Positions 1 to 41,617 of a stretch of DNA of 41,617 bases are shown here, piece by piece. Under the pieces are notes generated by a model, which saw nothing but the letters and a program-made list of their open reading frames with translations, searched no databases and was not told the origin of the DNA. A program made the position numbers and the translations under genes. The DNA comes from Deltaproteobacteria bacterium (GTDB taxonomy: Bacteria > Desulfobacterota > Desulfobaccia > Desulfobaccales > 0-14-0-80-60-11). Location of the stretch: NCBI GenBank assembly GCA_030018495.1, contig JASEFS010000031.1, positions 1 to 41,617 on the forward strand, read 5' to 3'. The number at the start of each line of letters is the position of its first letter. Position 1 is the stretch's first letter.

Positions 1-745
1 CCTCCCGCATCTCAGGAGAGCCTTGGGCCGGCGTTCGGGTTTGCTTGACGTAGGCTTCGAAGCTGTCAAAAATACCCAGTTTCCGCCAATGTTCATCATC
101 TGCTTGCAAGAAATCCCGGTGTTCTTTGATAAGGTGCCCCATAAAGTGCCAGAAATGGAGATCCTGGTCCGTGGCAGGATAGCGCCGGCCCTCTTTAACG
201 GCCCTGGCTAGACCCCGGGCCAGATCCTGGGCCCGGGACTCAACCGCGGGCAGGCCCAAAAACTCGCCAGGTCCCACGGCTATGGCGGTGAACAGGCCTA
301 CCGGAAAGGCTCCGAAAATTCTCAGCACCCGGCCCAAATATTCAACCACCGCGGTTTCGCCATAACCTGCGGAAACGCTCAGGGCCAGACCGGGCTTCCA
401 GCCTTCCCGGGGCCGGTGCCCGTAGCCCACCGAGCGGTCCAGGAAGGCCTTCATCTGGGCCGTGACGTTAAAAATATATACCGGCGAAGCCAAAATTACC
501 GCGTCCGCGGCAAAGACCTTTCTGGCCAAGTCCTTGTAGTCGTCCCTCACCCAGCAGACGCCCTTCTCCAGGCACAGGGCGCAGCCGGTGCAGGGTTCGA
601 TATGGTGCTGGCTCAGAAAAATTTCTTCCACCGCGAAGCCCTCTGCGGCCAGGTTTTCCCTGAGCATGCCGATCATGCGGCCGGTATTGCCCATCCCCAC
701 GTGGGGGGAGCCGTTTACTGCCGCGACTTTATACTCGGGCGACAT
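1..745 (-). CDS. Iron-sulfur flavoprotein / NADPH-dependent FMN reductase family (partial, runs off left edge)
   Basis: The reading frame is open on the minus strand from an ATG at 745 to the window edge (about 248 codons), so the C-terminus is missing. The N-terminus reads KVAAVNGSPHVGMGNTGRM, the flavodoxin-like phosphate-binding loop of the WrbA/Isf family. A compact cysteine cluster follows at residues 52, 55, 58 and 64 (C-x2-C-x2-C-x5-C), as in archaeal and clostridial iron-sulfur flavoproteins that bind one 4Fe-4S cluster next to FMN. The motif ILASPVYIFNVTAQMKAFLD is also typical. An AAGGA sequence lies 7 bases before the ATG. By family it is a cytosolic electron-transfer or reductase protein; the substrate cannot be told. 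Family is confident, role is not. Confidence 0.85.
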   Translation of the reverse strand, partial: MSPEYKVAAVNGSPHVGMGNTGRMIGMLRENLAAEGFAVEEIFLSQHHIEPCTGCALCLEKGVCWVRDDYKDLARKVFAADAVILASPVYIFNVTAQMKAFLDRSVGYGHRPREGWKPGLALSVSAGYGETAVVEYLGRVLRIFGAFPVGLFTAIAVGPGEFLGLPAVESRAQDLARGLARAVKEGRRYPATDQDLHFWHFMGHLIKEHRDFLQADDEHWRKLGIFDSFEAYVKQTRTPAQGSPEMRE

Positions 746-799
746 GGTCTTTTCCTTAAGGCATGTTTGCCGGGACTGCCGGTTTAAGGGGAAGAGCCC

Positions 800-940
800 T
801 CAAAAGCATAAAAAAGCCTCAAACGGATACAACTTGCTGGCTTCAACCGGGATAAACCCGGCTTGGCTGAGGTGCGCCCTCATTTCCTCTGGTTCCGGCA
901 AGGGGCCGCGGCCTGGACCGGGTGATTCCGAAGATGCGGT
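800..940 (-). pseudogene. Remnant of a class I SAM-dependent methyltransferase (C-terminal end only)
   Basis: On the minus strand an open stretch of 46 codons between two stops (941-943 and 800-802) contains PLPEPEEMRAHLSQAGF followed by IPVEASKLYPFEAFLCF. This has the shape of the last about 35 residues of small class I methyltransferases: a Pro-Glu helix start, an AGF turn, then a final beta hairpin ending in FxxF. No upstream SAM-binding motif is present; the frame is closed by a stop at 941-943. The only ATG (883) would give 27 residues. I infer a decayed 3' end of a lost gene, lying 55 bases upstream of the flavoprotein start. Recognition is by eye on a short segment. Confidence 0.4.
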
Positions 941-1069
941 TCACTAAAGTAACTCATATCATGTCAGGCTTATTTCTGCTATCATCCTGCAGATGGCGGC
1001 AGCGGTCTTTGGAGAAGAGGTGTCAGCCCACATCCGGAGGCGGCAGCCAGGGAAAATAAAAGTGCGTCC

Positions 1070-1098
1070 TTGACAAAATGCCGTTGAAATGGTTTATA
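1070..1098 (+). promoter_or_regulatory. Sigma-70-type promoter for the rpmH operon
   Basis: A perfect -35 box TTGACA (1070-1075) is separated by 17 bases from TTTATA (1093-1098). Expected transcription start is near 1105, giving a leader of about 34 bases before rpmH at 1139. Confidence 0.55.
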
Positions 1099-1138
1099 AA
1101 AAGTTTGTGATCGATTATGGCTCTAAGGATGATTCTAT

Positions 1139-1273
1139 ATGAAACGCACTTTTCAGCCCAGTAAATTGAAGCGCGCCAGGACGCACGGCTTTTTGAGCCG
1201 CATGAGCACCCGGGCCGGCCGCCAGGTCTTAAAGCGCCGCCGGGCCAAAGGCCGCAAACGGTTAACGGCATAA
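1139..1273 (+). CDS. rpmH: 50S ribosomal protein L34
   Basis: This 44-residue, highly basic protein begins [20 protein letters not shown] and ends [12 protein letters not shown], the universal L34 pattern (KRT-QPS, R-x-HGF, MxTxxGRxVL). It is a structural component of the large ribosomal subunit. It is too short for most ORF callers but unmistakable. It starts the conserved rpmH-rnpA-yidD-yidC-jag-mnmE block, 32 bases upstream of rnpA, and is preceded by a good promoter at 1070-1098. Confidence 0.97.
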
Positions 1274-1305
1274 AGACCGAGGGATTCCTCTGAGCCACGC
1301 CTTTT

Positions 1306-1707
1306 GTGAGTCAAGCCAAAACCAATATCTCCGGCGACGCCTCTTCCGGAAAAGGGAACGCCCGTTTCACCAAAAAAGATCGTATCCGCCGGCGGCGCGA
1401 CTTTCTTGCGGCCCAGGCTCGGGGCAGGCGAATGCATACCGCTCATTTCGGCGTTTGTGTGGCTCCTACCGAGGGTTCATCTCCTCGCCTGGGCCTGGCG
1501 GTCACCAGGCGCCTGGGCAAAGCCGTCCGGCGCAACCGGGTGAAGCGCCTGCTGCGGGAATTTTTCCGCCGTCACAAAGATCTTTTGCCGGTGGCGGATA
1601 TTGTTATTATGGCCAAAAAGGGAGCCGCAGAATTATCCTTTGCTGAGGTCCACGCGGAATTGGCCCGCGTGCTGCTCCCCAAATCTCAAGTTGAGCATCA
1701 TGACTAA
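1306..1707 (+). CDS. rnpA: Ribonuclease P protein component
   Basis: The protein (133 aa from a GTG start) is the basic protein partner of the RNase P RNA, which matures the 5' ends of tRNAs. The family signature RNRVKRLLREFFRR is present in the middle, and LGLAVTRRLGKAV supplies the preceding strand. F-T-K-K-D-R-I-R-R-R-R-D-F near residues 21-33 is the usual start of the fold, so the first 20 residues are a variable extension; the GTG at 1306 is the best start seen in frame. The 3' end overlaps yidD by 8 bases, indicating translational coupling. The location after rpmH is the standard one. Confidence 0.95.
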   Translation: MSQAKTNISGDASSGKGNARFTKKDRIRRRRDFLAAQARGRRMHTAHFGVCVAPTEGSSPRLGLAVTRRLGKAVRRNRVKRLLREFFRRHKDLLPVADIVIMAKKGAAELSFAEVHAELARVLLPKSQVEHHD

Positions 1708-1909
1708 ACTGGCGCTCTGGTCCATCAGGGTCTATCAATTGATATTCTCCCCCTTAATTCCGAATTGCTGCCGGTTTGTCCCTTCCTGTTCCCATTACGC
1801 CACCGAAGCTTTCCGACGCCACGGATTTCGGCGAGGGCTGGCTTTAAGTCTGGGACGCCTGGTGCGCTGCCATCCATTCAGTCATGGGGGATATGACCCG
1901 GTTCCCTGA
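1700..1909 (+). CDS. yidD: Membrane protein insertion efficiency factor YidD
   Basis: The product is 69 aa from the ATG at 1700, which overlaps the rnpA stop. It starts MTKLALWSIRVYQLIFSPLI and has the conserved cysteines and motif CRFVPSCSHYATEAFRRHG, followed by RCHPFSHGGYDPVP. All of these are diagnostic of the YidD/DUF37 family, a small membrane-associated protein with an N-terminal amphipathic helix that assists YidC-dependent membrane insertion. It sits between rnpA and yidC, 10 bases before yidC. A longer in-frame reading from 1601 exists but lies over rnpA and lacks family support. Confidence 0.95.
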   Translation: MTKLALWSIRVYQLIFSPLIPNCCRFVPSCSHYATEAFRRHGFRRGLALSLGRLVRCHPFSHGGYDPVP

Positions 1910-1919
1910 GGAGTAAGCT

Positions 1920-3599
1920 ATGGAAAAACGGGCGATAATTGCCCTGGCATTAAGCTTTCTGGTATTTTTGGTTTTTATGTATATCGGCGGGAAAACCCGA
2001 CAGGTCCCGCCTCCGGAGCCTCCGGCCGAACAGGCCGCGGCGCCGGAACCCGCAAAACCCCAGCCCGAGGCGGCCAAGCCTGTGGCGCCGCTCCCGGCAG
2101 CCCCGGCCCAGCCGGCGCGGCCGGCCCGGGAGGTGGTGGTGGACACTCCTCTCTATAAAGCGGTATTCACTGAATCGGGGGCGAGCCTAAAAAGCTTCAA
2201 GTTGAAAAAATATCGGGAAAGCATGCCCTTCCCCACCTTGTTCAGCTTCTCGTTGGGGCCGGTGAGTTTCGAAGTGGAACGCTATCAGACCGTCAATGAC
2301 GGTGACGGTCCCTATAAAGAGCTGGTCAGGACCGACCCGCTCCAGGCTTTGCCTTTGAGCCTGAGCTGGGACGGAAAGGAAGTGAACCTGCCCCCTACCC
2401 TGTTTTATGAAGCGGACCGGACAGAACTCTCCTTGAAGGACAACGAAAGCGGCGTCCTGCGCTTTAAGGCAGTGAGTCCCGATGGCGTCACCATCACCAA
2501 AACATACAAATTCAATGCCGCAACCTACGCCTTTGATCTGGAGGCCGGCCTGGCCAACCGCAGCGGCCGGCCCCTGGACGGCCATCTGGACCTCTACCTG
2601 ACCGGCGGAGAAGACCCTTCCCGTAAAGGCTATCTTGCTTTTGCGGGTTCGGTGGACAAACGCTATGAGAGGGTGGCCCAGGGCAAATTCAAGGAGGGTA
2701 AGAGTTTCGCCGGCGATGTCCATTGGGCCGGTTTGGACGAAGGCTACTTTTTCCTGGCCATGGCTCCCACCGGCAAAGAGCAGAATACGGTTACCGTCAC
2801 CGAGCCGGCAGGGGGCTTTCTGACCGCCAATCTCAAGACGCCGCAGGTACTGCCTCCAGGGCAGCAGCTCACCACTGCCTACACTCTCTTTTTCGGCCCC
2901 AAGAAGTTGGAGGTCCTGAAACAAGTGGGCCTGGGTCTGGAGCAGGTGGTGGACTTCGGCTGGTTCCACATCCTGGCCATGCCCCTGCTTTACCTGTTGA
3001 AATTCCTCGACCGCATTTTCCAAAACTACGGCTGGTCCCTGGTTGTCCTGACGATTATCACCCGGCTCATCTTTTGGTGGCCCAACCACAAAAGCTACAA
3101 GTCCATGAAGGAGATGCAGAAACTCCAGCCCAAGGTGGCCAAAATCCGGGAAAAGTATAAAGACGACAAGGAGGCCATGAACCGCGAACTGATGGCGCTG
3201 TACCGGACTTTCAAGGTGAACCCGATGGGCAGTTGCCTTCCCATGTTCCTGCAATTGCCGGTCTTTATCGCCCTTTACAATATTCTCGGCAATGCCATCG
3301 AGCTGCGTCACGCGTCCTTCATTCCCACCCTGCCCTTCACCGATATAGTCTGGCTGGCCGACCTCTCCGCCAAGGACCCCTTGTTGATTACTCCCATTGT
3401 CATGGGCGCCACCATGGTGATTCAGCAGAAAATGACCCCCTCGCCCGGTGACCCGGCTCAGGCCAAGATGATGATGTTTTTGCCCATTATCTTCACCTTC
3501 CTGTTTTTAAACTTTGCGTCAGGCCTGGTGATATACTGGCTGGTAAATAATGTCCTGGCCATCGTGCAGCAGTACTTCACCAACAAGTACATCACTTAG
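1920..3599 (+). CDS. yidC: Membrane protein insertase YidC (Oxa1 family)
   Basis: The protein is 559 aa, the usual length of Gram-negative YidC. An N-terminal transmembrane segment (about residues 4-23) is followed by a Pro/Ala-rich linker and a large periplasmic beta domain (about 60-340). The conserved Oxa1 core begins near 350: a hydrophobic helix around FHILAMPLLYLLKFLDRI, the loop KSYKSMKEMQKLQPKVAKIR with the cytoplasmic helical hairpin, the NPMGSCLPMFLQLPVFIALY segment, and the terminal membrane helices. It inserts and folds inner-membrane proteins, with or without SecYEG. It follows yidD by 10 bases, with GAGGAG just before the start. The Pro/Ala linker is low complexity but ordinary for the family. 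Confidence 0.97.
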   Translation: MEKRAIIALALSFLVFLVFMYIGGKTRQVPPPEPPAEQAAAPEPAKPQPEAAKPVAPLPAAPAQPARPAREVVVDTPLYKAVFTESGASLKSFKLKKYRESMPFPTLFSFSLGPVSFEVERYQTVNDGDGPYKELVRTDPLQALPLSLSWDGKEVNLPPTLFYEADRTELSLKDNESGVLRFKAVSPDGVTITKTYKFNAATYAFDLEAGLANRSGRPLDGHLDLYLTGGEDPSRKGYLAFAGSVDKRYERVAQGKFKEGKSFAGDVHWAGLDEGYFFLAMAPTGKEQNTVTVTEPAGGFLTANLKTPQVLPPGQQLTTAYTLFFGPKKLEVLKQVGLGLEQVVDFGWFHILAMPLLYLLKFLDRIFQNYGWSLVVLTIITRLIFWWPNHKSYKSMKEMQKLQPKVAKIREKYKDDKEAMNRELMALYRTFKVNPMGSCLPMFLQLPVFIALYNILGNAIELRHASFIPTLPFTDIVWLADLSAKDPLLITPIVMGATMVIQQKMTPSPGDPAQAKMMMFLPIIFTFLFLNFASGLVIYWLVNNVLAIVQQYFTNKYIT

Positions 3600-3617
3600 G
3601 CTCCGGGGGAACAATTG

Positions 3618-4280
3618 ATGGAGTTTTTGGAATTTGAAGGCAAAACCACGGAGGAGGCCATTGAGAATGCCTGCGATCATTTTCATCTTCCGGCGGAAAG
3701 CCTGGAGATCGAAATCGTCTCGGTAGGCTCTCCCGGGCTGTTTGGCCTGGGAAGCAAGCCGGCCAAGGTGCGCGCCGCTCTTAGGGAGGCTCCCGAAACC
3801 GATCTCCTGGCAGAGGCCCGGGAGACTCTGGAAAATATCCTGGCAAAAATGGGTGAGACCGCCAGGGTGGAAGCGCGCCACGAGGATGACCGCATCACCC
3901 TCAGCATCGAATCCGCGGACGCCGGCCTGCTTATCGGCAAACAGGGCCAGACGCTGGAGGCCCTGCAATACCTGGTCAGCAAAATCATCTCCAAAAAGAG
4001 CCGGAGAAAGGTCCGGCTCGTCATTGATATTGAGTCCTATCGGGCCCGGCACAGCGAGGCCCTCACCCAAATGGCGCTCAAATACGGCGAGAAAGTCAAA
4101 AAAACCGGGAAACCGGTAACCCTGAATCCTATGAACCCCCATGACCGCCGCATCGTGCACCTGGCCCTGCAAGGGGACAGCGAGCTCAAGACCCTGAGCC
4201 GGGGGGAAGGCCTTTACAAAAAGGTGGTCGTGTATCCCGTCAAAAAAAAGGAAGAACCGGAGGACGCCGGTCTTACCTGA
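3618..4280 (+). CDS. jag: Jag/KhpB RNA-binding protein (Jag-N, KH and R3H domains)
   Basis: The product is 220 aa from the ATG at 3618; a TTG three bases upstream would add one residue. The Jag-N domain is MEFLEFEGKTTEEAIENA. A KH domain follows, with the GxxG-like loop LLIGKQGQTLEALQYLV near residues 105-121. The R3H domain at the end carries R-x3-H in NPHDRRIVHLAL. It is an RNA-binding partner (KhpB) linked to cell-envelope synthesis and membrane-protein biogenesis in bacteria where it has been studied. The gene follows yidC by 18 bases and precedes mnmE by 10, as in most bacteria. The C-terminus is short and Lys/Glu rich. Confidence 0.93.
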   Translation: MEFLEFEGKTTEEAIENACDHFHLPAESLEIEIVSVGSPGLFGLGSKPAKVRAALREAPETDLLAEARETLENILAKMGETARVEARHEDDRITLSIESADAGLLIGKQGQTLEALQYLVSKIISKKSRRKVRLVIDIESYRARHSEALTQMALKYGEKVKKTGKPVTLNPMNPHDRRIVHLALQGDSELKTLSRGEGLYKKVVVYPVKKKEEPEDAGLT

Positions 4281-4290
4281 AACGGTCTGG

Positions 4291-5655
4291 TTGAACGACA
4301 CCATTGCCGCCATTTCCACTCCCTTGGGAGAGGCTGGCATCGGTATTGTGCGTTTGAGCGGACCTCAAGCCGAAGCCATCGCCCGCGGGTTGTTCCGCCC
4401 GCGCCGGCCGGTGAAAGTTTGGCGCTCCCAACGCCTCTATCTCGGCCACATTTTCGATTCCCAGGGCTCCGTCATTGATGAAGTGCTCCTGAGCATCATG
4501 CGCGCCCCCCACTCCTACACCCGCGAGGACGTGGTGGAGATCAACTGCCATTCAGGCTATCTGATCTTGAAGCGCATCCTGGCCGAGGCCCTGGCCCGGG
4601 GGGCGCGCCTGGCGAAGCCGGGGGAATTCACCCTGCGCGCCTTTCTTTCGGGCCGGCTGGACCTTACCCAGGCCGAGGCGGTGCTGGAGGTCATTAGGGC
4701 CAGAACCGAGGCCGGCCTGCGGGTGGCCGCCGGGCACTTGCAGGGCGGGCTGGGCCGGCGGCTGCGGGAGGTGCGGCAGGGTCTTCTCGACCTGCTGGCC
4801 CGGGTGGAGGCGGCCCTGGATTTCCCGGAAGAGGCCCAGGAACTGGAGCCCGTCCAGATAAGTAAAGCCTTCGTCCAGCCGGTCCACTTTCTCACCCAGC
4901 TTTGTGACACCTACCGGGAGGGGCGCCTCCTCCAGGAGGGCCTGCGTGTGGTCATCGCCGGGCGCCCCAATGTGGGCAAATCCAGCCTGCTTAACCGGCT
5001 TCTCGCCACTGAGCGGGCCATCGTCACGGAAATCCCCGGCACTACTCGGGATGTCATTGAAGAAGGCCTTGCCATCCAGGGCATTCCGGTGCTTCTGACC
5101 GACACCGCGGGATTGCGCCGGCGGGCGGGCGACCGGGTGGAGGAGCTGGGCATGGCCAAAACCCGGGAGCGCCTGGAAGCCGCGGATATCGTGCTCTACC
5201 TGGTGGAAGGCAGCCGCCCCCTGGACGAAGAGGACCGGCGCACTTTGGCCGAGCTGGCCGGCCGCGCCGGACTTGCGGTCATCAACAAGATCGACCTGCC
5301 TCAGGTGCTGGCGGAACAGGAACTCCAACCGTACACAACTTTCCCGATTGTCCGTATATGCGCCCTCACCGGCCAGGGTCTGGAGGACTTGCAGCAGGCC
5401 GTGGTGGACCTGGCTCTGGCCGGGGGCGTGTGCCATGAAGGCGAGGTCATCACCCAGGCGCGCCACCATCAGCACCTGGCGGCCGGCCTGAATTATCTTC
5501 TCAAGGCCCAGGAACTGCTCAGTCCTGCGCCCCCCTGGGAAATTGTGGCCGAAGAACTCCGGGCCGCCATCCGGGAACTGGGGGAAATCACCGGCGAAGA
5601 GGTGGGGGACGATATCCTGGAGCGCATTTTTGCCCAATTCTGCATCGGCAAGTAG
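4291..5655 (+). CDS. mnmE: tRNA uridine-5-carboxymethylaminomethyl modification GTPase MnmE
   Basis: The protein (454 aa, from a TTG start) begins NDTIAAISTPLGEAGIGIVR, the standard MnmE N-terminus that binds the formyl-folate. The helical domain holds an inserted GTPase: G1 GRPNVGKSS (residues 224-232), G2 PGTTRD (249-254), G3 DTAGLR (271-276) and G4 NKID. The C-terminal CIGK supplies the catalytic cysteine. With MnmG it modifies the wobble uridine of certain tRNAs. It ends the rpmH operon. The TTG is inferred because no ATG or GTG fits before the conserved N-terminus. Confidence 0.97.
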   Translation: MNDTIAAISTPLGEAGIGIVRLSGPQAEAIARGLFRPRRPVKVWRSQRLYLGHIFDSQGSVIDEVLLSIMRAPHSYTREDVVEINCHSGYLILKRILAEALARGARLAKPGEFTLRAFLSGRLDLTQAEAVLEVIRARTEAGLRVAAGHLQGGLGRRLREVRQGLLDLLARVEAALDFPEEAQELEPVQISKAFVQPVHFLTQLCDTYREGRLLQEGLRVVIAGRPNVGKSSLLNRLLATERAIVTEIPGTTRDVIEEGLAIQGIPVLLTDTAGLRRRAGDRVEELGMAKTRERLEAADIVLYLVEGSRPLDEEDRRTLAELAGRAGLAVINKIDLPQVLAEQELQPYTTFPIVRICALTGQGLEDLQQAVVDLALAGGVCHEGEVITQARHHQHLAAGLNYLLKAQELLSPAPPWEIVAEELRAAIRELGEITGEEVGDDILERIFAQFCIGK

Positions 5656-5660
5656 AAGGC

Positions 5661-5724
5661 GGTGCCAGGGGTCAGGTGCCAGGTGCCAGGGGCCAGGGAT
5701 CAGTGATCAGTGGTCAGTGGTCAG
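5661..5724 (+). repeat. Short degenerate tandem repeat array (GGTGCCAGG to TGGTCAG units)
   Basis: Six bases after the mnmE stop, units of GGTGCCAGG occur at 5661-5669, 5675-5683 and 5682-5690. They pass through GGCCAGGG into ATCAGTGATCAG and two TGGTCAG units (5711-5724). The unit drifts from TGCCAGG to GGTCAG along the array. It is non-coding and lies in the 207-base gap before rsmG. A TTGACA at 5736-5741 follows directly and may be a -35 box, but its -10 partner (AAATAA, 5759-5764) is weak. Confidence 0.7.
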
Positions 5725-5862
5725 ATATTAGATATTTGACAATAGAAAAATCCTCGAAAAATAAGAGACTTTTGCAATTCCTATCGTTAGGTCAGGTGGC
5801 ACCGGCGTCCCGCTTGTGCTCCTTAAAGAAGGCTGAAATCAGCGGCTGAATCTGGGAGTTCC

Positions 5863-6537
5863 ATGAAGCCTCCCCGCGCCAATATCCAAAATCTTATCAT
5901 TCAGGGTATAAAAGCCTTGGGGCTCAGCCTGACCGAGACCCAGCTTGGGCAATTATACCAGTATCTGGCCGAACTCAAGCGTTGGAACGCCCGCATCAAT
6001 CTCACCGCGCTCAAAAGCGACCGGGATATAATAATTAAATTGTTTCTGGATTCTCTGGCCCTGCTCCCCTTTCTGGGCGGCCCATCTGTGGCGGATTTGG
6101 GGAGCGGCGCGGGCTTCCCGGGCCTGGTGGTGAAGATAGCCCGGCCCGAAATCGCTCTCACTCTGGTGGAATCCCGCGGCAAGAAGGCGGCCTTTCTGGA
6201 CTATCTGGCGTCGCTCCTGAAATTGGATAAGGTGGAGGTGGCCACGGTGCACCTGACCCCCGGCTTGGCGCGACAGTGGGGCCCTCGCTTCGATGCGGTG
6301 GCCTCCAGGGCGGCTTTTTCCCTGACGCAGCTTGCGGAATTGGCTGGGCCGATTTTGCAGCCCGGCGGCGTCCTCCTGGCCCCCAAAGGCCCGGCCCTGG
6401 CGCGGCAGGAAGCGGACGCGGCCCAAAAAACCGCCCAAGCCCAAGGACTGAGGCCTTGGGAAATTCATACCTATAGAGTTCCATTCTGGCAGGAGCCACG
6501 GGTTCTGGCCGTGGCCTACAAACTGCAGTCAGAGTGA
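5863..6537 (+). CDS. rsmG: 16S rRNA (guanine-527-N7)-methyltransferase RsmG
   Basis: The protein is 224 aa. RsmG hallmarks are the N-terminal helix with LKRWNARINLTALKSDRDII, the SAM-binding loop VADLGSGAGFPGLVVKIA near residues 75-92, LVESRGKKAAFL for the acidic ribose contact, and the VASRAAFSL strand. It methylates G527 of 16S rRNA; loss gives low-level streptomycin resistance in known bacteria. It follows mnmE after 207 bases that hold a repeat array, so it may have its own promoter. RsmG next to mnmE matches the usual gidB neighbourhood, although mnmG and the parAB genes that often follow are absent here. Confidence 0.94.
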   Translation: MKPPRANIQNLIIQGIKALGLSLTETQLGQLYQYLAELKRWNARINLTALKSDRDIIIKLFLDSLALLPFLGGPSVADLGSGAGFPGLVVKIARPEIALTLVESRGKKAAFLDYLASLLKLDKVEVATVHLTPGLARQWGPRFDAVASRAAFSLTQLAELAGPILQPGGVLLAPKGPALARQEADAAQKTAQAQGLRPWEIHTYRVPFWQEPRVLAVAYKLQSE

Positions 6538-6643
6538 CTGTTCGAGGAACTTTGCTCAGCTTGGCCGGTTTGGCCAAAAAGAATCGCATCGAAAACAATA
6601 TTTATATAAATTACTAAACAATGTGACAAAAATTTTGACACCC

Positions 6644-7363
6644 ATGAAAATCAAGGTTCTGATTTTCCTCTTAGCTGCCTTTCTCTTGGCCCCGCTGATC
6701 TTGTGGAAGCTCAAGGCCCAGTCGCCCGACTCCTTTGAGGCCAGCCGCCGGCGCATGGTGGAAAATCAGCTCAAGGGCCGGGACATCACCGACCCTCGGG
6801 TGCTCGCCGCCATGGGCCGGGTGCCCCGGCACCGCTTTGTCCCCCCTTATCTGGCCGCCATGGCCTATTTCGACCACCCTCTGCCCATCGGCCAGGGCCA
6901 GACCATTTCCCAGCCTTACATTGTCGCCCTGATGACCCAGTGGGCCGAAATCAAGCCCGGCCACAAAGTGCTGGAAGTGGGCACCGGTTCGGGCTATCAG
7001 GCCGCGGTTCTGGCGGAAATCACCGATCGCGTGTTCACCATCGAACTTTTGCCCGACCTGGCCCGCACCGCCCAAGAGCGCCTCAAGGAGTTGGGTTACC
7101 GGCAGGTGCAGGTGAAAATCGGCGACGGCTATCAGGGCTGGCCGGAAGAAGCCCCCTTTGACGCCGTACTGGTGACCGCCACCGCGCCCTCAGCCCCGCC
7201 GGCGCTGGCTGCCCAGCTCAAGGAGGGCGGCCGCCTGGTCGTCCCCATCGGGCAGCCGCAAACCGTGCAGCAGCTTGTCAAATATCGCAAAACTTCCGGG
7301 CACCTCAAGGAAGAGGCCCGCGTGCCCGTCATGTTTGTCCCCCTGGTCAAGCCGAAAGAATAA
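6644..7363 (+). CDS. pcm: Protein-L-isoaspartate O-methyltransferase, exported or membrane-anchored form
   Basis: The protein is 239 aa from the ATG at 6644 (a GTG at 6623 in frame would add seven residues). Residues 1-25 form a signal-anchor: two lysines then a long hydrophobic run ending LILWKLKAQS. The catalytic domain is classical PCMT: RRRMVENQLKGRDITDPRVL, VPRHRFVPP, the substrate segment IGQGQTISQPYIVALM, SAM motif VLEVGTGSGYQAAVLAEI, and GGRLVVPIGQ. It repairs isoaspartyl residues in damaged proteins using SAM. The leader peptide is unlike the cytosolic enzyme; because SAM is cytosolic, a membrane-anchored inward-facing enzyme is as likely as a periplasmic one. It is convergent with panE. 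Confidence 0.92.
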   Translation: MKIKVLIFLLAAFLLAPLILWKLKAQSPDSFEASRRRMVENQLKGRDITDPRVLAAMGRVPRHRFVPPYLAAMAYFDHPLPIGQGQTISQPYIVALMTQWAEIKPGHKVLEVGTGSGYQAAVLAEITDRVFTIELLPDLARTAQERLKELGYRQVQVKIGDGYQGWPEEAPFDAVLVTATAPSAPPALAAQLKEGGRLVVPIGQPQTVQQLVKYRKTSGHLKEEARVPVMFVPLVKPKE

Positions 7364-7413
7364 TCAGAAGCCTTTACAGACTGACGTGAATGTAAGGTAT
7401 TCAGGAAGGTGGT

Positions 7414-8346
7414 TTAATTCACCCGAAGCGGTGACGCCTGTTCCAGCGCCTTCAGGATGGCGGTCAAAAAGGAATTCACCGGGGTGGGCACGCCCAGAGC
7501 GGCTCCCCTCGTTGTCACCTGGCCGTTTAAAGCATCGATTTCAGTGGGCCGTCCCGCCAGGATATCCTGGAGCATGGAGGAGCGGTTGGCCGCCGTGGCT
7601 GTGCAGACTTCTTTGAGGCGCTTCTCAGGGTCAATGGCGGGGGCCATGCCGCTGGCTCTGGCCACCTCAACTGCTTCGCTGGCCGCGGCTACTGCCAGTT
7701 TCCAGGCCTCCGGGATTTCCGGCAGGGCTCCGTTGCGCACCCTGAGAATAGCGGTTAAAGGGTTGATGCCGACATTAACTATGAGCTTTTCCCATAAAAC
7801 CGTGTCGATGTCATCCCGGATCTGGCAAGCCAGGCCAGCCCTGCGAAAGAGTTCAGCCACCGCGGCCAGCTCATCGGACCTGACCAGAGAGCCTTTAGGC
7901 GCTCCGATGATGGTAGTGCCCTGGCCGGCGAAAATCACTTCTCCCGCCGCAGGTTGAGTGGCCCCCAGAAAAGTGACTCCGGCCAGAAGGCGGCGGGGTC
8001 CTGTTACTGCCGCCATTTGCTCCAGGTTTCCCAAGCCGTTTTGCAGGGTGAGGGCGATGCCGCCCCCGGCCATCAGGGCCGGCAGGTCTTGGGCTGCGGT
8101 TGACGTCTGGCCGGCTTTAACCGTTACAATGCTCAAGTCAGCCGGTTTAAGCCCTTCAGGAAGAACCACCGGAATGCGCCTGACAGCGCGGGAGCCGTCC
8201 AGGTCTATGAAGATGATGCCGCGCTCTTGCAAAAATGCGGCTCGCTCCGGCCGGTAATCAACCAGGCAAACCTCTGCCCCGGCGCCGAAAAAGCGCCCCG
8301 CCAGCAGGCATCCCAAGGCCCCGGGACCGATTACGGCAATTTTCAT
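7414..8346 (-). CDS. panE: 2-dehydropantoate 2-reductase
   Basis: The protein is 310 aa. The N-terminus MKIAVIGPGALGCLLAGRF is the Rossmann GxGxxG motif for NADPH. The middle holds TLQNGLGNLE (the QNG motif) and GVTFLGAT. The C-terminal helical domain carries LWEKLIVNVGINPLTAIL with the catalytic Lys-Asn pair, and ends in the ExDxLNG-like EIDALNGQVT. It reduces ketopantoate to pantoate for pantothenate and CoA synthesis. The gene is monocistronic, divergent from phoU. The promoter at 8359-8386 implies a leader of only about 6 bases and there is no Shine-Dalgarno sequence, so translation may be near-leaderless. Confidence 0.93.
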   Translation of the reverse strand: MKIAVIGPGALGCLLAGRFFGAGAEVCLVDYRPERAAFLQERGIIFIDLDGSRAVRRIPVVLPEGLKPADLSIVTVKAGQTSTAAQDLPALMAGGGIALTLQNGLGNLEQMAAVTGPRRLLAGVTFLGATQPAAGEVIFAGQGTTIIGAPKGSLVRSDELAAVAELFRRAGLACQIRDDIDTVLWEKLIVNVGINPLTAILRVRNGALPEIPEAWKLAVAAASEAVEVARASGMAPAIDPEKRLKEVCTATAANRSSMLQDILAGRPTEIDALNGQVTTRGAALGVPTPVNSFLTAILKALEQASPLRVN

Positions 8347-8358
8347 GGGCAGTCGAAA

Positions 8359-8386
8359 ATTATAGACTTGAAAGACGCCCTGTCAG
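8359..8386 (-). promoter_or_regulatory. Promoter for panE
   Basis: Read on the minus strand, CTGACA (8386-8381) and TATAAT (8364-8359) are separated by 16 bases. The predicted start point, near 8352, is only about 6 bases from the panE ATG (8346). Confidence 0.6.
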
Positions 8387-8579
8387 TTCATACTAGTTTT
8401 ATTAAAGCCTTCTTGCAAATTTGGCCTTCTTTTTGCATTTCAAAGATGTGAATTTGGCCCCTCAATCATTATTTTTTCCGCCAATTTTTGCGAATATTTG
8501 GCCTTAGGATATTTTTCTTTTTAGATGATGTATTGTATATTAAAAAACTAAAAGAAAGTAATTCTTGGAGTTTTATTTA

Positions 8580-9281
8580 ATGGCCAGTCCCATACAAATG
8601 CCCAGGCAGTTCGATCAGGAACTGGATGACTTGAAGCAGAGTCTCCTTCGCATGGCGGCTTTGGCCGAAACCGCGGTGCGGAAAAGCGTCCTCTCCGTCA
8701 CGACCCGCAATTCGGATCTGGCCCGCGACGTGATCACGGATGATATCAACCTGAACCGCCTGGAGCTGGCTATAGAGGACAAGGCCTTCAAACTGTTGGC
8801 CCTGCGCCAGCCTCTGGCCACTGACCTGCGCCTCATTGTGGCGGCTATGCGCATCGCCACGGAATTGGAGCGCATCGGCGATCAGGCGGTAAACATTGCC
8901 GAAAGGGCCCTGGAACTAAACAGCCGCGAGCCCGTCGAACTGCCGGTGGACCTCAAAGCCATGGCTGACATAGCCCTGAGCATGGTGCGCACCAGTATCG
9001 ATGCCTTTGTCCAACAGGACCCCAAACTGGCAGTGCAAGTCTGCCAGCGGGATGTGGAGGTGGATATTCTGGATGACGAGTACATTCAGAAGATTCTGGA
9101 TGTAATGATTGATGAATCCAGGTGGGTGGTGCGCCTGCACCACTTTATTATCATAGTGAGAAACCTTGAGCGCATCGCCGATTTGGCCACCAATATCGCC
9201 GAGGCCATCGTCTTTATCGTCGAGGGCAAGGTCATCAAGCATCGGTGTGAGGACTGGGCCCTCTTTGGCTCCCCCGCCTGA
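8580..9281 (+). CDS. phoU: Phosphate-signalling complex regulator PhoU
   Basis: The product is 233 aa from the ATG at 8580 (TTG at 8565 is an alternative); TTGGAG lies about 10 bases upstream. PhoU is a duplicated three-helix bundle. Here both repeats show the ExxxD metal motif: TELERIGDQAVNIAERALEL in the first half and RNLERIADLATNIAEAIVFI in the second. It restrains PhoR signalling and the Pst phosphate transporter when phosphate is plentiful. No pst or phoBR genes are nearby. A TATATT at 8536-8541 may be the -10 box. The 3' end overlaps the convergent dnaA gene by 47 bases. Confidence 0.93.
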   Translation: MASPIQMPRQFDQELDDLKQSLLRMAALAETAVRKSVLSVTTRNSDLARDVITDDINLNRLELAIEDKAFKLLALRQPLATDLRLIVAAMRIATELERIGDQAVNIAERALELNSREPVELPVDLKAMADIALSMVRTSIDAFVQQDPKLAVQVCQRDVEVDILDDEYIQKILDVMIDESRWVVRLHHFIIIVRNLERIADLATNIAEAIVFIVEGKVIKHRCEDWALFGSPA

Positions 9282-10611
9282 CTTGGGCCTGGGCCAGTTT
9301 TTCTTCCAAAAACGCCACTTCTTCGGCTACCCGGGCATGAACCTTCCGGTCCCGTTCCAGGGTCTGAAGAGCATGGACCACGGAGGCGTGGCTTCTCTGG
9401 AACAATTTTCCCAGTTCCGACACAGTCTTTTGTGTATACAGACGTGAAAAGTACAAGGCCATTTGCCGGGCCCGCACCAGTTTTTTTTGCCTGGACCGCC
9501 CCAACATATCCTGCAACCCGATCTGGTAATAATCCCCCACGATTTTTTGGATCTGCGGGACGCTCAACCGCCTCTCCACGGCTTGGAGGTCATGGAGCAC
9601 TTCCTGGGCCACCCGCAGGCTGACGGGCTCATTAAGCAGGCAAGACCGGGCAGCCAGGCAATCCAGGGCGCTCTCCAGGCGGCGCACATCGTCCACCAGG
9701 TGTTCGGCCATATATTCCAGAACCTGCACCGGGGCATTGACGCCGCGTTCCTCGGCTTTCCTGGCCAGTATTTTAACTCGGGTGGGAAAGTCGGGCGGGC
9801 CGATGGGGGTGATGAGGCCGCCGGTGAGCCGCGAACGCAGTTCCTTGGAAATTTGAGAAATCTCCCCCGGCAGGTAGCAACTGGTGAAAACAATGCGTTT
9901 CTGGCGGTCCAAAAGCGTATCCAGGGTATAGCAGAGTTCGGCCTGAATCTTTTCCTTGCTGCTCAGGAACTGGACTTCCTCCAGCAGCAGAACATCGCAC
10001 TCTTCCCGATAGCGCTTCTTAAAACTGGCCATCTGGCCGTTTTTCAAAGACCGGACCATTTCATTGGCAAAGTCCTCGGCGGAGATGTAAAGAACGTTGC
10101 CCTGGGAATAAGAACTGTGCAGGAAGTTGCCCACGGCCTGAGAAAGATGGCTTTTCCCCAAACCGGGGCCGGAGCTTAAATAGAGAATGCCCTTGTAGAA
10201 GGTGTCATTGCGGGCCAGGGCCTGGGAGGCCTGAAAAGCCAGGCGGTTGGACGAACCCACGACAAAGCGGTCGAAGGTAAAGGCTTTGTTGATCTTGCGG
10301 CCGGTCGCTCGCGCTCCTGACAGCAATGGCAACGCGGCCTGAGGCGGCACCGGAGCCAGGGCGCGCCCTCCCTGCCTGGTGGCCAGCGACAGTTTCACAT
10401 TAATATCGGCCCCGATGTTTTCCAGGGCGCGATGGATCAAGGGCAGGTAATGCGACTGAATCCAGCGCTGGGCAAAGAGGTTGGGGCAAAGTAACTGCAA
10501 CTCTCCTTCCTGTCCGGTCTGTATTTGCAGAGGGTCGACCCAAAGGGCGTAGCCGGAGGCTGAAATGTGATTTTTCAAATCCGCCTTTACCGATTCCCAA
10601 ATCTCTTCCAT
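9235..10611 (-). CDS. dnaA: Chromosomal replication initiator DnaA, divergent type
   Basis: The protein is 458 aa from the ATG at 10611; an ATG at 10638 would add nine residues but overlaps the likely -10 box. Domain I (EEIWESVKADLKN, then ALWVDPL and the WIQSHYLPLI stretch) is canonical. The AAA+ domain has Walker A GPGLGKSHLSQAVGN, a Walker B reading CDVLLLEEVQF where most DnaA proteins have IDD, and the Arg-finger region LRSRLTGGL. Domain IV ends with the DNA-reading helix FQRSHASVVHA, compared with the usual FGGRDHTTVLHA. It should be an ATP-dependent origin-binding initiator, but the altered Walker B and recognition helix leave open that it is a second, specialised DnaA. It is convergent with phoU. 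Confidence 0.87.
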   Translation of the reverse strand: MEEIWESVKADLKNHISASGYALWVDPLQIQTGQEGELQLLCPNLFAQRWIQSHYLPLIHRALENIGADINVKLSLATRQGGRALAPVPPQAALPLLSGARATGRKINKAFTFDRFVVGSSNRLAFQASQALARNDTFYKGILYLSSGPGLGKSHLSQAVGNFLHSSYSQGNVLYISAEDFANEMVRSLKNGQMASFKKRYREECDVLLLEEVQFLSSKEKIQAELCYTLDTLLDRQKRIVFTSCYLPGEISQISKELRSRLTGGLITPIGPPDFPTRVKILARKAEERGVNAPVQVLEYMAEHLVDDVRRLESALDCLAARSCLLNEPVSLRVAQEVLHDLQAVERRLSVPQIQKIVGDYYQIGLQDMLGRSRQKKLVRARQMALYFSRLYTQKTVSELGKLFQRSHASVVHALQTLERDRKVHARVAEEVAFLEEKLAQAQVRRGSQRGPSPHTDA

Positions 10612-10636
10612 GAGACCCCCCGTATTTGGTGAAAGC

Positions 10637-10666
10637 ATGATAGCTTTCCCTCTAATTTTCCGTCAA
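10637..10666 (-). promoter_or_regulatory. Promoter for the dnaA-like gene
   Basis: On the minus strand TTGACG (10666-10661), an 18-base spacer and TATCAT (10642-10637) precede a start point near 10630. This would exclude the upstream ATG at 10638 and favour the ATG at 10611, which has a run of six G about 5 bases before it. Confidence 0.45.
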
Positions 10667-11024
10667 AGGCGTTGGAGCGAAATAAACTTTAGGTTCCCTC
10701 TGGAAGTCCAAATGAACACAAGAAAGGCACGCTCAATAATGATGAGGCTTTGCCATTTGTCAAAAAATCTTAACAAAATTAGCTAAATAATCTTCTCAGG
10801 CCAAAATTGCTCAGGCAACCTTTGATCGTCCACCTCCTCCAAGGCATTTTAATCGATCTCCCCTGTTCTCTTTTTTTCGCCCAATTTTGTACTGACTTAA
10901 AAAAGATGAGGGATAAAACTGGTAACTCATTAGAATTAGGTGACTAAGTTGTCGAAATTTATTTTTTTTAATATTATCAGGTAAATATGCATAAAGAGAC
11001 CTGCAGTCTGGCCTGACCGCTGCC
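10667..11024. other. Intergenic region between two divergent genes, AT-rich
   Basis: This stretch lies between the promoter of the dnaA-like gene and that of the acetyltransferase gene. It is AT-rich, especially at 10740-10800 and 10940-10990. I looked for DnaA boxes (TTATCCACA and one-mismatch forms) on both strands and saw none convincing, nor any open frame with family character or any strong hairpin. No feature can be assigned. Confidence 0.5.
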
Positions 11025-11052
11025 TTGACAAATTTTCGGCAGGCGATATTAT
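11025..11052 (+). promoter_or_regulatory. Promoter for the GNAT acetyltransferase gene
   Basis: TTGACA (11025-11030), a 16-base spacer and TATTAT (11047-11052) form a near-consensus sigma-70 promoter. The -10 box covers the ATG at 11051, so that ATG should not be in the transcript; this decides the start at 11084. Confidence 0.6.
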
Positions 11053-11083
11053 GCCTACCATAAAGGTTCCCCCGGAGCCGCCT

Positions 11084-11653
11084 ATGATCAATTATGTCGC
11101 TTACCGCAAATTCGTTACCCTGAAAAATGGCAAGCGCGTCATGTTTCGCTTCCTGAATGAGCAGGATCGGGATACGCTCATCCAGATGTTTCAGGAGGCG
11201 CCTGAAGAAGACACCCGCTACCTCAAACAGGACGTTAAAAATATAAATTTGGTGAATTTTTGGATTGATCACATCAACTACCGGAAGGTACTGCCTTTGG
11301 TGGCCGTTGACCTGGAAAGCAACCGCCTTGTGGCTGACGCCACCCTGCATCGCGGCAAGCATGCGGCCAAACATATCGGGGAGATTCGCATTTTTGTGTG
11401 CCGGGCTTTCCGCAACCTAGGGTTGGGCTCCGCCATGCTGGAGGAACTCATCAACCTGGCCATGAAGGAGGGCCTCCAGTGGCTTAAGGCGGAGATTATT
11501 GCCGACCATAAAAAGGTCATCAAGGCTTTTCGCGAAAAAGGCTTTGAAACCAGAGCCACGCTGGAGGATTATTTTATCCGCAAAGACGGCATGACCCACG
11601 ATGTGGTCCTCATGATGCGCCCCGTGGTGAAGCGGGAAGAAGCGGAATTTTAA
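11084..11653 (+). CDS. GNAT-family N-acetyltransferase
   Basis: The protein is 189 aa from the ATG at 11084, with GGAG six bases upstream and a promoter that excludes the earlier ATG at 11051. The GNAT fold is visible: RFLNEQDRDTLIQMF (strand and helix 1), GEIRIFVCRAFRNLGLGSAM (strand 4 and the acetyl-CoA pyrophosphate loop, here R-x-x-G-L-G-S), and VIKAFREKGFETRATLEDYF (the AFREKGF turn before strand 6). Such proteins transfer an acetyl group from acetyl-CoA to an amine of a protein or small molecule. The N-terminal part (EEDTRYLKQDV) resembles the acetyltransferase module of acyl-CoA-synthetase-linked protein acetylases, but there is no ligase domain here. The substrate is unknown. Confidence 0.83.
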   Translation: MINYVAYRKFVTLKNGKRVMFRFLNEQDRDTLIQMFQEAPEEDTRYLKQDVKNINLVNFWIDHINYRKVLPLVAVDLESNRLVADATLHRGKHAAKHIGEIRIFVCRAFRNLGLGSAMLEELINLAMKEGLQWLKAEIIADHKKVIKAFREKGFETRATLEDYFIRKDGMTHDVVLMMRPVVKREEAEF

Positions 11654-11821
11654 AATATCGGCCAACTTAGTACAGCTTGTTATAAATTCGGTAACCTATT
11701 TTGCGACCTATGGCCTTGCCCGTCTTTGCGAGAAAAAAAATTATTTTCCCCCAAGGCGCAACAACGCTTAAGGAGAAAAACACGTCAGCGAATTTCTGAA
11801 ACATTGTACATAGCGATTTTG

Positions 11822-11868
11822 AAGGGGAGGGCGGCTGCACGAAAGATCCCGCCCTCCCCTTGATTTTT
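11822..11868 (+). terminator. Strong hairpin with T-run just upstream of the NamZ-like gene
   Basis: A perfect 13-base stem, AAGGGGAGGGCGG (11822-11834) with its complement at 11849-11861 and a 14-base loop, is followed by GATTTTT. It has the form of an intrinsic terminator for the acetyltransferase gene. It ends only 12 bases before the next start codon (11881), so any promoter of that gene must lie upstream of or within it. Confidence 0.7.
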
Positions 11869-11880
11869 AGGGGAGCGAAA

Positions 11881-13056
11881 ATGGGCAAGGTGATTCCGGG
11901 GCTGGAAGTTTTCCTGGCTGAGCCGCCGCACTGGACCGCAGGGGCGAAATTGGGCCTTTTGAGCCATCCTGCCAGTATTGACCGGCACTACCGGCCGGCC
12001 GCGGAGCTCATAGCCCGGCGCTTCCCCGGCCAACTCCGGCTGCTTTTCGGCCCGCAGCACGGCTTCGGCGGAGAGAAACAGGACAACATGGTCTCCTCCG
12101 AGGACGCCCTGGACCCTCGCCTCGGCATCCCGGTTATCAGTCTTTACGGCCCTCGCCTGGAGCCGCCCAGGGAAGCGTTAAGCCGGGTGGATGCAGTCCT
12201 GGTGGACCTCATGGACGTGGGCACGCGGGTATACACCTATGGCGCCACCCTGGCCAAACTCATGGCGGTTGCGGGGGAGGCCGGGGTTAAGGTGGCAATC
12301 CTGGACCGCCCTAACCCCATCGGGGGGACCCAGGTGGAGGGCAACCTCCTGAAGCCGCAGTGGGCCTCCTTTGTGGGTCCATACCCCCTGCCTATGCGCC
12401 ACGGCTTGACGCTGGGAGAGTTGGCCCGCTATTACAACGCCACCCAGGCTTTGGGCTGCGACCTGGAAGTGATCGCCGCGTCTGGCTGGCGCCGGCGGGA
12501 ATATTTTGACGCAACCGGCCTGCCCTGGGTGATGCCGTCCCCGAATTTGCCCACCCTGGAGGGGGCCTTGGTCTATCCCGGCCAAGTCCTGCTGGAGGGC
12601 ACCAATCTCTCGGAAGGCCGGGGCACCACCCGGCCCTTTGAATATTTCGGCGCCCCTTTCCTGGAGCCGGCCGGAATCAAAGCTGCCCTGGAATCCCCTC
12701 TGCCCGGGGTGATGCTGCGGGAGGTGGTATTTGAACCCACTTTCCACAAGTGGGCCGGCCAGATGTGCCGGGGGTTCCAACTCCACGTCACCGACCGCCG
12801 GGCCTTTAAACCTTATTACACCACCCTGGCGCTCATCCGCGCCATTCTCTCCCTTTATCCGGAACAGTTCTCCTGGCGGCAGCCTCCCTACGAGTATGAG
12901 ACGGAACGGCTGCCCTTTGACCTCCTGACCGGGGACGCCGCGGTGCGCCAAGCCCTGGAGACCGGGACCCCGCTTGCGGAGTTGGAGGCTTCATGGCAGG
13001 GGGAATTGCGGCGATTTGAGGAAATCCGGGGGCAGTTTTTGCTATACTGCGATTAA
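11881..13056 (+). CDS. DUF1343 / NamZ-type exo-beta-N-acetylmuramidase family protein
   Basis: The protein is 391 aa from the ATG at 11881, preceded by AGGGGAG. Family segments are clear: KLGLLSHPASIDRHYRPAAE, LFGPQHGFGGEKQDNM, PVISLYGPRLEPP, VLVDLMDVGTRVYTYGATL, ILDRPNPIGG, the EGTNLSEGRGTTRPFEYFGA block and a C-terminal all-helix domain. Characterised members (B. subtilis NamZ) remove N-acetylmuramic acid from the ends of peptidoglycan fragments, so a role in cell-wall recycling or breakdown is likely. Unlike secreted NamZ, this protein has no signal peptide in any plausible start, so a cytosolic role is suggested. A hairpin terminator sits directly upstream. Confidence 0.88.
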   Translation: MGKVIPGLEVFLAEPPHWTAGAKLGLLSHPASIDRHYRPAAELIARRFPGQLRLLFGPQHGFGGEKQDNMVSSEDALDPRLGIPVISLYGPRLEPPREALSRVDAVLVDLMDVGTRVYTYGATLAKLMAVAGEAGVKVAILDRPNPIGGTQVEGNLLKPQWASFVGPYPLPMRHGLTLGELARYYNATQALGCDLEVIAASGWRRREYFDATGLPWVMPSPNLPTLEGALVYPGQVLLEGTNLSEGRGTTRPFEYFGAPFLEPAGIKAALESPLPGVMLREVVFEPTFHKWAGQMCRGFQLHVTDRRAFKPYYTTLALIRAILSLYPEQFSWRQPPYEYETERLPFDLLTGDAAVRQALETGTPLAELEASWQGELRRFEEIRGQFLLYCD

Positions 13057-13072
13057 CTTAACTCCGGGGGAG

Positions 13073-13099
13073 GACCGGGGAACCGCGGGCTCCCCGGTC
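13073..13099. repeat. GC-rich hairpin between convergent genes
   Basis: GACCGGGGA (13073-13081) pairs with TCCCCGGTC (13091-13099) around a 9-base loop. It lies between the ends of two convergent genes and could end transcription, but no T-run follows on either strand. Confidence 0.5.
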
Positions 13100-13103
13100 A
13101 GCC

Positions 13104-13134
13104 GCCCCAAAACCAAAAACCAAAAACCGAAAAC
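13104..13134. repeat. CCAAAAA microsatellite-like repeat
   Basis: Consecutive units CCCCAAAA, CCAAAAA, CCAAAAA and CCGAAAA occupy the last bases before the stop codon of the TadG-like gene on the other strand. It is a short low-complexity tract in an intergenic gap. Confidence 0.6.
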
Positions 13135-13138
13135 TGCA

Positions 13139-14122
13139 TCATTGAACCAGCTTGGCGTTGGTCAGCAGGCCGAAATTTTCTCCTCCGGGCAGGCCGAGTT
13201 CCGGCGACACCTCGCCCAGCCTCCCGGTTTTGCCCACAACTATGTGTTTGCCGTTGACCTTTTTGATCGCGGTGATGGTAAAAAGTGTAAAGCCCACCAC
13301 TTGGGCGGTTTGGTTGAACTTAACTTCATCCACCACGGGAACCGGAAATGCTTCGCCGATTGAGCCTTGCTTAAGCAAATCAAGCACCGTGTGCATCACG
13401 CCGTTTTGCAAATAGACGTAGTCGCCGGCGGTGGTGAAGGGAATGAGTTCCTGGCCCGTGAGCCAATTGGTCAACAGTTCGTCGTTAGGCTTATTAGGCG
13501 GAAAGGCGTACCAGCCGCCCTTGTCGTTACTATCATCATTCAAGGCTATTTCTATTTCAGCCTCTTCCTTGTACCAATCCTTCCCGATGGCCAATCCCAA
13601 ACCCTTATGCGGCTTCAGGGATTTTACCCAGTCCATGACCGCGGTGGAGGTCGCGGCCAGGGTCTTGGGCTTAGCCCCGAACATTTGCATGAAATAGAGA
13701 GGCACGTCCGCCCGCTGGGTGGTCACGGTGACCGCGTTGGGAAAGCCCGCCGGGTCCGAGGAACAGCAGGGAACAAGCTCCCGCTTCTGCCAGTCCCACT
13801 TGCCGGTCTGGATATAGCTGACACCGGGGCTTAAAGCATCCGTGCGATTGCTTTGCGCGGTGGCCGTGCCGGTAGTGATGGCAAAGGAGCACCGGGGTTC
13901 CAGAGGCAGGGACGCGGACTTCAGGTCATACGGGAAGATGGCCCGCACTCCCGCCAGCGCCCCGGCGTCCGCGGCATTTTTCAATTGTTGCCGCACCAGA
14001 TAATAATGGCCCAGATCAATGACCAGCCCGGCTGCCGCCAAAAGGGCCGTAAGACAGATGGCTGCGGTCAGGGCTACCGCCCCCTTTTCGCTGCGCCAAA
14101 ACGATTCCGGTTGTTCAGGCAT
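13139..14122 (-). CDS. TadG-like protein (Flp pilus-assembly type N-terminal domain)
   Basis: The protein is 327 aa, with GGAGG upstream of the ATG. The N-terminus SEKGAVALTAAICLTALLAA, then GLVIDLGHYYLVRQQLKNAADAGALAGV, is the classic TadG/TadE-like N-terminal domain: a glutamate-led transmembrane helix (about residues 12-36) that places the rest in the periplasm, followed by the N-A-A-D-A-G-A-L-A-G motif. The remaining about 280 residues are not recognised; two adjacent cysteines (PCCSSDP) occur near residue 119. Tad genes such as cpaA-F are absent nearby, so this is an orphan. It may be an envelope or minor-pilin protein. A sigma-54-like site is 95 bases upstream. Confidence 0.75.
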   Translation of the reverse strand: MPEQPESFWRSEKGAVALTAAICLTALLAAAGLVIDLGHYYLVRQQLKNAADAGALAGVRAIFPYDLKSASLPLEPRCSFAITTGTATAQSNRTDALSPGVSYIQTGKWDWQKRELVPCCSSDPAGFPNAVTVTTQRADVPLYFMQMFGAKPKTLAATSTAVMDWVKSLKPHKGLGLAIGKDWYKEEAEIEIALNDDSNDKGGWYAFPPNKPNDELLTNWLTGQELIPFTTAGDYVYLQNGVMHTVLDLLKQGSIGEAFPVPVVDEVKFNQTAQVVGFTLFTITAIKKVNGKHIVVGKTGRLGEVSPELGLPGGENFGLLTNAKLVQ

Positions 14123-14501
14123 GAAAAGCCTCCATGGGCGCCGGCGTAGACCGGCTGCCGAGATAAACGAATTTTAAAATATGCATAAAGCCCGAAAGAT
14201 TGCTGGTGGGGTTTTATTCAAGGCATGTGCCATATTGTCTATCTAATTGGAAATACAAATAAATTAAATATATCAAGCCGCAGACCTGGCAAAAATGTGT
14301 TCGAATAAAATGACAGAAAATTGAATAAATGTTCAACTTCCCTAACAACTATTTTAAATTAATATGAAATATAAGGAAGTTACTTGAATAGGGGTTTGAT
14401 GCAAAAGAAGTCTGCCAGGAAGGAGGGTCATTAAGCGGGCCGGGGAAAATTCGGGGGATGACCGCGGACCGCAGGCACGCTCAACAAAAAACCGGACGGG
14501 C
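14123..14501. other. Intergenic region between radA and the TadG-like gene
   Basis: This 379-base gap lies downstream of radA and upstream of the TadG-like gene, both on the minus strand. The middle (14160-14390) is AT-rich. It holds a sigma-54-like site at 14217-14232 and an imperfect inverted repeat: TTCAACTTCC at 14332-14341 against GGAAGTT and GAA at 14375-14388. A run of T on the minus strand after radA (TTTTTT near 14485) could serve termination, but I see no clean stem before it. No gene was found. Confidence 0.5.
14217..14232 (-). promoter_or_regulatory. Possible sigma-54 promoter of the TadG-like gene
   Basis: On the minus strand the sequence TGGCAC-ATGCC-TTGAA matches the -24/-12 consensus (TGGCAC-N5-TTGCA) at all but one core base; the C of the -12 GC is A. 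Transcription would start near 14205, about 83 bases before the ATG. An imperfect inverted repeat 130-180 bases further upstream could be an activator site. Confidence 0.3.
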
Positions 14502-15872
14502 TCACGGGAACAGGCTGCGGATGGCCGCGGCCAGGGTCTCAACCCCCAAAAGTTTTAAACCCGGGGGATCGCCCAGGCGTTCCACCTGGCGCCGGGCCAA
14601 CAGGGCCTGTCGAAACCCCAGTTTCTGGCCTTCCTTCAGGCGCACCTCAGGCTGGCTGACGGCCCGCACCTCGCCGGTCAAGCCGATTTCCCCGAAAATC
14701 AGGGTGTCCGGCGGCACCGGCCGCTCCAGGAAGGAGGAGGCCACCGCCAGGGCCACGCCCAGGTCCACCGCGGGTTCGGCCAGGCGCACCCCGCCGGCCA
14801 CGTTGACGAACAGGTCCTGGCCGCCCAGGGACAGGCCCACGCGCTTTTCCAGCACCGCCACCAGGAGCGACACCCTGCCCGCGTCCACTCCCATGGCCTG
14901 GCGCCGGGGCAGGGCCAGCGATGACGGCGACACCAGCGCCTGAATTTCCACCAGGATGGGGCGGCTGCCCTCCAGACTGGGGACCACGGCTGAGCCCGGG
15001 GCCTCCGTTGAGCGCTCCGCCATAAACAGGGCGGAAGGATTGGCCACTTCCATCAGGCCCGCCTCCGCCATTTCGAACACCCCCAGCTCCTGGGTGGGTC
15101 CGAAGCGGTTTTTCACGGTGCGCAGGAGACGGAAGGCATGGGACCGGTCCCCCTCCAGATAGAGCACCGTATCCACCAGGTGTTCCAGGACCATGGGGCC
15201 GGCCAGGGTGCCCTCCTTGGTGACGTGGCCGATGAGGAAGGTGGCCATATTGGCCACCTTGGCTTGCTGCACCAGGCGAAAGGCCGTCTCCCGCACCTGG
15301 GGAAGCGACCCTGGAGCCGCGGGAATGGACGCGGTGTACAGGGTCTGGATGGAGTCCAGCGCCAGAAACGCAGGCCGGACTTCCTCCACGATGCGGATGA
15401 TATTTTCCAGACAGGTTTCCGTGGCCACCAGGAGGCTGTCGGAAGTCAACCCCAGGCGCTGGGCTCGGAGCTTGAGCTGGGCTTCGGATTCTTCCCCCGA
15501 AATATAAAGCGCGGTCCGGCTTCCGGCGCAGAGTTTGTCGAGGGCCTGGAGGATGAGGGTGGACTTGCCGATGCCAGGATCGCCTCCCAGCAGCACCACC
15601 GAGCCCTGCACCAGGCTGCCGCCCAGAACCCGGTCAAATTCGGGCATGCCGGAGGACTGCCGGGTCTCGGCTTCCACCCGCAGCCGCGCCAGGGGCTGGG
15701 GATGGCTGCGACGGGGAGGCACCGCGGTTTCACCCCCGGCTGCCCCGCCGGGGGCCAGTTCTTCGGCCAGGGAGTTCCAGGCATTGCATTGGGGACACCG
15801 CCCCAGCCATTTGCTCACCTGGTGGCCGCAGTTCTGGCAGACAAACACCGTTTTGCCGCTCCGCACTGACAT
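14502..15872 (-). CDS. radA: DNA repair protein RadA (Sms)
   Basis: The protein is 456 aa from the ATG at 15872, with AGGAAAG six bases upstream; an in-frame extension to 16007 has no family support. The N-terminal zinc ribbon uses C12, C15, C26 and C29. The RecA-like ATPase has Walker A GGDPGIGKST (residues 96-105), and the RadA-specific KNRFG motif is in VKNRFGPTQELGVFEM. The C-terminal part is the Lon-protease-like domain (AGRVSLLVAVLEKRVGLSL, then DLFVNVAGGVRL). It drives branch migration of recombination intermediates. It has its own promoter at 15909-15938. Confidence 0.96.
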   Translation of the reverse strand: MSVRSGKTVFVCQNCGHQVSKWLGRCPQCNAWNSLAEELAPGGAAGGETAVPPRRSHPQPLARLRVEAETRQSSGMPEFDRVLGGSLVQGSVVLLGGDPGIGKSTLILQALDKLCAGSRTALYISGEESEAQLKLRAQRLGLTSDSLLVATETCLENIIRIVEEVRPAFLALDSIQTLYTASIPAAPGSLPQVRETAFRLVQQAKVANMATFLIGHVTKEGTLAGPMVLEHLVDTVLYLEGDRSHAFRLLRTVKNRFGPTQELGVFEMAEAGLMEVANPSALFMAERSTEAPGSAVVPSLEGSRPILVEIQALVSPSSLALPRRQAMGVDAGRVSLLVAVLEKRVGLSLGGQDLFVNVAGGVRLAEPAVDLGVALAVASSFLERPVPPDTLIFGEIGLTGEVRAVSQPEVRLKEGQKLGFRQALLARRQVERLGDPPGLKLLGVETLAAAIRSLFP

Positions 15873-15908
15873 ATCAGCTTTCCTGAGGTTCAGAGGTCGA
15901 GTCCTCCG

Positions 15909-15938
15909 ATTGTACTCGATAACCTTTCCCTTTGCCAA
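15909..15938 (-). promoter_or_regulatory. Promoter for radA
   Basis: On the minus strand TTGGCA (15938-15933), an 18-base spacer and TACAAT (15914-15909) give a start point near 15902, about 30 bases before the radA ATG. Confidence 0.5.
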
Positions 15939-16056
15939 GGAAGGATTGGCACGCAAATCGCAATAGTGCTGAATCGGGTTAACACGAGCCGGGCAAAGCA
16001 GTCTCACTATTTAAAGAGAATATTAAAAGGCGCAAATCGCACCGCAGGATATCAGG

Positions 16057-16085
16057 TGGCAAAGCCGGTTTTCTCAACCTATAAT
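16057..16085 (+). promoter_or_regulatory. Promoter overlapping the start of the CCA/poly(A) polymerase gene
   Basis: A perfect TATAAT (16080-16085) lies 17 bases after a weak TGGCAA (16057-16062). The start point expected 7 bases downstream coincides with the ATG at 16092, which has no Shine-Dalgarno sequence. Confidence 0.35.
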
Positions 16086-16091
16086 TTCATA

Positions 16092-17555
16092 ATGGACCGG
16101 GGAAAATTTCTGGACAATCTGAGGCGCGGCGCCGAAGGTCTGGGCCGCCGGCGCTCTCTGCAAATACTGCAGCATCTGGCTGCGGAGCGCGGCCTTAAGG
16201 CCTACTTGGTGGGCGGTACGGTCCGGGAACTGGCCCGAGGCGGCGCCATCCCGGATCTGGATGTGGCCGTTTCGGCCAACACTCTCGATTTGGCTCGGAG
16301 CCTGGCGGACGCCCTGGGCGGCACCTTTGTGCTCCTGGATGAGAAAGAGCGCACCGCCCGGGTGGTCTGGGGGGAAGAAATCCTCGACTTGGCCGAATTC
16401 CGGGCCCCCACCCTGGAAGGAGACCTCCGGGGCCGGGATTTCACCATCAATGCCCTCGCCCTGGACCTGGAGGCGGTGGTCGCCGGGGACCGGCCCCTCG
16501 TCCTTATCGATCCTTTGGGCGGCCTGGAGGATTTGGCCAGCGGGCTGATCCGCCTGGTGGGCGAAGAAAATCTGGCTGCGGATCCCCTCAGACTCTTGAG
16601 GGCCTATCGGTTTGCGGCCACCCACGGCTTCAGCCTCACCCCGGAGACCCGGACCGCCATCGCCCGTCATGCCGATAAATTTTCACGGGTAGCCGGGGAA
16701 AGGGTGCGCCAGGAGCTTTTCATCTTCCTGGCCGCGCCCCGGGCCGCGGTCTGGCTGGCCGATATGGCGCAAGTGAAGCTTTTGTTTCAGATTTTTCCCG
16801 AACTGACCGATCTTGAGGATGTGCCCCAAAACGGGTTCCATCACCTGGATGTCCTCCATCATTCCCTGGAGACCGTCCGCCAAGTGGAAGAGGTGCTCCA
16901 TGAACCTTCCAGGTATTTCGGCGAGTTGGCCGGGGAGATAAGCAGGTATGCCCAAAATCCTGTAAAACGGGTGCTCCTCAAGCTCAGCGGTCTGTTCCAC
17001 GACATCGGCAAACCCCAGGTCCAGGCCCGGCGCACCCGGCCGGAGCGCTATACGTTTTATCACCATGAACGGGTGGGCGTGGAGATTTTTGAGACCACCG
17101 CGGCGCGGCTGCGCCTCAGCACGGTGGAGGCCCGGACGGTCATACATATAATTCGCTGGCATATGCGCCCCTTTTTGCTGCTGCCGGCCTTCCGCCAGGG
17201 CACCCTGACGATGCGGGCCTTGGGGAGGATGGTCCGGGCGGCCCGGCCGGAACTGCCCGGCTGCTTCGTCGTGGCCATGGCCGACAGTCTGGCGGCCCAG
17301 GGAAATCAAAAGCCGGCAGATGCGGAAGCTGTCCTGGCCGATCTGGCCGACGTAGCTTACCGCTTCCTGAAAGAGCGTTTGGAACCCCAGGAGTATCTTC
17401 CCCGGCTTCTCACCGGGCATGATCTGCAAAAAATCTTGGGTCTTAAACCCGGACCGCGCTTCAAACGGCTGCTCAGCGCGGTGGAAGAGGCGCAGTGGGA
17501 AGGCCGGGTGACCAACCGGGAAGAGGCCCTTAATTTAGTGCGGCAACTTTTGTAG
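16092..17555 (+). CDS. CCA-adding enzyme / poly(A) polymerase family protein with HD domain
   Basis: The product is 487 aa from the ATG at 16092; the frame stays open to 15966 but the extension looks non-conserved. The nucleotidyltransferase head has AYLVGGTVRELA (residues 38-49) and the metal aspartates D55 and D57 (PDLDVAVS). The family motifs DLRGRDFTINALALDL and DPLRLLRAYRFAA follow. The C-terminal half has an HD domain with LSGLFHDIGKPQ, YHHERVGVEIFE and HIIRWHMRPF. It could be the tRNA 3'-CCA-adding enzyme, an A-adding partner or a poly(A) polymerase; sequence alone does not separate these. It is divergent from radA. The TATAAT directly before the ATG suggests a leaderless mRNA. Confidence 0.88.
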   Translation: MDRGKFLDNLRRGAEGLGRRRSLQILQHLAAERGLKAYLVGGTVRELARGGAIPDLDVAVSANTLDLARSLADALGGTFVLLDEKERTARVVWGEEILDLAEFRAPTLEGDLRGRDFTINALALDLEAVVAGDRPLVLIDPLGGLEDLASGLIRLVGEENLAADPLRLLRAYRFAATHGFSLTPETRTAIARHADKFSRVAGERVRQELFIFLAAPRAAVWLADMAQVKLLFQIFPELTDLEDVPQNGFHHLDVLHHSLETVRQVEEVLHEPSRYFGELAGEISRYAQNPVKRVLLKLSGLFHDIGKPQVQARRTRPERYTFYHHERVGVEIFETTAARLRLSTVEARTVIHIIRWHMRPFLLLPAFRQGTLTMRALGRMVRAARPELPGCFVVAMADSLAAQGNQKPADAEAVLADLADVAYRFLKERLEPQEYLPRLLTGHDLQKILGLKPGPRFKRLLSAVEEAQWEGRVTNREEALNLVRQLL

Positions 17556-17611
17556 GCTTCTCAATTAGTTAAAATTTTTTTAGTTTAGAAGTAAATAGAC
17601 ATTTTATTTTT

Positions 17612-17639
17612 TTGTCAAATAATGCTAAAAGCATATACT
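17612..17639 (+). promoter_or_regulatory. Promoter for the RpiR-type regulator gene
   Basis: TTGTCA (17612-17617), a 16-base spacer and TATACT (17634-17639) lie in an AT-rich gap. The leader would be about 92 bases long and contains the repeated sites at 17665-17721. Confidence 0.5.
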
Positions 17640-17664
17640 TGATTACCAAAGAGAACCGCAGCCA

Positions 17665-17721
17665 GCCTGATATAGTCTGACAATCGGGTTAATGCTGGCC
17701 TCATAAGTCTGACGCCTGACA
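17665..17721 (+). promoter_or_regulatory. Repeated YCTGAY sites in the regulator leader (possible operator)
   Basis: Four similar octamers occur between promoter and start codon: GCCTGATA (17665), GTCTGACA (17675), GTCTGACG (17707) and GCCTGACA (17714). Two copies of AGTCTGAC are exactly 32 bases apart, about three helical turns. The arrangement suits an autoregulatory operator for the downstream DNA-binding protein. Confidence 0.35.
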
Positions 17722-17737
17722 TCCGAGGAGGAAACTT

Positions 17738-18625
17738 ATGGAGCGGGCCACCACGGCCGTTATTTCTCGTGATCGTGATTCTCAAGGAGGCGCCCTGATC
17801 CGCCTCAGGGGGCTTTATCCTTCTCTGAAAGCCGCGCTTCGCAAGGTGGCGGACCTGATCCTGAGCAAACCCGAAATGGCGATTTACGCCTCAGTAAACG
17901 AAGTGGCCGCCACCGCGCAGGTGAGCGAGGCCACGGTGATGCGTTTTTGCCGCACTTTGGGATTCCGCGGTTTTCAGGACTTCAAAATCGCTTTGGCCCG
18001 GGAGATAGTGTCCCCCATCCAGCGGCTGCATGAAGAAGTGGAGGAGGGAGACACTCCCCACGCCATCGTGCACAAGGTTTTTCAGGCCAATATCAACGCC
18101 CTGCAGGACACCATGGAAGTGCTGAACATGCAGGCCATGGAGCAAGCCGGGCAGTGCCTGCTGGCGGCCCGCCAAATACTGCTCATCGGGGTGGGCACCT
18201 CCGGTCCCATCGTCACGGATGCGGCCAACAAGCTTTTCCGCCTGGGTCTCCGGGTCACGGCGCACACCGACTCCCATTTGATGATGATGGCCGCGGCGCT
18301 GCTGTCGAGCGAAGACGTGCTGGTCGCGGTCTCGCATTCGGGCAGCACCAGAGACCCGGTGGAGACCGCCAGGGTGGCGAAGGAGGCCGGGGCCAAGGTG
18401 ATCTGCATCACCAACAACTCCATGTCGCCGCTTACCCGGGTGGCCGACATCGTGCTGGTCACCGCGTCCCGGGAGACGCGCTTTAGGCAGGAAGCCATGG
18501 CCTCCCGATTGTGCCAGACCAGCATCATCGACAGCCTTTACACCCTGGTTGCCTTGGCCCGGCCGCAAGAGGCCCTGGCAAACCTGAGCAAGATCGAAAA
18601 CGTCATCGTCACCAAGCAATATTAG
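17738..18625 (+). CDS. MurR/RpiR-family transcriptional regulator (HTH plus SIS domain)
   Basis: The protein is 295 aa, with GAGGAGGAA before the ATG. The N-terminal helix-turn-helix domain (about residues 20-95) contains ASVNEVAATAQVSEATVMRF followed by CRTLGFRGFQDFKIALA, the RpiR signature. A SIS sugar-phosphate-binding domain follows (about 125-260): ILLIGVGTSGPIVTDAANKL, VLVAVSHSGSTRDPVETARV and GAKVICITNNSMSPLTRVAD. Such proteins sense phosphosugars (for example MurNAc-6-P) and control sugar-use genes. The neighbours (NamZ-like muramidase 4.7 kb upstream, class II aldolase downstream) fit an amino-sugar or glycan theme, but the ligand is unknown. The repeats at 17665-17721 suggest self-control. 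Confidence 0.92.
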   Translation: MERATTAVISRDRDSQGGALIRLRGLYPSLKAALRKVADLILSKPEMAIYASVNEVAATAQVSEATVMRFCRTLGFRGFQDFKIALAREIVSPIQRLHEEVEEGDTPHAIVHKVFQANINALQDTMEVLNMQAMEQAGQCLLAARQILLIGVGTSGPIVTDAANKLFRLGLRVTAHTDSHLMMMAAALLSSEDVLVAVSHSGSTRDPVETARVAKEAGAKVICITNNSMSPLTRVADIVLVTASRETRFRQEAMASRLCQTSIIDSLYTLVALARPQEALANLSKIENVIVTKQY

Positions 18626-18642
18626 GAGACCTCAAGTTCCCA

Positions 18643-19551
18643 GTGGAATATTTGAAGACATGCGGCCGGAAGCTCCTCCAGTGGTACCTGCGGGATTTTC
18701 CGCTGAGGAACGGCAAGGGTGCCTTTTATGAAAGGTTTCAGGAGTGCCTGGCCCCGGCGGAACGCTATGTCATCGCCGAACTGTCGGCCGGCTTCCGTAT
18801 GAAGCTCGACTTGCACGATCCCGCTCACCGGAAGACCTTCTTTTTCGGCTCTTATGACGAACGCCATGAAATCGAAATGGTGAAAAGGGTTCTGGAGGAA
18901 CGCGAGGTCTTCTGGGATGTGGGCGCAAATATCGGTGTCTATTCCCTGCTGGCTGCAACCCTGGTTAAAAACAACGGCCGGATCGTAGCCTTCGAGCCCG
19001 CAAATATCGCTTACGAGATGTTGCTGGAAAACATCGCCCTCAACCATTTTGACAATATTCTGCCCTTCAAGGTGGCGGTCGCCGACGCGGAAGGAGAAGC
19101 TGTCTTGTTTGCCGCCGCACATATTGCCGACGGGGGAGCCAACCTTTTCTCTCCCGGCACAGAGCAGACGATCACTCAGACTTGCCGCACGGTCACCCTG
19201 GACAAGTTCAGCCAGGACCAGCAGCTTCCCTCCCCGGATTTCATCAAAATGGACATTGAAGGCGCGGAATTGGCGGTGCTGCGGGGAGCCGAGCTTATCC
19301 TTACCAGAGATCAACCGCTCCTGCTGATAGAAATGAAGGATGCCGTTCTTAAGGCTGCAGGGACCGATAAATCTTTAATCCAGGATATTCTGGTTAAATA
19401 CGGTTATGTTCCGGCCTTTCTCCACCGGCGCAAGTGGTATCAGACTGATGATGTGACACGGGTAAAAAGCCGCAACATTTTCTGGTTCAAGCCGTCGCTG
19501 TCCCGGCACCGGGAAAAAGCTGCCCGCATCCCCGTGAGGACGCCTTCTTGA
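18643..19551 (+). CDS. FkbM-family methyltransferase
   Basis: The product is about 302 aa from a GTG at 18643, 17 bases after the regulator stop. A TTG at 18652 is an alternative, and the frame runs further upstream only over the regulator gene. AGGAG lies rather far (15 bases) upstream. FkbM features are FWDVGANIGVYSLLAATLV (SAM motif I), GRIVAFEPANIAYEMLLENI, and FIKMDIEGAELAVLRGAELI with the hallmark DIEGAE. FkbM enzymes O-methylate sugars or polyketides, and in polysaccharide clusters usually a glycan hydroxyl. Its place at the head of a glycan island supports that. The target sugar is unknown. Confidence 0.88.
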   Translation: MEYLKTCGRKLLQWYLRDFPLRNGKGAFYERFQECLAPAERYVIAELSAGFRMKLDLHDPAHRKTFFFGSYDERHEIEMVKRVLEEREVFWDVGANIGVYSLLAATLVKNNGRIVAFEPANIAYEMLLENIALNHFDNILPFKVAVADAEGEAVLFAAAHIADGGANLFSPGTEQTITQTCRTVTLDKFSQDQQLPSPDFIKMDIEGAELAVLRGAELILTRDQPLLLIEMKDAVLKAAGTDKSLIQDILVKYGYVPAFLHRRKWYQTDDVTRVKSRNIFWFKPSLSRHREKAARIPVRTPS

Positions 19552-19674
19552 AAGAATTTTCCGGCCGCCGGGTTCCCACGGTTGATCCGGGCGATAGGGC
19601 CTTTTTAATAAAGTTTTTCATGACCGCCCCCTCAACCCGCAGCCCTGAGCAGCCTCAAGCTTGATTTTTCTACA

Positions 19675-20328
19675 ATGGCCAAGACTACGGAAAAAACCCT
19701 GAGAGAGAACCTGGTGCGGGTTTGCCGGATGCTCCACCACAAGAACCTGATTGCGGCCATGGACGGCAACGTCAGCGTCAAGTGCGGCGACGGCCTGCTC
19801 ACCACACCTTCCGGAGTGAATAAAGGATTTCTGGAAGAAGACCACCTTATTCTGGTGGATTGGAACGGCCGGGTGGTGGAGGGAGGCGGCCAGCCCACTT
19901 CCGAGATGGCCATGCATCTCGCGGTTTATCGCCTGCGTCCGGAAGTGGAGGCCGTGGTCCACGCGCACCCGCCCGTGGCCACCGCGTTCTCCATTGCCGG
20001 CATCTCTTTAGAGGACTTCGTCCTGCCCGAAGTGGTGATGACCATGGGCGTGATTCCCACCGTTTCCTACGCTACTCCCACCACAGCCGAAGTGCCCGAA
20101 TCCATACGCACTTTGGTCCTGAAGCACGATGCTCTCATCCTGGAGCGCCACGGAGCCCTGACCGTGGGCCGGGACTTGATGGAGGCCTACAATAAAATGG
20201 AAAAACTGGAGCACGCCGCGCTCATCATCTTTTCGGCCCTCCAGCTTGGCAGGGTGAAGCGCCTGCCGCCCCGGGAAGTGGAAAAACTCCTGCATCTCAA
20301 AATCATCCAGAAACTGCAGTCTTCCTAA
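19675..20328 (+). CDS. Class II aldolase/adducin family protein (fuculose-phosphate-aldolase-like)
   Basis: The protein is 217 aa, the usual length for the family. Phosphate-binding segments GNVSVK (residues 31-36) and TPSG (44-47) are present. The catalytic glutamate is E77 in TSEMAMH, and the zinc ligands are H96 and H98 (HAHPP) and H159 (ERHGALTVG). These match L-fuculose-1-P and L-ribulose-5-P 4-epimerase family sites. Substrate choice among fuculose-P, rhamnulose-P, methylthioribulose-P or another cannot be read. No kinase or isomerase is nearby, so a stand-alone aldolase acting on a deoxysugar phosphate is only a guess. No clear ribosome-binding site precedes the ATG; TACAAT overlaps it. 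Confidence 0.87.
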   Translation: MAKTTEKTLRENLVRVCRMLHHKNLIAAMDGNVSVKCGDGLLTTPSGVNKGFLEEDHLILVDWNGRVVEGGGQPTSEMAMHLAVYRLRPEVEAVVHAHPPVATAFSIAGISLEDFVLPEVVMTMGVIPTVSYATPTTAEVPESIRTLVLKHDALILERHGALTVGRDLMEAYNKMEKLEHAALIIFSALQLGRVKRLPPREVEKLLHLKIIQKLQSS

Positions 20329-20527
20329 ATAGCTCTATAGCCAGCCCTCTTCCGATTATCTGATTCCTCGCACTTGATATAAATGCGGCGCCGCTCTCGC
20401 CAGTGGCCTCAATTTTTCTCTGTGGACTCCAAGTCTCAATGACTTGCCTCCTAGTTTGCAGAAGTGGAAAAATGCGTGTAAAGTAGTGGGCGTGGGGTGC
20501 GCCGTGGCGTTTCCTCTCAAGAATCCT

Positions 20528-21997
20528 ATGAAAACTTCTTCGCTGCCTCACATCATTCTGATTGTCCTGGACACCGCCGGCGCCAAGAGGTGCTCCGCTT
20601 ACGGCTACCCCCGGGAGACTACGCCGGGATTGAGCCGGCTTGCCGAAGAGGCGACGCTCTATAAGTATTGCTTTGCTCCGGCGCCCTGGACCATACCCTC
20701 GCACGCGTCCCTGTTCTCAGGCTTGTATCCGTCGCAGCATGGCTGCAATGTCTATAACCGGGAGATCCCCGACAGCATCAATAAGTTGCCGGAATTTCTC
20801 CGACAGATGGGATATCGAAGCATGAGCATCACCAGCAACTTATTGGTTTCACCAGCGGGCTTTGAGCAAGTTCATGGCATGAATCAGCTTTTCAATTCGC
20901 CTGAATTCATCAAAGCCAGAAAAGCTATTGATGATTTTAAGAAAAAATCCAAAAGTGATTTAAAAAGATTGCAATTTTTGCTAAAGTATATAATCGAACA
21001 TAACTTTTATACCTTGCCGATAATGAGCCTTATTGATAAATATTATAGAAAATATTTCGGTAAAATTAAAATTAAATCCCTATACGCCACCGAAAGAACC
21101 TTCTTCCTGGCCAAGAGGTTGTTCAAAAAATATGCAGATGACCACCCGTTATTTATATTTATCAACTGCATGGAAACCCACTGGCAATATTATCCCCCCG
21201 CGAAATACTTGAAGTCCGTGAACATCAAAAAAGATAACTTAAGGCAACTTCAAGAACTTGATTATTTTGATATGTATGTCAACGAAATCCCGGAATATCT
21301 TCTGGAAGCCCTGGCCCGCCTCTATGAACAGGAATTGATGTATGCCACAGACAAGGTTTGGGATTTTTACAGGTTCTTGAAAAACTCGGCACAACAGGAC
21401 CGGACTTTGTTCATCGCCACCTCGGACCATGGCGAAAGTCTGGGTGAACGCGGCCTGTGGGGGCACAATTTCGGGGTTTATAACGAAGTGATTCATATCC
21501 CGCTTGTTGTCAAATATCCCAAAGATATCGGGCTGCAGGGCGAATCCGACCGGGTTGTGCAGCTCCACGATCTCTGGGCCACGATTATGGAGATGATTGA
21601 AAGCCCCCTGCCGGGACTGGACAGCTCTAAATCTCTCCTTTCGGAGCGCCGCAATTTTGCTTTTTGCGAAAATCAGTATGACATCGGGGTCAGGGCCATC
21701 AGGCGCCGGCACCGCGGCTTCAGCCCCACCGGCGTCATGCAGGCCTGCCGCTGCGTCATCGACGCCGATTTTATGAAATTGATCGAATGGCAGGATGGCC
21801 GTCTGGAATATTACGACATCAAAAACGACTATGATGAACGGCATAACCTGGCGAGCTCTCCTGACCGGGCGCAGGTCGTTGGGACTTTGCAGGCGAAACT
21901 CAACGATTATCTTGGTCCATTCACCTGGGAACCGGATCCGGAAGGGTGGGGTCTCCAGCCGAAATCGGACTTGACAGGGGTATTACATGGCTCATAA
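20528..21997 (+). CDS. Alkaline-phosphatase-superfamily (sulfatase-fold) enzyme, first tandem copy
   Basis: The protein is 489 aa from the ATG at 20528. PF00884-type features are IILIVLDTAGAK with metal ligand D15, APAPWTIPSHASLFSGLYPS (residues 50-69) with T55 at the nucleophile position, and IATSDHGESLGERGLWGH with the second metal Asp-His pair. True sulfatases need Cys or Ser in C-x-P-S-R; here the motif is T-I-P-S-H, as in Thr-using phosphotransferases of this fold, so sulfate-ester cleavage is doubtful. Residues about 120-235 are Lys/Asn-rich, encoded by markedly AT-rich DNA. It overlaps the second copy by 11 bases and the two proteins align nearly throughout. It may modify a surface glycan or lipid. 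Confidence 0.85.
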   Translation: MKTSSLPHIILIVLDTAGAKRCSAYGYPRETTPGLSRLAEEATLYKYCFAPAPWTIPSHASLFSGLYPSQHGCNVYNREIPDSINKLPEFLRQMGYRSMSITSNLLVSPAGFEQVHGMNQLFNSPEFIKARKAIDDFKKKSKSDLKRLQFLLKYIIEHNFYTLPIMSLIDKYYRKYFGKIKIKSLYATERTFFLAKRLFKKYADDHPLFIFINCMETHWQYYPPAKYLKSVNIKKDNLRQLQELDYFDMYVNEIPEYLLEALARLYEQELMYATDKVWDFYRFLKNSAQQDRTLFIATSDHGESLGERGLWGHNFGVYNEVIHIPLVVKYPKDIGLQGESDRVVQLHDLWATIMEMIESPLPGLDSSKSLLSERRNFAFCENQYDIGVRAIRRRHRGFSPTGVMQACRCVIDADFMKLIEWQDGRLEYYDIKNDYDERHNLASSPDRAQVVGTLQAKLNDYLGPFTWEPDPEGWGLQPKSDLTGVLHGS

Positions 21998-23438
21998 GCA
22001 GGAGCTTCCCAATATTATCGTCATCATCATGGATGCCGCCGGGGCCAAACATTGCTCCGCTTACGGGCATTTTCGGGACACGACGCCGGGAATGGAGAAA
22101 ATCGCCCAAGAGGGCGTATTGTACAAACATTGCTTTGCGCCGGCGCCCTGGACCATTCCCTCCCATGCCTCCCTGATGTCCGGCCTTTATTCCTCGGAGC
22201 ATGGCTGCGACGAGAAGTCCATCCAGTTGCCGGAGGTTTTCTACACCTTGGGGGAAGTTCTCCAGAGCGCCGGCTACCGCACCGTGGGCATCTCGTGCAA
22301 CGGCCTGGTCAGCCTGCGCCGGGGTTTTGAGGTGTTTTATGAAATGGACACCCTGGTCTTTTCGGAGCGGTACCACGAAGGCCGGATGCACATGAAATCC
22401 TTGAAAAGAAAGGAAGATACCTCATCAGATAGATTTAAAAACATTATTGGTTATATGAAGGAGAATAACTATTATAGTTATCCGGTGCATAATATATTTG
22501 ACCGGCTGTACCGTAAATTTATTGTCGACATCTTTAAACGCTCCTATAATGCCACAAATAGAAGTTTAAAAATCGTTAAGCGTCTTTTACAAAAATACAA
22601 AAATGAAAAGCCGCTGTTTATATTTATGAATTTAATGGATACGCATTGGCAGTATAATCCGCCGAAAAATTACCACAACATTATAAAGCTTGATGACAAA
22701 GAAATGCAGCAGTTGATGACTTTTGACCCATTCTATTATTTCATTCAGGGTATAAGCGACGACTGGAAGGAAAAACTGACCCTGCTCTATGAACAGGAAC
22801 TGTATTTTTTGGATGATCGTCTGTATGATCTTTATCGCTTTCTGGATGAAATCGGGGTCAAAGATCGGACCATGTTCGCCATTACCTCGGACCATGGCGA
22901 ATTCCTGGGGGAGCACGACCTATGGGGCCATTATTTCAGCCTGTATAACGAACTGGTCCATATTCCCCTGGTTATAAAATATCCAGCTTCGGTCGGTCTG
23001 AGGGGCGAATCGGCTCATCCGGTGCAACTCCATGACCTGTACGCCACCGTCCTGGAGCTTGCCGGGGTGCCCATTCCGCCGCCGGAAAGCTCCAAGTCCA
23101 TGCTCTCAGACGTCCGGGAGTACGCCTTTGCCGAACACCTGAACCCTTCTTTGGGAATAGCCGCCTGCCGCCGCCGGGCCGATGATTTTCAGGTAAAGCC
23201 CTTCATGCAGCCCTGCCGCTGCATCATCGACCGGGACCTGCACAAGCTTCTACAGTGGGCCGACGGCCGCCTGGAACTTTACGATCTCAAGGCCGATTAC
23301 GCCGAAGCCCACGACCTGATAAGCCGGGCCGACCAGCAGAGTCGGGCTGGGCACCTGAAGCAGGTCATGGAAGAAAATTTAGGCCCTTTCGAGGCGCGCG
23401 ACAAACACGCGGGCGCCGGGGTTTCGGAGCATTTTTAA
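21987..23438 (+). CDS. Alkaline-phosphatase-superfamily (sulfatase-fold) enzyme, second tandem copy
   Basis: The protein is 483 aa; the ATG overlaps the stop of the first copy by 11 bases, so they are co-translated. It is a clear paralogue: IIVIIMDAAGAKHCSAYGH (D16), APAPWTIPSHASLMSGLYSS (T56 as presumed nucleophile), FIFMNLMDTHWQYNPP, and ITSDHGEFLGEHDLWGHYF. Both share the C-terminal segment with Q-(A/P)-C-R-C and the DGRLE-Y-D turn. The unusual D-x-AGAK-x-CSAYG replaces the usual D-T-x-R-A-D-x-L-S-x-Y-G, so both copies form their own subgroup. The middle (about 22385-22760) is AT-rich. Neither protein has a signal peptide or membrane segment, so both look cytosolic. Confidence 0.85.
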   Translation: MAHKQELPNIIVIIMDAAGAKHCSAYGHFRDTTPGMEKIAQEGVLYKHCFAPAPWTIPSHASLMSGLYSSEHGCDEKSIQLPEVFYTLGEVLQSAGYRTVGISCNGLVSLRRGFEVFYEMDTLVFSERYHEGRMHMKSLKRKEDTSSDRFKNIIGYMKENNYYSYPVHNIFDRLYRKFIVDIFKRSYNATNRSLKIVKRLLQKYKNEKPLFIFMNLMDTHWQYNPPKNYHNIIKLDDKEMQQLMTFDPFYYFIQGISDDWKEKLTLLYEQELYFLDDRLYDLYRFLDEIGVKDRTMFAITSDHGEFLGEHDLWGHYFSLYNELVHIPLVIKYPASVGLRGESAHPVQLHDLYATVLELAGVPIPPPESSKSMLSDVREYAFAEHLNPSLGIAACRRRADDFQVKPFMQPCRCIIDRDLHKLLQWADGRLELYDLKADYAEAHDLISRADQQSRAGHLKQVMEENLGPFEARDKHAGAGVSEHF

Positions 23439-23455
23439 GGCGCCGCCGCAGAAGG

Positions 23456-24571
23456 ATGTCTGTTCATGAATTTTCCCAGTTCCCGTCGGAGGCGGTGATT
23501 CTGCCGGAAAAGCTCCCCCGGCGGGTGTTGATCGTGACCCAGGTGGACAAGCCGCCCCTGGCCGCGGCCATAGCCGACGCCTTCCGCAGCCGGGGCATGG
23601 AAACCCGCGTCTTTTACTCCTGGCTGTGCAACACCTGGTTCGACCGCCTGGTTATTCGGCCGGCCAACCACTACGCCCGCACCTTGCGGCTTATCCCCAA
23701 GTCTCAGAATTTATTTCAGGGTCATCCCAAGTCCCACAAGGAATGGCGCAGCCGCCAGGCCATTGAACTGTGCCGCGACTTCAAGCCGGAGCTGATTCTG
23801 ATAACTGGAGTGCAGCGCTTTAAACCCGAGGTTCTGGAGGAATTCCAAGCCACCGGTGCGGTGTTTTACTGGTTTACCGAATCGGAAACCCGTTTCCACG
23901 AAATAGAGCACGAACTCCCCTACTACGACCATATCTATTGCATTTCCTCCCTCAGCATGAAGCAGGCCCGAAGCCTGGGCCGCAGCACCAGCCTGCTGCT
24001 CCACGCGGTGAACACCTTCGAGTTTCATCCCTTGAATCTACCGAAAATCTATGACTGGTGTTTTGTGGGGCAATGGCATCCCCGCCGCCAGGAATATGCC
24101 GAGGGCCTGGCCGAAGTATCGAAAAAATTCGCCATTTACGGTCCCCGCTGGCGCCGGCGCACCTGGAACAAGCCGGCCTTGTGGCTCGGCATTAAAGGCA
24201 AGGGTATCTGGGAGGAAAAATTAAACCGCCTGTACAACCAAACCAAGGTGGTTATCAATATCTCGGTGTGGGGGGATGAAAAAAAGGGGAGCCACGGCGT
24301 CAACATGCGGCTCCTGGAAGTGCCGGCCTGCCGGACCTGTCTCTTGTCCGATTATGCCAGCGACGCCCAGAAGCTCCTGGTGCCGGACCGGGAATTCGTG
24401 AGCGCCGCCACGCTGCCCGAAATGCAGGCCAAGCTGGCGGAACTGCTGCACGATGACAAAAAGCGGGAGGAGATCGCCGCGGCAGGCTATCAAAAGGCCA
24501 CTACAGTGCGGACTTACGGGCACCTGGTGGCTGAGATCTGCACAGATTGGGCGCGCCTCAAAGGATTTTAA
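23456..24571 (+). CDS. CgeB-like glycosyltransferase
   Basis: The product is about 371 aa from the ATG at 23456. GAAGG touches this ATG directly, so a slightly later GTG or TTG start is possible, and the frame extends upstream over the previous gene only as a shadow. The N-terminal half has RRVLIVTQVDKPPLAAAIAD and a Rossmann-like layout. The C-terminal half has YDWCFVGQWHPRRQEYAEGL, VVINISVWGDEKKGSHGVNM and RLLEVPACRTCLLSDYASDA, the pattern of the CgeB/DUF3880-type glycosyltransferases (GT-B fold). It likely adds a sugar to a surface polysaccharide. It ends the plus-strand glycan operon, convergent with the GT9 gene. Confidence 0.82.
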   Translation: MSVHEFSQFPSEAVILPEKLPRRVLIVTQVDKPPLAAAIADAFRSRGMETRVFYSWLCNTWFDRLVIRPANHYARTLRLIPKSQNLFQGHPKSHKEWRSRQAIELCRDFKPELILITGVQRFKPEVLEEFQATGAVFYWFTESETRFHEIEHELPYYDHIYCISSLSMKQARSLGRSTSLLLHAVNTFEFHPLNLPKIYDWCFVGQWHPRRQEYAEGLAEVSKKFAIYGPRWRRRTWNKPALWLGIKGKGIWEEKLNRLYNQTKVVINISVWGDEKKGSHGVNMRLLEVPACRTCLLSDYASDAQKLLVPDREFVSAATLPEMQAKLAELLHDDKKREEIAAAGYQKATTVRTYGHLVAEICTDWARLKGF

Positions 24572-24603
24572 TCCGGATAATTCAAGGACCGAAGGACTCG
24601 GTG

Positions 24604-24625
24604 GCACAGGCTTTCCAGCCTGTGC
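24604..24625. repeat. REP-like palindromic hairpin
   Basis: GCACAGGC (24604-24611), a 6-base loop TTTCCA and GCCTGTGC (24618-24625) form a perfect 8-base stem, followed by six A. It lies between convergent genes. It has the look of REP-type palindromes that recur in many bacterial genomes, and on the minus strand (T-run preceding the stem) it is not an intrinsic terminator. Confidence 0.6.
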
Positions 24626-24743
24626 AAAAAACACTCCGCTTTTTCGAACTTTTCGTTTCAATTATATATTTCAATGCGTTGCCGCATATTTTGAAAAGCT
24701 CATGAATAAAGCGTGGTAAAGGCCTTCCTGCCTGAGTTCCTGT

Positions 24744-25868
24744 TCACCTGCGTGAATCCAGGAATCCGGGCTCCCACCAGGTTTCGATGACGCGCACCAC
24801 CTCCGCCGGCTCGATGGCCTGCATGCAGCGATTATCCGGGCATCTTTGATTCAGACAGCGTTCCTCTCGGCACGCTTCGTCTTTCCGGTACAGGCAGGCG
24901 CCCCAGTCCACCCGGTAGGGGCCGATGCGGGCCGGGTGGTCGGCGCCGATTAAGGCGATGGACGGGACTTGCAGAGCCAGAGCCAGGTGCAAAGGGCCGC
25001 TGTCGTTGGCCACCAGCAAGCGGGCGCGCCGGAGCAAGGCGGCAACGGTAGCCAGCGGGTGGCGGCCCCCGGTCACCAGGCTGGGGCCGGGAAGCCGGGC
25101 CGCCAGCGCCTCGGCCGCCGGCCGGTCCTGCCTGCCGCTGATGATGAGAAGCGGCGCCTCATAACGGTCATAAAGATACCGGCCTAAGGTGATAAAGTTT
25201 TCTTGGGGCCACCACTTGTAGGCTCCGGAACCGGTGGGATGCAGGGCCATGAGCCGCACCGCTGAAGCTCCGAAATGGCGGGACAATAAGACATCGGCCT
25301 CAGCTTGAGCAGTCGTTGGCAGAAACAATTCCATCCGCTTGTCAGCGGTGTCGGCCCCCACCAGGCGCACGAAATCCAGGCGGTGTTCGATGGCGTGCCG
25401 GAAAGGGTCGGCTTGCGCCACCGCGGCGGAATAGGCGAAAGATAACGGGCTCTTGCCCGAGCCGATGATAAAGGGGCTCGCAGCCCTGGCCAGCACCGAA
25501 GCTTCCGGGTCGTTGCCGTGCAGGATGATGGCCAAATCAAAGTTTTCCCGCCCCAATTCTTCCTTAAGTCTCAGCAATCCCATGCCCCTGCCGGGATACT
25601 GCCACAGGCGGTAAATATGGGGGTTGTTCTCCATGAGCGAGATGAATTGGGGCTTTACCAGCAAGTCCAGACGCCAGTTTGGATACGTTTCCTTCAAAGC
25701 CCGGATGGCCGGGGTGGAAAAGAGCAAGTCCCCCAGTGCGGTGAAATTGAGCAGCAAAACCCGCCGGACCCGGCTTAGGTCCAAACCGTTTAGAGGCTGG
25801 GGGGCGCGCCGCCGGACCTGCCGCTTAAGATACCGCCGGGCTGCGCTCATGAGGAAACGATGCCACAT
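24744..25868 (-). CDS. Glycosyltransferase family 9 protein (ADP-heptose:LPS heptosyltransferase-like)
   Basis: The protein is 374 aa. The GT9 N-terminus is RVLLLNFTALGDLLFSTPAI, then ALKETYPNWRLDLLVKPQF. The C-terminal sugar-nucleotide site includes LLVANDSGPLHLALALQVPS followed by IALIGADHPARIGPY, the D-S-G-P-x-H-L-A motif of the family. A cysteine-rich tail (five Cys between residues 329 and 350) follows, as in several GT9 proteins of anaerobes. It should add heptose (or a related sugar) to the LPS inner core at the inner membrane's cytosolic face. It lies 30 bases after the GT4 gene on the same strand, so the two form one operon. Confidence 0.9.
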   Translation of the reverse strand: MWHRFLMSAARRYLKRQVRRRAPQPLNGLDLSRVRRVLLLNFTALGDLLFSTPAIRALKETYPNWRLDLLVKPQFISLMENNPHIYRLWQYPGRGMGLLRLKEELGRENFDLAIILHGNDPEASVLARAASPFIIGSGKSPLSFAYSAAVAQADPFRHAIEHRLDFVRLVGADTADKRMELFLPTTAQAEADVLLSRHFGASAVRLMALHPTGSGAYKWWPQENFITLGRYLYDRYEAPLLIISGRQDRPAAEALAARLPGPSLVTGGRHPLATVAALLRRARLLVANDSGPLHLALALQVPSIALIGADHPARIGPYRVDWGACLYRKDEACREERCLNQRCPDNRCMQAIEPAEVVRVIETWWEPGFLDSRR

Positions 25869-25898
25869 GCTCTTAAATAGTTTGGGGAATAGGCGGCA

Positions 25899-27104
25899 CT
25901 AACTCAGCGCCTCTTTCAGCATTGTATCGTATAACTCTTCCTGATAACGGGCCACCGCTTGCCAGGAAAAGCGCTCCAACACCAAAGCCCGGCCTTGCTC
26001 TCCCAGCTTGCGGCGAACAGCTTCATTTTCCAAGAGGAGGACGATTTTGGCCGCCAGTTCACCGCCATCCGCCTTATTCTCCAGAAGCAGCCCGTTTGAG
26101 CCGTCCCTGACAAATTCCGGGATGCCTCCCATTTTGGTGGAAATGATGGGCAGGCCGCTGGCGGAGGCTTCCAGAACCACCAGGGGCAAGCCCTCATCTA
26201 TTTGCGAAGGCGCCACGCATATATCTCCCAGACGGTAAGCCTGCGCCACCTCACTGGGGGGAATGAACCCGGTCAAAATCACCCGGCCGGAGGCTTGCTG
26301 CAACCTGTTCTGGAGTTCCTGCAGAAAAGGAGTGCGGCGGTCGATGCGCCCCCGGCCGAACTCGGTGCCGCCCACCAGAATCAGGACTGCTCGGGGCTGA
26401 CGCCGCCAGACCTGCTCCATGGCCTGAAGCAGCACGCCGACGCCCTTGCTTTGCCTGATTTTACCCACAAAAAGGACCGTGGGCTCGTCGGTGAGGTCGT
26501 AACGCCGTCTTAATTCCCTGATTTTATCCGGGTGCTCCCAGTTGGGGAGAAAGGCTGCCGGGTCCACGCCGTTATATACCACCCAATGTGAAGCCGCGCC
26601 TGCCCCAAGGCGGTCTTTCTCCCGTTCCAGCACGAAACGGCTGCACGCGGCGAAGGCCTCCACCGGTATCCGGGTGCCCGGCGCCGGCCGCTCTCTTTTG
26701 CCCAGAATGTTATAGAGATTGTGCATGTGAAGGATGACCGGGAGGCGTGGCAGTTGCTGCTTGAGAAATAAAGCCAAAAGCGGCCGGTTGTGCACATGTA
26801 TGAGCGCGGGCTGCACCTGCCGGATTATCTCGGCCACCCGCCGGTCGTAATAAGGGAACGTTCGGCGGTGCCTCTTGTAAAGCCATCGACGCCAGCCGGT
26901 CAGAGCCACCCGGAAATATTCCACCCGTCCCCTGATTTCATATCCAGGAAGTTCAGGGTCCCCGACTCCTATCACCACAGGGCGGTAGCGGGTCAAACAT
27001 CTGGCCGTCTGTTCTATGAACTGCTCGCTGGCCCCGCCCCGGATGGGAGGGATGGGAAACAATTCAGGCCCGACGAGAGCCGCGATTGGTTTGGAGGTTG
27101 CCAT
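25899..27104 (-). CDS. Glycosyltransferase family 4 protein
   Basis: The protein is 401 aa. Its acceptor-side domain starts with ELFPIPPIRGGASEQFIEQT, the P-P-x-x-GG loop of GT4 enzymes. The donor domain has TVLFVGKIRQSKGVGVLLQA and the E-x7-E catalytic pair in DEGLPLVVLEASASGLPIIS. It uses a nucleotide-sugar to extend an envelope glycan; donor and acceptor are not evident. The upstream region on the minus strand has a perfect TATAAT (27173-27168), about 60 bases before the ATG, without a clear -35 box. It is first in a two-gene operon with the GT9 gene and divergent from the acyl-CoA ligase gene. Confidence 0.9.
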   Translation of the reverse strand: MATSKPIAALVGPELFPIPPIRGGASEQFIEQTARCLTRYRPVVIGVGDPELPGYEIRGRVEYFRVALTGWRRWLYKRHRRTFPYYDRRVAEIIRQVQPALIHVHNRPLLALFLKQQLPRLPVILHMHNLYNILGKRERPAPGTRIPVEAFAACSRFVLEREKDRLGAGAASHWVVYNGVDPAAFLPNWEHPDKIRELRRRYDLTDEPTVLFVGKIRQSKGVGVLLQAMEQVWRRQPRAVLILVGGTEFGRGRIDRRTPFLQELQNRLQQASGRVILTGFIPPSEVAQAYRLGDICVAPSQIDEGLPLVVLEASASGLPIISTKMGGIPEFVRDGSNGLLLENKADGGELAAKIVLLLENEAVRRKLGEQGRALVLERFSWQAVARYQEELYDTMLKEALS

Positions 27105-27237
27105 AGTATGTATGTTTTTGACGGGTTAACTGGCCATGCCCTGACAGCCGGCACCAAAATGAACACCATTATACCCCAAAAAGGGTTTGCCCGCAGGTTT
27201 GCAGCTCTCCGATAGTGCTGAGAAGTTCATAAATTAC

Positions 27238-27265
27238 TTGACACTTGCCTCAGACTTTGTAATAT
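27238..27265 (+). promoter_or_regulatory. Promoter for the acyl-CoA ligase gene
   Basis: A perfect -35 TTGACA (27238-27243), a 16-base spacer and TAATAT (27260-27265) give a leader of about 67 bases. The gene start at 27339 has AAGGAGG at an ideal distance, so strong expression is expected. Confidence 0.55.
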
Positions 27266-27338
27266 GCTTCACATAGTCATGGTCTCGGAAGGTCAGCTCA
27301 CTCCGGAAATCAAAAATATTTAAGGAGGTTGTACGTTT

Positions 27339-29018
27339 ATGGGTAAGATTCCTGCTGATTATTTACCACCCAAAGAACTCTGGGCCGAGTACACGTCTCC
27401 GGCCGAATTTCCGGTGCCGGATAAGTTGAATCTGGCCGACTTCCTGCTTGACCGCCATGTCAGGGAAGGCCGTGGAGACAACGTCGCCATCCTCTTTGGG
27501 GACACCAAAGTCACTTACAAAGAGCTCCTGTCCATGGCCAACAAGTTTGCCAATGTGCTCAAGAGCTTGGGAGTCGAAGCGCAAGACCGGGTGGGCATCC
27601 GCATGACCAACGCCCCTGAGCCGGTGGCCATCAATTTCGCCATCATGAAACTGGGCGCCATTCCGGTTCCGGTATCCCCCTTGTGGGCCAAAGAAGAAGT
27701 GGCTTTCGTAGTAAACAACGCCGAATTCAAGGTTTTTGTGGTGAGCTTCCCGCTCATGGAAGCAGTGGAGGCCAGCAAGCACGAATGGGAATTCCCCACC
27801 AAGGTGGTGGTGGTGGGCGGCAAACCCGAAGACGCCGAGGCCAAGGGCAATATTTCCTATGCCAAGGCCATGGCCGGGGCCTCCGACCAGTTTGAAAATG
27901 TTATGACCGACCCCTGGGATATCGGGGTGATCCTGTACACCTCCGGCACCACCGGCCAGCCCAAGGGCTGCGTCCATTTTGTCCGGGAAGTCTTTATCGA
28001 AGCGCAACTGGTCAACAAGTATGTTTGGAAGCTAGGCCCAGGCGAGGTCTTAGGTGGCTCCGCGCCTGTTACCTTTGCGGCTGGCTACGGCACCTTCTGC
28101 ATCATTCCTTTCGCCGGCGGCGCCGCCATTTCCCTGCTGCCCAGGTTTACTCCGGACGATATGATGAAAACCATCGAGAAGCATAAGGTAACAGTAGTCA
28201 CGGGTCTTCCCACCGCCTACCGGAAGCTTCTTGAAATGCCCAATTTCAACGACTACGATCTTTCCAGCGTCCGCATGTACACCACCGGCGGCGACGCCCT
28301 GACCGGCAAGACCCTGTCCCAGTGGCAGGCCAAGACCGGCAAGCCCATCTGGGAAGGCCTGGGCGGCACCGAGATGATGCATCTGGTGACCTCCACGGCC
28401 ATAGGCGATATTCCCATGGCCGACTCCATCGGCAAGGCCATCCCAGGCTTTGAAATCAAGGTGGTTCGGGAAGACGGCACCACCGCCGGCCCCGGCGAAG
28501 TGGGCAGCATGATGATCAAGGGCCCCACCGCCACCCTGTACTGGAAGCCCTATATTCAGGACGAGAAGCTCCTGAAGACCATGAAGAAAGGCATCAAGGA
28601 CGGCTGGAATATGATGGGCGATGCCGTCATGATGGACAAGGAAGGCTACATCTTCTTCCAGGCCCGGGAAGACGACATGATCAAGTCTTCCGGCTTCCGT
28701 TTGGCTCCCACCGAGATTGAGGATGCCATCCTGCGGCACCCCGCGGTTCGTGACGACGCGGTGGTGGGCATCCCGGATGAGGTCCTGGGCCAGAAGGTGG
28801 TGGCCATGGTGGAACTGGAACCCGGCAACACCCCGAGCCAGGAACTGGCCAGCGATATCATTAAATCCACCATGGACGTGCTGGCCACCTATAAACTGCC
28901 TCGTGAAGTGGTGTTCTTGGAATCTATTCCACGCACCCCCACCGGCAAGATTATCAAGAAGGACCTCCGCAAGTACTACCCGGAGTATCCCAATAAGTTC
29001 GTACCCAAGATAAAGTAG
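27339..29018 (+). CDS. AMP-forming acyl-CoA synthetase (aryl- or short-chain-acid:CoA ligase type)
   Basis: The protein is 559 aa. Adenylate-forming motifs are ILYTSGTTGQPKGCVHF (A3, about residues 198-214), MYTTGGDALTG, GLGGTEMMHL (A5), and a C-terminal PTGKIIKKDLR with catalytic K537. The REDDMIKSSGFRLAPTEIED hinge is as in benzoate- and 2-aminobenzoate-CoA ligases, which it resembles in length and N-terminal region (NLADFLLDRHV, NVAILFGDTKVTYKEL). It activates a carboxylic acid to its CoA thioester with ATP. The exact acid is not known; aromatic, phenylacetic or short-chain acids are possible. It has a strong ribosome-binding site, its own promoter and a double hairpin terminator, so it is probably a separate, highly expressed unit. 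Confidence 0.88.
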   Translation: MGKIPADYLPPKELWAEYTSPAEFPVPDKLNLADFLLDRHVREGRGDNVAILFGDTKVTYKELLSMANKFANVLKSLGVEAQDRVGIRMTNAPEPVAINFAIMKLGAIPVPVSPLWAKEEVAFVVNNAEFKVFVVSFPLMEAVEASKHEWEFPTKVVVVGGKPEDAEAKGNISYAKAMAGASDQFENVMTDPWDIGVILYTSGTTGQPKGCVHFVREVFIEAQLVNKYVWKLGPGEVLGGSAPVTFAAGYGTFCIIPFAGGAAISLLPRFTPDDMMKTIEKHKVTVVTGLPTAYRKLLEMPNFNDYDLSSVRMYTTGGDALTGKTLSQWQAKTGKPIWEGLGGTEMMHLVTSTAIGDIPMADSIGKAIPGFEIKVVREDGTTAGPGEVGSMMIKGPTATLYWKPYIQDEKLLKTMKKGIKDGWNMMGDAVMMDKEGYIFFQAREDDMIKSSGFRLAPTEIEDAILRHPAVRDDAVVGIPDEVLGQKVVAMVELEPGNTPSQELASDIIKSTMDVLATYKLPREVVFLESIPRTPTGKIIKKDLRKYYPEYPNKFVPKIK

Positions 29019-29032
29019 ATTTTAACCTGTCT

Positions 29033-29057
29033 TCGGGGGCGGCTTTGCCGCCCCCGA
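29033..29057. repeat. GC-rich hairpin after the acyl-CoA ligase gene
   Basis: TCGGGGGCGGC (29033-29043) and its complement GCCGCCCCCGA (29047-29057) form a perfect 11-base stem with loop TTT. It is 15 bases after the stop codon and precedes a second, T-tailed hairpin; together they make a tandem terminator. Confidence 0.6.
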
Positions 29058-29077
29058 GGCGCGTTTGCGAACAGTGG

Positions 29078-29107
29078 AAAAGGGGGAAACCTTCCCCTTT
29101 TTCTTTT
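29078..29107 (+). terminator. Intrinsic terminator of the acyl-CoA ligase gene
   Basis: AAAAGGGG (29078-29085) pairs with CCCCTTTT (29094-29101) and a T-rich tail follows. The last T bases run into a TTGACT (29106-29111) that could be the -35 box for purA. Confidence 0.75.
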
Positions 29108-29152
29108 GACTTTGCTGTATCGGCGGTTTACATATTAAACGGCGAAAAGTAA

Positions 29153-30457
<1,305 letters not shown>

Positions 30458-30548
30458 ACATTATTTTGTATATAATTAAAATTACCAGATATTCCATTTT
30501 ATTAGGAAGTTATCTAAGCTTATTAACTTTCCCTAAGGAATAAATATC

Positions 30549-31106
30549 ATGCTCGAAATCCGCTTTCACGGGCGCGGCGGGCAGGGCGCGGTCACTTCGG
30601 TGGAGCTCCTGGCGCTTGCGGCCATTAACGAAGGCAAGTTCGCCCAAGGCTTCCCCAGTTTCGGACCTGAGCGCCGGGGCGCGCCGGTACTGGCGTTTTT
30701 GCGCATCGACGACCGGCACATCCGCCTGCGCTGCAAGATCGAGGCGCCGGACGTGGTGCTCATTCTGGACCCGAGTCTGATTCGCATTCAGAAGCCGACC
30801 ACGGACTTGAAAAAGGACGGCCTTATCGTCCTGAACACCCCCAAATCCACTGAGGAAGTGCGCCGGGATTTCGGCTTTCACCACAAGCTGGCTCTGGTGG
30901 ACGCCGACACCATCGCCCGGGAGGTCTTGGGCGTGCCCATCACCAACACCACCATGCTGGGCGCCCTCATCAAGGCCACCGGGGTGGTGGCGGTGGATTC
31001 CATGCAGCACCCCCTCCAGGAGCGCTTTGGACCTTTGGCCGTCAAGAACTTTAATGCTTTGAAAGAAGCTTACGAAAAAACAGTAGTGGAGGAAGCCCGC
31101 CCGTGA
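30549..31106 (+). CDS. porG: 2-oxoacid:ferredoxin oxidoreductase, gamma subunit
   Basis: The protein is 185 aa. It begins MLEIRFHGRGGQGAVTSVEL, the gamma-domain G-R-G-G-Q-G motif, followed by FAQGFPSFGPERRGAPVLAF, both diagnostic of pyruvate and ketoisovalerate ferredoxin oxidoreductase gamma subunits. It forms part of the CoA-binding side of the complex. An AAGGA lies before the ATG, and a TATAAT (30471-30476) in the AT-rich upstream gap may be its -10 box. Its stop overlaps the next gene's GTG by four bases. It opens the seven-gene oxidoreductase-diaphorase operon. Confidence 0.93.
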   Translation: MLEIRFHGRGGQGAVTSVELLALAAINEGKFAQGFPSFGPERRGAPVLAFLRIDDRHIRLRCKIEAPDVVLILDPSLIRIQKPTTDLKKDGLIVLNTPKSTEEVRRDFGFHHKLALVDADTIAREVLGVPITNTTMLGALIKATGVVAVDSMQHPLQERFGPLAVKNFNALKEAYEKTVVEEARP

Positions 31107-31420
31107 CTACGAAATTCCGCATGGCTTTGCGCAAGCCCCTGGAAGAAACCACCTGGCAGGAAATCGAGCTGGGAGGCCTGCTCCGGGAGCCGGGCAGCGC
31201 CCGGGCCTACCGGGTGGGCGACTGGCGCAGCCAGCACCCGGTATGGACCAAAAGCCGCTGCATCCGCTGCGGCGTGTGCTGGACGGTGTGTCCTGAGCCG
31301 GCCATCATCGAGGAACCCGGCGGCTATTTCGATATGGACCCGGATTACTGCAAGGGCTGCGGCACTTGCGCCCGGGAGTGCGTCACCGGCTGCATCACCA
31401 TGGTGCCGGAGGAGGAGTGA
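31103..31420 (+). CDS. porD: 2-oxoacid:ferredoxin oxidoreductase, delta subunit (2x4Fe-4S ferredoxin)
   Basis: The protein is 105 aa from a GTG start overlapping porG by four bases. Two 4Fe-4S motifs are complete: C53, C56, C59 and C63 (CIRCGVCWTVCPEP), and C83, C86, C89 and C93 (CKGCGTCARECVTG). In the second the usual Pro after the last Cys is Val, and an extra C97 follows. The preceding W-R-S-Q-H-P-V segment is a delta-subunit hallmark. It passes electrons from the thiamine-centre subunits to an outside acceptor. The stop codon overlaps the start of porA (TGATG). Confidence 0.94.
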   Translation: MTTKFRMALRKPLEETTWQEIELGGLLREPGSARAYRVGDWRSQHPVWTKSRCIRCGVCWTVCPEPAIIEEPGGYFDMDPDYCKGCGTCARECVTGCITMVPEEE

Positions 31421-32613
31421 TGGCTAAGAAGACAGCAGCCGCCAAAAGAGTGGGCATGGAAGTCTCCATCGCGGTGAGCTATGCGGTGCAGCTGGCCCGG
31501 GCTGAAGCCATCGCCGCGTACCCTATTACGCCCCAGACCCATATTGTGGAGCATCTCTCGTCCCTGGTGGCCAACGGCGAACTGGACGCGGAGTTTGTCA
31601 ACGTGGAATCCGAGCATTCGGCCATCAGCACCTGCATCGGCATGTCCGCGGCCGGCGCCCGCACTTATACGGCCACCAGTTCCCAGGGCCTGGCGCTCAT
31701 GAACGAAATCCTCTACATCGTCAGCGCCATGCGCTTCCCCATCGTCATGACCGTGGCCAACCGGGCCTTGAGCGCGCCTCTGTCCATCTGGAACGACCAC
31801 TCTGACATCATGGGGGCCCGGGACATCGGCTGGATTCAGGTGTTCGTGGAAAACGGCCAGGAGGCCTTCGACCATTCCGTCATGGCTTTCAAGATCGCGG
31901 AAAACCATGAAGTTCTCCTGCCCATAATCGTCAATTTGGACGGCTTCATCCTGTCCCACGTGGTGGAGGCCCTGGAAATGGTGGATCAGGCCACGGTGGA
32001 CAAGTTTCTGCCGCCTTACGTGCCCCTCCACCGCTTGGACCCTCGGAATCCGGTGACCATGGGAGCCTTCGCGTTGCCGGAGATTTACACCGAAGTGAAG
32101 ATGAACCACCAAGTCACCCTGACCAAATCCTATGACCATATCCTCAAGGTCTGGGATGAATGGGGCAAACTCACCGGCCGGCAATATCATCCCGTGGAGC
32201 GCTATCGGACCGAGGATGCCAAAATTCTGCTTCTCATCATGGGATCGCTGGCTGAAGTGGCGGAGATCGCGGTGGACGAAATGCGGGACCAGGGGCTGCC
32301 GGTGGGGCTCTTGAAGCTCAGGATGTGGCGGCCCTTCCCCTTCAAGGACCTGAGGGACGCGGTGAACGGCGCGGAGCTGCTTATCGTCTGCGACCGGGCC
32401 CTGTCCCTGGGCGGCGTCGGCGGCCCGGTGATGTCCGAAGTGCGGAGCGCCCTTTATCCCATGGCCCAAAAGCCCGCAACCCTGGGCTACATCATCGGCC
32501 TGGGCGGCCGGGATGTGAACCCCGGCAATATTAAAGACATCGTGGCCCGGGCTCAGCAAGAGGCGAGCCAGGGCCCTCAGGAAGAATTTCACCTCTATGG
32601 AGTGAGAGGTTAA
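31420..32613 (+). CDS. porA: 2-oxoacid:ferredoxin oxidoreductase, alpha subunit (pyruvate type)
   Basis: The protein is 397 aa from the ATG at 31420, with GAGGAG just upstream; in-frame readings further up lie over porD. The sequence follows pyruvate-type alpha subunits: AYPITPQTHIVEHLSSLVAN, the VESEHSAISTCIGMSAAGAR segment, TATSSQGLALMNEILYI, and VANRALSAPLSIWNDHSD. The last resembles pyruvate synthases more than indolepyruvate or ketoglutarate enzymes. The C-terminal third is the transketolase-C-like domain (LRMWRPFPFKDLRDAVNGAE). It binds the 2-oxoacid substrate with the beta subunit's thiamine diphosphate. The stop overlaps the start of porB by one base. Confidence 0.94.
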   Translation: MAKKTAAAKRVGMEVSIAVSYAVQLARAEAIAAYPITPQTHIVEHLSSLVANGELDAEFVNVESEHSAISTCIGMSAAGARTYTATSSQGLALMNEILYIVSAMRFPIVMTVANRALSAPLSIWNDHSDIMGARDIGWIQVFVENGQEAFDHSVMAFKIAENHEVLLPIIVNLDGFILSHVVEALEMVDQATVDKFLPPYVPLHRLDPRNPVTMGAFALPEIYTEVKMNHQVTLTKSYDHILKVWDEWGKLTGRQYHPVERYRTEDAKILLLIMGSLAEVAEIAVDEMRDQGLPVGLLKLRMWRPFPFKDLRDAVNGAELLIVCDRALSLGGVGGPVMSEVRSALYPMAQKPATLGYIIGLGGRDVNPGNIKDIVARAQQEASQGPQEEFHLYGVRG

Positions 32614-33620
32614 TGGAAAAGTTCGGTTACGCCCAAAGTCAGAAATTTGATACCTATGCCTCCCGGCTCATGCCCCGGCAGGAGTATTTCACCATGGGGC
32701 ACCGCGCCTGTCAGGGCTGCGGCGAAGCTCTGGCGGTGCGCTGGGTTACCAAGGCCATAGGCAAAGACGCCATCATCGCCCATGCCACCGGCTGCATGGA
32801 AATCGTGTCCTCGGGAATGCCCCAGACGGCCTGGATGCACCCTTGGATCCACGTGGCCTTCGAGAATACCGCCGCGGTGGCTTCGGGCATTGAGACGGGC
32901 CTAAAGATCCTGGAACGCAAAGGCAAGCTTGCCGGTCCCATGCCCAAGGTGGTGGCTATGGGAGGCGACGGCGGCACCAGCGATATCGGCCTCCAGGCTT
33001 TGTCCGGGGCCATGGAGCGGGGCCACAATTTCACCTATGTCTGCTGGGATAACGAAGCCTACATGAACACCGGCATTCAGCGCTCCAGTTCCACGCCTTA
33101 CGGCGCCATGACCACTACGTCGCCGCCGGGCAAAAAGAGCATCGGCCAGTCCACCTGGAAGAAGAACATGGTGCACATCGCGGTGGCTCACGGCATTCCC
33201 TACGTGGCCACGGCCTCGCCCAGCTACATCTTTGACTTGTATTTCAAAGTGCGCAAAGCCCTGGAGACCCCCGGACCGGCCTACATCCACGTACTTTCAG
33301 TCTGTCCCACGGGCTGGCGCTCAGCTACGGATATGAGCGTGCGCCTGGGCCGCCTGGCGGTGGAAACCGGCATTTTCCCCCTCTATGAGGTGGTGGACGG
33401 CCGCTACCGCTTAACCGTGGAAGTGCCGAAAATGCGGCCTGTCAGAGACTACCTCAAGCTCCAGGGCCGTTTCCGGCACCTTCGTGACCCGGAGATCAAC
33501 CTCATTCAGCGTCATACCGAAGCCAATTACAAACTGCTTTTGGAAAAATGTCAGGCTCCTTTTCCGGAATTTCCTCCCATGTTTCCTCCGGAGGAGCCGG
33601 AGCTTGTGGCAGGTGCATAA
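32613..33620 (+). CDS. porB: 2-oxoacid:ferredoxin oxidoreductase, beta subunit (thiamine diphosphate, 4Fe-4S)
   Basis: The protein is 335 aa. The 4Fe-4S ligands are C33 and C36 (CQGCGEAL), C61 (HATGCMEIV) and C231 (SVCPTGW). The thiamine diphosphate motif starts at GDGG (118-121) and ends near N147 in CWDNEAYMNTGIQRSS; the following STPYGAMTTTSPPGKKS is typical of pyruvate enzymes. It makes and decarboxylates the 2-oxoacid-thiamine adduct and hands electrons to the clusters. The stop overlaps the next start by one base, so porGDAB and the NuoE-like gene are translationally coupled. Confidence 0.95.
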   Translation: MEKFGYAQSQKFDTYASRLMPRQEYFTMGHRACQGCGEALAVRWVTKAIGKDAIIAHATGCMEIVSSGMPQTAWMHPWIHVAFENTAAVASGIETGLKILERKGKLAGPMPKVVAMGGDGGTSDIGLQALSGAMERGHNFTYVCWDNEAYMNTGIQRSSSTPYGAMTTTSPPGKKSIGQSTWKKNMVHIAVAHGIPYVATASPSYIFDLYFKVRKALETPGPAYIHVLSVCPTGWRSATDMSVRLGRLAVETGIFPLYEVVDGRYRLTVEVPKMRPVRDYLKLQGRFRHLRDPEINLIQRHTEANYKLLLEKCQAPFPEFPPMFPPEEPELVAGA

Positions 33621-34075
33621 TGGACGAAGCACGGCTTGAAAGCATCCTCTCCCGTTATGAGGGGGAACCTTACGACCTGATCCCGATTTTGCAGGACATC
33701 CAGGATAATTACGGCTTCCTTCCCAAAGAGGAAGTCAAGGCGGTGGCCAGGCGCATTAACGTGCCCATTACCCAGGTATACAGCGTCGCCACCTTCTACA
33801 AAATGTTCAGCCTCATCCCCAAGGGCAAGCACCAACTCAAGGTTTGCCTGGGGACCACCTGCCATCTGAAGGGCGGCCAGCGTCTGGTGGACTCCCTCTC
33901 CAGCCGCTTGGGGGTGGAGGTGGGCTATACTTCCAAGGACGGCCAGTTTTCCCTGGAGACCGTGGGCTGTCTGGGCTCCTGCGCCCAAGCCCCGGTGATG
34001 ATGGTGGATGACAAGTATCATGCCCGGGTGACGGTGGACAAGGTTCCGAAGATTTTGAAGCAGTACCAGACGTAG
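33620..34075 (+). CDS. NuoE-like [2Fe-2S] diaphorase subunit
   Basis: The protein is 151 aa from the ATG at 33620, which overlaps the porB stop. The thioredoxin-like 2Fe-2S site has four ligands: C76 and C81 (CLGTTC), C117 and C121 (CLGSC). The N-terminal part carries LQDIQDNYGFLPKEEVKAVA and NVPITQVYSVATFYKMFS, as in NuoE, HoxE and HydC/HndA. This subunit relays electrons between the FMN subunit and other centres. Finding it in the same translationally coupled run as the 2-oxoacid oxidoreductase genes, rather than with nuo or hydrogenase genes, is the notable point. A REP-like element follows in the 129-base gap. Confidence 0.93.
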   Translation: MDEARLESILSRYEGEPYDLIPILQDIQDNYGFLPKEEVKAVARRINVPITQVYSVATFYKMFSLIPKGKHQLKVCLGTTCHLKGGQRLVDSLSSRLGVEVGYTSKDGQFSLETVGCLGSCAQAPVMMVDDKYHARVTVDKVPKILKQYQT

Positions 34076-34105
34076 CCGTAAGCGTTCATGAACCAGCAAA
34101 TAAAT

Positions 34106-34185
34106 TGTAGCCGCAGGCTTTAGCCTGCGAAAAAGGAATTGGTTTAATGCTTTTTTAAAGACGCAACCTAAAGGTTGCGGCTACA
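34106..34185. repeat. REP/BIME-like double-hairpin element
   Basis: The first hairpin is CGCAGGC (34112-34118), loop TTTA, GCCTGCG (34123-34129). The second is CGCAACC (34162-34168), loop TAAA, GGTTGCG (34173-34179). The ends TGTAGCCGC (34106-34114) and GCGGCTACA (34177-34185) are also a perfect 9-base inverted pair, so the 80-base unit is itself a palindrome. This is the shape of a mobile REP pair. Confidence 0.75.
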
Positions 34186-34204
34186 GAACTTATAGAGAAC
34201 GATT

Positions 34205-36058
34205 ATGCCCAGATTCGAATCGGTTGACCATCTGACTCAGTACAGGCGCCAGCTCAAGGCCAAATTTGACCCCGAGCAGCCCCGGGTTCTGGTCTGCGCC
34301 GGACCCGGCTGCCTGCCCCTGGGCAGCGAAGAGGTGGCCCAGGCCTTCAAGGAGGCCCTGGCCGAAAAGGGCCTGAACGGCAAAGTGGTGCTCAAGGTCT
34401 CAGGCTGCCAGGGGCTTTGCGCCAGGGGGGTGCGGGTCCTCCTCAGGCCTCGCGAAATCTCCTATCAAAAAGTCACGGTTCAGGATGTGCCCGAAATCGT
34501 GGAAACCACCTTGGTGAACGGGGGCATCGTGGACCGCCTGATTTATCAGGACCCCGCGTCTCAGGAAAAGTTCTCCCACAAGGGGGAGATCCCGTTCTAT
34601 AAAAATCAGCAGCCCATCGTCCTGCGCAAGCTGGACATCATCGATCCGGAAAGCCTGGACGATTACTTATTGATGGGAGGCTACCGCAGTCTCAGGAAAA
34701 TCTTCTTCGAGATGACCCCGGAGCAGGTGATTGACTTGGTGGAGCGCTCGGGACTCCGGGGCCGCGGCGGCGCCGGCTTCCCTACCGGGCGCAAATGGCG
34801 CATCTGCCGGGAAGCTCCGGAAGCGGTGAAATTCGTCATCTGCAACGGCGATGAAGGCGACCCGGGAGCCTTCATGGACCGGGCCGTGATGGAAGGCGAC
34901 CCCCACGCGGTCATCGAAGGCATGATTGTCGGCGCCTACGCCATCGGCGCCCGCCAGGGGCATATTTATGTGCGCCACGAATATCCCCTGGCGGTCAAGC
35001 GCCTGAAACTTGCCATTGAGCAGGCCCGGGACGCCGGCTTCCTGGGGAACAACATCCTGCGCTCCGGCTTCAATTTCGACATCAAGGTCAGCCAGGGCTC
35101 CGGCGCCTTTGTCTGCGGCGAAGAGACGGCCCTGATCGCGTCCATCGAAGGCTTCATCGGCGAACCCTCGCCCCGGCCGCCGTATCCGGCCCAGTCCGGA
35201 CTGTTCGGCCTCCCCACGGTGATCAACAATGTGGAAACCTGGGCCAACGTGCCCGAGATCATCAATATGGGCGGGGACTGGTACACGGCCATCGGCACGG
35301 AAAAAAGCAAGGGCACCAAGGTCTTTTCCCTGGTGGGCGCGGTAAACCACACCGGTCTGGTGGAAGTCCCCATGGGCACTACTCTCCGCCAGATAATCTA
35401 TGACCTGGGCGGCGGCATCCCCGACAACAAAGCATTCAAGGCGGTGCAGACGGGCGGCCCTTCCGGGGGCTGCATCCCCGCCAAGTTTTTGGATTTGCCG
35501 GTGGACTACGACAGCCTTCAGGAAGTGGGCTCCATCATGGGCTCCGGCGGCATGATCGTCATGGACGAGACCAGTTGCATGGTGGACGTGGCCCGCTATT
35601 TCATCGGCTTTCTCCATGCCGAATCCTGCGGCAAGTGCACTCCCTGCCGGGAAGGCCTCACCCAGCTGAAATATATTTACAACGAAATCATCAACGGCCG
35701 CGGGGAAGAATGGCATATTCCCCTCATGGAAGAGCTCTGCGCCGCTATGGGCTCGGCGTCTATCTGCGGTCTGGGCCAGAGCGCGGTCAATCCCGTGCTG
35801 TCGACGCTCAAGTATTTCCGGGACGAGTACGAAGCCCACATCCGGGATAAAAAGTGCCCGGCTCTGGTCTGCCGCCCTCTGCTGAAATACACCATCGACC
35901 CGGAGACCTGCACCGGCTGTCTGGCTTGCGTCAGGGAGTGTCCGGTGGGGGCCATTACCGGCCTCAAGAAGGAAGCCCAGGAGATCGACCAGGAGCTCTG
36001 CATCAAATGCGGCTTGTGTTATGAAATGTGTCAATTCGACGCGGTAAAAAGGGAGTAA
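34205..36058 (+). CDS. NuoF-like NADH-binding FMN/iron-sulfur subunit (HydB/HndC type)
   Basis: The protein is 617 aa, longer than NuoF because of extra clusters at both ends. The N-terminal 2Fe-2S thioredoxin-like domain has C31, C36, C68 and C72. The FMN/NADH domain holds GLRGRGGAGFPTGRKW (183-198) and CNGDEGDPGAFMDR (213-226). An SLBB segment follows, then the N3-type 4Fe-4S site C475, C478, C481 and C521. A C-terminal ferredoxin domain has C569/572/575/579 and C599/602/605/609. The layout equals HydB/HndC of electron-bifurcating hydrogenases. It oxidises or reduces NAD(H). It lies between NuoE-like and HoxU-like genes. The REP element upstream sits in the only wide gap of the operon. Confidence 0.94.
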   Translation: MPRFESVDHLTQYRRQLKAKFDPEQPRVLVCAGPGCLPLGSEEVAQAFKEALAEKGLNGKVVLKVSGCQGLCARGVRVLLRPREISYQKVTVQDVPEIVETTLVNGGIVDRLIYQDPASQEKFSHKGEIPFYKNQQPIVLRKLDIIDPESLDDYLLMGGYRSLRKIFFEMTPEQVIDLVERSGLRGRGGAGFPTGRKWRICREAPEAVKFVICNGDEGDPGAFMDRAVMEGDPHAVIEGMIVGAYAIGARQGHIYVRHEYPLAVKRLKLAIEQARDAGFLGNNILRSGFNFDIKVSQGSGAFVCGEETALIASIEGFIGEPSPRPPYPAQSGLFGLPTVINNVETWANVPEIINMGGDWYTAIGTEKSKGTKVFSLVGAVNHTGLVEVPMGTTLRQIIYDLGGGIPDNKAFKAVQTGGPSGGCIPAKFLDLPVDYDSLQEVGSIMGSGGMIVMDETSCMVDVARYFIGFLHAESCGKCTPCREGLTQLKYIYNEIINGRGEEWHIPLMEELCAAMGSASICGLGQSAVNPVLSTLKYFRDEYEAHIRDKKCPALVCRPLLKYTIDPETCTGCLACVRECPVGAITGLKKEAQEIDQELCIKCGLCYEMCQFDAVKRE

Positions 36059-36063
36059 GGTTC

Positions 36064-36822
36064 ATGCCCAGCAGAAAAATTGCGGACCTGGTTAAACCCC
36101 CCACCATCGAAGAAGTGGGTCTTTATATCAATGATGAATTTATCAGAGCTCCGGTGGAATTCACCATACTCCAGACGGCCCGGGCCAACGGCATCGATAT
36201 TCCCACTTTGTGCTATCATCGGGACCTGCCCTCGGAAGGCCATTGCCGGTTGTGCATGGTGGAGATCGGCGAACCTCCCCGCACCCGGCTGGTGAATTCC
36301 TGCACCTATCCGGTGGAAGCCAACCTGAAAGTACAGACGCATTCGGAAAAAGTCCTTCAGGCCCGGCGCATGGTGCTGGAATTGCTTATGGCCCAAGCCC
36401 CGGCTGCGGAGCTCATCAGAGACCTGGCCGCCCAACACGGGGTGTACGAAACCCGGTTTCATATCGAGGACCCGGAAGAGCGCTGCATCCTCTGCGGCTT
36501 GTGTGTCCGCACCTGCGCTGAAATCGTCGGAGTCTCCGCCATCAGCATGATCAACCGCACCCCGGAAAAGCAGGTGGCCACGCCTTTCAAGGAGGCCTCT
36601 GAAGCCTGCATCGGCTGCGGCTCCTGCGCTTTCATCTGCCCCACCAACGTCATCCCCTATACCGAAAAGGACGGCATCCGCACCATCTGGGGCCGGGACT
36701 TTGAACTCCAGGCCTGCACCGTATGCGGCAACTATATAGAGCCCAAGGCGCAGCTGGAACACTGGGCCGAAATCACCGGAGACCCGGTTGAAACTTTTTT
36801 TGTGTGCCGGGATTGCCGCTGA
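36064..36822 (+). CDS. HoxU / NuoG-N-like iron-sulfur subunit with C-terminal cysteine pairs
   Basis: The protein is 252 aa from the ATG at 36064, 5 bases after the NuoF-like stop. The plant-type 2Fe-2S site has C50, C61, C64 and C80. Two 4Fe-4S motifs follow, C141/144/147/151 and C182/185/188/192. The His-Cys cluster usually found between them in NuoG (H-x3-C-x2-C) is absent; the region reads MAQAPAAELIRDLAAQHGV. Two more CxxC pairs (C218/C221 and C248/C251) end the protein, as in a zinc ribbon or extra cluster. It completes a three-subunit diaphorase module, without hydrogenase H-cluster or molybdenum domains. The subunit likely wires the NuoF-like protein to PorD. Confidence 0.88.
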   Translation: MPSRKIADLVKPPTIEEVGLYINDEFIRAPVEFTILQTARANGIDIPTLCYHRDLPSEGHCRLCMVEIGEPPRTRLVNSCTYPVEANLKVQTHSEKVLQARRMVLELLMAQAPAAELIRDLAAQHGVYETRFHIEDPEERCILCGLCVRTCAEIVGVSAISMINRTPEKQVATPFKEASEACIGCGSCAFICPTNVIPYTEKDGIRTIWGRDFELQACTVCGNYIEPKAQLEHWAEITGDPVETFFVCRDCR

Positions 36823-36866
36823 AGATTCTCAACCTTATCTTAGGGATTAGGCGATAAACTGGTTGC

Positions 36867-36891
36867 CCGGCAGGGGCCTTGCTCCTGCCGG
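36867..36891. repeat. Strong palindromic hairpin after the oxidoreductase operon
   Basis: CCGGCAGGGGC (36867-36877), loop CTT and GCTCCTGCCGG (36881-36891) form an 11-base stem with one G-T pair. It is 45 bases after the last diaphorase gene. A weak T-run (TTTTTT near 36913) follows 21 bases later, so it may end transcription or be a single REP unit. Confidence 0.55.
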
Positions 36892-36986
36892 CTGGGATTT
36901 GGGCTGCTAAAATTTTTTCCTCTCTTCCGACTTTCCCAATCCCCGGCATTTAGTGCCGCCGCCAAAAATTCCGGGAGCGTTCCTCC

Positions 36987-37307
36987 ATGAAAAAAGCCAC
37001 TGCCGTAATCCTGGCAGGGTTGGTGCTGCTGTTTCTTATCAGCCTGTTTGCCGGACACAAGCTCTTTTCCGCGTCCGAGCGCGAACTGTCGCGAAGTTAC
37101 CATTCCCCGTCGACCACCGCAGCCGGGACTCAGGGAAAAGTCGATTTTCGCAAATTCCGGATGGCCTTCAGCTCCTTTGACCTGGCCGCCGGCCTGACCC
37201 CCAGGGACATGGAAGCCATTTCCACTCAGAGCCTGGCCTTCCCTTTTTACTTTCTCCTGGCCAGCCTGTGGCTGGTTCTCGGTTTGCGCAAACCGCGGCG
37301 GGGCTGA
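36987..37307 (+). CDS. Small protein with two predicted membrane segments, unknown function
   Basis: The product is 106 aa from the ATG at 36987, with GGGAG about 10 bases upstream. I do not recognise a family. A hydrophobic stretch (about residues 5-22, AVILAGLVLLFLISLFAG) starts the protein and a second one lies near residues 84-100 (FPFYFLLASLWLVLGL), followed by a basic tail KPRRG. Between them is a hydrophilic loop with DFRKFRMAFSSFDLAAGL. By the positive-inside rule both ends could be cytosolic. It may form a unit with the next gene, which starts 109 bases later. No function is claimed. Confidence 0.6.
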   Translation: MKKATAVILAGLVLLFLISLFAGHKLFSASERELSRSYHSPSTTAAGTQGKVDFRKFRMAFSSFDLAAGLTPRDMEAISTQSLAFPFYFLLASLWLVLGLRKPRRG

Positions 37308-37416
37308 CACTCCACCAAAAGCAGCAGCGGTTCATAATATACTTGCGGGTGTCCCCAGGCGCCGGCATGCTGGTGCTTATTGGGCGGATAAATCAGGCGA
37401 AAGAAGGAGTAACCTT

Positions 37417-37713
37417 ATGCGGCGCGTCATTGGAATGTTGAGTCTCACCCTCATGTTGCTGGCGAGCTTGAGCCCCGCATACGCGCAAAGGGAATTCCGG
37501 GGAGTGGTGGAAGCCATGCCTGCCGACGGCTACGTGGGCACCTGGATCATCAGTGGCAAGACCGTGGAAGTCACGCCGCGGACAGAAGTGAAACTGAAGC
37601 GCGGCCCCATCGCCATGGGCTCTTCGGTGAAGGTGCATGGCTCTCCTCAGAACGGCGCCTATATTGCCCGGGAGATCGAAGCCAGCAAAATTAAGAGGAG
37701 AGGCAGAAAGTAA
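37417..37713 (+). CDS. Exported small protein, DUF5666-like
   Basis: The protein is 98 aa from the ATG at 37417, with GGAG upstream. Residues 1-24 form a signal peptide, ending SLSPAYA before QREFRG. The mature part is a small beta-rich domain (FRGVVEAMPADGYVGTWIIS, GKTVEVTPRTEVKLKRGP, MGSSVKVHGSPQNGAYIARE) resembling DUF5666/OB-like domains, with a Lys/Arg-rich tail. The role is unknown; such proteins are found in the periplasm, often near sensor systems. None is adjacent here. Both the family and the export are judged by eye. Confidence 0.72.
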   Translation: MRRVIGMLSLTLMLLASLSPAYAQREFRGVVEAMPADGYVGTWIISGKTVEVTPRTEVKLKRGPIAMGSSVKVHGSPQNGAYIAREIEASKIKRRGRK

Positions 37714-37749
37714 AAGAAATCTTCAACAAGGCCCGTGCAGCTTCACCCC

Positions 37750-38763
37750 TCAGGCTTTCGGGGGGAAGCGCCGGGCCGCCATGGCCGCAGCCATACTGAT
37801 AGCGGCCTTCAGGCTGCCCGGGTTGGCCTGGCCGGTGCCGGCCAAGTCATAGGCTGTGCCGTGATCCACGCTGGTGCGGATGATGGGGAGCCCCAGGGTC
37901 ACGTTCACCGCGTCCATGAAGTGCAATAGCTTCAAGGGGATGAGGCCCTGGTCGTGGTACATGGCGCAAACCGCGTCGAACTCCCCTTGGGAATGCCGCC
38001 AAAACAGGGTGTCCGCCGGGAACGGGCCGGACACCGCCAGCCCCTCCCCGTGGGCTTGCAGAACCGCGGGAATAATAACTTCCATTTCCTCGGAGCCGAA
38101 CAGCCCGCCTTCGCTGGCATGTGGATTGAGCGCGGCCACTCCCAGCCGGGGCTTGGAAATGCCGAAATCCTCCTGTAAAACGCGGCAGGTCAGAGCAAAC
38201 AGCCGCACCAGGCATTCCTGGGATAGGCGCTGGGGCACGTCTTTCAAAGCCACGTGAATGGTTGCCAGGACTACCCGAAAGTTCCCGCCGGCCAGCATCA
38301 TGGCTACGTTCTCGGCGCCGGTCCTGTCTTTCAGCAGTTCCGTGTGGCCCGGATAGGCCAATCCCGACATTTTGAGAGAGGTTTTGCTGATGGGACCTGT
38401 GACCATCCCGGCCACCTGCCCTCGCATGGCCAGATCAATGGCGGTAAGGACGTATAAAACCATGGCCGCACCGCCGGCTTCGGTGGGTTTGCCGTAGTTC
38501 AGATCGGCTTCTTGCAGATTTGAAAGGGCGAGGAGGTCTACGGTGCCATGCCGGAAGGCTCCCTCCTGCGGGCTTGACACCGGGTTGATCTTCAGCTTTG
38601 GGGCGAGCCTGTCCCGGGCCCGGGTCAGGGCCGCGGGGTCTCCCAGGACCAGAGGCCGGCAGATTTTATAGACGGACGCGTCCGCCAGGGCCATGATCAT
38701 GATTTCCGGTCCCACGCCCACAGGGTCGCCCATAGTGAGGGCCAGGATGGGTCTCTCCCGCAT
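37750..38763 (-). CDS. pdxA: 4-hydroxythreonine-4-phosphate dehydrogenase
   Basis: The protein is 337 aa from the ATG at 38763; a TTG reading from 38808 would give 352. It begins PILALTMGDPVGVGPEIMIM, the PdxA signature. The metal-binding histidines lie in SGLAYPGHTELLKDRTG, ATIHVALKDVPQRLS and MYHDQGLIPLKLLHF. It oxidises 4-phosphohydroxy-L-threonine with NAD for pyridoxal phosphate synthesis (DXP-dependent route). It is divergent from proC, with only 87 bases between the two starts, so the promoters face each other. PdxA2-type relatives acting on other acids exist, but the motifs are standard. Confidence 0.95.
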   Translation of the reverse strand: MRERPILALTMGDPVGVGPEIMIMALADASVYKICRPLVLGDPAALTRARDRLAPKLKINPVSSPQEGAFRHGTVDLLALSNLQEADLNYGKPTEAGGAAMVLYVLTAIDLAMRGQVAGMVTGPISKTSLKMSGLAYPGHTELLKDRTGAENVAMMLAGGNFRVVLATIHVALKDVPQRLSQECLVRLFALTCRVLQEDFGISKPRLGVAALNPHASEGGLFGSEEMEVIIPAVLQAHGEGLAVSGPFPADTLFWRHSQGEFDAVCAMYHDQGLIPLKLLHFMDAVNVTLGLPIIRTSVDHGTAYDLAGTGQANPGSLKAAISMAAAMAARRFPPKA

Positions 38764-38850
38764 CAGTTCAACAAATTCCCTGTAATTGCAAGATTCTTTA
38801 TGCCACAATAAAGGTTACCTGAAATATGCCCGGAAAAGGAGTGCATGTCA

Positions 38851-39675
38851 ATGAGTGAACAGGCGGCAGCGCTGCTCAAAAAAGTGAAACTTGGATTCAT
38901 CGGGGCCGGCAGCATGGGCGGGGCCCTGTTGCGCAGTCTGCTGGCCGCGGGCGCGCCGGCCGGCAATTTGAGTTTTTACGACCCTGACCCGAAACGCCAG
39001 CAGGAACTGGAAGAGCTGGGCCTTAAGCCGGCCCCGGACAATGCCGGGGTGATGCAAGCCCCGGTGGTCGTCCTGGCCGTCAAACCCCAGGTACTGGGAC
39101 AGGCGCTGAATGAGATTAAGGAGGTTGCCCGCGCCCGACACCTCATCATTTCCATCGCCGCAGGCGTCACCCTGGCGCGGTTGGAAGAAACTCTCCCCGA
39201 GGTGCGCTTTATCCGGGCCATGCCCAACACTGCCCTCATGGTCGGGGAGGGCATGGCGGCTCTGGCCGCGGGCACCCGGGCCACGCCGGAGGATCTGGAG
39301 TTGGCCCTGGAACTTTTTGAGGCCGGGGGCCGGGCCGTGGTCGTGGACGAAAAGCTTATGGACGCGGTCACCGCGCTGAGCGCCAGCGGCGCCGGATTCG
39401 CCGCGGTGTTTTTGGAAGCCCTGGCCGACGGCGGCGTGCGCCTGGGGCTGCCCCGGGCCCTGGCCCTGGAGATGGCGGCTCAGACCCTGGTGGGCGCCGG
39501 GCGCCTGTGCCTTGACCGGAATCTCCACCCAGCCCTGTTGAAAGACCAGGTGGCTTCCCCCGGCGGCACCACCATCGCCGGCCTGCACGCCCTGGAGCAG
39601 GGAGGCTTCCGGGGCCTGGTCATGGACGCAGTCACCGCCGCGGCCCTCCGGGCCCAGGAATTGGGGGGCAAATGA
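38851..39675 (+). CDS. proC: Pyrroline-5-carboxylate reductase
   Basis: The product is 274 aa from the ATG at 38851. An ATG at 38845 is also in frame, but AAGGAG lies 9 bases before the later one and only 3 before the earlier. The N-terminus LGFIGAGSMGGALLRSLLAA is the NADPH-binding motif. Other P5CR features are VVLAVKPQVLGQAL, HLIISIAAGVTLARLEETLP, FIRAMPNTALMVGEGMAAL, TALSASGAGFAAVFLEALAD and the substrate-site DQVASPGGTTIAGLHALEQG. It makes proline from pyrroline-5-carboxylate. It is divergent from pdxA and followed by the restriction-modification gene after 54 bases. Confidence 0.96.
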   Translation: MSEQAAALLKKVKLGFIGAGSMGGALLRSLLAAGAPAGNLSFYDPDPKRQQELEELGLKPAPDNAGVMQAPVVVLAVKPQVLGQALNEIKEVARARHLIISIAAGVTLARLEETLPEVRFIRAMPNTALMVGEGMAALAAGTRATPEDLELALELFEAGGRAVVVDEKLMDAVTALSASGAGFAAVFLEALADGGVRLGLPRALALEMAAQTLVGAGRLCLDRNLHPALLKDQVASPGGTTIAGLHALEQGGFRGLVMDAVTAAALRAQELGGK

Positions 39676-39729
39676 GATTCTCTTGGGCAAGGGAGGAAAC
39701 GGTAATATTGCTGATCTTGGGGCAGGACG

Positions 39730-41617
39730 ATGATTGAAGCCTTCAAAGCATATTTTGAGCAGATCAAAAAGCTGGATGCAGAAGATGCCACCGAGCACAC
39801 CTTGCGACCAGCCCTGGACAATCTTCTAAGCGCCCTGGCCGCAAAGAAGAACATCAAAGTCATTCACGAACCCAAGCGCGACCCCTCCGGCAAAGGCGCG
39901 CCTGATTTCAAATTCAAGCTCAACGAGTGCATCCTCGGCTACCTGGAAAACAAGAAAATCGGAGAAAAGCTTGACCAATTCCTGAAGTCTGACCAAATTC
40001 TCAAATACCTCCGCTTGTCCGGCAACCTGATACTGACCGATTACCTGGAATGGATCTGGTTGAAAGACGGCGAAATCGTCAAGCGCGAAACCCTGGCCTA
40101 TCCCAGCGATATCGGCTATCCCAAGGCCCGCCTGGACCGTGATAAGGCGGAATGCGTCGCGGAATTAATCAACGGGTTCTTATCCACGCCGCCCAAGGGC
40201 ATCGGCCGGGCCAAGGATTTGGCTTTGGCCCTGGCTATCCGCTGCCACGAATTGCGGGACTTTCTCACCGATGAATTGACCAGGCAGGAGCGGGAGCATC
40301 AGCAAGGCAAACTCTTTGGCTTGTTCGGCGTTTTCCAGAGAGATGTCTTTCATGAGCTTGACACCGCGGGCTTTGCCGACGCGTTTGCGCAGATGCTCGG
40401 CTACGGCTTGTTTCTGGCGCGTCTGAACCGCGGCAACGGCGCGCCTATCAGCCTCCATAACGCCAAGCAGTATATTCCCGCGAATTTCGAACTCATCCGC
40501 GAACTGGTGGATTTTCTTGATGAACTGGAAAAGGAGGAATACCGGCAGATCAAGTGGCTGGTGGAAGAAATCCTGAGCATCCTGAATACCCTGGACGTGG
40601 CCGCGCTGCGGGAGGATTTGGCCTTCAGCAAGCGCCAGGGCCGCCTTTTTCCCCAGAGCGAAGAAGAGCGGCTGTTGTTCGCCAAAGACCCCTATGTGTA
40701 TTTCTACGAAGATTTTTTGAAGGCCTACGACAAAGCCATGCGCAAAAGCCGGGGCATTTACTACACCCCGCCGCCGGTGGTAAATTTTATCGTGCGCGCC
40801 GTCAACGACACCCTGAAAAGCGTCTTCGGCATCAAGGCCGGCCTGGCCGACCGCAAGCGGGTCACGGTGCTGGACTTCGCCACCGGCACCGGCACCTTTC
40901 TGCTGGAGGTGATGGAGCAGATTCTGGAGGAGACCTCGGAGGGTTTGCGGGATCAACTGATTTCCGAGCATATCCTGAAAAACCTGTACGGCTTTGAATA
41001 TCTCATCGCCCCCTACACCATCGCCCATTTGAAGCTGTCCCAATATCTGCAAGACAAAGGCTTCCGGATGCAGCCCCGGGAGCGGCTGCACATTTATCTG
41101 ACCAACACCCTGGAGCCCATAGAGCCCCAGAAAAATTATCTGTTGCCGGCCCTGTCCAAAGAGGTGGAGCTGGCCCAAGGCGTCAAAAACAAGCCCATCC
41201 TGGTAATTACCGGCAATCCGCCGTATTCCGGCCACTCCCTGAACCCGAGCTATCGCGAAGTCCCCTTTGAAGCCAAAAGCGGCCAAATCCGTAAAAAGAA
41301 AATTCCCACTTTTATCGGCGGGCTGATTGAAACATACAAGCAGGTGGACGGGCAGCCCCTGGGCGAGAAAAATCCCAAATGGCTTCAGGACGACTACGTC
41401 AAGTTCATCCGCTTTGCCCAATGGAAAATGGAGCAAGTGGAGGAAGGCGTGGTGGGGATCATCACCAACCATTCCTTTCTGGACAACCCCACTTTCCGGG
41501 GCATGCGCCGCAGCCTCATGCAGACCTTCAATCGGATTTACGTTCTCGATCTGCACGGCAGCACCAAGAAAAAGGAAAAAACCCCGGAAGGCGGCAAAGA
41601 CGAAAACGTCTTCGATA
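39730..41617 (+). CDS. Single-chain restriction-modification enzyme: PD-ExK nuclease plus N6-adenine methyltransferase (partial, runs off right edge)
   Basis: The frame is open from the ATG at 39730 to the window end (629 codons), so the C-terminal target-recognition part is missing. The N-terminal domain has PD59 and E73-x-K75 (APDFKFKLNECILGYLENKK), the PD-(D/E)xK nuclease pattern. A helical region leads into a gamma-type adenine methyltransferase: YYTPPPVVNFIVRAV (motif X), VLDFATGTGTFLLEV near 380-394 (motif I), and NPPY at 496-499 (motif IV). The order fits type IIG / type ISP-like enzymes lacking the helicase domain. It should methylate adenine in a specific site and cut DNA that is unmodified. 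No separate specificity or antitoxin gene is visible. Confidence 0.85.
   Translation, partial: MIEAFKAYFEQIKKLDAEDATEHTLRPALDNLLSALAAKKNIKVIHEPKRDPSGKGAPDFKFKLNECILGYLENKKIGEKLDQFLKSDQILKYLRLSGNLILTDYLEWIWLKDGEIVKRETLAYPSDIGYPKARLDRDKAECVAELINGFLSTPPKGIGRAKDLALALAIRCHELRDFLTDELTRQEREHQQGKLFGLFGVFQRDVFHELDTAGFADAFAQMLGYGLFLARLNRGNGAPISLHNAKQYIPANFELIRELVDFLDELEKEEYRQIKWLVEEILSILNTLDVAALREDLAFSKRQGRLFPQSEEERLLFAKDPYVYFYEDFLKAYDKAMRKSRGIYYTPPPVVNFIVRAVNDTLKSVFGIKAGLADRKRVTVLDFATGTGTFLLEVMEQILEETSEGLRDQLISEHILKNLYGFEYLIAPYTIAHLKLSQYLQDKGFRMQPRERLHIYLTNTLEPIEPQKNYLLPALSKEVELAQGVKNKPILVITGNPPYSGHSLNPSYREVPFEAKSGQIRKKKIPTFIGGLIETYKQVDGQPLGEKNPKWLQDDYVKFIRFAQWKMEQVEEGVVGIITNHSFLDNPTFRGMRRSLMQTFNRIYVLDLHGSTKKKEKTPEGGKDENVFD

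Follow-up and report, generated by a model that had tools for sequence, protein, structure and literature searches.

A pair of inverted GTAG-tagged REPs between two genes of an oxidoreductase operon, probably a relic of RAYT-driven spread

Introduction

The GTAG-tagged REP superfamily described by Di Nocera et al. (2013, PMC3733652) includes dimers with the GTAG tags outward, heterodimers, hybrid dimers of two families and genomes with several REP families and their own RAYTs (REP-associated transposases). The same paper describes genomes whose RAYT unit has been lost, as well as longer palindromes that enclose REP dimers. Doublets are the prevailing form in P. fluorescens SBW25 (Bertels and Rainey, 2011, PMC3116915), and the copy number of REP families is usually above 100 (Nunvar et al., 2010, PMC2817692). 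At the level of the transcript, REP structures can block exoribonucleases, and REPs are reported to slow translation only at 15 nt or less from the stop codon (PMC12306157).

Here, we analyzed an 80-base element within the window, which designates the whole stretch of 41,617 nucleotides under study. The host is probably of a Desulfobaccales type because the named relatives of the NuoF-like protein encoded beside the element (73-83% identity) are mostly Deltaproteobacteria, Syntrophobacterales, Desulfobacca and Desulfobaccales records. Desulfobacca was absent from the matches listed in the REP/RAYT literature, and four fragments of the window REP gave no match in the literature text, figures and supplements being beyond such a text search. 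We propose, with a probability of roughly 87%, that the element is an inverted GTAG-tagged REP heterodimer of the REPIN/BIME kind, which was spread by a RAYT, settled in a tolerant gap and is now orphaned.

Results

As presented in Table 1, the element lies between the NuoE-like and NuoF-like genes and is made of two inverted 24-base hairpins with their GTAG tags outward, in the order TGTAGCCGCAGGCTTTAGCCTGCG, a 32-base A/T-rich spacer and CGCAACCTAAAGGTTGCGGCTACA. An inverted-repeat search of the window gave 7 repeats at the setting used, the two arms (24 nt each, 83% complementary, 32 nt between them) making up the longest one. When the sequence was read directly, the outer ends matched perfectly over 10 bases (TGTAGCCGCA); the preliminary description of this DNA had correctly noted perfect inverted ends, with a length of 9 bases instead of 10. 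Each arm is a GTAG-tagged hairpin in its own right, with an 8-pair stem and an unpaired GTAG ending a 20-40 bp palindrome, as defines a GTAG-tagged REP, and the folds and the geometry show the two inverted REPs jointly forming a hairpin, as defines a REPIN or BIME. The predicted RNA fold of the element reached -36.2 kcal/mol (z -4.75) and the single-stranded DNA fold -23.8 (z -6.24), and in both cases 0/200 dinucleotide shuffles were as good. The window copy is extragenic: none of the listed ORFs of at least 80 aa spans it. An Rfam scan of 33900-34400 gave a chance match only, far under its gathering score.

Table 1. Coordinates of the operon genes and of the REP element in the window, and of the hybrid REP pairs found in the same genome
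Feature	Position	Strand	Evidence
2-oxoacid (pyruvate-type) ferredoxin oxidoreductase gamma, delta (ferredoxin-like), alpha and beta genes	30549..33620	+	PF01558, Fer4, PF01855/PF17147, PF02775; PorB model over cut-off
NuoE-like [2Fe-2S] subunit, upstream of the element	33620..34075	+	PF01257, NuoE models over cut-off
Whole REP heterodimer (REPIN-type), GTAG tags out	34106..34185	.	Inverted repeat, folds, pair counts
Left REP TGTAGCCGCAGGCTTTAGCCTGCG, AGGC stem type, commonest in the genome	34106..34129	+	Exact copies elsewhere in the genome
A/T-rich spacer, 32 bases, unlike the spacers of other pairs in the genome	34130..34161	.	Sequence comparison
Right REP TGTAGCCGCAACCTTTAGGTTGCG (minus-strand reading), AACC stem type	34162..34185	-	Repeat copies, hairpin
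NuoF-like subunit, downstream of the element	34205..36058	+	PF01512, PF10589
Hybrid REP pairs of the window's genome, inverted, without TIRs	C23 7999/8028; C23 59219/59248; C24 12128/12157; C52 16936/16962

These traits are those of the GTAG-tagged REP superfamily (PMC3733652): a terminal GTAG, an 8-pair stem with a minimal loop and, for the window copy, an intergenic position; GTAG-out dimers (the HH type of these authors) with a spacer of 20-100 bp; and heterodimers with different stems, hybrid dimers and the coexistence of several REP families, together with their RAYTs, in one genome. The stem found here is CGCAGGC/GCCTGCG, which may correspond to one of the 24 families of that paper or differ from them all. 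The likeness to the REPINs of SBW25 (PMC3116915) concerns the single long hairpin into which two inverted REPs fold as single-stranded DNA, and the dimensions, with a spacing of 71 bp between conserved 16-mers there and 78 bases from tag to tag here. Since its traits all appear in PMC3733652, the window pair is a new example of an already described REP type and is ordinary as a REP pair.

The operon extends from 30549 to 36822. According to domain profile matches, its first genes specify a 2-oxoacid ferredoxin oxidoreductase of the pyruvate type, and NuoE-like, NuoF-like and iron-sulphur subunits come next. The distance from the NuoE-like stop to the NuoF-like start is 129 bases, compared to overlaps or about 5 bases at the other junctions, which bears out the earlier statement that the element fills the sole wide gap of a tight operon. 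The first REP begins 30 bases past the NuoE-like stop and the second ends 19 bases short of the NuoF-like start. As the element places two GC-rich hairpins between genes, it might also be read as an intrinsic terminator or an attenuator acting within the operon. We consider this extremely improbable and rejected a terminator identity, as a terminator scan of 33900-37000 gave no site at the element; in addition, there is no run of T after the second hairpin.

Two other hairpins of the window had been associated with the element. The first, placed at 24604-24625 and found here at 24603-24625, had been presented as a related hairpin with a GCAGGC/GCCTGC-like core. Its core is instead GCACAGGC/GCCTGTGC, and it is the single copy in the window of a different REP family, GGCACAGGC-N6-GCCTGTGC, with 75 rows on two strands corresponding to about 42 distinct sites in the window's genome, and 0 in controls. 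The second, placed at 36867-36891 and found here at 36869-36889, past the last operon gene, had only 1 match in the genome at up to 3 mismatches. As a single copy it was rejected as a repeat: it is no REP, and it was not scored as a terminator.

The near-exact pattern of the window REP (at most 1 mismatch) gave 17 copies in the window's genome and 0 in the reversed control, and was present in 30 of the 99 genomes searched, with up to 87 copies (G013). When copies within 5 mismatches of any of four stem types were considered, at least 37 distinct copies, dispersed over many contigs, were obtained in the window's genome, and again 0 in the reversed-sequence control. This count was made over 34 loci by distance to the four consensus types; copies in other DNA of this genome, and those bearing indels or heavily decayed, such as a weak second arm at C4 66879, would come on top of it. 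A loose pattern (up to 2 mismatches) was discarded as a copy counter, being non-discriminating (119 matches vs 68 in reversed controls). The preliminary description had left its reading dependent on a genome-wide count, and the single-copy outcome that would have spoken against it is ruled out.

Most of these copies are singlets. Four same-family pairs within 80 bases were observed in the window's genome (on C23, C36, C40, which is the window, and C42), all with GTAG outward, compared to 0.022 expected at random; C4 carries a fifth pair in which one arm is degenerate. Among 98 genomes, 9 contained intact GTAG-out pairs with REPs 12-42 bases apart, at 22 places in all, and none contained the GTAG-inward control pairs. 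The AGGC/AACC combination of the window pair was also present in G027, from another family of the same order (5/5 places), and in G038, from the same phylum (3/4 places, one with a varied AGGC arm), while two G022 pairs combine an AGGC- or CGGC-type arm with an AATC-type arm. Pairs from the host's own family outside the window's genome (n = 10) are mostly AGGC/AGGC and shorter (67-74 bases). Spacers are related or identical among the G027 and among the G022 pairs, as expected for a unit multiplying whole, some of the G027 repeats being possibly duplications or contig ends; among the pairs of the window's genome, spacers are unalike.

We searched for RAYT genes in the assembly of the window's genome (99.97% complete, 63 contigs). 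NF047646 identified five of them, four of which were also given by PF01797 alone, the fifth, on C11, being detected through NF047646. Reading of the flanks assigned them to other REP families, namely GTAGGGCGGGAAAGCGC (C24), TTCCCAAGCTCCTGCTTGGGAA (C11), GGCACAGGC...GCCTGTGC (C10 and C36, the family of the 24603-24625 hairpin) and GTAGGGGCGCAATTCATTGCGCCC (C14), and the window REP was in none of the five fetched flanks. RAYT genes, for which the preliminary description had suggested looking, thus exist in this genome, but all adjoin other families. Two of these genes had peculiarities of their own. The C14 gene is flanked by REPs of the GTAGGGGC family and contains a REP pair of this same family in frame within its ORF, just past the HxH motif (L034:1612-1664, ORF 1324-1953). 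The C36 gene (L033:1163-1836) is split into two overlapping ORFs in different frames and is apparently frameshifted.

By contrast with the window's genome, where no RAYT is flanked by the window REP, relatives G005 and G014 possess arrangements comparable to the RAYT-REP units of PMC2817692, with the RAYT between two inverted copies of its own REP. In G005, a 160-aa RAYT has GTAGCCGCAGGCTTTAGCCTGCG just upstream and an inverted copy just downstream, within a few tens of bases. Its relative in G014 (64% identity) has the REP on both sides, a fragment in G017 (66%) has it on one side, and the G027 relative (53%) has two REP pairs upstream. The G005, G014 and G027 proteins exceed the NF047646 REP-associated transposase cut-off, and these four genomes contain 36 (G005), 45 (G014), 60 (G017) and 12 (G027) strict REP copies. 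The flank test covered 30 relative loci and 69 further numbered loci, a subset of the RAYT matches in which several loci cover one gene twice; at two of them (L088 and L095) the window REP lies about 0.3-1 kb from a RAYT match, without being adjacent. In L141 (G017) and L136 (G014), the cognate RAYT lies at the same position beside a gene that we read as recA-like, with only a fragment and another adjoining REP-like repeat in L141.

No counterpart of the cognate RAYT was found in the window's genome (best match, 27% identity), from which it seems to have been lost. Among the 15 genomes with at least 12 strict copies, a close cognate RAYT was detected in only 4 (G005, G014, G017 and G027) and in none of the other 11. 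Given that 11 of 15 lack a close RAYT, REP populations here are orphaned as a rule, unless they are served by a further type of RAYT or by another mover. Overall, a multicopy GTAG-tagged repeat, inverted pairs far above chance and a cognate RAYT beside the REP in relatives support the initial identification of a REP pair.

The orthologous NuoE-NuoF pair was available for 21 relatives. The window's REP family was in the gap of none of them (0/21), and the gap measured 13-18 bases in 9 relatives and 50-211 in 12. In G013, which belongs to another genus, a different GTAG REP, GTAGGGGCATGGCGAGCCATGCCC, occupies the same gap (L116); a scan of the wide gaps of the relatives found a tagged hairpin in only two, with a sequence that differs from the window's. 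On this sequence comparison, the element is not the sole cause of wide NuoE-NuoF gaps. Without the 80-mer, the window gap would measure 49 bases compared to 50 in same-genus G001, an agreement of length only, the sequences mismatching by eye. The element had initially been called inserted: its absence from the orthologous gap in 21/21 relatives speaks only indirectly for this wording, and no empty site was alignable, and the act of insertion is what we infer. Because its width varies from 13 to 211 bases and one relative has a different GTAG REP, the gap looks like a tolerant sequence where small repeats settle, permissive rather than regulatory.

These data also bear on the hypothesis that selection has kept the pair as an operon-internal RNA element, stabilizing the upstream oxidoreductase-NuoE message compared to NuoF and thereby setting the subunit ratio. 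The strength of the RNA fold, the position between genes of one operon and the capacity of REPs to block exoribonucleases (PMC12306157) would agree with such a role. However, we regard it as unlikely, in view of the absence of the element from all the relatives compared, the narrowness of the gap in nine of them, the presence of a tagged hairpin, of different sequence, in only two of the other wide gaps, and a first REP starting beyond the 15-nt stalling distance (PMC12306157).

In addition to same-family pairs, the window's genome contains four inverted hybrid pairs of the GTAGCCGC and GGTGGCACAGGC REP families, with starts about 26-29 bases apart (Table 1). A related association was observed in the sister genus g2 (G002, G010 and G017), in 40 REP sites hand-picked among the matches listed (20 from G010, 13 from G002 and 7 from G017; L290-L329, e.g. 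L293, L313 and L317). A GCACAGGC...CCTGTGC hairpin, which belongs to the family of 24603-24625, directly adjoins 34/40 of these REPs of the window's family. Moreover, 23/40 are inside a 100-101 base element starting with TACC(A/G)AGTTGC and ending with TTGA.TGC...TGGTA, and 19 of the 24 elements with both ends recognized are flanked by an exact 3-base TNA duplication (mean of 5.9 and maximum of 14 for shuffled pairing). As judged from its sequence, with TACC...GGTA ends and TNA duplications, the g2 element has the hallmark of a MITE of the TIR type in which a hybrid REP pair is enclosed. Among the literature matches listed, as judged from titles and the start of abstracts, a REP pair inside a MITE of this type is undescribed.

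The window pair might also derive from a piece of a TIR-type MITE, or of a hybrid REP pair like those of g2, instead of having been moved by its own RAYT. The adjoining hairpins and duplications of g2, together with the hybrid pairs of the window's genome, are in favor of this origin, which we nevertheless find very unlikely: the TIR was present in 0 of the loci examined in the window's genome, the sequence around the window pair shows no duplication at its flanks, and the pair is no hybrid, both of its REPs belonging to one family, with 78 bases from tag to tag.

Discussion

The preferred reading, that of a RAYT-spread REP heterodimer, would involve the following steps. The pair most likely spread as single-stranded DNA through a RAYT (HUH single-strand transposase), close relatives of which have this same REP on their flanks in sister genomes, and would have settled within the tolerant gap between two oxidoreductase genes. 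Since the search of the window's genome recovered no cognate RAYT, this copy is probably an immobile relic. On the transcript, the strong predicted hairpin could slow 3' exonucleases, more as a mild side effect than as a dedicated switch. An effect on mRNA stability or on the subunit ratio, as put forward in the preliminary description, is plausible and, if there is any, partial stabilization of the upstream message would be the likeliest, since REP structures can block exoribonucleases (PMC12306157).

Several observations weigh against the REP/RAYT reading. The 37 copies are low compared to the usual number (PMC2817692), and this modest copy number and the missing cognate RAYT also set the locus apart from the superfamily of PMC3733652. 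Unlike the doublets of SBW25 (PMC3116915), copies are mostly singlets, and spacers differ within the genome. Finally, 11 of the 15 copy-rich genomes have no close RAYT, and no empty site was aligned.

A joint reading of these data can be offered tentatively, as possible though not the more probable account. REPs would be interchangeable end modules in this bacterial family, and a population might outlive its own RAYT by hybrid pairing with a family whose RAYTs survive. The g2 hybrid pair would then have been captured by a TNA-duplicating TIR element moved by a different transposase, and the window pair would be the relic of an earlier RAYT-driven phase. If true, a REP pair carried in a TIR/TNA-duplication MITE would be a second route for REP spread.

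Overall, this work describes a REP/RAYT system from a group that has been little studied and is probably Desulfobaccales-like. It also suggests that a repeat within an operon need not be regulatory, as the same gap in relatives is narrow and empty, filled by another REP, or wide and REP-free.
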